Virus record (IMG/VR): IMGVR_UViG_3300046009_005836
Coordinates: 1-33,464 of that record
Source of the DNA: a virus
Reading direction: 5' to 3' (one strand)
DNA: 33,464 nucleotides
The position numbers and the translations under genes are program-made. The notes under the pieces were generated by a model. It was not told the origin of the DNA. It did not search any database and saw nothing but the letters and a program-made list of their open reading frames with translations. Positions 1 through 33,464 of this stretch are shown here, one piece after another; within the stretch, counting starts at the first letter, position 1; the number at the start of each line of letters is the position of its first letter.

Positions 1-247
1 GAACGCGGTCCCAGACATCAATCTGAACGACCGCTGAACCGCCTAGATCGTCCTTGTTATCGAATGGGTTAATCGTATCTGCCCCGATGGTGATGAACGG
101 GAAAGCCGTCTCTAGCTCGCTGTCAGCCGCCTGGGGGACATCGGTAAAGATCGCCACCAACGGGCTATAATAAGTGCTGAGAAGGCTAGTGACGGCGCTA
201 TCATTGAGCCGTGTGTAGATCGCCTGTTGCAGATCGTCGGATTTCAT
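1..247 (-). CDS. DUF3168 tail-completion-like protein (partial, C-terminus beyond left edge)
   Basis: The visible N-terminal 82 residues begin MKSDDLQQAIYTRL and contain the stretch TAFPFITIG followed by VQIDVWDR. This resembles the DUF3168 family, small proteins encoded next to HK97 gp10-like genes and thought to act at the head-tail junction or tail terminator. The ATG overlaps the stop of the gp10-like gene in an ATGA, which implies translational coupling. The reading frame is open to the window edge, so the C-terminus is missing. The family call rests on motif memory and on the gene order. Confidence 0.8.
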   Translation of the reverse strand, partial: MKSDDLQQAIYTRLNDSAVTSLLSTYYSPLVAIFTDVPQAADSELETAFPFITIGADTINPFDNKDDLGGSAVVQIDVWDRV

Positions 248-702
248 TTTGTGGTTTTCTCCGCCTTGGCCTTGGCCTTCGCAATTGCAACATTAACACG
301 TTTTAGCATCTTTGGGATGGTACGCTCGACAGCGGGAATCCAAGCGGGACGAGGTGCGATTCTAAAAGTGCCAAACTCAAGGTAGTAAGCGTAGTCAAGC
401 CGTGAGCCTATGGCTTTTGAATATTCGCCCCGGTCTTCATTATAGATAGAACTGACAAGCGTACCTGTATCTGTTGCCGGGGCTTGCCCTGGGGCGGATG
501 CGCGGTGAATTTTATCGCGGCCACGAGCATACTCCCGGCCCGTCTTTGGCGGCCCTTGGATAGCACGCTTTACGTCACTCACAGCCTCGATGGCTGCGGC
601 ATTGACGATCAGACCTAACTGCCTCGAAATATCGCCCTGATAGGCCCGGATTGCCTCCTGAACCTCTTTCAAGCCATTGATCTCGACCTTCACGTCCCTC
701 AA
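244..702 (-). CDS. HK97 gp10-like head-tail/tail completion protein
   Basis: This 152-residue protein has the HK97 gp10 signature: ASAPGQAPATDTGTL near residue 70, then YAYYLEFGT and PRPAWIPAV in the C-terminal third. Family members are small virion proteins of the neck or tail-completion complex. The tail end is Lys/Ala rich. The longest frame starts at a TTG (702-700) that overlaps the upstream stop as TTGA. A GTG three codons later is an alternative start. It sits in the usual order: connector, joining protein, gp10, DUF3168. The non-ATG start is the only oddity. Confidence 0.88.
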   Translation of the reverse strand: MRDVKVEINGLKEVQEAIRAYQGDISRQLGLIVNAAAIEAVSDVKRAIQGPPKTGREYARGRDKIHRASAPGQAPATDTGTLVSSIYNEDRGEYSKAIGSRLDYAYYLEFGTFRIAPRPAWIPAVERTIPKMLKRVNVAIAKAKAKAEKTTK

Positions 703-1043
703 GACGCAACTCCACCATCAACGTCGATTTGCAACCACTTGTTGGCAAACTCTAGGTTGTCTATAAACCTGATGTTGTGTATTTTATTCCGAATCTGCAC
801 TCGATCTGTCTCACGCAAGCCGCTGACATAACGCACCACGAGCCTGAGTCGCACCGTAGCCTCCACGCGGTCGGAAGCATAGCGTTCAGACCCGCTTACC
901 GGCACGACATAAGCCCTTGTCGGTGCGCCGCTTACAGTCGCCCAAGCCTGCGTCATGCCGCCAGCACCATCACTTGTGAGAGTCTTGCGCTCGAACGTCA
1001 CTGGTTCTTTGAGCTTGCCGGAATTAAGATCGCAGCACTTCAT
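699..1043 (-). CDS. Head-tail joining protein (SPP1 gp16-like)
   Basis: This 114-residue protein contains EPVTFERKT, then AWATVSGAPTRAYVVPVSGSE and later LVVRYVSGLRETDRVQI. This is the layout of phage head-tail joining (H-T-join) proteins, beta-barrel stoppers that close the portal after packaging. I place the start at the ATG at 1043, which overlaps the upstream stop as ATGA. The frame stays open further upstream, but that extension is Cys/Arg-rich, lies inside the neighbouring gene and looks non-coding. The downstream gp10-like gene overlaps its stop by four bases. Confidence 0.83.
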   Translation of the reverse strand: MKCCDLNSGKLKEPVTFERKTLTSDGAGGMTQAWATVSGAPTRAYVVPVSGSERYASDRVEATVRLRLVVRYVSGLRETDRVQIRNKIHNIRFIDNLEFANKWLQIDVDGGVAS

Positions 1044-1810
1044 CGTGAGTTGAACTCCACAATGTCCATATTGACAGCGACATCGACGGTGCTGGCCGAT
1101 ACGTTGGCAAGGAAGCCGAAGTCGCATAGCGGCGGGAAGTAGAGCGGCGGATCAAAGACCACATCGAACAAGCCGGAACTTTGCGGATACTCGGTGACGA
1201 GAAGCATCGAGGTATATGGCGCGGCCACTTCGAGGATATTCTCCCGCTTGTAGAGGACAATATTTGCCTTCTTGTCGGCATCGCTTGATACGGTGATGTT
1301 TCTCAATGCCGCGCTGCGGTCACGGGGAGTGGTGTAGACGGCCATTTCGGTCTTGCCTCGACCCAGTGCGCCATCTGTGATCGTCGCCCAGTCTTGGCCT
1401 CCTGTGGCGTTCTCAATGATAATTGTTCCTGCGTGCGATCCATCCGTCTGTGTTGCATAGGTTCCAGACTTGGACACATAGGAATCAAACAGCCGGATGA
1501 ATGACTTCGACGTTGCTGCGCTTGCAGAAGCCCCCGCCGTTTCCAGTGCCTCGGTGGTGTAGTCACCAAATTGATCGATGCCGATAAGCGTAACCTCCCG
1601 CGCACCGGAACCGTTGGCGGTGTCGTTGGCGTTGCCGCCAGCCTTGATGCGGAGATGAACGGGAGCATTGGCTTGCGGCGTACGGTAAAAGCCAGACCTC
1701 GACACAGGCGTGAAATTCGAGCCGATAGATGTGTTGCGGCCAAACTTGTTAAATGACCGACAGCCGGGAGCGAGGCCACGCGCAATGTCAAGGCTGGATG
1801 GGAAGGTCAT
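1040..1810 (-). CDS. Virion structural protein of the GSGAREVT type
   Basis: The 256-residue protein has an N-terminal FGRNTSIGSNF segment, a central run NANDTANGSGAREVTLIGID, and a C-terminal beta-rich part with VYTTPRDRSAALRN. I recall this pattern (substance abuse of Gly/Ala/Thr, GTGAR-V-GLD core) from virion structural proteins of many marine podo- and siphoviruses, where the exact role is unclear. There it is often near neck or fibre genes. Here it lies between the connector and the joining protein, with four-base ATGA overlaps on both sides, so it is probably a neck or head-surface protein. No transmembrane segment or enzyme motif is visible. Confidence 0.68.
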   Translation of the reverse strand: MTFPSSLDIARGLAPGCRSFNKFGRNTSIGSNFTPVSRSGFYRTPQANAPVHLRIKAGGNANDTANGSGAREVTLIGIDQFGDYTTEALETAGASASAATSKSFIRLFDSYVSKSGTYATQTDGSHAGTIIIENATGGQDWATITDGALGRGKTEMAVYTTPRDRSAALRNITVSSDADKKANIVLYKRENILEVAAPYTSMLLVTEYPQSSGLFDVVFDPPLYFPPLCDFGFLANVSASTVDVAVNMDIVEFNSR

Positions 1811-2484
1811 ATCCGAGCCACCTTGAATTGCGCCATGATGGATTCAGCGCCAGAATCAACATAGGCTTGTGACGGATCGCAATCGTCGCCGCGATGGGCG
1901 TAGAGGAACGCTGCGAGTTGCTTCACAGCCCGCTTCATGGTCGATGGAACAGACGCTGCATTAGCATATCCAGCCACATATACGATCTCAATGGCATTAT
2001 TAGAACGCAATGCAACCGGCCAAGTCTGGCCGCGCTTCAGTGTAAGCCTTCCAGGCGTGCGGTATGTATCGACATCAAACACATTTGCAGTCGTGATCGA
2101 AGTTGAGTTGCTATCCTCGTCATAAGTAGTGATCGAAGTGATAGACACCAAAGGCCATCGTGGCAGCATGACCGATTGCAACATATTGCTGCGATACAAA
2201 TCATTGATAGACATCTCTCGCACACCGTCCCACCACGCCTCACCACCAGCGGGCCATTGATCGAGTGCAAGCCGCCACGTCTGTGAGATAAAGGCTAGAT
2301 TAATTTGATCCTCTATTAATCTGCGAGCCTCCATAATCTGATCTGCTATAATAGAATCTTCAGAATTATCATCAATTCGCAAATATTGCTTCACATCCAT
2401 AAGTGAAACTGGTTCACTTTCTGGATTTGTTACAATTTTTGATCCGCGATCTTGGTATAGATTAATCGTAGAGCGCAATGACAT
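1807..2484 (-). CDS. Head-tail connector protein (phiE125 gp8 / HK97 gp6-like)
   Basis: This 225-residue protein carries EPVSLMDVKQYLRID near residues 24-38 and then ADQIMEARRLIEDQ and SQTWRLALDQWP. These are hallmark segments of the phiE125 gp8 family of connector or adaptor proteins that bind below the portal ring. The C-terminal part (VPSTMKRAVKQLAAFLYAHR) is the usual helical end. The start ATG shares one base with the previous stop (TGATG). Base composition turns AT-rich over its N-terminal third, at the junction with the fibre-like block upstream. Confidence 0.88.
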   Translation of the reverse strand: MSLRSTINLYQDRGSKIVTNPESEPVSLMDVKQYLRIDDNSEDSIIADQIMEARRLIEDQINLAFISQTWRLALDQWPAGGEAWWDGVREMSINDLYRSNMLQSVMLPRWPLVSITSITTYDEDSNSTSITTANVFDVDTYRTPGRLTLKRGQTWPVALRSNNAIEIVYVAGYANAASVPSTMKRAVKQLAAFLYAHRGDDCDPSQAYVDSGAESIMAQFKVARI

Positions 2485-2813
2485 CAGTTTATCTCACTCT
2501 CAATCGAAACAATTATTTTCTCATCGTTTGGAAATGTTTCTATTGAATTATCAAGAAATGTAACCTCAAACTCGCAAGAATAGATACCAATTTTCTGAGT
2601 ATCTGCTGCTTGCCAATTGTATCTTACAATTCCACCAACGCCATTGATTATGGTCGCTGCCTGATCAATAACAAGATTATTGTTTGTCATATTTTTCATA
2701 TGAAAACGAACTGAAGCATTGGTAATATTAATAGCAGTTCCATTAATATTTGTTAACGTAGCCTCTATTGAAGGGCTTGTATCATTCTGCTTGATTACGA
2801 ACGTTGCCATCAT
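2484..2813 (-). CDS. BppU N-terminal-like (Ig-like) structural protein
   Basis: This 109-residue beta-rich protein has the pattern KQNDTSPSIEATLTNINGTA, then VRYNWQAADT, then GIYSCEFEVTF and TFPNDEK. That matches the N-terminal domain of BppU baseplate upper proteins (DUF2479-like), a small Ig-like fold used by many phages in receptor-binding or decoration proteins. The whole protein equals one such domain. Two consecutive ATGs overlap the repeat-protein stop (ATGATG), so the start is uncertain by one codon. The gene is AT-rich compared with its connector neighbours. Confidence 0.72.
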   Translation of the reverse strand: MMATFVIKQNDTSPSIEATLTNINGTAINITNASVRFHMKNMTNNNLVIDQAATIINGVGGIVRYNWQAADTQKIGIYSCEFEVTFLDNSIETFPNDEKIIVSIESEIN

Positions 2814-3865
2814 GCAACCCTTCTAGAGCTGTTGTTAATAGAAGATTTTCTAGAACTATTTCCAATCAATACATTATTTGCCCCAGTATTGATATTAGCA
2901 TTATTGTTTGACAAATTCCAATGCGCATATCTTCCCGTTCCAGAATTTATGCCGATTATTGGAATAATCCCTAAAATTGTTATTGTTGAAAATGGACTTT
3001 TTACAGATTTTCCAGAACTGATTTTGGGAATCAGAGTTGAAATTGTTAGAGAAGATGTTGGACTCAATATTGATTTGCCCGAAAAAACATTCGGAGCAAA
3101 ACTATTTATTGCTATAATTGCATTGGGAATATTTCGACTTTTCCCAGATGCTACTACTGGAGTCAGAACGGAAATATTAATATTTGCAGACGGAACACTT
3201 ATAAATTTACCAGAGCTGAAACTTGGAGGTAAACCTTCAATATTAATATTCGCAGTTTCAAGATTAATTGTTACTCCAGTTCTAATTACTGGAGCATTGC
3301 CATCAATTGCAATTTGAGCGTTGGGTACAAGAATTTCTGTTGATGTGAAAAATGATGGAGCGTGAGCATAAAAATCAATTTGTCCAACAGGAACAGGAAT
3401 TGATTTCCCTGCATAAATGCTTGGATCATTAACTGAAATTGCAATTGATGCAGATGGTGATGATACTATAACGCCAATCGAAATGATTGGTGCAAATGAT
3501 GAAACTGCAATAATTGAATTTGGAGCAAATATTGATTTGCCTGATGATACACCAGGAGCAATTGCTGCAATTTCAATATTAGATATTGGAACAGAAAGAC
3601 TTTTTCCAGCTGATATAGATGGATTATTAGTTGTGATTGCGATTGATGCATCTGGAGAAAATATTGATTTTCCAGAAGATATAGACGGAGCAATTTCCGT
3701 AAGAGTGATTAAAGCACTTGGAACCGATACAGATTTTCCAGAAAAAATTGCTGGATCTATTACCGCAACGGCAATAGAAGAATTTGGAACAAATATATTT
3801 ATTGCAGAAACTAACGGACCATCATCTGCAAGAGGTAGTTTTGCAAGTGCATTAAAGCCGAGCAT
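2810..3865 (-). CDS. Tandem 22-residue repeat structural protein
   Basis: I do not recognise a named family. The 351-residue protein has a 21-residue leader, 13 consecutive repeats (residues about 22-309) and a 42-residue Asn/Ser-rich tail. The repeat consensus is hydrophobic-x-x-P-x-x-x-I-x-I-x-x-x-x-P-x-I-x-SGKS. The first unit is 24 residues and the other twelve are 22. Two alternating beta-like segments per repeat suggest a solenoid or stacked beta fibre. The start ATG is preceded by AAGGA at a spacing of six. It sits between a BppU-like protein and a tail-fibre-associated protein, so a virion fibre or decoration role is likely but inferred. Confidence 0.8.
   Translation of the reverse strand: MLGFNALAKLPLADDGPLVSAINIFVPNSSIAVAVIDPAIFSGKSVSVPSALITLTEIAPSISSGKSIFSPDASIAITTNNPSISAGKSLSVPISNIEIAAIAPGVSSGKSIFAPNSIIAVSSFAPIISIGVIVSSPSASIAISVNDPSIYAGKSIPVPVGQIDFYAHAPSFFTSTEILVPNAQIAIDGNAPVIRTGVTINLETANINIEGLPPSFSSGKFISVPSANINISVLTPVVASGKSRNIPNAIIAINSFAPNVFSGKSILSPTSSLTISTLIPKISSGKSVKSPFSTITILGIIPIIGINSGTGRYAHWNLSNNNANINTGANNVLIGNSSRKSSINNSSRRVA
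2939..3802 (-). repeat. 13 degenerate 66-bp coding repeats
   Basis: This is the coding region of the 22-residue repeats. The units are strictly in phase (66 bp, first unit 72 bp) and diverged at DNA level, with the most constant element coding for SGKS. Three units have lost SGKS (endings IGVI, TSTE and RTGVT). This is protein-level repetition inside an open frame, not a CRISPR or intergenic array. Confidence 0.85.
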
Positions 3866-3874
3866 CGCTGTTCC

Positions 3875-4285
3875 TTAAAGATGCGCTGCTGCAATAAAGA
3901 ACTGGTCAATCTGCTCTTCAGTAAGATTTAGGTTCTTTGCAAGTTGAAGCAGTAGTGGATCGTCTCTACGAAACTCTAGTGCGTACTCCCAAGTAATCTT
4001 AGTAGCTTCATCTTGACTAGCAATCATGTTTTCAACATCAGACAAAAGCCCCTGTTGAAGAAGAAGTAGCCTACACTGACGAGGTGTAATAGAATAAGGT
4101 GGAATAGTTGCCGGATCTGGTGCTCTAATTATCCAGTTATCTCCGTCTAGCCCTTCAAAATAATCCCCTGTTTCTCTAATAACAGGATGCCAAGAAACTT
4201 TCTTATGGGGTATATCTACCGGCTTACTATTGTAAGAACGGGTTTCCTGAAACACATTATTGATTAACAGTGCATATTCGTTCAT
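3875..4285 (-). CDS. Tail-fibre-associated protein with PRQ-type C-terminal domain
   Basis: The 136-residue protein has an N-terminal half ending GDNWIIRAPDP and a C-terminal half ITPRQCRLLLLQQG, then ITWEYALEFRRDDPLLLQLAKNL. The C-terminal module (T-P-R-Q-x-R-L-x-L-x-x-x-G-L, E-Y-A-x-E-x-R-R-D) is common in small phage proteins encoded beside fibre genes, in chaperone-like or fibre-end positions. It ends just before the repeat-protein ribosome site. Exact function is not known to me, and fibre assembly is the best guess. Confidence 0.65.
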   Translation of the reverse strand: MNEYALLINNVFQETRSYNSKPVDIPHKKVSWHPVIRETGDYFEGLDGDNWIIRAPDPATIPPYSITPRQCRLLLLQQGLLSDVENMIASQDEATKITWEYALEFRRDDPLLLQLAKNLNLTEEQIDQFFIAAAHL

Positions 4286-4297
4286 TTAATTGTACCT

Positions 4298-5014
4298 TTA
4301 TGGATTAGCATACGCTGATGTTGGAGGAGTAAAGTTTGAAGTGTATCCTGCTGTACCTTTTATAATTCTCAATTCATCAAGATATCCGTTTAAAGGTACG
4401 TTACCAAGGTTAAATCCTGAAGCACCTATTATAAAATAATTTCCTGAATCATTTTGTCTAAAACTAGTATTATCTGTAACAGAAGTATCTAACGTACCAT
4501 CAATAAACAATCTTAATGTAGTTCCTTCTCTAGAAACGGCAATATGATACCACTGTGATGCGTTTATAGTACCTACACTTTGCAAAAGATTTGTATTGTT
4601 ATTTGCAATAGTAACAATATTAGTGTTTTCAATTCTTATTCCTATACCGTTTACAAAACCAGCACCATATCTTGTATCTAAAATATAGTGTCTTGTGCCA
4701 GTAGCATTACGGTATACCCAAAAATCAATTGTAAAATCCCCTGTACCAAAATCTAAAACACGATTATTATTATATGCTACTTCTAATCTAGCTCCTCCCC
4801 CCGGTGTAATTGAAAAAGATGATCCTCCAAATTTAGATTGAGTTGTACTTATCTGAGCTGACACAAAAGCAGTAGCAGTAAGGTTATATTTACTGTTATC
4901 AGTAAATGTTGTACTACCGTTAGAACCATCAAAATGAAATAATGAAGTAATATTATTCCAATAAAGGTCTTCCGCTGTAATACCAAAACCAGATAACTGA
5001 GTTACTGCTAACAT
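4298..5014 (-). CDS. LamG/concanavalin-like lectin domain protein
   Basis: This 238-residue protein is essentially one jellyroll domain of the LamG/laminin-G-3 kind. Diagnostic pieces are SLFHFDGSNGSTTFTDNS, FGGSSFS, FGTGDFTIDFWVY, QWYHIAVSREGTTLRLFIDG and YLDELRIIKGTAGYT. Such domains bind glycans and occur on phage surface proteins, where they may help adsorption or surface attachment. It has no signal peptide. It is AT-rich and placed between fibre-like genes in the head module, so it may decorate the capsid instead of the tail. Confidence 0.88.
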   Translation of the reverse strand: MLAVTQLSGFGITAEDLYWNNITSLFHFDGSNGSTTFTDNSKYNLTATAFVSAQISTTQSKFGGSSFSITPGGGARLEVAYNNNRVLDFGTGDFTIDFWVYRNATGTRHYILDTRYGAGFVNGIGIRIENTNIVTIANNNTNLLQSVGTINASQWYHIAVSREGTTLRLFIDGTLDTSVTDNTSFRQNDSGNYFIIGASGFNLGNVPLNGYLDELRIIKGTAGYTSNFTPPTSAYANP

Positions 5015-5017
5015 TAG

Positions 5018-6064
5018 TTAATTGTCCCTAGCAGCATTAGTTGTGTAATGAATCTTTACTCCATGCAACCTTGCATCTATTGCTAGAGTATCTGAAGCAT
5101 TTGCAGGATCTCTTTTTACTTGAAAAATAACATACTCTTCATTACCTGGAGTTCCAGCAACTGTCAGTGCAGAAGACTCAGCAGTAACGTAAATATCGTT
5201 TGTTGTACCACCAGTATCGGTTACAGTTACAGCAGTTCCAAAAGCAGTATCGGCTGCATCATCATCTGCAAAAGCAACAGCTTGTATTTCCCAAGCTACA
5301 CCGAAGTTAGTTGTCGTACTAGCATGACTCCAGATAAACTGGCAGATTAGTGTCCCTTCATCCCAACTCTTCGGCATTTGAATAGCAAACTGAGCAAACT
5401 CCTGAGTTGTCGTATCAAAGTCGAATGTTTTAAGCATGACTTTGTTAGTACTAGTTTCTACTGTACCACCCTGTGGGCCATTTGTTGTTCTCGGATACAT
5501 TGCAACAGCAGGAACCCAGATAGTCTGCTGTCCGACAAGTTCGAGTGTAGTCCTCTGTGCAGCAGCATCGGCATCGGCAACAAGAGTACGACCAGCAGCA
5601 GTGAATGTAGCAAGAGCTGCAGTTCCAGAACCTGTAAAATATGGCAAGCGGTCGGCTGCGGATGTTAGACTCGCAATCGCTGCAAGTTCTGCGTCATATG
5701 CTTGGACGTTTGTACCGATAACAAGTCCAAGATTTGTCCTTGCTGTCGATGCATTTACAGCATCAAGATTTGCAATTGCACTTGCCGGTGCAGTTATAAA
5801 TACTTCGGAAGAACCGGAAAGATTAAGCAATGATCCAGTTGAACTTTGAACAAGTGTTCTGGAAAGTGTTGTGCCGGAAGATGTATATGTTCCGGTTCCG
5901 ATTTCCCATGCAGTTCCATTTTCAATCGTGTAATGAACAACTGTTCCGTTTGTTACTCCTGCACTATCAAAAGTTTGATAACCAGAAACGGCAGAACCAA
6001 GCGTAATTGTGCCTGTTCCTGCCGTAGCAGTTGTCATTTTTGCACGATTGAAAACGTCAGGCAT
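5018..6064 (-). CDS. Fibre-like structural protein
   Basis: The 348-residue protein starts [18 protein letters not shown], followed by [17 protein letters not shown] and VFITAPAS, a module repeated in fibre-like proteins of many marine and alphaproteobacterial phages. The middle ([30 protein letters not shown]) is the linker typical of long phage fibres. The C-terminal domain ([39 protein letters not shown]) is a beta-rich domain I have seen in similar proteins. Together they indicate a trimeric-fibre-type virion protein. The receptor is unknown. Confidence 0.72.
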
Positions 6065-6076
6065 GATTCACCGAAT

Positions 6077-6508
6077 TTATGCTACAGTGAAAGAGAAAAT
6101 ACCATTTGCATTCCAGATGATCTTGAAATCTGTTCCGTCTCCGGCAGATTGAGATCCATCAAAATTAATAAATGCAATTGGTGGATCATTTGCATCTGTA
6201 TCATTATAAATTACAGCATAAGATGCCGTAATCGAACCGCCTGATGCTGTCCAAGTCAAATCATCTGCGTCGAATTTTGCATCATTAGTTGTCACAGTTG
6301 TAACAGCAACGTTTGCTAATGCTTGGCCTCCAGCAGTATAACCAGTTCCGGTTGATGCTTCCGTTCCAGTGATACCGGCAAGAGTTGTGTTCGTTGCATC
6401 AAATGTTGCGCTAGAATACAGCTTCACCTTATAAGTATCGCCATGAGCATTTGAGCCTTCTGCGAATAGTTTTGCTGTATGATTGTAAAGAGAAATGGTG
6501 ACGGCCAT
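6077..6508 (-). CDS. Conserved phage structural protein, function unknown
   Basis: The 143-residue protein begins MAVTISLYNHTAKLF and continues KVKLYSSATFDATNTTL, GTGYTAGGQALANV and LTWTASGGSITASYAVIYND. This combination is familiar from conserved proteins encoded beside capsid and fibre genes in diverse tailed phages. It is small, Thr/Ala/Gly-rich and without membrane segments, which fits a virion component. Its stop overlaps nothing, and its start shares a base with the stop of the preceding gene (TGATG), so the two are probably translated together. No specific role can be assigned. Confidence 0.62.
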   Translation of the reverse strand: MAVTISLYNHTAKLFAEGSNAHGDTYKVKLYSSATFDATNTTLAGITGTEASTGTGYTAGGQALANVAVTTVTTNDAKFDADDLTWTASGGSITASYAVIYNDTDANDPPIAFINFDGSQSAGDGTDFKIIWNANGIFSFTVA

Positions 6509-6738
6509 CAGATCTTATCCTTCGTTGAATTTTCGCTTGATTTTGAGCGCCTTGATTTGGATTCAACCGCTATTTGGACTTTTTTTTCAAGTGGTGCAAT
6601 ATCAGAGATTTCGATTGCTGCGTTATTGGCAAGTGCAATTTCAGCAGTTTTGCCAGTAACCTGATCGCCCATCTTGAAATGAAAAACAGTGTGACCTTCC
6701 GGAGCGATTGAAAAATCTCTCGTCAGAAGTGCTTTCAT
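6508..6738 (-). CDS. Small protein following the capsid genes, unknown function
   Basis: The 76-residue protein starts MKALLTRDFSIAPEGHTV and has a beta-rich N-terminal half (VFHFKMGDQVTGKTAEIAL). Its C-terminus is basic and Ser/Lys-rich (SKSRRSKSSENSTKDK). The start has a good ribosome site, GGAG at suitable spacing. Short proteins with this N-terminus occur after major capsid genes in related phages, and I do not know their function. A GC-rich hairpin lies just upstream (6758-6779). Confidence 0.6.
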   Translation of the reverse strand: MKALLTRDFSIAPEGHTVFHFKMGDQVTGKTAEIALANNAAIEISDIAPLEKKVQIAVESKSRRSKSSENSTKDKI

Positions 6739-6757
6739 TTTTATCTCCTGGATAATT

Positions 6758-6779
6758 GGGGCGGACAGAAGCCCGCCCC
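6758..6779 (-). other. GC-rich intercistronic hairpin after the 147-residue gene
   Basis: Arms GGGGCGG (6758-6764) and CCGCCCC (6773-6779) pair perfectly around an eight-base loop. No T-run follows on the minus strand, so it is a weak terminator candidate. A stability or attenuation hairpin is more likely. Its arms resemble those of the hairpin at 7257-7282. Confidence 0.55.
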
Positions 6780-6786
6780 TATCCTG

Positions 6787-7230
6787 TTACGTAGCAGCGA
6801 CGTTGCTGCCGACAAGCGTAGTCTTGGCGCGATGCGGCTTGTTGAGAATCGCATAGACCTTGACGGTTGCGTCGGTAGCAGTGGTGCCAACGCCGTTCAT
6901 ACGAACGTAACGCTTGCTGCCCTTGTAGCCGATGCCGCCGATCAGCTTGTTGTCATCGGTGTCCACCGTGACAGACAGAGCAATCGTGCCATCGACCGAA
7001 TCAGCAGCCACGATAGCCGCAGCCGAAGCGGCGGCGGTGTCGTCGGCGTGCTGCGCCGTGAAGGTGAAGCCAGCGGCAGCACCAGCATCCGTTACCGTGT
7101 CGGTGGCAAGGATCAGCGTAACGGCATCAAAGCCACGGGTGTCAACCCAAGAAGTGGCCCCCGGCGTGGTGCCGGAAAGCGTCACAGTACCAAGCAGGAC
7201 AACCTGCTTATTGGAAATCATATCGCGCAT
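6787..7230 (-). CDS. Putative capsid-associated (decoration-like) protein
   Basis: The 147-residue protein reads ISNKQVVLLGTVTLSGTTPG, then WVDTRGFDAVTLILAT, VTDAGAAAGFTFTAQHADD and TDDNKLIGGIGYKGSKRYVR. It is a compact beta-rich protein of a family regularly encoded directly after HK97-type major capsid genes in marine phages. A capsid decoration or head-surface role is plausible but inferred from position. The start at 7230 has a GAGGAG ribosome site eight bases upstream. It is flanked on both sides by GC-rich hairpins, which suggests that its mRNA level is set separately from its neighbours. Confidence 0.65.
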   Translation of the reverse strand: MRDMISNKQVVLLGTVTLSGTTPGATSWVDTRGFDAVTLILATDTVTDAGAAAGFTFTAQHADDTAAASAAAIVAADSVDGTIALSVTVDTDDNKLIGGIGYKGSKRYVRMNGVGTTATDATVKVYAILNKPHRAKTTLVGSNVAAT

Positions 7231-7256
7231 TCTAGGAACTCCTCTCAGCGCAAGTG

Positions 7257-7282
7257 ATGGGGCGGCGTTATTGCCGCCCCAT
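7257..7282 (-). other. Perfect 10-bp hairpin just after the capsid gene stop
   Basis: Arms ATGGGGCGGC (7257-7266) and GCCGCCCCAT (7273-7282) are perfectly complementary around a six-base loop. It starts five bases after the capsid stop codon on the minus strand. No T-tract follows, so a 3'-end-protecting or attenuating role in the late mRNA is more likely than full termination. Confidence 0.62.
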
Positions 7283-7287
7283 TATTG

Positions 7288-8583
7288 TTAGGCCGTGAAC
7301 TCGATCAGCTTGATGGCCTCGAAGTTCACAACATCACCGCCGACACGCTTCGTGGTGTAGAATTCCACGTAAGGCTTGGCAGAGTAGGGATCACGCAGCG
7401 TACGAATTCCGAGGCGATCCACGATCTGATAGGCTTCGCGCATATCGCCAACGGCGATGGAGAGCGAATCCGTAGCCGGATCGGGCATATCCTCGAAAGA
7501 AGCAACTGGATAGCCGAGCAGCGAGGCTGGCTGACCAGCTGCGATGCCTGGAGACCAGAGATAAGCGCCATCCGAGTCCTTGAGCTTGCGCGTCAGCTTC
7601 AGCGTGGCGCGGTTCATGAACCAAGTCGCATTGGCACGATACTGCTGCTTCAGACCGTAGAGCGCATTGATCAGAACGTCTCCACCATTGGGAGCGGCAG
7701 CAAATGCACCGTTAACGCCCGTGTCGAAACGCTCGATGGTGCCTGGCAGCGTGGTGCCTGACGCATAGGTCAGGAAGCCGCGCGGCTTGTTTACACCATT
7801 GCCGGTAACGAAAGCATTGGCTTCGTCACGGGCGAACTTCTCGGCAACCTTGGAAGCAAGCCATGCTTCCATGTTGATCGAGGCGTCATCGAGGAGCTTC
7901 TGCGTAGCCTTCGGCTTTGCATAGACCTCATGCACCGGAATGCGCCACTTGCCGAGCTGCGGCGTGTTGGTTTCCGCACGGGAATCCGTCTCACCAACCC
8001 AGCCAGAAGAAGCCTCGTTCAGATCAAACAGACCTTCGAGAGCGTCAGACGAGATCACCTGAACCGAAGCGTAAGCACGCATCGGGGATGACTCAAACAC
8101 CTTCATGACGATGCGGCCAGAGAGGTCAGGATTGACCACATAGCCACCATCGGGATCGGTGCCAACCGAGAGAGCCTTGCGCTCGTCCGGTCCCATGACT
8201 TCTTCGCCCTTGCGGAGGAAGGTGTCAAACGCGGCCTTGTAGCCGTCCATGTCGGCAGCGCCGAAGGAACCGATGACAGCGCCACGACGGCGAGCATTCA
8301 TCGAAGCCCATTCCTGGGCCTTCTTGTCGAGATCGACGGCATTGCCACGCTCGTCGGTCACAACACGCGACTGACGCTTGGCCGCAAGAACGGCTTCGTC
8401 AGCGATCTTCTGAGCCTTTTCGAGGTCGGCCTCGATCTTCTGGAGTTTCGCCTCGGTCACGACATCTGCGCTGCCCTTCTTCTCGATCTGGGCAAGACGC
8501 TCGTCGTTGGCCTTCTTGAACTCTTCGAATCCGGCATGGAGCGCATCAACAGCGCCGATTGCCTTCTTGATTTCTTCAGACAT
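7288..8583 (-). CDS. Major capsid protein, HK97 fold
   Basis: The 431-residue protein has a charged, coiled-coil N-terminal delta domain (about residues 1-130, rich in Glu/Lys/Ala) followed by LSVGTDPDGGYVVNPDLSG, the classic beginning of the mature HK97-type capsid protein. Further hallmarks are SSPMRAYASVQVISSD, SGWVGETDSRAET and VYAKPKATQKLLDDA. The delta domain probably works as the scaffold and is removed by the protease encoded upstream. I choose ATG 8583 over the longer GTG frame at 8592 because AAAGG lies at correct spacing for the ATG and would overlap the GTG. The start overlaps the protease stop by eight bases. Confidence 0.95.
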   Translation of the reverse strand: MSEEIKKAIGAVDALHAGFEEFKKANDERLAQIEKKGSADVVTEAKLQKIEADLEKAQKIADEAVLAAKRQSRVVTDERGNAVDLDKKAQEWASMNARRRGAVIGSFGAADMDGYKAAFDTFLRKGEEVMGPDERKALSVGTDPDGGYVVNPDLSGRIVMKVFESSPMRAYASVQVISSDALEGLFDLNEASSGWVGETDSRAETNTPQLGKWRIPVHEVYAKPKATQKLLDDASINMEAWLASKVAEKFARDEANAFVTGNGVNKPRGFLTYASGTTLPGTIERFDTGVNGAFAAAPNGGDVLINALYGLKQQYRANATWFMNRATLKLTRKLKDSDGAYLWSPGIAAGQPASLLGYPVASFEDMPDPATDSLSIAVGDMREAYQIVDRLGIRTLRDPYSAKPYVEFYTTKRVGGDVVNFEAIKLIEFTA

Positions 8584-9688
8584 TGAATACACCTTTGAGT
8601 TTTGTCAGTTTTGCCGTGAGGGTATCTAGCCCCTCGGTTGCTGCCGTATCCTCTCCAGCGTCTCGCTGCTTCAGTATGGCCTTGAAGCCGTGGAGCGTGA
8701 TTGCTACGGCTTCTTTGCGAGAATATCCGGCTTCGCGCAGGAACTTCTCGAAATCTCTTTCAGTCGTGATCGACTTGACGTTCGTCACCTTTGCATCTGG
8801 GAGCATCGGGAAGGTGACAAGGCTGATCTCGAATAGATCGACCTCGGTGAGCTTGCGGACGCGACCATCGCCTTCCGGCATGGATTCGATGGTGCGATAA
8901 CCAATGGACATGGAGTCAATTGCACCGGCACGAAGCAGAGCCATTGCCTCACGGCCTTTCTCAACTTCCTTGAGCAGACGGCCACGAACGAAAAGACCAC
9001 GTTCATCCTCATAAATATCGTCCCAGACACCAATGGGTTGTGACATATCATGCTGCCACAGCATCTTGACCTTGCGAGAGCCTAGTGATTTGCGGAACGC
9101 ACCGCGCTCTACAACATCCATGCCCTGATCGACAATTCCGAAGACCGATGCGTAGCCCTCGAAGACGCCATCCTGATCCGGTTCGCGCTTGAGGGTGAGA
9201 GCAACTGATTTATGCTGGATAGATTCTGACATGGATTTGTCGCCTTCCTCGCGATCTACAATATTGTTTGCCCATGATTTGCCGGGATCGCCGCCCCACA
9301 AGGCCCATGCTATGCGGCCAGCAGACGGGTATCCTTCCTCGCCGGGAGAGAATCCTTGACCCTGCTTGTCTACCTCGTGGCGGGCAAAGTAAGACTTCAT
9401 GCGCTTGACGGTATCGAGTGAAAGATTGCGGCGGTTCTTGATGTCACGGGCGCGGGCGACACCGATCTCGGTTCCGCCTCGGCCAAATTCTTCCCGCCAT
9501 GCAAGGCCTCGCTCGGCCTCACGAGCCATTGCCTCGGTCGGTGCAAAGCCATCTGCCTTGCCTTCCCACTTGGAAATGCAAACAGCATAACGCTGATCCT
9601 CGTCAGGAAAATCAGCCATTGCCTCCTCGTCGCTCATGCAACGGGAAATGAACTCGTCTTCGTCTTCGGTCGGGCCAGGACTAGGCAT
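8576..9688 (-). CDS. HK97-family prohead protease with N-terminal extension
   Basis: The C-terminal domain (about residues 155-370) is an HK97 U35 prohead protease: VFEGYASVFGIVDQGMDVV, MLWQHDMSQPIG with the catalytic His, and AIDSMSIGYR with the catalytic Ser. It cuts the capsid delta domain during maturation. The first 150 residues form a separate module with ADFPDEDQRYAVCISKWEG and later FSPGEEGYPSAGRIAWALWGGD, a region I have seen attached to phage head proteins but without known function. An internal Met at SMSESIQHK, right at the domain junction, could provide a short form. The start lacks a strong ribosome site. Confidence 0.9.
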   Translation of the reverse strand: MPSPGPTEDEDEFISRCMSDEEAMADFPDEDQRYAVCISKWEGKADGFAPTEAMAREAERGLAWREEFGRGGTEIGVARARDIKNRRNLSLDTVKRMKSYFARHEVDKQGQGFSPGEEGYPSAGRIAWALWGGDPGKSWANNIVDREEGDKSMSESIQHKSVALTLKREPDQDGVFEGYASVFGIVDQGMDVVERGAFRKSLGSRKVKMLWQHDMSQPIGVWDDIYEDERGLFVRGRLLKEVEKGREAMALLRAGAIDSMSIGYRTIESMPEGDGRVRKLTEVDLFEISLVTFPMLPDAKVTNVKSITTERDFEKFLREAGYSRKEAVAITLHGFKAILKQRDAGEDTAATEGLDTLTAKLTKLKGVFNV

Positions 9689-9717
9689 TGTTTTAATATA
9701 TCACCCGTTGGTTGATT

Positions 9718-10515
9718 TCACAACATGGCCTCAAGGGCTTCGTCATCAATGACATAAGCGAGGGTGCATCTGCAATTGATGACCTCTTGAGCAGAGCCGG
9801 AAGGATCGCCAGGAAATTGCAAATCTGAATCGCCAACGCGAAAGGTATCATCCATGCCGACGATCTGTCCGTTTGCTTCCCGGTGAGTTTCGCGGGTGCG
9901 CTCGTCTTGTGCCGCAAGCCATTCTTTCTGCATTGGCAGACCAGTCTGCTTTGCAGCTTCCTGTGAACCATAATTCGCTGCCCCGTGCGTCTCGGTGCGG
10001 GCGATCACGTTGGCGCGGGTCGATGACAGGGAAGGCACCAGATCGAGAATCGCATCGGCAATTGCACGCTGGCCTAGTCCCTCGCTATATCCTCGATCCA
10101 CGGCATTAACGATCTGGCGGCGAGTGGTTTCTGTAACCTCGGTGATGCGGCGGCGGATCATCTCCTGCTGAACGTAGCGCAATGCCAGCCGCGTCATGAT
10201 CTGCGCGAAGCTCTCCTTCGTCTCTAGCGGCAATCCATGTGCCTTGCCTTGGTCTAGAATGCGAAGGCCGAATTGTGTGATCGATGCCAGAGCCATCTGG
10301 CGATAAGTTGCCTCGATGCGGTCATAGAAGCCCCGCGGCAAGGTTACCTGATTAGTCTGCAACCAATGCTCGACCATATCTTTCATCGCGGCTGCGATCT
10401 CGCGTTGTAGGCGGACGCGGAACTGAACCGTCAGGCGATCCAGCAAGGCAACTTGGCGGCGATGTTCGCGGCGCGGATTGTTATCGACTAGGCGTCGAGC
10501 CATTGCCGGTGCCAT
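9718..10515 (-). CDS. Head morphogenesis protein, SPP1 gp7 / Mu F-like
   Basis: The 265-residue protein ends in the Mu F/SPP1 gp7 motif: ARTETHGAANYGSQEAAKQ, then WLAAQDERTRETHREANGQ, FPGDPSGSAQEVINCRC. It is a minor head protein that binds the portal and enters procapsids with it. The gene begins inside the portal 3' end (35-base overlap). Two in-frame ATGs (10515 and 10503) precede the helical N-terminal half and neither has a clear ribosome site, so the start is uncertain by four codons. Confidence 0.9.
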   Translation of the reverse strand: MAPAMARRLVDNNPRREHRRQVALLDRLTVQFRVRLQREIAAAMKDMVEHWLQTNQVTLPRGFYDRIEATYRQMALASITQFGLRILDQGKAHGLPLETKESFAQIMTRLALRYVQQEMIRRRITEVTETTRRQIVNAVDRGYSEGLGQRAIADAILDLVPSLSSTRANVIARTETHGAANYGSQEAAKQTGLPMQKEWLAAQDERTRETHREANGQIVGMDDTFRVGDSDLQFPGDPSGSAQEVINCRCTLAYVIDDEALEAML

Positions 10516-11752
10516 AGGCTATGGTTTTCATTTCATCGATAGTCATGTCTGGCATTGGCTCACCGGCCATTCCAAGTGGCATTTCAGCACTGGAAACGAA
10601 CAGTACATCGCCACCTTCGACCGGCCCGTAGCCCTTGATCGCACGCCGCTCGTTAATTGTCAGGTCTTTGCTGGCGTCAGCCATTTGCCACATTGATAGG
10701 CGTTTTTCTGCAATGGCAGGGATTGAATCAATATCTGGCTTGATGCTGACGCCATAGAGTGAACCGAGCCATGCGTTCCAATCATGGACGATCATATCGA
10801 GCAACGGGAGCGCGGTGTCTTCCCAGAAGGCAAGTCGCGCCTCGGCATAGTTTGCATATGTATTGTCGCCGGGGATGCCGAGAAGCTGTGGTGGCACGCC
10901 AAAGGCTAGGGCAACGTCACGAGATGATGCGAACTTGGCTTCGATGATACCCATGTCGGTGGGTGATAGACCCATCTGCTGCCACTCTAGACCGCCTTCC
11001 AAGAGCATTGGTCGGCCAGCATTTACAGAGCCAGAATATTGCTCCTCGATCTGGGCTTTCAGCCTGTTGAAGTTCTCATCGGCAAGCGTGCCGCCATCCT
11101 TGACGGTGAGAGCGCCGGATGGTCGAGCAGAGTTCTGGAGCAGCGATTGCATCCACGACATGGATTCGTTGTTCTGATCGAGCGCATATGCCCCTGCCTC
11201 GATGGGTGACATGCCATACCAATCGTTCAGCGGGTTAAATAGTTTGATATGCCGCACATCGCTCGTTAGTGTGCGAGGATCAACGTCCCATCGAGTGGTG
11301 TTCTGGCCTACCTTGTAGATATAGGCCGCAGGAACGCCATTAGAAGATGGCAAGATCGACATGCGGTCTGGCCGGAGCTGGTAGAGTTCCTTGACCTCGG
11401 AGCCTACCATGAACCGCTCTTCGTAGCCGTTTCCAGCGATCATCAGGAACGATACTTTCGCACGCACGTAATCGCCATACGATTGTATCGGGTTCGGGCG
11501 GCGCAGTAGCGTGAGCAGCGGGTGATCTGTTAGTTCCTGTTCGCCGCGGTAGACGCCTAATTTGACCGATGCAATAGCATCAGCAATTCGATTTATTGAT
11601 TGATAAGCAACGACATTCTTGCCGTATGCCTCGCGGGCGAAGGATTCGTAATTGCGCGGCGACCAAACTGGTTGACCTGGATTCATGACCAGCAGTTTTG
11701 ATGCTTGGCTTTCCTTGCGCTCGGTGCGGCGAAAAATGTCAAAAAAACCCAT
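10481..11752 (-). CDS. Phage portal protein, HK97 family
   Basis: The 423-residue protein contains PVWSPRNYESFAREAYGKN, ADAIASVKLGVYRG, HPLLTLLRRPNP, then GNGYEERFMVGSEVKELYQLRPDRM and, in the crown region, FGVPPQLLGIPGDNTYANYAEA. This is the typical HK97 portal series. The portal is the dodecameric channel at one capsid vertex. A longer frame begins at ATG 11764 and overlaps the terminase stop. ATG 11752 has a GAGG ribosome site six bases upstream, while 11764 has none, so I choose 11752. The C-terminus overlaps the gp7-like gene. Confidence 0.95.
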   Translation of the reverse strand: MGFFDIFRRTERKESQASKLLVMNPGQPVWSPRNYESFAREAYGKNVVAYQSINRIADAIASVKLGVYRGEQELTDHPLLTLLRRPNPIQSYGDYVRAKVSFLMIAGNGYEERFMVGSEVKELYQLRPDRMSILPSSNGVPAAYIYKVGQNTTRWDVDPRTLTSDVRHIKLFNPLNDWYGMSPIEAGAYALDQNNESMSWMQSLLQNSARPSGALTVKDGGTLADENFNRLKAQIEEQYSGSVNAGRPMLLEGGLEWQQMGLSPTDMGIIEAKFASSRDVALAFGVPPQLLGIPGDNTYANYAEARLAFWEDTALPLLDMIVHDWNAWLGSLYGVSIKPDIDSIPAIAEKRLSMWQMADASKDLTINERRAIKGYGPVEGGDVLFVSSAEMPLGMAGEPMPDMTIDEMKTIAYGTGNGSTPSR

Positions 11753-11760
11753 TATTGACC

Positions 11761-13146
11761 TCATAGGGTGCGAATTGCAGGAGTAGCCTGCGGCGCTGTC
11801 AAATCGGAAATAGCACTCATGGTTGCGTCTATCATATCATCGTGGGTTCCGTTTGGGAACACGGCGGCCTCAGAGAGGAAATCTGCAAGATGAGGGGTCG
11901 AGCGCATCAGGTAGACATTTCCGGATTGGATGTATGGAGCGGCGTCGAAGGCGCGGGATACTTTGTCGATGTTGCGCTGGATCGGCACAATCGGGATGCC
12001 CTCGCGCTTGAGCTTCTGGATCAGGCCGGTGCCGCTTACCTTGTCCTCGACCTTGAAGGCTCGGAGCGGCCCATGATACGCCTGGGAATGATGCTTCTGC
12101 CAGAAGGCACGAGCCATTGTTTCCAGTTCAGGGGCTTCCCACTTGCCGCGCACCATGTCGAGCATAACCATTTGATTGTCTTGCGTAAGTCCCCAACATT
12201 GGAACACCGAATAGTCATTCTGCTCCTTTGTCTTTTGCGCGGTGTCGGCATAGATCGCGCGATGCTTGATGGGTGGCATGGCGTCAAAGAAGCGCCACCA
12301 TTCATCCTTGAAAATGCCACCACCAAGTGGGGCGGGGCGTTGCATGTATTGACCGGCGAAAACGTATGGGCTGGTGAGTTCGAGGCGGTCTAGCATCTCT
12401 GGCGGGAATTGTTCGGGCCAGAAGGATTGGCCGGATTCGTCACGAGCTGGGATGACGAGATGCTCCCACGGTTCTCCTGATCCACCGTTGATCAGCCAGC
12501 CGGATAGGTCTTCCTCGTGGAGTCGCTGCATGATGATGATGATCGGTCCGTCTGGCTTGTTGAGGCGGGATTGGATTGTCGATTGATACCAGTCGATCAC
12601 TGACTGGCGCATCACGGTCGAGGTGGCTTCGCCAGCCTTGTGCGGGTCATCGATGATGATGGCACCACCGAATGTCGGTCTCATCTTGGAAGCACCATAG
12701 CCGGTGATCGTACCTTCCGCGCCGGTAGCATAGACGATGCCTCCAGCGGTGGTGCGGAACTCATCCTTTGCCTTGCTGTCTTCCTGGAGCTTGAGCCACG
12801 GAAAGACGAGGCGATAAGCCTCGTGCTGCATCATGGCGCGGATGTCATATGCGTTGGATGTGGCTAATCGTTTGGAATAGCTGGCATGGATGAATTCGGA
12901 ATCTGGAGCTAGCCCCATAGACCATGCAATAAATGCCTTAACGGCGATCTCGGTCTTGCCGGATCGAGGTGGCACATTGATGATCAGGCGATTGGTGCGG
13001 CCCGTATAGACGCGCTCCAAGGCTTTGCAGATACGGGCTTGGTGCCAGTTGTCGAGCATGTCGATGTTGCGCTTCGAGCGGAACATGTAGCGGGTAAAGT
13101 TGTGCAACCGCGCCGCCAGAAGCGCATAATCATTCGCCTTCAGCAT
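11761..13146 (-). CDS. terL: Terminase large subunit
   Basis: The 461-residue protein has an N-terminal ATPase with Walker A VPPRSGKT (about residues 58-65) and Walker B IIIDDPH (about 163-169), followed by an RNase H-like nuclease domain: IYADTAQK with the first acidic residue near 301, and HDDMIDAT near 435-441 with the last pair. It drives DNA packaging into the procapsid and cuts concatemers. Length and domain order are normal for the family. Its start overlaps the small-subunit stop by 17 bases, so the two are translated as a pair. The packaging type (pac or cos) cannot be read from this window. Confidence 0.96.
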   Translation of the reverse strand: MLKANDYALLAARLHNFTRYMFRSKRNIDMLDNWHQARICKALERVYTGRTNRLIINVPPRSGKTEIAVKAFIAWSMGLAPDSEFIHASYSKRLATSNAYDIRAMMQHEAYRLVFPWLKLQEDSKAKDEFRTTAGGIVYATGAEGTITGYGASKMRPTFGGAIIIDDPHKAGEATSTVMRQSVIDWYQSTIQSRLNKPDGPIIIIMQRLHEEDLSGWLINGGSGEPWEHLVIPARDESGQSFWPEQFPPEMLDRLELTSPYVFAGQYMQRPAPLGGGIFKDEWWRFFDAMPPIKHRAIYADTAQKTKEQNDYSVFQCWGLTQDNQMVMLDMVRGKWEAPELETMARAFWQKHHSQAYHGPLRAFKVEDKVSGTGLIQKLKREGIPIVPIQRNIDKVSRAFDAAPYIQSGNVYLMRSTPHLADFLSEAAVFPNGTHDDMIDATMSAISDLTAPQATPAIRTL

Positions 13147-13525
13147 CTTGAATCTTGTTCAATGCTATAAGGACTGCTTGCTGAATCGGGGCTTGCTGGA
13201 GCGATCCATCTTCGTTGGAGATGTCGATTGTCTCACGCCAGCGGGCTTGCGTCTTGAGCCAGAAGATCATTGCGGTTGTGTCGCCGTCCATTGCTTTCTT
13301 GTAAAGCCGACCGGCAATGGATGCGTTAGCCTGGGCCTTGGCGGTATCAAGTTCATCTCGATAGTATTTAGTCAATGTCTCGGTTGACATACCGAGAACC
13401 TTGGCAAGCGTAGGCTGCGGCGTGCCGACGAGCGTATGAAGTTGCACTGCCTTGGCGATTTCTTCGCTGCGGCCTATCTGGGGGCGACCTACTTTGTTTT
13501 TGATAGGAGCTGGTTCGTCGGTCAT
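13130..13525 (-). CDS. terS: Terminase small subunit
   Basis: The 131-residue protein starts with a basic region GRPQIGRSEEIAKAVQLH, followed by an HTH-like stretch GTPQPTLAKVLGMSTETLTKYY and then IAGRLYKKAMDGDTTAMIFW and LKTQARWRET. That is the layout of small terminase subunits of alphaproteobacterial phages, with a DNA-binding N-terminus and an oligomerising middle. It recognises the packaging start and loads the large subunit. The gene overlaps the ParB-methyltransferase stop by four bases (ATGA). Confidence 0.88.
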   Translation of the reverse strand: MTDEPAPIKNKVGRPQIGRSEEIAKAVQLHTLVGTPQPTLAKVLGMSTETLTKYYRDELDTAKAQANASIAGRLYKKAMDGDTTAMIFWLKTQARWRETIDISNEDGSLQQAPIQQAVLIALNKIQDAEGE

Positions 13526-14826
13526 CTGGATGCTTCAAGTTCCGCACGCTTGGCTGCAATTGCATCGGTGTAAGATCCGGATGCGTCCTTCTCCCAGTCG
13601 TAGCGTGAGGTGGCAACGTCCTCAAATGTCTGGCCGTTTGATTCCAGCGTGGCTTTCTGGCCGGTGAAGTCCTGCCAGCGTTTGACGATCACGTCGCAAT
13701 ACTTGGGGTCCAGTTCCATCAGGCGGGCTTGGCGATTGGTCTTTTCGCAGCCGATCAGCGTGCTGCCGCTGCTGCCGAACAGGTCAAGCACGACCGCGCC
13801 GCGCCGGGTGGTTTTGTCCAGCGCCTCCTCGGACAGGGCGACCGGCTTCTGTGTCGGGTGAACGTAGGTGGACGCGCCGTCTTTGTTGATTGTCCACACC
13901 GAACCGATGCGCTTGCCACACAGTTCAGCGCCACGGTGCCACACAAGGGCGACCTCGTAGTCGCTACTGAAGGTGCGCTTCAGGTCGCCAATGCCGCCAC
14001 CTGGCTTGTGCCAAATAACGATATTTGTTGGGTATCCGAACCCGCTGAACATCTCAATCCACTTTGTCTGGACTTTCCAGCTCGTCCAGACAAACACCCA
14101 CCCCGTGGAGAACATTTCAACAATCGGCGTAATGTCCAAGAACTGGTCGTCGTTTGCCAGCACATCGAACTTCTGGGACTTTGTGCGCATGTTCGACTGG
14201 TACTCGACTCCATAGGGCGGGTCCGTGAAAACCATGTCGGCCTTGCAGCCCGCCATCAGTTTGTCCACCGCGTCCACCGACGTGCTGTCACCACACATCA
14301 GCCGATGCTTGCCGAGCACCCACACGTCACCCAGCACTGTGACAGCGCGGGCAGGCGTTTCCGGCACTGCGTCTTCATCGGTGAGTCCTTCTATTTTCTC
14401 GGCCAACAGGTTGCCAAGTTCGCTTGCATCAAATCCGGTGAGGCTCAGGTCAAAGTCGAGCGCTTGGAGATCGCCAAGTTCCACCTTGAGCAGCTCTATA
14501 TCCCATCCGGCATTTAGCGCCAGCTTGTTGTCAGCGATAACATAGGCGCGGCGCTGTGCCTCTGTGAGGTTGTCAAGAACGATGCACGGGGCTTCCTTGA
14601 TGCCGAGCTTGCGGCCAGCCATGACGCGCCCGTGGCCCGCTATGATGCCTCCCTCGGCGTCGATCAGGACGGGATTGGTCCAGCCGAATTCCTTGATAGA
14701 TGCTGCGATCTGCGCCACCTGGGCGTCGGAGTGAGTTCGGCTATTGCGGGCGTATGGGATCAAGGATTCGATGGGGCGATATACAATCTGAAGATTATTG
14801 GATTTATCTTTCTTGCTCGCAGACAT
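13522..14826 (-). CDS. ParB-domain DNA methyltransferase (N6-adenine/N4-cytosine type)
   Basis: The 434-residue protein joins an N-terminal ParB/Srx-like domain (PYARNSRTHS near 25-34, GHGRVMAGRKLG near 64-75) to a class-beta DNA methylase: catalytic DPPY near residues 202-205, HPTQKPV near 323-329 and the AdoMet motif DLFGSSGST near 348-356. It likely methylates adenine N6 or cytosine N4 in phage DNA, protecting it from host restriction or marking it for another process. The target is unknown and no partner nuclease is encoded beside it. It heads the packaging operon. A TTGCAA-bearing region and a terminator lie upstream. The ribosome site is weak. Confidence 0.93.
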   Translation of the reverse strand: MSASKKDKSNNLQIVYRPIESLIPYARNSRTHSDAQVAQIAASIKEFGWTNPVLIDAEGGIIAGHGRVMAGRKLGIKEAPCIVLDNLTEAQRRAYVIADNKLALNAGWDIELLKVELGDLQALDFDLSLTGFDASELGNLLAEKIEGLTDEDAVPETPARAVTVLGDVWVLGKHRLMCGDSTSVDAVDKLMAGCKADMVFTDPPYGVEYQSNMRTKSQKFDVLANDDQFLDITPIVEMFSTGWVFVWTSWKVQTKWIEMFSGFGYPTNIVIWHKPGGGIGDLKRTFSSDYEVALVWHRGAELCGKRIGSVWTINKDGASTYVHPTQKPVALSEEALDKTTRRGAVVLDLFGSSGSTLIGCEKTNRQARLMELDPKYCDVIVKRWQDFTGQKATLESNGQTFEDVATSRYDWEKDASGSYTDAIAAKRAELEASR

Positions 14827-14850
14827 TTTTTACCATCTGGTCAGTTTTTT

Positions 14851-14876
14851 AGTTGCGGAAAATTGCAACATTTGCA
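14851..14876 (-). promoter_or_regulatory. Candidate control site upstream of the methyltransferase-terminase operon
   Basis: The 26 bases contain TTGCGG, TTGCAA (14863-14868) and TTTGCAC in quick succession. TTGCAA is a palindrome and recurs at 16150-16155 and three times at 19259-19297. It lies 25-50 bases before the methyltransferase ATG, where an operator or promoter would sit. I cannot define a convincing -10 box, so this is a tentative call. Confidence 0.4.
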
Positions 14877-14887
14877 CAAATAACAAC

Positions 14888-14916
14888 AAAAAAGCCCCGC
14901 CACAAGGGCAGGGCTT
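14888..14916 (-). terminator. Rho-independent terminator (minus strand)
   Basis: On the minus strand a stem of AAGCCC pairing with GGGCTT, extended by GCC/GGC across a single C:A mismatch, encloses a five-base loop. It is followed by six Ts and two further TT pairs. It would end transcripts of the small genes at 15-16 kb before the methyltransferase gene, separating the two units. Confidence 0.8.
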
Positions 14917-14968
14917 AAGTTGCGTGGCAGGGAGGAAAACGGGAGAACCACGCGAGAAGGCTAACACA

Positions 14969-15073
14969 TCATGGCGTCACGAGCAAGAAGGCATATGTGA
15001 GGCCGTAGACCGCGGCCAGAAGCAATGCGACCTTGACAAGCTGCAAGGCTAGAAAGGCTATATCGCGGATCAT
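14969..15073 (-). CDS. 34-residue membrane microprotein
   Basis: The ATG at 15073 overlaps the stop of the 104-residue gene in an ATGA, and the frame runs 34 codons to a TGA. After MIRDIAF the product is almost entirely hydrophobic (residues about 5-31, ending LLVTP), giving one membrane span. It is the last gene before a minus-strand terminator. Real translation is suggested only by coupling and composition. Possible roles include a membrane-associated accessory factor, with no stronger evidence. Confidence 0.5.
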   Translation of the reverse strand: MIRDIAFLALQLVKVALLLAAVYGLTYAFLLVTP

Positions 15074-15384
15074 GAGCGCACCTCGTAGAAGGAAAGATCG
15101 AATCCGTAGTAGGGTTCTGCCACAACCTTCCCTGATAAAGCGTTAAGGCTGGCATCGACGGCCCAGTCATATGGGCCAGCCTCGAAGCAGACGGACCAGC
15201 AATTGATCTGGTCATGGTGCCGGTCTTCGCCTGGGGCGCTGATGGCGCACTCGATGTCGGGCTTCATTCCCTCGGCGGTAGCCTTAGTGCGGCAGAGCGC
15301 ATAGACTCCAAGAGCTGCTGCGTGGGGGCTAATGGCGGTCTCGATAGCCGTTGCTACGAGGCGGATGAATTCTGTGTCGGTCAT
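15070..15384 (-). CDS. Hypothetical 104-residue early protein
   Basis: I do not recognise this family. The N-terminal half is helical (TEFIRLVATAIETAI) and the C-terminal half is mixed with several Cys, Trp and Tyr residues (CWSVCFEAGPYDWAVD). There is no signal peptide or membrane span. The start has a strong AAAGGAG ribosome site seven bases upstream, which supports translation. It lies between two other small genes with short intervals, so it is probably co-transcribed in the 16.07-14.97 kb unit. Confidence 0.62.
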   Translation of the reverse strand: MTDTEFIRLVATAIETAISPHAAALGVYALCRTKATAEGMKPDIECAISAPGEDRHHDQINCWSVCFEAGPYDWAVDASLNALSGKVVAEPYYGFDLSFYEVRS

Positions 15385-15396
15385 TGGATTGCTCCT

Positions 15397-15627
15397 TTAG
15401 GCTGGGCGGTTAGCGTAGATCGAGGGAGACATGGAATAGCGGCCATCCGGTGAGCAGACCTCTACGCCATCGTAGGTGCAAATGCCGCGCTTGGAGACGC
15501 GCCCGTGCTTGTCTTCGAGGGTGATCTGCTTAGGCGTGCGGGCGATGACGGTCCAAGCAAAGATGCACTCGTGGTCGCAAGCGGAGCGTGCGGTGTAGGT
15601 CTGGCCGATCTGGAAGGTTGTGGTCAT
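15397..15627 (-). CDS. Conserved small phage protein, function unknown
   Basis: The 76-residue protein reads MTTTFQIGQTYTARSACDHE, then WTVIARTPKQITLEDKHGRV, KRGICTYDGVEVCSPDGRYSM. I recall near-identical layouts (conserved C-D-H-x-C near the start, small beta-barrel-like body) in many phage accessory regions, but no function is established. I place the start at ATG 15627, which has GAGGGGG upstream, and reject a 66-codon upstream extension that lies in the neighbouring gene and looks non-coding. Confidence 0.7.
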   Translation of the reverse strand: MTTTFQIGQTYTARSACDHECIFAWTVIARTPKQITLEDKHGRVSKRGICTYDGVEVCSPDGRYSMSPSIYANRPA

Positions 15628-15640
15628 TGGATGTTCCCCC

Positions 15641-15841
15641 TCACGACCATTTATCGACGCGGCGGATGCGCTCAAAACAAACCTCGTTGAGGAGCTTTCC
15701 GTAGGGCGAGAGGGGATGGCCCTCGATGCGCGAGGCGATAAGGCATTGGGCGATTCCATCTGCCCAGCTATTCTTGCCATTCTTGGCGTGGAATGTAATG
15801 GGGTGGGTGCGGTAGGCGGGGTCATTAAGTTGGGTGGTCAT
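15641..15841 (-). CDS. Hypothetical 66-residue protein
   Basis: The product starts MTTQLNDPAYRTHPITFHAK and has a helical stretch WADGIAQCLIASR and a basic end ERIRRVDKW. I do not recognise a family. Translation is supported by an AGGAGG ribosome site at good spacing before ATG 15841. It starts 14 bases before the next gene and follows a stable UUCG-type hairpin. Confidence 0.58.
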   Translation of the reverse strand: MTTQLNDPAYRTHPITFHAKNGKNSWADGIAQCLIASRIEGHPLSPYGKLLNEVCFERIRRVDKWS

Positions 15842-15868
15842 TGGGGGTTCCTCCTTGGGGATGGGTGG

Positions 15869-15886
15869 GAGGGGCCGAAGCCCCTC
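15869..15886 (-). other. Stable hairpin with UUCG tetraloop (minus strand)
   Basis: On the minus strand GAGGGGC pairs with GCCCCTC around TTCG, giving a C(UUCG)G tetraloop, one of the most stable RNA loops. It lies between the stop of the 58-residue gene and the ribosome site of the next gene. No T-tract follows, so it is more likely an mRNA-stabilising or attenuating element than a terminator. Confidence 0.65.
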
Positions 15887-15892
15887 TGTTGG

Positions 15893-16069
15893 TTAGGCGG
15901 CCTGTTCGGCCCGGAAGTTGGTGAGATCGGCGTGGCCGAATGTGATGGCATCGCGCTTAGCGCGTTCGATGCCAGCTTCGGGCGACTTGCGCCAAGTGAA
16001 GCATTCCAGAACCGAGCCATCGGCGCGGTCTGCGAGGATGCGGTAGGTAGTAGCGGAAGCGAGAAGCAT
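15893..16069 (-). CDS. Hypothetical 58-residue protein, first gene of the small-gene unit
   Basis: The product begins MLLASATTYRILADRADGSV and is followed by WRKSPEAGIERAKRDAI and ADLTNFRAEQAA. I do not recognise it. I choose ATG 16069 because GGAGG lies six bases upstream. A longer frame reaching ATG 16138 has no ribosome site and overlaps the candidate operator. It would be the first gene transcribed from the region with the 40-bp inverted repeat. Confidence 0.58.
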   Translation of the reverse strand: MLLASATTYRILADRADGSVLECFTWRKSPEAGIERAKRDAITFGHADLTNFRAEQAA

Positions 16070-16139
16070 GTGGCCCTCCGGGGCTTTGGGCGCTGGCGGG
16101 ATTGCCGCGCCTCTCTCTATGCAGCTGATCCTATACATC

Positions 16140-16179
16140 TTGCAGATTGTTGCAAGCGGAATGTTGCAGGAATCTGCAA
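16140..16179. promoter_or_regulatory. Inverted-repeat candidate operator/promoter region
   Basis: Perfect nine-base arms TTGCAGATT (16140-16148) and AATCTGCAA (16171-16179) flank a 22-base interior that itself holds TTGCAA (16150-16155) and TTGCAG (16164-16169). Four TGCA-centred sites in 40 bases, 70 bases before the first gene of the small-gene unit, suggest cooperative repressor binding. A weak TATAGG lies downstream on the minus strand. The binding protein is unknown, and the HTH product at 19031-19222 is a candidate. Confidence 0.55.
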
Positions 16180-16703
16180 AAATCGGCCTTTGGAATTAAA
16201 ACCATATTTAATTCAGGCCAAAAACCTTATTTCTTGGCAAAATTAGCCTTTATTATCAATGATTTAGCCTGTTCTAAGGTCTATTAAGGCATTTATGGGT
16301 ACGATTTCAGGGGGTCTGGGAGGGGGTCTCCCAAGGAAGGGGTGCCATAGACCTATGAGAGAGAGTGTAGTCATATATATAATAATAGATAATATTACTC
16401 TCTCTTTATAAGAACACTAGTGTTTGCTAGGGTTTCTTCGACTTCAATTCGGGGACAAGCGGCGTTGATTAAATGCTGCCGATAATAGGTCTACCGCATT
16501 AGGATGGCCTGATTGCCCCTTAGCACCGGCCAAGGATCAAGCCAGGCGCACCGCCAGCGGCAAAGTCTAAGTGTCAGGCATAGAGATGGCCCTTAGCCTA
16601 GAAGGCCATTCTACGGCCTTCTAAACGGGTCTAGGTTACGTAGGGTAATGTTATGGGTAAAGGCTTGGTTAGTTGACGCTAGGTCAATACTCCGGCGCAA
16701 TCG
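16180..16703. other. Non-coding region with palindromes
   Basis: I see no convincing gene here. It contains, in order: an AT-rich stretch, a G-rich tract, AGAGAGAGT (16358-16366) paired with ACTCTCTCT (16397-16405) across an AT-rich 30-base loop, the perfect palindrome AACACTAGTGTT (16413-16424), and a nine-bp stem TAGAAGGCC (16599-16607) with GGCCTTCTA (16615-16623). None has a classical U-tract. It follows the replication-protein gene, so a control region, structured RNA or replication origin is possible but unproven. Confidence 0.5.
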
Positions 16704-19016
16704 TTACGCAGCCGGAACAAACCACGCCATGCGAGGTCTGCCCCGCTTGCCTTCGTTGACGTTACGGCACTCGCATCCGTAGTTCGAGGCCAGCTTCTCC
16801 ATGACTGCCTTCTGACGGATCGGCTCCAAGGCGGCGAACTTCCTCACCCGCTTCTCCAGCTCTGCCTCGGTGACGCCCTTCAGACCCGCCTTCTGGATTT
16901 TGGCAAAGCACGCCTTCACCGCTGCCTGGTGGTCGCTCTCGGCCATGTTCTCCTTGAACATGTCTATCGTGCGGCCAGAGTAGAACCGCACATAGTCGAT
17001 AGCCCAGCGCATCGGGTCCGGGCCGATTTCGGTCTGTCCCATAGATCGGGCGACAATCAGGCTGATCCGCATTGCAATTTCGCGCGAGCGGTTGTGCATC
17101 GCCTCAAGGCCGGATTCGTTCTCTGCCTTGATTGCGGCCAGCAGCTCGGCCTCGTAATCCCGTAACAGGTCTAGGGCTTCGCGGGTGAACTGCACCACCA
17201 CCGGATTCGGCGGCAGATCGGCGCTGTCGGTGCCTGACAGGTTCCCCTCACTGGAATAGGCCGTTGCTGCTTCACGGAGCCAATCCTTGATGCGGTCGCT
17301 GATTCCTACCATGCGCCGTTCCTGGCTCATCTGTGCGCCGATCTCCGACTTCACGATCAGGAAGCGGTTAAGTAGACCGCTAGCCACATCGCCCCCGGAG
17401 ATCGCCCCGTAGAATTCGGATGGCGTGGACATGCCCAGTAGCGTCAGGGATGGGCGGCGAATGACCTTCTCGAAGGATTCCTGCTGTTCCTTGGTCAGAC
17501 CCAGCGTGGCGTAACCCTGCGGCCTCAGAGCGCCGTCTTGCCGGCCGAATGCCTCCATAATCGCAGTCAAGGAATCGGCCTTGTGTTGCATGTTTCGATT
17601 GGCGGCAGACTTCAATGCGCGGCCAAGTTCATCGATCACGGCAACGTGCGTTGGCCGAGACAGAAGCGCCGAGAAGACACCGCTGGCGCTGGTATAGCCT
17701 GACGGGCCGATCAGGTTGCCAAGATTGGCCGCATCGAGCATGGCCTCGATCACCGTCTTCGCGTGTTCCTTGCCGCAGCCGGTTTCACCGATGTTGAGGA
17801 GGTACAGGCTGGTGAAGTTGCGTTGGGAAGTAGTCCAGCGCCGCCCCATTGCAACAGAGCCGAGCGCGATGGCGGTCTGGACTGCGAACTGCGGTTGCGT
17901 CTTGATGGCAGTGGTTTCGTAATAGTTCACCACATCCTGTAGAATGCCGGGGATCGAGAGCAGATGTTCGGGAATAGCGGCCAGCGGGTTGTCTGGTGGG
18001 GCCACGCGGCGGCTGGGGATGATGTTATTCGCGACAGTTGCCCCGTGGGCGATATGCTCGGCATCCTGGGGGCCATAGGAATAGGCCGGATCGGTGTTGA
18101 GGTTCAGATATGCTGCCGCAGCCTTGACCGCATCGCGCACGTTTCCGGCGTGCTCGCAGTGGGTGTAGAGATCGAAGCAATCGAAGCTATGGGCCGAATC
18201 GAAGGGATCGGAACCGTGGTGGCTGTAAGCCGTGCCATCCTCGAACAGGATCACGCCAGCGATGCCTGATTTGGAATTCGGACTCAGGAACCGATCCTTG
18301 GCGGTCTGCCGGTAGCCGTATTGTGGCAAAAGCTGGGCCATCGAGTGCGCGGCATTATAGGCATCGATGACGCTGGTGGCCTCGGATTGAACACGTTTCC
18401 GCAGCGGGGCTTGGAGCTGGGGCTTGGGTTTCCACGGGCAAGCATCGAGGAATTGCCCCCGGAACCGGTCCCATTGGTCCCAGATTATTTGCAACGGCTC
18501 CGGCAGCATGGGCAGATCAACGTAGGACGGGCCGTCCCAGTAGTAGGATTGCATGGTATCGGGATGAAGCGATGGCGGCAGAACGTCCTGTACTGGACCG
18601 CCACGAAACTCGAAGACCACCGATGAGCCTTTGCCATCTGGGTTCGGCCACGCGATCTTATGCGTCTTGAGATCATCGCGATGGGCGCGGAAAATAGCCT
18701 TGCCTCGACCGGGGCGACCTACGATTCGCGGGGCTTTGGCAAGGATGGCATCTAGATCGAGACCTAGTGCAGTGAAGGCAACTCGGCTCCACTCAAGATG
18801 GTCGATGTCGATGGCACAGGTGCCGGAAGCGGAATGAAGAAGGCCGACATTGTGCGTAGGGTTCGCCTTGTAATAGCGCACGGCATCGTCGGGCTGACGC
18901 AATGCCCGTTCCGGCTGTTGCCAGTTATAATTCGTAGGAGCCTTGGAACCGGCTGGGATCGTCACCAAAGCCCAGCCGAGTTCCGTGTAGTGTTTAACGC
19001 TCGCAAGAATATCCAC
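16704..19016 (-). CDS. Prim-Pol domain plus DUF3987 helicase-like replication protein
   Basis: The 770-residue protein has an N-terminal primase-polymerase domain (about 1-200): HYTELGWALVTIPAGSKAP, catalytic-type CAIDIDH, GRPGRGKAIFRA, VFEFRGG and VLPPSLHPDT. The C-terminal half is a DUF3987-type P-loop ATPase with LNIGETGCGKEHAKT (Walker A, with Glu after the Lys where Thr or Ser is usual) and VAVIDELGRAL (Walker B). It likely primes and unwinds phage DNA. It is read opposite to the recombination genes. No separate DNA polymerase is encoded in the window, so the host polymerase or genes outside it may serve. Confidence 0.9.
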   Translation of the reverse strand: MDILASVKHYTELGWALVTIPAGSKAPTNYNWQQPERALRQPDDAVRYYKANPTHNVGLLHSASGTCAIDIDHLEWSRVAFTALGLDLDAILAKAPRIVGRPGRGKAIFRAHRDDLKTHKIAWPNPDGKGSSVVFEFRGGPVQDVLPPSLHPDTMQSYYWDGPSYVDLPMLPEPLQIIWDQWDRFRGQFLDACPWKPKPQLQAPLRKRVQSEATSVIDAYNAAHSMAQLLPQYGYRQTAKDRFLSPNSKSGIAGVILFEDGTAYSHHGSDPFDSAHSFDCFDLYTHCEHAGNVRDAVKAAAAYLNLNTDPAYSYGPQDAEHIAHGATVANNIIPSRRVAPPDNPLAAIPEHLLSIPGILQDVVNYYETTAIKTQPQFAVQTAIALGSVAMGRRWTTSQRNFTSLYLLNIGETGCGKEHAKTVIEAMLDAANLGNLIGPSGYTSASGVFSALLSRPTHVAVIDELGRALKSAANRNMQHKADSLTAIMEAFGRQDGALRPQGYATLGLTKEQQESFEKVIRRPSLTLLGMSTPSEFYGAISGGDVASGLLNRFLIVKSEIGAQMSQERRMVGISDRIKDWLREAATAYSSEGNLSGTDSADLPPNPVVVQFTREALDLLRDYEAELLAAIKAENESGLEAMHNRSREIAMRISLIVARSMGQTEIGPDPMRWAIDYVRFYSGRTIDMFKENMAESDHQAAVKACFAKIQKAGLKGVTEAELEKRVRKFAALEPIRQKAVMEKLASNYGCECRNVNEGKRGRPRMAWFVPAA

Positions 19017-19030
19017 GTGATTCCCCTTCT

Positions 19031-19222
19031 TCAGATCGCCTTTTCGTTGTCCAGCGGCTCTCCACGCAGATATTTCGATAGACGGTCGATGGTGCCAGAA
19101 TATGCACCACGCTGGCCGGACTTCAGATTCTTGATAGTGTTGTAGGACAGACCGGTATCCCTGGCGATGTCACTTGTCGGCTTGTCTTTGATTTTATTAA
19201 CGATTTCCTCGATTGTTAGCAT
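19031..19222 (-). CDS. Small HTH DNA-binding protein (XRE-like)
   Basis: The 63-residue product reads MLTIEEIVNKIKDKPTSDIA, then a helix-turn-helix, RDTGLSYNTIKNLKSGQRG, and GTIDRLSKYLRGE. This is the size and layout of Cro-like or XRE-type regulators. It is the first gene left of the divergent control region, so autoregulation and control of the early plus-strand operon are likely. The start at ATG 19222 has an AAAGGG ribosome site. A longer frame from 19339 runs through the promoter region and is rejected. Confidence 0.8.
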   Translation of the reverse strand: MLTIEEIVNKIKDKPTSDIARDTGLSYNTIKNLKSGQRGAYSGTIDRLSKYLRGEPLDNEKAI

Positions 19223-19333
19223 GGTGAAAGCCCTTTCTTGTGGCTGTCTGGGGATAGATTGCAATTTTCTTATTGCAAATGTTTCATTTTTTTGCAATAG
19301 CTCACCGTGTTGAGAAAGAGAAGGAGGTGCGAG
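19223..19333. promoter_or_regulatory. Divergent early control region with TTGCAA sites
   Basis: This 111-base stretch separates the HTH gene (minus) from the early plus-strand operon. It is AT-rich and has three TTGCAA palindromes (19259-19264, 19273-19278, 19292-19297). These may be operator sites for the HTH protein or part of -35 boxes. A convincing -10 partner cannot be fixed. The plus-strand ribosome site AAGGAGG (19321-19327) is clear. Confidence 0.6.
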
Positions 19334-19732
19334 ATGCACATCAACAGTAACGTCGAAGCCCTATGCGGAGGGTGGTTAGAAGCCAAACGCCGCGAGGCGG
19401 AAGCTATCAAGGCCCGTCACCAGATAGAGGAGCAGCTGACCCAAGCCCTCGAAGTCAAATCAGAAGGGTCGCTAACTCACAAACTGGATCACTACAAAGT
19501 CACGCTCACGCAGCCGATTTATCGGAAGCTCGACGTGACGAAGTGGGATGGCGTCAAGACTAGCATCGGTCAGGAGTTCTGGCCGATCAAGATCATCACC
19601 GAAGCTGATCCATCGGGCTGCAAGTGGCTCGCAAGGGAGCGGCCTGATCTCTGGGCGATGATCGCCCCGGCATTTATTGTGAAGCCGGGGAAGATAAGCG
19701 TCGAGGTCACGCAGCGGGAGACCGAAGCATGA
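19334..19732 (+). CDS. Conserved early phage protein, function unknown
   Basis: The 132-residue protein starts MHINSNVEALCGGWLEAKRR and has a helical N-terminal 40 residues (EAEAIKARHQIEEQLTQAL), followed by LDHYKVTLTQPIYRKLDVTKW and RERPDLWAMIAPAFIVKPGK. Proteins of this layout are common as the first gene before Sak4/DUF669 recombination genes, so a recombination-linked role is plausible, with no biochemical assignment. The start at 19334 has AAGGAGG six bases upstream, and a longer GTG frame at 19307 is rejected. The stop overlaps the next ATG. Confidence 0.7.
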   Translation: MHINSNVEALCGGWLEAKRREAEAIKARHQIEEQLTQALEVKSEGSLTHKLDHYKVTLTQPIYRKLDVTKWDGVKTSIGQEFWPIKIITEADPSGCKWLARERPDLWAMIAPAFIVKPGKISVEVTQRETEA

Positions 19733-19914
19733 ACAGCGTATCGCTGCAGGCAGCGATGGATAGCCTAACTTACGCTCGCGATAATCTCGCGGCGGCAAGC
19801 AAGGATCGAAACAATCGCAACATTTATTTGCGATTGGCAAAAGAAAATGTTCGCTCGGCAATGCGCGAACTTAAAATGTCACGCATAACGATGGAGGAAG
19901 TAGATGGCGATTGA
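19729..19914 (+). CDS. Small helical hypothetical protein
   Basis: The 61-residue product starts MNSVSLQAAMDSLTYARDNL and is predicted from composition to be largely helical (RNNRNIYLRLAKENVRSAMR). I do not recognise it. The ATG overlaps the upstream stop (ATGA) and its own end overlaps the recombinase start by 11 bases, so it is embedded in a coupled operon. This supports it being a real gene. Confidence 0.62.
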   Translation: MNSVSLQAAMDSLTYARDNLAAASKDRNNRNIYLRLAKENVRSAMRELKMSRITMEEVDGD

Positions 19915-20659
19915 TCTGAAGAATTTGTCCAAGCCACAAGGCCAGCGGCCTGTCATCATGACGCTGTTCGGCGAAGGCGGCATGGGCAAAACCACGCTGG
20001 CTGCAATGATGCCGAAGCCGGTGTTCATCCGCACGGAGGACGGCACGACCAGCTTGGTTGGCAATGACGATGTATCGTTGTTTCCTCTGGCGACGAAGAG
20101 CCAAGACGTGCTTGAAGCCATCGAGGCGCTGGCAACTCAGAAGCACGACTTCAAGACGCTCGTGGTTGATTCCATCACACAACTTGCGACGATGATCGAA
20201 TCCGAGATCGTCGCCGCTGATGCAAAGGCAAAGAGCATCAATCAAGCCGGTGGTGGCTACGGGGCGGGATACAATACCGCTGCCGAACGTCACCGATTGA
20301 TCCGTGAATGGGCGGGTGCCTTGGCCTATGACAAAGGCATGAACATCGTCTTCATCGGTCACGCCGATACGGAGACCTTGGACTTGCCAGACTATGATCC
20401 CTATGCACGGTATACGATTCGCATGCACAAGCGGTCGATTCCTCACTATACCGACAATTGCGATCTGGTCGGCCTGATCAGGCTTAAAACCTACACCAGC
20501 GGGACGGGCGACAAGAAACGTGCGATCTCGACCGGCGAGCGGGAGATAATCTGTCACCCGCAAGCTGCATCCGTCACAAAAAACCGCTTCGGCATTGACA
20601 AACCCATTGCATTTACCTTCGACGGTGGCAACCCGTTCGAAGCATTCGTTTCCAAATAA
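19904..20659 (+). CDS. Sak4-like RecA-fold recombination ATPase (AAA_24)
   Basis: The 251-residue protein has Walker A GEGGMGKTT (residues 23-31) and Walker B LVVDS (86-90), then IGHADTETLD near 151-160. This matches the AAA_24/Sak4 family of phage RecA-like proteins that promote strand annealing with a single-strand binding partner. The DUF669 protein encoded next is the usual partner, so the two form a recombination pair. It acts in the cytoplasm on phage DNA ends. Its start has GGAGG directly upstream. Confidence 0.9.
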   Translation: MAIDLKNLSKPQGQRPVIMTLFGEGGMGKTTLAAMMPKPVFIRTEDGTTSLVGNDDVSLFPLATKSQDVLEAIEALATQKHDFKTLVVDSITQLATMIESEIVAADAKAKSINQAGGGYGAGYNTAAERHRLIREWAGALAYDKGMNIVFIGHADTETLDLPDYDPYARYTIRMHKRSIPHYTDNCDLVGLIRLKTYTSGTGDKKRAISTGEREIICHPQAASVTKNRFGIDKPIAFTFDGGNPFEAFVSK

Positions 20660-20675
20660 CAACAGGAGAACTGAC

Positions 20676-21125
20676 ATGAAACTTTCTGGATTTAACGCTG
20701 CTGCTATCGAGCCGTCAGCACCACGTACAACGCTCCCCGCGGGCAAGTATAAGGCAGTCATCACTGCAAGCGAGGAGAAACCTAACAAGGCCATGACCGG
20801 CTCGATGCTGAAACTGACGCTGCAGGTGATCGAGGGGCCGCATCAGGGGGCTATGGTGTTTGACCAGCTCAACATCAACAATCCAAGCAAGACCGCGATG
20901 GAGATCGCAGAACGCACACTCTCTGCGATCTGCCGGTCGGTTGGTGTGATGCTGCCCCAGGAATCGAGCGACCTTCACAACAAGCCATTGATGGTGACGG
21001 TGAAGGTCGAGAACACCGAACAATACGGAGCACAGAACAGGGTAAGCGGATATGAACCCTGCGAAAGTGCAGCCGCAGCCGCGCCACCGCAAGCAAGCGC
21101 AACAGTCCCACCTTGGAAGCGGTAA
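20676..21125 (+). CDS. DUF669 single-strand-binding-like protein
   Basis: The 149-residue protein reads LPAGKYKAVITASEEKPNKA, then MLKLTLQVIEGPHQGAMVFD and NNPSKTAMEIAERTLSAICR. DUF669 proteins are OB-fold-like partners of Sak4 recombinases. The C-terminal tail is Ala/Pro-rich and ends PPWKR, as in relatives. I choose ATG 20676, which has AGGAG upstream, over the longer frame at 20595 that overlaps the Sak4 gene. A terminator-like hairpin follows. Confidence 0.88.
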   Translation: MKLSGFNAAAIEPSAPRTTLPAGKYKAVITASEEKPNKAMTGSMLKLTLQVIEGPHQGAMVFDQLNINNPSKTAMEIAERTLSAICRSVGVMLPQESSDLHNKPLMVTVKVENTEQYGAQNRVSGYEPCESAAAAAPPQASATVPPWKR

Positions 21126-21133
21126 TATAAACG

Positions 21134-21165
21134 AGGGGGCGGGTTTAGGCTCGCCCCTTATTTTT
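21134..21165 (+). terminator. Terminator-like hairpin inside the early operon
   Basis: GGGGCG (21136-21141) pairs with CGCCCC (21152-21157) and is followed by TTATTTTT on the plus strand. It lies 14 bases before the next ATG. It may partly stop transcription after the recombination pair, or be read through under antitermination. Confidence 0.7.
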
Positions 21166-21178
21166 CAACGAGGGAACC

Positions 21179-21613
21179 ATGTGGACAGAAGCAAAAATCA
21201 AGCAAGCACTGGATGGCAATTTCTGGTTTTTTGATCAGGAAGGGAAAATACACCGTAAATTCGTTGAAAACGATTGGGTGCCATCATTCAAAAACAACGC
21301 ACCATTTGCGGCTGTTGTGAAATCGGAAAGCTCGATCAAATGGTCAGATGAAAGTTATGATCTGATTCTGGAGATGCGAGAAGATAAAATGTCATGGCCG
21401 ATGATCGCTGATATATTCCAGGCTCCGGTATCGACATTGACTGATTATGTGAAGCGCATGAAGCGGCGTCGATCACTTGAAGCATTCAAGAAAAAATCGG
21501 CCATCAAGATAGAAGAGATTCGCCGCATGAAAGCAGCTGGCTGGGATTACGCTCGCATCAAGTTGGAGACCGGCTATCATAAACAACTTATAATGGATGT
21601 GCTGGAGGAATAA
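21179..21613 (+). CDS. Hypothetical protein with HTH-like segments
   Basis: The 144-residue protein begins MWTEAKIKQALDGNFWFFDQ. Two later segments look like helix-turn-helix units: LILEMREDKMSWPMIADIFQ (recognition-like VSTLTDYVKRMK after it), and IRRMKAAGWDYARIKLETGY. This suggests DNA binding, perhaps as a regulator of early genes or an accessory to replication. I do not know a named family. The start follows a GAGG ribosome site, and the nuclease ATG begins directly after its stop. Confidence 0.7.
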   Translation: MWTEAKIKQALDGNFWFFDQEGKIHRKFVENDWVPSFKNNAPFAAVVKSESSIKWSDESYDLILEMREDKMSWPMIADIFQAPVSTLTDYVKRMKRRRSLEAFKKKSAIKIEEIRRMKAAGWDYARIKLETGYHKQLIMDVLEE

Positions 21614-22543
21614 ATGAAACTCGACATGACACCGGCAATCGTCAAGGCGATCTATAAATCCTATGAAGACCGCCGCAAGCAACCTCATAGGCCGCATCTT
21701 GGAGGAAGCCAGATCGGTAATTCCTGCTCCAGGTCTTTGTGGTATCAGTTTCGATGGACATGGCGAGAATTGCACGAAGGCCGAATCTTGCGATTATTTG
21801 AGACTGGCGACCGCGAAGAAGTGCGAGTGATCCAGAACCTTCGCGCTGCCGGTTGCACAGTCTGGGAGCGAGACCCTGAGACTGGAATGCAGCCGCGCTT
21901 TGCGGCACACGGTGGGCATTTTGCCTTGAGCCTCGACGGTGTGCTTGAAGGATTGCCGGAAAGCACAAAGCCTCACACGCTTGAAGTAAAGACCATGAAT
22001 GAAAAGAACTTCAAGACCTTGACCAATCTTGGCCTTGAAAAGGCGAAGCCGGTCTATTGGGCGCAGTGCCAGATCGGCTTGCATTTGAGCGGGATGGAAC
22101 GATGCCTGTTCATTGCGGTCAATAAGAATAACGATGAGATTTATGCGGAACGGATTCGCCCCGACAAGGCATATGCGGAGGGACTGCTCGCAAAAGCCGA
22201 CAAGGTTATCTTTGCCAATAAGCCGCCATTGAAACTGAATAATGATCCGGCTTGGTTCGAGTGCAAGTTTTGCTCATATCATTCAATCTGCCACGGTGAC
22301 CAAATGCCAGAATTGAATTGCCGCACTTGCGCATTTTCCACCGCAGAAAAAGATGGGAGCTGGTCATGCGCCAGGCACAAGAAAACGCTGGACGAGATCG
22401 AGCAATACACGGGTTGCGGCGATCATATCTATATTCCTGACCTCGTGAAGTTGCCGATACATGATACTGGCGAGGATTGGGTTGAGTATGTGACCGAGGA
22501 AGGCGAAGTGGTGCGGAATCACAAGGGGAGGATGGGGAAGTGA
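21614..22543 (+). CDS. Cas4/RecB-like PD-(D/E)XK nuclease with probable iron-sulfur cluster
   Basis: The 309-residue protein has the Cas4/AddB-like order: GGSQIGNSCSRSLWYQ (Cys near 38), a catalytic Asp in LSLDGVLEG (near 108), TLEVKTMNEK (the E-x-K pair near 124-126), YWAQCQIG (near 148-155), and a C-terminal cluster Cys 217, 220 and 226. One early Cys plus a C-x2-C-x5-C is the usual pattern for a 4Fe-4S-stabilised exonuclease. Additional Cys (236, 239, 252) could bind another metal. It probably resects DNA ends for the Sak4/DUF669 pair. Confidence 0.85.
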   Translation: MKLDMTPAIVKAIYKSYEDRRKQPHRPHLGGSQIGNSCSRSLWYQFRWTWRELHEGRILRLFETGDREEVRVIQNLRAAGCTVWERDPETGMQPRFAAHGGHFALSLDGVLEGLPESTKPHTLEVKTMNEKNFKTLTNLGLEKAKPVYWAQCQIGLHLSGMERCLFIAVNKNNDEIYAERIRPDKAYAEGLLAKADKVIFANKPPLKLNNDPAWFECKFCSYHSICHGDQMPELNCRTCAFSTAEKDGSWSCARHKKTLDEIEQYTGCGDHIYIPDLVKLPIHDTGEDWVEYVTEEGEVVRNHKGRMGK

Positions 22544-23220
22544 CAGTCCATTACCATGGCACGCCACTGACGCCGCGTGACCAGTTGTGGCTCATGGCTG
22601 GAAAGAATTTTTGCGTTTCATATGCTAATCCCGCAGATGCTGATATTTGCCTGCGGATCGGCCAAAGCGTGATGTGGGACAACGGCGCGTTCAGCTTGTT
22701 TACCAAGGGCAAGGCCGTGGATTGGACAGGATACTATCGCTGGCTTGAAAACCGCCTTGGTCATCCGCATTGGGCAGTTATCCCTGACGTTATTGACGGC
22801 GATGTGGAAGACAACGCTCATCTGGTGAAAGAGTGGCCGCATCGCAAAGAACTTGGCGCACCTGTGTGGCACATGGCTGAACCTTTCGAAACCCTTTTGG
22901 ACTTCGCACAGGAGTTTCCAAAGGTCTGCTTCGGCTCATCCGGTGCCTATTGGCAAGTGGGGTCTGACGCATGGTGCAGGCGAACTGATGAGGCATTCAA
23001 CGAACTTGGACGTCGTGGTCCGATTCCGTGGATACATATGCTTAGAGGCATGGCAGTAGCTGGAAAGCGGTGGCCATTTGCAAGCGTTGATAGCGTGAAC
23101 GTGGCCCGAAACTACAAAGACACGAACTCCTGCCCCGAGGCAATGGCTCGCGTCATTGATGCCGTGCAATGTCCAATTAAATGGAAAACCCAACCAGAAC
23201 AAATGGAACTCATCGCATGA
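22540..23220 (+). CDS. dpdA: DpdA-like DNA transglycosylase (TGT superfamily)
   Basis: The 226-residue protein resembles the tRNA-guanine transglycosylase fold as used by DpdA, the enzyme that exchanges guanine for a 7-deazaguanine in DNA. Signature positions are WDNGAF (46-51, in place of TGT D-S-G-G-F), PDVIDG (82-87), FGSSGAY (131-137), HMLRGM (166-171) and ASVDSVNVARN (181-191), where Asp184 aligns with the TGT nucleophile. It is shorter than full tRNA TGT, as is common in phage DpdA-like proteins. It starts with GTG in a GTGA overlap and its stop overlaps the transporter ATG. Functional assignment is strong by motif, but unproven here. Confidence 0.8.
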   Translation: MTVHYHGTPLTPRDQLWLMAGKNFCVSYANPADADICLRIGQSVMWDNGAFSLFTKGKAVDWTGYYRWLENRLGHPHWAVIPDVIDGDVEDNAHLVKEWPHRKELGAPVWHMAEPFETLLDFAQEFPKVCFGSSGAYWQVGSDAWCRRTDEAFNELGRRGPIPWIHMLRGMAVAGKRWPFASVDSVNVARNYKDTNSCPEAMARVIDAVQCPIKWKTQPEQMELIA

Positions 23221-23741
23221 GAATTGCAGTCTTCCTTGCTTATCTCGCAACCATCCCGTTGGCTAACTGGCTAATTGGCAATGTCGGGACTTTCTGCGTT
23301 CCAAACGGCCCGTGCCTCGTTCCGGTAGGGTTTGGCTTGTCTGCCCCGTCTGGTGTTCTGATGATTGGCGCGGCGCTGGTGCTGCGTGATGCGGTGCAGC
23401 AGTTGCTGGGCGTCCGGTGGGCATTCGCGGCCATTGCGGCAGGCGTGGTGCTGTCAATCCTGGTTGCCCCTCCTGCGCTGGTAATCGCTTCGGCGGTGGC
23501 CTTCGGCATCGCTGAGTTGATGGACCTCGCGGTTTACACTCCGCTGCGGAAGCGTAATTTGCCGCTGGCCGTGCTAGCTTCCGGCGTGGTAGGTGCTGTT
23601 GCAGACTCGGCGGCGTTCCTGTGGCTAGCCTTCGGTTCGCTGGAGTTCATGGGCGGGCAGCTGCTGGGTAAGGTGTGGATGACAGTCATTGCCGCTGCGT
23701 TTTTGTGGACATGGCATAATAATAAAGCCGCCAATGCTTGA
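23217..23741 (+). CDS. yhhQ: YhhQ/DUF165-like queuosine-precursor transporter
   Basis: The 174-residue protein is hydrophobic with about six membrane segments (near 2-20, 34-55, 66-84, 86-103, 116-140, 148-165). Conserved VUT/YhhQ-type residues include RDAVQQ (57-62), AELMDLAVYTPLR (99-111), Asp130 and GGQLLGK (146-152). YhhQ imports preQ0/preQ1, precursors of queuosine. The ATGA overlap with the DpdA-like gene indicates one translational unit, which suggests that it feeds precursor to that enzyme. I start at ATG 23217; a longer frame from 23181 is rejected because it lies in the other gene. Confidence 0.87.
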   Translation: MRIAVFLAYLATIPLANWLIGNVGTFCVPNGPCLVPVGFGLSAPSGVLMIGAALVLRDAVQQLLGVRWAFAAIAAGVVLSILVAPPALVIASAVAFGIAELMDLAVYTPLRKRNLPLAVLASGVVGAVADSAAFLWLAFGSLEFMGGQLLGKVWMTVIAAAFLWTWHNNKAANA

Positions 23742-25368
23742 CCTCCGCCCCTATCAACGCTCCGCCATCGATGGCCTGTATGATTACTGGGCCAGCAAGA
23801 AAGGCGACAACCCATTGATCGTCGCACCGACTGGATCAGGCAAGAGCCTCATCATCGCGCATCTGGTCAAGGATGCAATGTCGTTTCCCGGAACGCGCGT
23901 CTTGATGCTGACGCATGTCAAGGAACTTCTTGAACAGAATGCAGCGGAACTGCTTAACCTTTACCCAGAGGCCGATGTAGGTTTCTACAGTGCAAGCCTC
24001 AAGAAGAAGATACTAGACCGATCAATAACCTTTGCTGGCATTCAATCGATTCACAAGCGTGCGTTTGATATGGTCCCGGCTCCTGACCTTGTGATCGTAG
24101 ACGAATGCCATCTTATTCCGCGCACGGATAGTACGCGCTACAACAAGTTTCTCACCGATCTCAAGATTGCGAATCCCGGCGTGAAGATCGTCGGCCTCAC
24201 GGCAACGCCATATCGGCTTGACAGCGGCTGGCTCCATAAGGGGGAAGGAGCCATCTTTGATGGCATAGCCTATGACATTCCAGTTGCTGACCTCATGGAG
24301 CAAGGATTCCTGGCTCCAGTTATTAGCAAGGCTGGCGCACGCAAGATCGATCTCTCCGAGGTCGGTCATCGAGGTGGAGAGTTCATTGAAAGCGAGCTTG
24401 CCAAGGCGGCATCCGATCCAGAACTGGTAAAAGAAACCGTGGCCGAAATCGTGGCTTATGGTGCAGATCGCCGCGCTTGGCTGATCTTCGCTTGCGGTGT
24501 AGTTCATGCCAATATGCTACGCGATGAATTCCAAGCGCACGGCATTGAATCCCATGTCGTGACTGGGGCTGATAGCATGACAGAGCGAACCGACAAGATC
24601 GAGCGGTTCCGGCGCGGGGAATTCAAGTGTCTGATTAACGTCAACGTGCTGACAACGGGCTTCAATGTGCCACATGTCGATCTGATCGGCATAGTACGAG
24701 CAACCGAGAGCGCAGGATTATACGTCCAGATCGTCGGACGAGGCACTCGCATTGCTCCCGGAAAGGTTGATTGCCTTGTGATGGATTACGGCGACAATGT
24801 GATCCGTCATGGATTCATTGACAAGGTGAAGCCGAAGATCAAAGGAAAGGCCGAAGATGGCGAAGCACCATGCAAGGAATGCCCTAGCTGCCAGACCATC
24901 CAACATGCCGCAATGCGGAATTGTGTTGTCTGCGGTTACGCTTTCCCGCCACCTGTTCTCAACCACGGAAATCGAGCCTATAGTGGGGCCATGATCTCGA
25001 CCCAGGTACAAGCCGAATGGGCTGAAGTTGTTGATGTAGGCTATTCCCGCTGGCACAAGGAGGGAAAGCCAGATAGCATCCGCGTGACCTATTATTGCGG
25101 TCTAATCAAGGTTTCAGAGTGGCTCTGCCCGGATCACGGTGGTTATGCCGCCGAGCGTTACATCAAGCGCAAGCCAGCACTTGGTGCCAATGCCAACACT
25201 ACTGAGGAAGCATTGTTAGAATGCGATCATTGGAATAGACCAAAAAGAATCAAGGTAAAGCCGAGCGAGAAAAATGATAAATTCTATGAGATCGTTCAAC
25301 TCGACTACACACCACGAAAGCATCTCACACCAGAAGAACGTGCAGAACTCCTCGAACCGTTATTCTGA
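23734..25368 (+). CDS. SF2 DEAD/DEAH-box helicase with zinc-finger C-terminus
   Basis: The 544-residue protein has an SF2 set: RPYQ at the start, motif I APTGSGKS (31-38), DECH (123-126), GLTATP (154-159) and QIVGRGTR (332-339). A Cys cluster, C-x2-C-x2-C-x10-C-x2-C (near 380-400), probably binds zinc. It likely unwinds DNA or remodels replication forks in phage replication or recombination. The start ATG 23734 overlaps the transporter stop by eight bases, linking it to the same operon. An upstream in-frame GTG or ATG is less likely as it falls in the transporter coding region. Confidence 0.92.
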   Translation: MLDLRPYQRSAIDGLYDYWASKKGDNPLIVAPTGSGKSLIIAHLVKDAMSFPGTRVLMLTHVKELLEQNAAELLNLYPEADVGFYSASLKKKILDRSITFAGIQSIHKRAFDMVPAPDLVIVDECHLIPRTDSTRYNKFLTDLKIANPGVKIVGLTATPYRLDSGWLHKGEGAIFDGIAYDIPVADLMEQGFLAPVISKAGARKIDLSEVGHRGGEFIESELAKAASDPELVKETVAEIVAYGADRRAWLIFACGVVHANMLRDEFQAHGIESHVVTGADSMTERTDKIERFRRGEFKCLINVNVLTTGFNVPHVDLIGIVRATESAGLYVQIVGRGTRIAPGKVDCLVMDYGDNVIRHGFIDKVKPKIKGKAEDGEAPCKECPSCQTIQHAAMRNCVVCGYAFPPPVLNHGNRAYSGAMISTQVQAEWAEVVDVGYSRWHKEGKPDSIRVTYYCGLIKVSEWLCPDHGGYAAERYIKRKPALGANANTTEEALLECDHWNRPKRIKVKPSEKNDKFYEIVQLDYTPRKHLTPEERAELLEPLF

Positions 25369-25489
25369 TGCGTGCGCAAATTGCATGAGCCTGTACGATG
25401 GTCGATATTGTACTTATTGGCGCGATATTGTGCCTGATAAAATATTGCAGGAAGGCTGCGAAAAACGTGACCAATTCCCTCCCTTTTGA
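25340..25489 (+). CDS. Small Cys-rich (zinc-binding-like) protein
   Basis: The segment CANCMSLYDGRYCTYWRD followed by GCEKRDQFPPF resembles small Cys-rich phage proteins with a C-x2-C-x8-C and a later Gly-Cys. The start is uncertain: no ATG gives the whole Cys core without running far into the helicase gene, and ATG 25385 would lose the first two Cys. I use GTG 25340 as a compromise. The gene overlaps the helicase end and the nuclease start, so its reality rests on the conserved Cys spacing. Confidence 0.45.
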   Translation: MQNSSNRYSDACANCMSLYDGRYCTYWRDIVPDKILQEGCEKRDQFPPF

Positions 25490-25853
25490 ACACGCCGAAC
25501 AAATCGGTTTTGTGCAATGGTTCAGAGCAAGATGGCCGCGTGTGCTGATTTTCGCCATACCTAATGGTGGCAAGCGCAATATTGCAACTGCAAAGCGGCT
25601 TCACCGAGAAGGCGTGGTCCCAGGAATCCCTGATCTATTTATCCCGGCATGGGGAATATGGATCGAAATGAAACGGAAAAAAGGTGGAAGGCTATCGCCA
25701 GAGCAAAAAGCGGTGGTTCAATACTTGGAAAGCATAGGCCATCAAGTCATCGTAGGTTATGGTGCTATGGACGCGAGCGACAAATTATTGCAATTGTTGA
25801 AAATGGATGGGGCGGCTGACGAAGGAGGACGCCGCCGCCCCGAGACCCAATGA
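25467..25853 (+). CDS. VRR-NUC domain nuclease
   Basis: The 128-residue protein carries the VRR-NUC pattern: FAIPNGGKRN, EGVVPGIPDLFIP with the catalytic Asp, IWIEMKRKKG with the E-x-K pair, and LSPEQKAVVQYL. VRR-NUC proteins cleave branched DNA, acting as Holliday-junction or flap resolvases in phages. I choose GTG 25467, as the longer frame starts with a hydrophobic stretch not found in the family. The ribosome site AGGAAGG is slightly far (11 bases). Its place after the helicase fits DNA processing. Confidence 0.85.
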   Translation: MTNSLPFEHAEQIGFVQWFRARWPRVLIFAIPNGGKRNIATAKRLHREGVVPGIPDLFIPAWGIWIEMKRKKGGRLSPEQKAVVQYLESIGHQVIVGYGAMDASDKLLQLLKMDGAADEGGRRRPETQ

Positions 25854-25913
25854 CTGCGAGCGGTGCCATAAAGGTCGGCTCGGATTGTATCAAATAATGA
25901 ACGGAGAAACAAT

Positions 25914-26333
25914 ATGAGAAACCTCATTATTGCGATGAGCCTGATTTTTGCAAATACGATTCCAGCCACTGCCTCTGACGCCACCGCACTGGTAACAGCC
26001 GCGGCCAAACGGCACCGCGTGCCGGTTGATCTGGCGCTGCGTATAGGAAGGGCGGAGAGCGGGCTACAGTGCCATCGCCATAACAAGAGCGGTGCCAGTG
26101 GGCCATTGCAGATCATGCCATCCACGGCCCGCGCTATGGGCTACAGAGGGCCATCGATCAGGCGAGCCAGCTGCGCGGTCCAGACCGAATGGGGAATGCG
26201 GCATCTAGCTATGTGTTATCGAGGGGCCAAAGGTAATTATCGAATTGCTGCCGCTTGCCACTACCAAGGCGTCAGTGCTCTCCGTCGGGTCACCCGAGCG
26301 GGTGCAGCCTATGCGCGGCGGGTGGCCCGGTAA
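25914..26333 (+). CDS. Secreted lytic transglycosylase (SLT family)
   Basis: The 139-residue protein has a signal peptide (MRNLIIAMSLIFANTIPATA, cleavage likely after ATA at 20). The mature part has the SLT fold: GRAESGLQ with catalytic Glu48, and SGASGPLQIMPSTA (60-72). It cleaves peptidoglycan strands and would act in the periplasm after Sec export. It lies in the early plus-strand operon, not with the lysis genes. It may serve cell-wall remodelling during early infection, or lysis. Start ATG 25914 has GGAG upstream, and the stop overlaps the PP-loop gene (TAATG). Confidence 0.9.
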   Translation: MRNLIIAMSLIFANTIPATASDATALVTAAAKRHRVPVDLALRIGRAESGLQCHRHNKSGASGPLQIMPSTARAMGYRGPSIRRASCAVQTEWGMRHLAMCYRGAKGNYRIAAACHYQGVSALRRVTRAGAAYARRVAR

Positions 26334-27178
26334 TGGCAAACCCCTATCTGATCACCGGCCCGGCGCTCATCTCGTTTTCGGGTGGGCGCACCAGCGGCTA
26401 CATGTTGAAGCACATCCTCGACGCACACGGCGGCATTCTGCCGGAGGATGTGGTTGTCACCTTTGCCAACACTGGCAAGGAGCGTGAGGAAACCCTGCGC
26501 TTTGTCCACGACTGCGCCACGCATTGGAACGTCAAGGTTTATTGGCTGGAGTACCGACTGGGCGATACGCGGTTTGAGGAGGTTGGGTTCAATTCTGCAT
26601 CGCGCGACGGGCGTCCGTTTGCCGACCTGATCAAAAAAAAGAATTACCTTCCGAACAGCGTCACAAGGTTCTGCACATCCGAACTCAAAATCCGCGTCAT
26701 GCGTGACTTCTGCAAGCAGGCTATGGGGTGGCGTAATTGGACGAACGTCATTGGCCTTCGCTACGACGAAGGCCACCGCGTTCTGAAGGCGCTGGCGGCA
26801 AACGACAGCGGCAAGCAGCCTTGGCGGAATGTGATGCCGATGTCGAAGGCCAAAGCTACCAAGCGCGACGTGATGGCGTTCTGGGCGCAGCAGCCGTTCG
26901 ACCTGCAACTAAAGCCCTACGAGGGCAACTGTGACCTCTGCTTCCTTAAAGGTCGCGCCAAGCTGCAGGCGCTGATGCGCGAGAACCCTGGCATGGCCGA
27001 CTGGTGGGCGGCGCAGGAGGCCAGCGTCAAGCCGGGCAGCGGCGCCCGCTTCATCACCGAGCATTCCTACGCCGAGCTCTTCGATCAGGTAGACCGGCAG
27101 GGGTTCCTATTCGCAGACGTTGATGACGAGCACGACGCCGAGTGCGGGCTGATCTGTGCGACTGAGGAGGCAGCATGA
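26333..27178 (+). CDS. PP-loop ATPase, PAPS-reductase-like family
   Basis: The 281-residue protein has an N-terminal PP-loop SFSGGRTSGYM (14-24), then TFANTGKEREETLRF, FCTSELKIRVMRDF and a C-terminal GNCDLCFLKGR with a C-x2-C. This is the phosphoadenosine-phosphosulfate-reductase-like family found in many phages, where the substrate is usually unknown. Activities in the superfamily include adenylation of carboxyl or amide groups and sulfur transfer. A role in nucleotide or base modification is a guess. The start ATG 26333 is coupled to the lytic enzyme stop. Confidence 0.85.
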   Translation: MANPYLITGPALISFSGGRTSGYMLKHILDAHGGILPEDVVVTFANTGKEREETLRFVHDCATHWNVKVYWLEYRLGDTRFEEVGFNSASRDGRPFADLIKKKNYLPNSVTRFCTSELKIRVMRDFCKQAMGWRNWTNVIGLRYDEGHRVLKALAANDSGKQPWRNVMPMSKAKATKRDVMAFWAQQPFDLQLKPYEGNCDLCFLKGRAKLQALMRENPGMADWWAAQEASVKPGSGARFITEHSYAELFDQVDRQGFLFADVDDEHDAECGLICATEEAA

Positions 27179-27336
27179 CCCGCGAGCCCACCCTCGAGGC
27201 AGTGAACCGCGCACTGGCGATCCAGGTGCAGCAGCTGATGGCCGACCTGCGGGAGGCCGACGCACATATTCGGCGGCTCTACGCAGAGCTCATGGAAGCC
27301 CGCCGCCAGGCGGATCTGGAAAGGGGGCGAGGATGA
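27175..27336 (+). CDS. Small coiled-coil-like hypothetical protein
   Basis: The 53-residue product, starting MTREPTLEAVNRALAIQVQQ, is rich in Glu, Arg, Leu and Ala with heptad-like spacing (LMADLREADAHIRRLYAEL), so a helical coiled coil is likely. It is below common ORF size limits. ATGA overlaps at both ends link it to its neighbours, which supports translation. Function is unknown. Confidence 0.6.
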   Translation: MTREPTLEAVNRALAIQVQQLMADLREADAHIRRLYAELMEARRQADLERGRG

Positions 27337-27500
27337 CCGATATTGTTGAAACGCTGCGTCAAGGTTCGCTGAGCAAAGACGATTACAGGTGGGAGGCCGC
27401 TGACGAGATTGAGCGGCTGCGGGCGGCGCTGAAACTAATTGCAGACGGCAAGGAAACTGAGCCAAGAATACTTGCAAGCGCCATGTTGGAGGGGAAGTGA
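27333..27500 (+). CDS. Small hypothetical protein
   Basis: The 55-residue product starts MTDIVETLRQGSLSKDDYRW and contains AADEIERLRAALKLIADGK, a helical stretch common in small phage proteins. The ATG overlaps the preceding stop (ATGA). A longer frame from 27156 is rejected because its N-terminal half is a shadow of the neighbouring genes. Function is unknown. Confidence 0.6.
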   Translation: MTDIVETLRQGSLSKDDYRWEAADEIERLRAALKLIADGKETEPRILASAMLEGK

Positions 27501-27700
27501 TGACTGACACCTTGATAGTAGACCCGCCACAAGGTTGGAAATACGGATTTCCAAAACCCGTGCCGGATGACCGCCGCCACGACATCATCGCGTGGATGGT
27601 GGAGCAGGGTTATCCGCGCAGGATCATCGACGAATGGACTGAGGGGCATTTCCCGGTGCGGTGTTGGTATGAGGAGGCTATTCCTCGACCACCCGCTTGA
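27500..27700 (+). CDS. Small conserved phage protein
   Basis: The 66-residue product starts MTDTLIVDPPQGWKYGFPKP and goes on HDIIAWMVEQGYPRRIID and RCWYEEA. I recall the VDPPxGWKYGFPK opening from small phage proteins of unknown function. ATG 27500 shares a base with the previous stop (TGATG), and GGAGGGGAA lies upstream. A GTG one codon earlier is possible. The following 126 bases (27701-27826) show no gene. Confidence 0.62.
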   Translation: MTDTLIVDPPQGWKYGFPKPVPDDRRHDIIAWMVEQGYPRRIIDEWTEGHFPVRCWYEEAIPRPPA

Positions 27701-27826
27701 AGCCAAGGCGTGAGAGCACGTCGGCGATGTGACGCCCCAGCAGCTCGACGGCTTCTTCATCTAATACTGGCAGCAGATCTACCACTCACGGCTATTGCGG
27801 CCTTGCTGGAGAATTGAGGAGCAACT

Positions 27827-28090
27827 ATGACTGACATTCTGAACGAACGCGAAAAGACGCATGGCTCTTACGCCAGTACGGCAGCGATGGCACAGCAGCT
27901 CAAGGATTGCTTCAAGCAAGGCCAAAACTGGAGAGAGATGGACGATGCGCACCGCGAGTCCCTCGATCTGATCGCCACCAAGATCGCCAGGATTTTGTCA
28001 GGCAACCCGAATGACAAAGACCATTGGGTCGATGTGGCAGGATACGCCAATCTTGTCGTTCGGTGGCTTACACCACCGGCTGACCCCTGA
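27827..28090 (+). CDS. DUF6378-like protein
   Basis: The 87-residue protein reads EREKTHGSYASTAAMAQQLK, then WREMDDAHRESLDLIATKIA and NDKDHWVDVAGYANLV. This is the pattern of DUF6378 phage proteins, for which I know no established function. The MazG-like layout (helix, acidic residues, HW near the end) hints at a nucleotide-related role, though this is speculative. The start has TGAGGAG upstream. Its 3' end overlaps the converging phosphoesterase gene by 23 bases. Confidence 0.8.
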   Translation: MTDILNEREKTHGSYASTAAMAQQLKDCFKQGQNWREMDDAHRESLDLIATKIARILSGNPNDKDHWVDVAGYANLVVRWLTPPADP

Positions 28091-29030
28091 ACCAAGCCGA
28101 GCCATTGATGACGCGGCAGAATTCCGGTTCGAGCAACATTCCGCTGTCTGCGAAATGTAGCACCACAAAGCCCTGTGACCAGTTTACAGGATTGTCCTCG
28201 GCGTAGGCGTACTTGTCGTTATCCGGGCCAAAGTCTGAAAGCGTGCCTGTTTCGATGCCCCATCGCAAGCCATTATAGTCGGCGAACATGGTGGCTTGCA
28301 GCCTATGCGTGTGGCCGGTGATAATAGTCTTGCCGCTCTTGAGAACGTTATTGTACCCACCATGCACGCCTTGATGGTTGCGGTGCTTGACAACCGTGTT
28401 GTCATTTAGCCAGATCGACCAGCAAAACTGCCAAGCCGGGAAATGATCCACGATGTCGAAGCCTTGGACCTTGATATAATCCGGCGCTGTCTGTGCCAAG
28501 CGCGAGGTGAACCGGCTATCATGGTTGCCAGCACACCAGATCAAATTAGCCCCCGGCGGTGCCACGCTCTCGATCTCGGAGTGGCGTTCCTTGACAGCCT
28601 CTAACTCATCAGCCACTGTCGGGAGCTGCGCCCAGCCTCCAGGCAGATGTCGGCTGATTCTTGCACCATCAAAACTATCGCCGTTCATGATGACCATCGA
28701 CGGCTGTAATTCTTTGATGAGCTGGATCATTGCACCAAACGCTACAGACCGCTCTCCGGGCCAGAAATGGCCGTCTGATCCTATGATGATACAGCCGCGA
28801 GCGTTATCTTTTACGGCTCGGAATCCATGTTTTGGTACGGCGTTCTGTTTGCGCAGTAAAGATTGATGAGCATCAGTTTCGAGAACAATACCATGCGTTT
28901 TTTCCAGATTGACACGTCTAGAATAAACCGCGCGAAGACTCATCTTAAATTCTTCTGCAACTTTAGAAGGCGACTTATGCTTTGCCCAAGCGCATAAAAA
29001 ATCTTCATCGCTTATTCTTTTATTAGCCAT
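28068..29030 (-). CDS. HTH plus metallophosphoesterase protein
   Basis: The 320-residue protein has an N-terminal helix-turn-helix-like stretch (about 10-40, SPSKVAEEFKMSLRAVYSRR) and a calcineurin-type phosphoesterase: GSDGHFW, NGDSFDG, GNHDSR, KHRNH and GHTHR, which are the metal-binding and catalytic groups in normal order. It likely hydrolyses a phosphodiester such as nucleic acid or a nucleotide. Substrate unknown. ATG 29030 shares a base with the preceding stop, and a GTG one codon upstream is less likely. The HTH may target it to DNA. Confidence 0.88.
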   Translation of the reverse strand: MANKRISDEDFLCAWAKHKSPSKVAEEFKMSLRAVYSRRVNLEKTHGIVLETDAHQSLLRKQNAVPKHGFRAVKDNARGCIIIGSDGHFWPGERSVAFGAMIQLIKELQPSMVIMNGDSFDGARISRHLPGGWAQLPTVADELEAVKERHSEIESVAPPGANLIWCAGNHDSRFTSRLAQTAPDYIKVQGFDIVDHFPAWQFCWSIWLNDNTVVKHRNHQGVHGGYNNVLKSGKTIITGHTHRLQATMFADYNGLRWGIETGTLSDFGPDNDKYAYAEDNPVNWSQGFVVLHFADSGMLLEPEFCRVINGSAWFRGQPVV

Positions 29031-29287
29031 CACACATCCTCACGCCTGAATCCAATTCGCCAAAGCACATTTGCAATCTGTTTCCCAAGCAAGTCGATCT
29101 TCTCTTCCTCAACATCTGGCAAAACAATATGGCCCACCTCGTGTGATGCAACTTCAAGCAACGTGCGCTCATCCATGCGAGGATCAAGCTCGATCCTGTG
29201 TTCCTGTGTATAAGCCCAGCCCCAGGCAGTGGTGAGCTTTTTCCACTCGATTAAGATTGGCTTGATGCGTTTGCGGCGGATAAACAT
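29030..29287 (-). CDS. Small zinc metallopeptidase-like protein (HEVGH)
   Basis: The 85-residue protein has a HExxH zinc-binding motif, SHEVGHIVLPDVEEE (about 48-62), preceded by RIELDPRMDERTLLEVA. The arrangement resembles the SprT-like/IrrE-type small phage metallopeptidases. The third zinc ligand is not obvious, though the Glu cluster after the motif is a candidate. The start is uncertain between ATG 29287 and a GTG nine bases upstream. Function unknown; proteolysis or a degenerate fold are both possible. Confidence 0.75.
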   Translation of the reverse strand: MFIRRKRIKPILIEWKKLTTAWGWAYTQEHRIELDPRMDERTLLEVASHEVGHIVLPDVEEEKIDLLGKQIANVLWRIGFRREDV

Positions 29288-29288
29288 A

Positions 29289-29516
29289 TTATTCACATCG
29301 TTTTTTGCGGTGATTCCACTTTCCGTTGCGCCGTTGGCACTCTCGCCAAGCCGCTTCTTTGGCTGGTGTCATACGTCTAATGATCACTGGCAACAATTCT
29401 TTGACAACTGCTGTCAGCATACCAAGCCAGAATGTCGGGCGTTGGGCAACGAGAAAGCCGCCAGCGCCGATCCCTAAAAGAAGAACGACGATGGCGGCAA
29501 TTTCAATCCAGTTCAC
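29289..29516 (-). CDS. Small membrane protein of the lysis region
   Basis: The 75-residue protein has an N-terminal membrane span (IAAIVVLLLGIGAGGFLV, about 5-23), then a linker and a basic C-terminus (KEAAWRECQRRNGKWNHRKK). It begins with GTG at 29516, overlapping the upstream stop. One span near the start with a charged tail fits an inner-membrane lysis accessory, perhaps spanin-like or a holin regulator. No lipobox or second span is seen. Function is inferred from position. Confidence 0.68.
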   Translation of the reverse strand: MNWIEIAAIVVLLLGIGAGGFLVAQRPTFWLGMLTAVVKELLPVIIRRMTPAKEAAWRECQRRNGKWNHRKKRCE

Positions 29517-29680
29517 GCTGCCTTCTTGGCCCAGATCGACCAGCCCGCGGCAAATATGATACCGATTGCGCCGATGATCTCGTTCAAAGTTGCGGCATCG
29601 GCAACGCCCTTACCGGCAAGATAGCCTGCGCCACCAGCCAGAACAGCACGAACCACGCCCCAGATCATATCCTTCGTCAT
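29513..29680 (-). CDS. Holin-like small membrane protein
   Basis: The 55-residue product starts MTKDMIWGVVRAVLAGGAGY, then LAGKGVADAATLNEIIGAIG and a second hydrophobic segment ending in WSIWAKKAA. Two membrane-length segments, a short charged C-terminus and a place next to the endolysin match small phage holins, including the Pam3 gp28-type family. Holins form the membrane lesions that start lysis. Length is below common gene-calling limits. It overlaps the next gene start by four bases. The start ATG 29680 lies ten bases after the endolysin stop. Confidence 0.75.
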   Translation of the reverse strand: MTKDMIWGVVRAVLAGGAGYLAGKGVADAATLNEIIGAIGIIFAAGWSIWAKKAA

Positions 29681-29689
29681 TTGAATCTC

Positions 29690-30085
29690 CTAAATGTAAG
29701 GTTTCTTTTTTGGAAGCTGCCAATGCGGGCCATCTGGAAAAGATTTCCAATCGCCGCCCCATTCGATAGGCACGTTCTCAGCTCGCGCGGCAGCTTTGAT
29801 GAACGGCGCGAGCTTATGATAGAGCGGCCAATCCCATCGGATTCTGCCGTCCACCAACGGCACGACATCGGCAGCGTGGCCGGTGAGGTGTCGTGATTTG
29901 AGTGTTTTGCTGGCACCAGCAGCAACCAGCTGCTTCTGGCGTTCTAATGTCCGCAGACCTTCGATCACGGCAAACTCTACCTTGGTGATCTCAGCTGCCT
30001 TCTTGATGACGCGCACCAAGTCTGGATGTACACCTTTCAACTTTGCCAAAGAACTTAGCGAAAGTTTCACTTGATTATCCGCCAT
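29690..30085 (-). CDS. Endolysin, M15-type peptidase (L-Ala-D-Glu or VanY-like)
   Basis: The 131-residue protein has the M15 zinc peptidase signature: EGLRTLERQK, SRHLTGHAADVV with His66 and Asp73, WGGDW with the catalytic Glu at IEWGGD (108), and GPHWQL with His121. This is the arrangement of T5-type endolysins, which cut peptide cross-links in peptidoglycan. It has no signal peptide, so release depends on the holin. It is encoded between the holin-like gene and the exported 134-residue protein. Confidence 0.92.
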   Translation of the reverse strand: MADNQVKLSLSSLAKLKGVHPDLVRVIKKAAEITKVEFAVIEGLRTLERQKQLVAAGASKTLKSRHLTGHAADVVPLVDGRIRWDWPLYHKLAPFIKAAARAENVPIEWGGDWKSFPDGPHWQLPKKKPYI

Positions 30086-30479
30086 TCAATTCATGAAAAT
30101 CATCTACTTCTATGCCATTGCCTACAGTAAATGCAACCCATTGACTAGCAGGAACAACTGCAACTGTTCCAGGGACAACACAGCGATCTTTGAATGCTAC
30201 AACACCGACATAAAGAGTATTTTCTTGCTCAAATATACCAATCATCAATTTATCGGCCTCGACAAGAAATACTCCACGACTGGCACGATCTTTATTGATT
30301 ATCCCAATGATGATTTGCAATGCTTCTTCGCTTGCGATCATCACAGTTGCATTTTTAGCTTCTACAGTCGAAAAAAACTCTTCTTCATCTGCAATCTGGC
30401 ATTCATGGTCAGCAACATGTCCAGCCTGTACCGCTGATGAGGCAATGAGCAAAAATAGCAATGAAAGCACTTGCCTCAT
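30075..30479 (-). CDS. Exported 134-residue protein of the lysis region, function unknown
   Basis: A clear signal peptide (MRQVLSLLFLLIASSAVQA, cleavage after residue 19) leads to a mature part starting GHVADHECQIADEEEFF with later FKDRCVVPGTVAVVP. Two Cys (near 27 and 98) could form a disulfide in the periplasm. I recognise no family. Start ATG 30479 has AAGGA upstream. Its 3' end overlaps the endolysin start by 11 bases, so it is translated with the lysis genes. It could be a periplasmic lysis modulator or a superinfection factor, which is inference. Confidence 0.72.
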   Translation of the reverse strand: MRQVLSLLFLLIASSAVQAGHVADHECQIADEEEFFSTVEAKNATVMIASEEALQIIIGIINKDRASRGVFLVEADKLMIGIFEQENTLYVGVVAFKDRCVVPGTVAVVPASQWVAFTVGNGIEVDDFHELNGG

Positions 30480-30495
30480 GTTATGTTCCTTTCGG

Positions 30496-30735
30496 TTATT
30501 TTCTTAACGCTTCCTCGATGCTGTCTAGCTTTGCCATGATCGCACGAGTTGTCTCGCGAATCTCTTTGATCTCTCTATCATGGGCTAATCTAGCAGTAGC
30601 AGTTTCGGCCTTGAGAACGGCAATGTCAGTGCTGTGATTTTGTTGTTCGCGGTAAATAAACCATACAAATGCAGCGACCGGAGCAACGATCCATTGCATA
30701 AGAGCATTCAGAAATTTCAAAGCATCGCCATCCAT
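30496..30735 (-). CDS. Membrane-anchored coiled-coil protein (lysis-region accessory)
   Basis: The 79-residue protein starts MDGDALKFLNALMQWIVAPV, has one membrane span (about 12-30, PVAAFVWFIY), and a helical C-terminal tail rich in Glu/Lys/Arg (EIKEIRETTRAIMAKLDSIE). The layout resembles XhlA-type or i-spanin-like membrane proteins in phage lysis regions. I choose ATG 30735 because AAAGG lies at good spacing, while a GTG six bases upstream would be too close to it. Function is inferred. Confidence 0.7.
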   Translation of the reverse strand: MDGDALKFLNALMQWIVAPVAAFVWFIYREQQNHSTDIAVLKAETATARLAHDREIKEIRETTRAIMAKLDSIEEALRK

Positions 30736-30747
30736 TTTCACTTACCT

Positions 30748-31356
30748 TTATGGCGATGACGCATATTCGCGGCGGCGAAAGAACCAAATTTGACCAGAAT
30801 CTATACTTCCAAGATCAAAAGCAACTTTTACACGTGATATTTTTTGAATAGTAGCATCATATGGAAGATCATAAGAATATGCATCGTTATTATTTGCAAA
30901 TATAATTCCTTTGGGCATATGAACTACTTTAGATACTCTTGGAATTGGAATTTCTAAATCCATTCCGAAAGAATTTGCTGATGAATATTGACCGCTAAAT
31001 ATAACTCTTCGATATACAGCATCAGTTTCAAAATATGAATAAAGACCTAACCTTACTTGACCAACATAATTACTTTCTAACATATGCCCAATTACTCGAT
31101 ATTCATATCCATCTTGAAAATCAGGACATACAACTTCAGCAACAACTCCACTGACGGCATAATCATAAATTAAACCTGTCTTGCCATCTCCAACTGTTAC
31201 TTTATCGACAGGATGCCATCCAGCAAATACTACAGGAGCGCCGCTAGAAGTTTCAGCCATAGCAGATGGATTGTCGCGCAATGCGGTTACAGTCGAGCTT
31301 GATGGAATGCCACCAACTGCGACCGCTGCGTTGGATATTATTGTCCATGTTGTCAT
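30748..31356 (-). CDS. Tail-associated structural protein
   Basis: The 202-residue protein starts MTTWTIISNAAVAVGGIPSS and has ALRDNPSAMAE, GAPVVFAGWHPVD and a beta-rich remainder (VRLGLYSYFETDAVYRR). The N-terminal SNxAVxVGGxPSSxTVxALRDNP module recurs in tail-fibre or tail-tip proteins of marine phages. It directly follows the tail-tip gene (TAAATG junction), so it likely belongs to the tail tip. The receptor or role is unknown. It is AT-rich compared with the early genes. Confidence 0.7.
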   Translation of the reverse strand: MTTWTIISNAAVAVGGIPSSSTVTALRDNPSAMAETSSGAPVVFAGWHPVDKVTVGDGKTGLIYDYAVSGVVAEVVCPDFQDGYEYRVIGHMLESNYVGQVRLGLYSYFETDAVYRRVIFSGQYSSANSFGMDLEIPIPRVSKVVHMPKGIIFANNNDAYSYDLPYDATIQKISRVKVAFDLGSIDSGQIWFFRRREYASSP

Positions 31357-33159
31357 TTACAGCCACCTATATGGTTGTTCAATTCCGCCTGAATCCTTGC
31401 CGTCATTATCAAGCCAACGCCAAGGTTGTGCAACAGCATTTGCATCATTGCCACTATTATCCAGCCAAGTCCACAAGGTGCCACCTTTTTCGTTATCCTC
31501 TGCGGTGAAACGATAAGTCAGGCCATTCCTGGAGACTTCGGCACTAGTAATTAACCATTCTCCATCTCTAGCTGCTCCTGTGAAATCAACATCAAGATAA
31601 TGCCTGATCGTGATAACAGAGCCAGTCCATATGTTTTCAATATCTTTTGATGATAGATCGAACTGAACTTCTCTGCGTACATCTGAAAACCTGTTTAGGT
31701 AAGTTTGAGCAAGTGTATTTGCCAAGGCTTGTGTTGAAACGAACCTGCAAAATAATTCCCTTACCTGTGGTTCTCCACCATATTGAATTTGTTTGTCTAC
31801 GTCGATGTAGACGGAAACGCGAGAATAGTTTGTTTTTTCTGTGACGTTCGGAATCGGAGTCCGTTGCAAATAGTAAACATGCGTTTGTGAGGCACGCTCT
31901 TCCGGTTTTTCTTTGATGACAAAACTACCAGCAACAATTGCATCGTCATCTGTTAACAGTACTGGAGACGGTTCTGGCTTGACAGCTTTCATGATGATTT
32001 TTTGCACGCGCTCGTCCCACCAGACATTCGCGATAGCCTGGAGACAGACTTCACCAGCAAGTTCATCAATCTTGGTCGGCTCTGCTATATAGGTCGTGAA
32101 ATTATAATCTGGCCGATATGTTGTTTTCTCTGCAGCCCATACTGTGGCATCAATATACCTATCAGGTATTCCGCCCCAATTAACGAAAAGATCATAAAGG
32201 ATTTCGTTGAATGGCCGCGTGTTGTAATAGATAACACGTTGCACGCGGTCATTTTGACTATGTGATGCGGCTGTTGTACCGGCAACACCTCGCGTCAAGC
32301 CAGAGAAAAACAGATTTCCTCCAGTGGTTTCATATATTTGCGTATAAGATACGATCTCAGAATTGATGCGTGCATATCCAGCCGCTTCATATTCGCTTAT
32401 GAGCGCACCGGATACCGTCATCGTAGTTTGGCTGTTTGTTATAGCAGACGAAAGCTCACCTTTGCTCAAATATGGAGCCGTCTGGTTGGTGTCGGTAATC
32501 TTGCGAAGAATATCTTTCGCGGTAATGGAAACGCCATCCTTGCCACGATCAATCTTCTCGATCACATATTCGCGTTTGATCATCTCGCTAAGGCGTTGAC
32601 CAACGAGACCTTCATAGACGTTCAGCGTATAGCCAACATGGAACGGATTCCTTGCAAGCCATTTGCTCCAGAAAGAACCTATCTGATCTGGCGTGTATGT
32701 TCGAGTGCTGACATATGGATCTGTGTCAACATCGTTCCAAGGAAAATCCTTGATGTTGACTTGGCAGACAGCTCTATAGCCGAGCGGGCTTTTGTCTTTT
32801 GATCCAGACGCGACATTTAGAACTGTTGGAGCTGTGTTGTAACCGGCAAGCGCAGGGATCGCCAAAGATGGTTGGAAATATAAATCGATCAGGAATGGAT
32901 CATTCGATTCAGTTGTCAGAACATTTTCATTTTCTGCCAGCAAGTTTATATTGTTATCTTGCCACTCGTAGACGCTTTCATCAACGAACTTCAATGAAAT
33001 CGAGTTGCTGAGATTAAGTGCCGATCTATATTTACAAGTTGCATCTGTATTCCAGCAAGCATCACCGGACGCTAAACACGGCGAAACACCAAACGTGCGC
33101 GAGCATAGTGGCTGGATGATTTCCACTATCTCTACTGGCTTGGCAGCAAAAGTTGCCAT
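31357..33159 (-). CDS. Tail-tip protein with N-terminal cysteine cluster
   Basis: The 600-residue protein begins with a segment holding CSRTFGVSPC, ACWNTDATC, a Cys pattern C-x8-C-x6-C-x6-C like that of tail-tip proteins related to lambda L, which may bind an iron-sulfur cluster. The middle has QVNIKDFPWNDVDTD and AKDILRKITD; later parts carry LTRGVAGTTAASHSQND and WAAEKTTYRP. The C-terminus repeats WLDN units. It probably forms the baseplate hub or tip, contacting the cell surface. Large size and multidomain form fit. Exact family is not fixed, and the start ATG is coupled to the upstream stop. Confidence 0.78.
   Translation of the reverse strand: MATFAAKPVEIVEIIQPLCSRTFGVSPCLASGDACWNTDATCKYRSALNLSNSISLKFVDESVYEWQDNNINLLAENENVLTTESNDPFLIDLYFQPSLAIPALAGYNTAPTVLNVASGSKDKSPLGYRAVCQVNIKDFPWNDVDTDPYVSTRTYTPDQIGSFWSKWLARNPFHVGYTLNVYEGLVGQRLSEMIKREYVIEKIDRGKDGVSITAKDILRKITDTNQTAPYLSKGELSSAITNSQTTMTVSGALISEYEAAGYARINSEIVSYTQIYETTGGNLFFSGLTRGVAGTTAASHSQNDRVQRVIYYNTRPFNEILYDLFVNWGGIPDRYIDATVWAAEKTTYRPDYNFTTYIAEPTKIDELAGEVCLQAIANVWWDERVQKIIMKAVKPEPSPVLLTDDDAIVAGSFVIKEKPEERASQTHVYYLQRTPIPNVTEKTNYSRVSVYIDVDKQIQYGGEPQVRELFCRFVSTQALANTLAQTYLNRFSDVRREVQFDLSSKDIENIWTGSVITIRHYLDVDFTGAARDGEWLITSAEVSRNGLTYRFTAEDNEKGGTLWTWLDNSGNDANAVAQPWRWLDNDGKDSGGIEQPYRWL
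31360..31473 (-). repeat. C-terminal WLDN repeats of the tail-tip protein
   Basis: At the C-terminus about 38 residues form two units of 17, WTWLDNSGNDANAVAQP and WRWLDNDGKDSGGIEQP, and a partial third unit YRWL. The spacing of Trp, Asp-Asn and Gly-x-Asp is constant. These may be a surface-binding or oligomerising motif; no function is known. Confidence 0.75.
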
Positions 33160-33464
33160 TAGTAATAACCCGTCACGCTAAGAGTCACTGATCTATATGT
33201 TTGTACTCCCATTTGTACAGGCTCTGGGTCGCGATCTGTCCATACAAATCCAACATCACTTGTAATTTTTGATGGATTGCCAGCAATGCAAAATGGTTCT
33301 AGCGGAAGAGTTTTCGCAAAAGGTTCAAAGTATGTATCATACCATGATGCACTAAGATATTCCCAATCATAACTTGTTGTCACAGCTCTGCGCTTGATAA
33401 TGCGACCGAGCCATTGACCAGTTTCTGAAAACTGCTGTTGCGCCTCGGTCACACGGTTAAGGTT
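33159..33464 (-). CDS. Tail protein, C-terminal part (cut by the right edge)
   Basis: The frame is open to the window edge, so the true start lies beyond 33464; an in-frame GTG at 33452 is not convincing. The visible 101 residues include EAQQQFSETGQWLGRIIKRR, AVTTSYDWEYLSASWYDTYF and a Tyr-rich end. I recall such proteins just before the Cys-cluster tail-tip gene in siphoviruses, where the complete protein is longer. The TAATG junction couples it to the tail-tip gene. A tail-tip role is inferred. Confidence 0.62.
   Translation of the reverse strand, partial: NLNRVTEAQQQFSETGQWLGRIIKRRAVTTSYDWEYLSASWYDTYFEPFAKTLPLEPFCIAGNPSKITSDVGFVWTDRDPEPVQMGVQTYRSVTLSVTGYY

Follow-up and report, generated by a model that had tools for sequence, protein, structure and literature searches.

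What is the role of a protein built around thirteen 22-residue repeats and encoded among the structural genes of a tailed bacterial virus? The question is raised by the window, i.e., the whole stretch of DNA analyzed here, a viral record 33,464 bases long that is probably incomplete; no tape-measure gene was recognizable among its ORFs. The answer favored here, with somewhat better than even confidence, is that the repeat protein is the stalk of a virion neck appendage (collar whisker), with the array as its shaft, and that it works together with a BppU_N collar protein. This reading is based on the repeat itself, the pairing of genes, the setting among neck genes, the variable number of units and the rapid divergence of the array, and on relatives in which the array is fused to a tail terminator.

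Layout and fold of the repeat protein

The repeat gene is an ORF of 351 codons on the minus strand (2810–3865), with an ATG start and AAGGA a few bases 5′ of it. Its 351-aa product begins with a leader of 26 residues, continues with 13 units of 22 residues each and ends in an Asn/Ser-rich tail of 39 residues:

3788..3865, minus: leader, residues 1–26 (MLGFNALAKLPLADDG...), a module common to other repeat-array proteins
2930..3787, minus: thirteen-unit array, 22 residues per unit, residues 27–312 (autocorrelation, unit HMM, position frequencies)
2810..2929, minus: Asn/Ser-rich C-terminal tail (YAHWNLSNNNANINTGANN...SSRRVA), residues 313–351 and stop (identity among three lineages)

The original prediction had described an in-phase repeat of 13 units of 22 residues, with a leader and an Asn/Ser-rich tail on either side, and both parts of this description hold. 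Similarity autocorrelation of the array in the middle of the protein gives sharp peaks at lags 66, 22, and 44 (1.59, 1.46, and 1.43, respectively), compared to a best value over all lags of 0.24 in 1000 shuffles. The unit HMM recognizes 13 units (E = 3.7e-68, with a profile partly built from this same protein), which start at residues 27, 49, ... 291 and are each spaced by exactly 22. The 24-residue first unit that had also been proposed is absent, and arises only when two leader residues are added to unit 1. SGKS, put forward as a motif of the unit, is present in 6 of the 13 units and GKS in 8, and is thus not general to all of them. A Walker-A reading of GKS was rejected, because the preceding Gly/Ala is wrongly spaced and five units have no GKS.

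The consensus of the window array is P-A-A-N-I-x-I-A-x-x-A-P-S-I-x-x-G-K-S-V-x-V, and that of 44 distinct repeat proteins is P-A-A-[TN]-I-x-[IL]-A-A-x-A-P-S-I-S-x-G-K-S-V-x-V. Position frequencies in the units of relatives are 100% for the second Pro, 90% for the first Pro and 79–90% for Gly. Mean identity between units inside the window array is 36%, and TRF found no DNA-level tandem repeat (VNTR) in the repeat gene; these two properties indicate that the array is old, and it would then be maintained by selection at the protein level. Weaker autocorrelation at lags 55, 33, and 77 hints that each unit falls into two halves of 11 residues, both beginning with Pro.

The AlphaFold2 model of the window protein (12 sequences) has a mean pLDDT of 47, and the three short strands that it places in each unit recur with the period of the repeat; the pLDDT of a terminator-fusion protein (see below) is 40. 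No significant match to solved structures was obtained by Foldseek (best PDB matches with E of 1 or worse), and its viral matches were only weak and uncharacterized, an outcome of little weight in view of the low model confidence. The model hints at a β-solenoid, a shape already raised in the original prediction, with a solenoid and a trimeric β-fiber both possible. The usual rise per solenoid coil is 4.8 Å, and the 13 units would be about 6 nm long if one unit corresponds to one coil.

Relatives, gene neighborhood and neck partners

The window protein (P0001) has no family match in Pfam, PHROGs, NCBIfam, or in a PDB sequence search, which agrees with the original prediction that it belongs to no named family. 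It also has no tblastn match in 50,697 phage records. Relatives in IMG/VR with the window-type array and the tail RYAHW...SSRRVA include the near-identical L002 and L003 and the further lineages L004 and L054. The same unit is found, within a second type of protein, in about fifty further loci; complete genes of this type have 7–17 units, and most of these loci gave independent tblastn E-values between 1e-35 and 1e-41. The number of units among relatives ranges from 3 (L109) to 17 (L113), as had been anticipated when repeat number was predicted to vary. A scan of genome contigs identified a single bacterial contig with an array (L030, Proteobacteria bacterium UBA964, second type), and a class-wide genome search around UBA964 revealed no other genome with an array.

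Three parts are common to the relatives: a leader, an array (3 to 17 units) and either of two partners associated with the neck. The leader has the common form MLGxxxLxxxPLA. The corresponding regular expression, M-x(0,3)-[LF]-G-[FSAT]-x(1,3)-[LF]-x(3,5)-[LF]-[AG], matched 19 of 4816 ORFs (at least 80 aa) in the fetched loci, and all 19 encode repeat-array proteins.

On the minus strand of the window, the order of genes is terminase, portal, protease, capsid, 147-aa protein, seven-gene cassette, adaptor, 256-aa protein, stopper, and Neck1. The features around the repeat gene are as follows:

2484..6738, minus: low-GC appendage cassette, 33–44% G+C (per-gene G+C; capsid-side and adaptor-side genes 47–60%)
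5018..6064, minus: fiber-like protein in the low-GC cassette (partial matches to several tail fiber PHROGs, best E = 2e-11)
4298..5014, minus: LamG/concanavalin-like protein (PF13385, E = 1.3e-20)
3875..4285, minus: 136-aa protein, encoded between the genes of the lectin-like and the repeat protein (phrog_6034, E = 4.5e-19; family of unknown function)
2484..2813, minus: stand-alone BppU N-terminal-domain protein, 109 aa (Pfam PF10651 BppU_N, E = 2.6e-8, above the family cut-off)
1807..2484, minus: head-tail adaptor, Ad1-like (phrog_442, E = 1.9e-24; phrog_40)
1040..1810, minus: 256-aa conserved neck-block protein (phrog_8198, E = 1.3e-16; family of unknown function)
699..1127, minus: head closure/stopper Hc1 (phrog_25, E = 6.5e-16)
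244..702, minus: tail completion/Neck1, gp10-like (phrog_5, E = 1.5e-16)

The true start of Hc1 is probably internal, at MKCCDL, where its relatives begin. The LamG-like protein is a candidate for the carbohydrate-binding member of the cassette. The low G+C of the cassette stands against about 55% on either side (47% in the adaptor gene; 53–56% in the genes for the 256-aa protein, stopper, and Neck1), and this drop suggests a separate origin of the cassette. Elsewhere in the window, an ORF adjoining the terminase genes (13522–14826) appears, by reading of the sequence, to encode a ParB-like N-terminal domain followed by a DNA methyltransferase.

In window-type loci, the repeat gene precedes the adaptor, stopper, terminator and tail-tube genes, and the terminator is encoded separately (phrog_176 match in L002). 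The original prediction had placed the repeat gene in the head module; its position among structural genes stands, and is narrowed to the neck side by the BppU_N pair, followed by adaptor, stopper and Neck1, and by the terminator fusion in relatives. The slot between capsid and adaptor in relatives fetched by their adaptor gene is a hot spot of many different, unrelated appendage genes. In L046, the pre-adaptor slot (3821–5044) encodes NTTGxxNxAIGxxAL repeats, which to judge from their sequence resemble YadA-head-like trimeric adhesins.

The start of the BppU_N gene overlaps the stop of the repeat gene, and its Shine-Dalgarno sequence (AGAAGGGTTGCATG) is embedded in the last codons of the repeat gene; the two genes are therefore probably translationally coupled. 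The repeat protein itself has no BppU-like N-terminal domain (Pfam, PHROGs), this domain being encoded by the separate overlapping gene. A BppU_N homolog is located immediately 3′ of every window-type array. Among 80 loci retrieved in an adaptor-gene search, an array protein abuts BppU_N in 10 of the 10 that have BppU_N and no array is found in the 70 that lack it, which amounts to a strong association and not to a tally of independent events, since the 10 loci represent about 5–6 independent lineages and some of the 70 may end early upstream. Arrays in the 10 BppU_N loci have 22- or 21-residue units. A different 21-residue unit (GTGAITLPALTVSGAAERSI) occurs in L104–L109 in the same layout as in the window type, with the shared leader in L104–L107 and, in a slightly different form of the pattern, in L109. 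The window protein thus shares its layout with L104–L109 and with gp57/gp56 of phage CRP-6: a leader, an array and an Asn/Ser-rich tail, with a BppU_N gene that overlaps or abuts the array gene. The smallest protein of this kind is a minimal 114-aa product in L109 (641–985), which has the leader, three 21-residue units and the tail, and is encoded directly 5′ of the BppU_N gene. A large LamG gene overlaps a stand-alone BppU_N gene in the archaeal Halorubrum tailed virus 25 (HRTV-25; L149, 1–4839).

In proteins of the second type, the array is followed by a C-terminal domain that matches the tail terminator family phrog_179 (three proteins scanned, E about 1e-6). The fused domain is 40–46% identical to a stand-alone terminator encoded by the very next gene, which also matches phrog_179. 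Such tandem paralogs, array-fused then stand-alone and 40–45% identical, are seen for instance in L030 (7941–9985), L010 (5953–7997), and L022 (5466–7258). BppU_N genes are absent from all 56 second-type loci, and P0001 has no match to the phrog_179 terminator domain. One array is thus combined with two different neck-type partners, BppU_N or a fused terminator, and by known biology both point to the neck. Second-type arrays mix 23- and 24-residue spacings with 22, which is to be expected if their loops accommodate short insertions. Hydrophobic segments such as IQGLLFLFANLYGAAA or LSGLSFLFSPLLGHGAA are present at the N-terminus of, or inside, some of these arrays (L005, 827–2440; L015, 6001–7575; L030, 7941–9554).

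The array evolves differently from its surroundings. Between the window and L004, identity is 95% in the 256-aa protein, 80% in the adaptor and BppU_N, 81% in the tail, and 40% in the array; among the three lineages, tails are 61–81% and arrays 39–41% identical. Array identity between lineages (40%) barely exceeds that between units of one array (36%), and no one-to-one correspondence of units was found when the arrays of relatives were compared. Part of the conservation of the tail may be due to the embedded ribosome-binding site of the BppU_N gene. The much faster divergence of the array, as judged from these comparisons, would fit an exposed position.

A proposed neck stalk and its alternatives

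For phages TP901-1 and 936, published models arrange the BppU-like N-domains of the neck passage protein as a ring on the adaptor, with fibers that carry carbohydrate-binding tips (PMC6669499, PMC10747895). The neck-stalk reading draws on this adaptor-seated collar by analogy. The 109-aa BppU_N protein would form a ring or collar on the head-tail adaptor, as proposed for the lactococcal neck passage structures, and the conserved tail (or the leader) of the repeat protein would anchor it to this ring in the virion. The shaft would consist of thirteen stacked coils of 22 residues, probably in the form of a β-solenoid. The fast-diverging, length-variable array would face outward and lengthen the reach of the neck, and may touch or bind host-surface glycans jointly with the lectin-like cassette protein, the LamG-like and fiber-like cassette proteins supplying the binding tips. 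Adjacency to the adaptor is not universal, since the pairs of array or LamG gene with BppU_N in CRP-6 and HRTV-25 adjoin no annotated adaptor gene.

Many phages place decoration genes after the capsid gene, and the cassette starts directly after the capsid gene and the 147-aa protein. This position would suit a head fiber or capsid decoration protein, seated with its leader or tail on the capsid lattice and projecting its array from the head. Such a role is considered unlikely, as pairing with BppU_N and the adaptor and the terminator fusion in relatives indicate the neck and not the lattice. BppU domains serve in tail baseplates too, where BppU_N was first defined, and the repeat protein could be the shaft of a tail fiber or baseplate receptor-binding structure, attached by BppU_N at the distal part of the tail, like its counterpart in the lactococcal phage TP901-1. 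The 24-residue VPRAxLxIxAYxPTV arrays of Gordonia phages Kampe and Gibbles are annotated as "minor tail protein," and fiber-like genes share the cassette with the repeat gene. However, the window-type gene precedes the adaptor-to-tail-tube genes instead of lying among tail-tip genes, and the fused terminator belongs to the head-proximal end of the tail, which makes a position at the distal tail quite improbable.

The lowest probability is given to a flexible low-complexity spacer without defined fold, acting as a linker or in a non-structural role. The low pLDDT of the window protein and the rapid divergence of the array would agree with it, but the period of exactly 22, the predicted strands in step with the units, and the invariant second Pro with strongly kept Gly and alternating Ile/Val (44 distinct proteins) argue against it, and insertions are mostly of one or two residues; it is very unlikely that the array is such a spacer.

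The neck-stalk reading can be extended to a transferable neck-fiber module. It would have a common leader and a solenoid stalk whose length varies freely, from 3 coils to 17 or more. Either of two interchangeable anchors, BppU_N as a separate collar protein or a fused terminator duplicate, would mount it on the neck, and its surface would be replaced faster than the adjacent neck genes. This extension is proposed tentatively, at clearly less than even confidence. If the neck-stalk reading is true, phages of uncultured, probably alphaproteobacterial hosts have neck stalks built of repeats, with BppU_N as a stand-alone collar partner. The fusion to the terminator would then serve as a sequence marker by which proteins at present labeled "hypothetical" could be annotated, and the natural length series (3 to 15 units, constant ends) would be suited for testing appendage length against adsorption.

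Comparison with known systems

To our knowledge, neck appendages are not well known outside T4 and a few lactococcal phages. The lactococcal neck passage structures (NPS) of TP901-1 and the 936 group resemble the window system in the BppU-like N-domain associated with the adaptor (in the window by gene order, with the adaptor gene directly 3′ of BppU_N), the structural-gene context, the link to carbohydrate binding and the variability. They differ in that the NPS combines the BppU-like domain and a fiber with coiled-coil shaft in one polypeptide, whereas the window has a separate BppU_N gene and a 22-residue array as shaft. Instead of the coiled-coil shaft and C-terminal carbohydrate-binding module, the window protein has a predicted β-repeat array and a short Asn/Ser-rich tail, and the lectin-like domain is encoded by another gene (4298–5014). 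No sequence match of the window array to lactococcal NPS was found.

The array-terminator fusions of uncultured phages (L005–L025, L030, L110–L145) have the same 22-residue unit, with 33–38% identity overall, and some have the leader MLGxxPLxxxPL. They differ by the phrog_179 C-terminus and the absence of BppU_N, by 23–24-residue units in some, and by arrays that in some are broken by a hydrophobic LLFLFANLYG segment.

Gordonia Kampe gp39 and Gibbles gp37 have V-P-x-A-x-L-x-I-x-A-x-x-P-x-V arrays that tblastn finds weakly similar to those of the second type (best E = 2e-5), but a 24-residue period, other N- and C-terminal domains and no adjoining BppU_N gene. The unit HMM score for the Gordonia arrays is negative and tblastn with P0001 gives no match to them, weak matches coming only from second-type arrays and P0002. 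The two Gordonia proteins (L027, 3809–5455; L029, 2384–3754) share the N-terminus and array and differ in their C-terminal domains. PHROG 32032, represented by Orf59 of Rhodococcus phage REQ3 (L028, 4833–5924), has a 22-residue periodicity and a weak match to second-type arrays (E = 3.5e-6), but no match to the window protein.

Among isolated phages, Roseobacter phage CRP-6 has in gp57/gp56 the leader MFGTSPFAAATFAG (M-F-G-x-x-P-F-A), repeats of 23 residues and a tail rich in Asn, and the BppU_N gene overlaps the repeat gene. Its repeat is not recognizably related residue by residue, and the pair is located upstream of the capsid gene. The novelty of the window system is therefore in its arrangement and its unit, the phage neck appendage being a kind of object already known.
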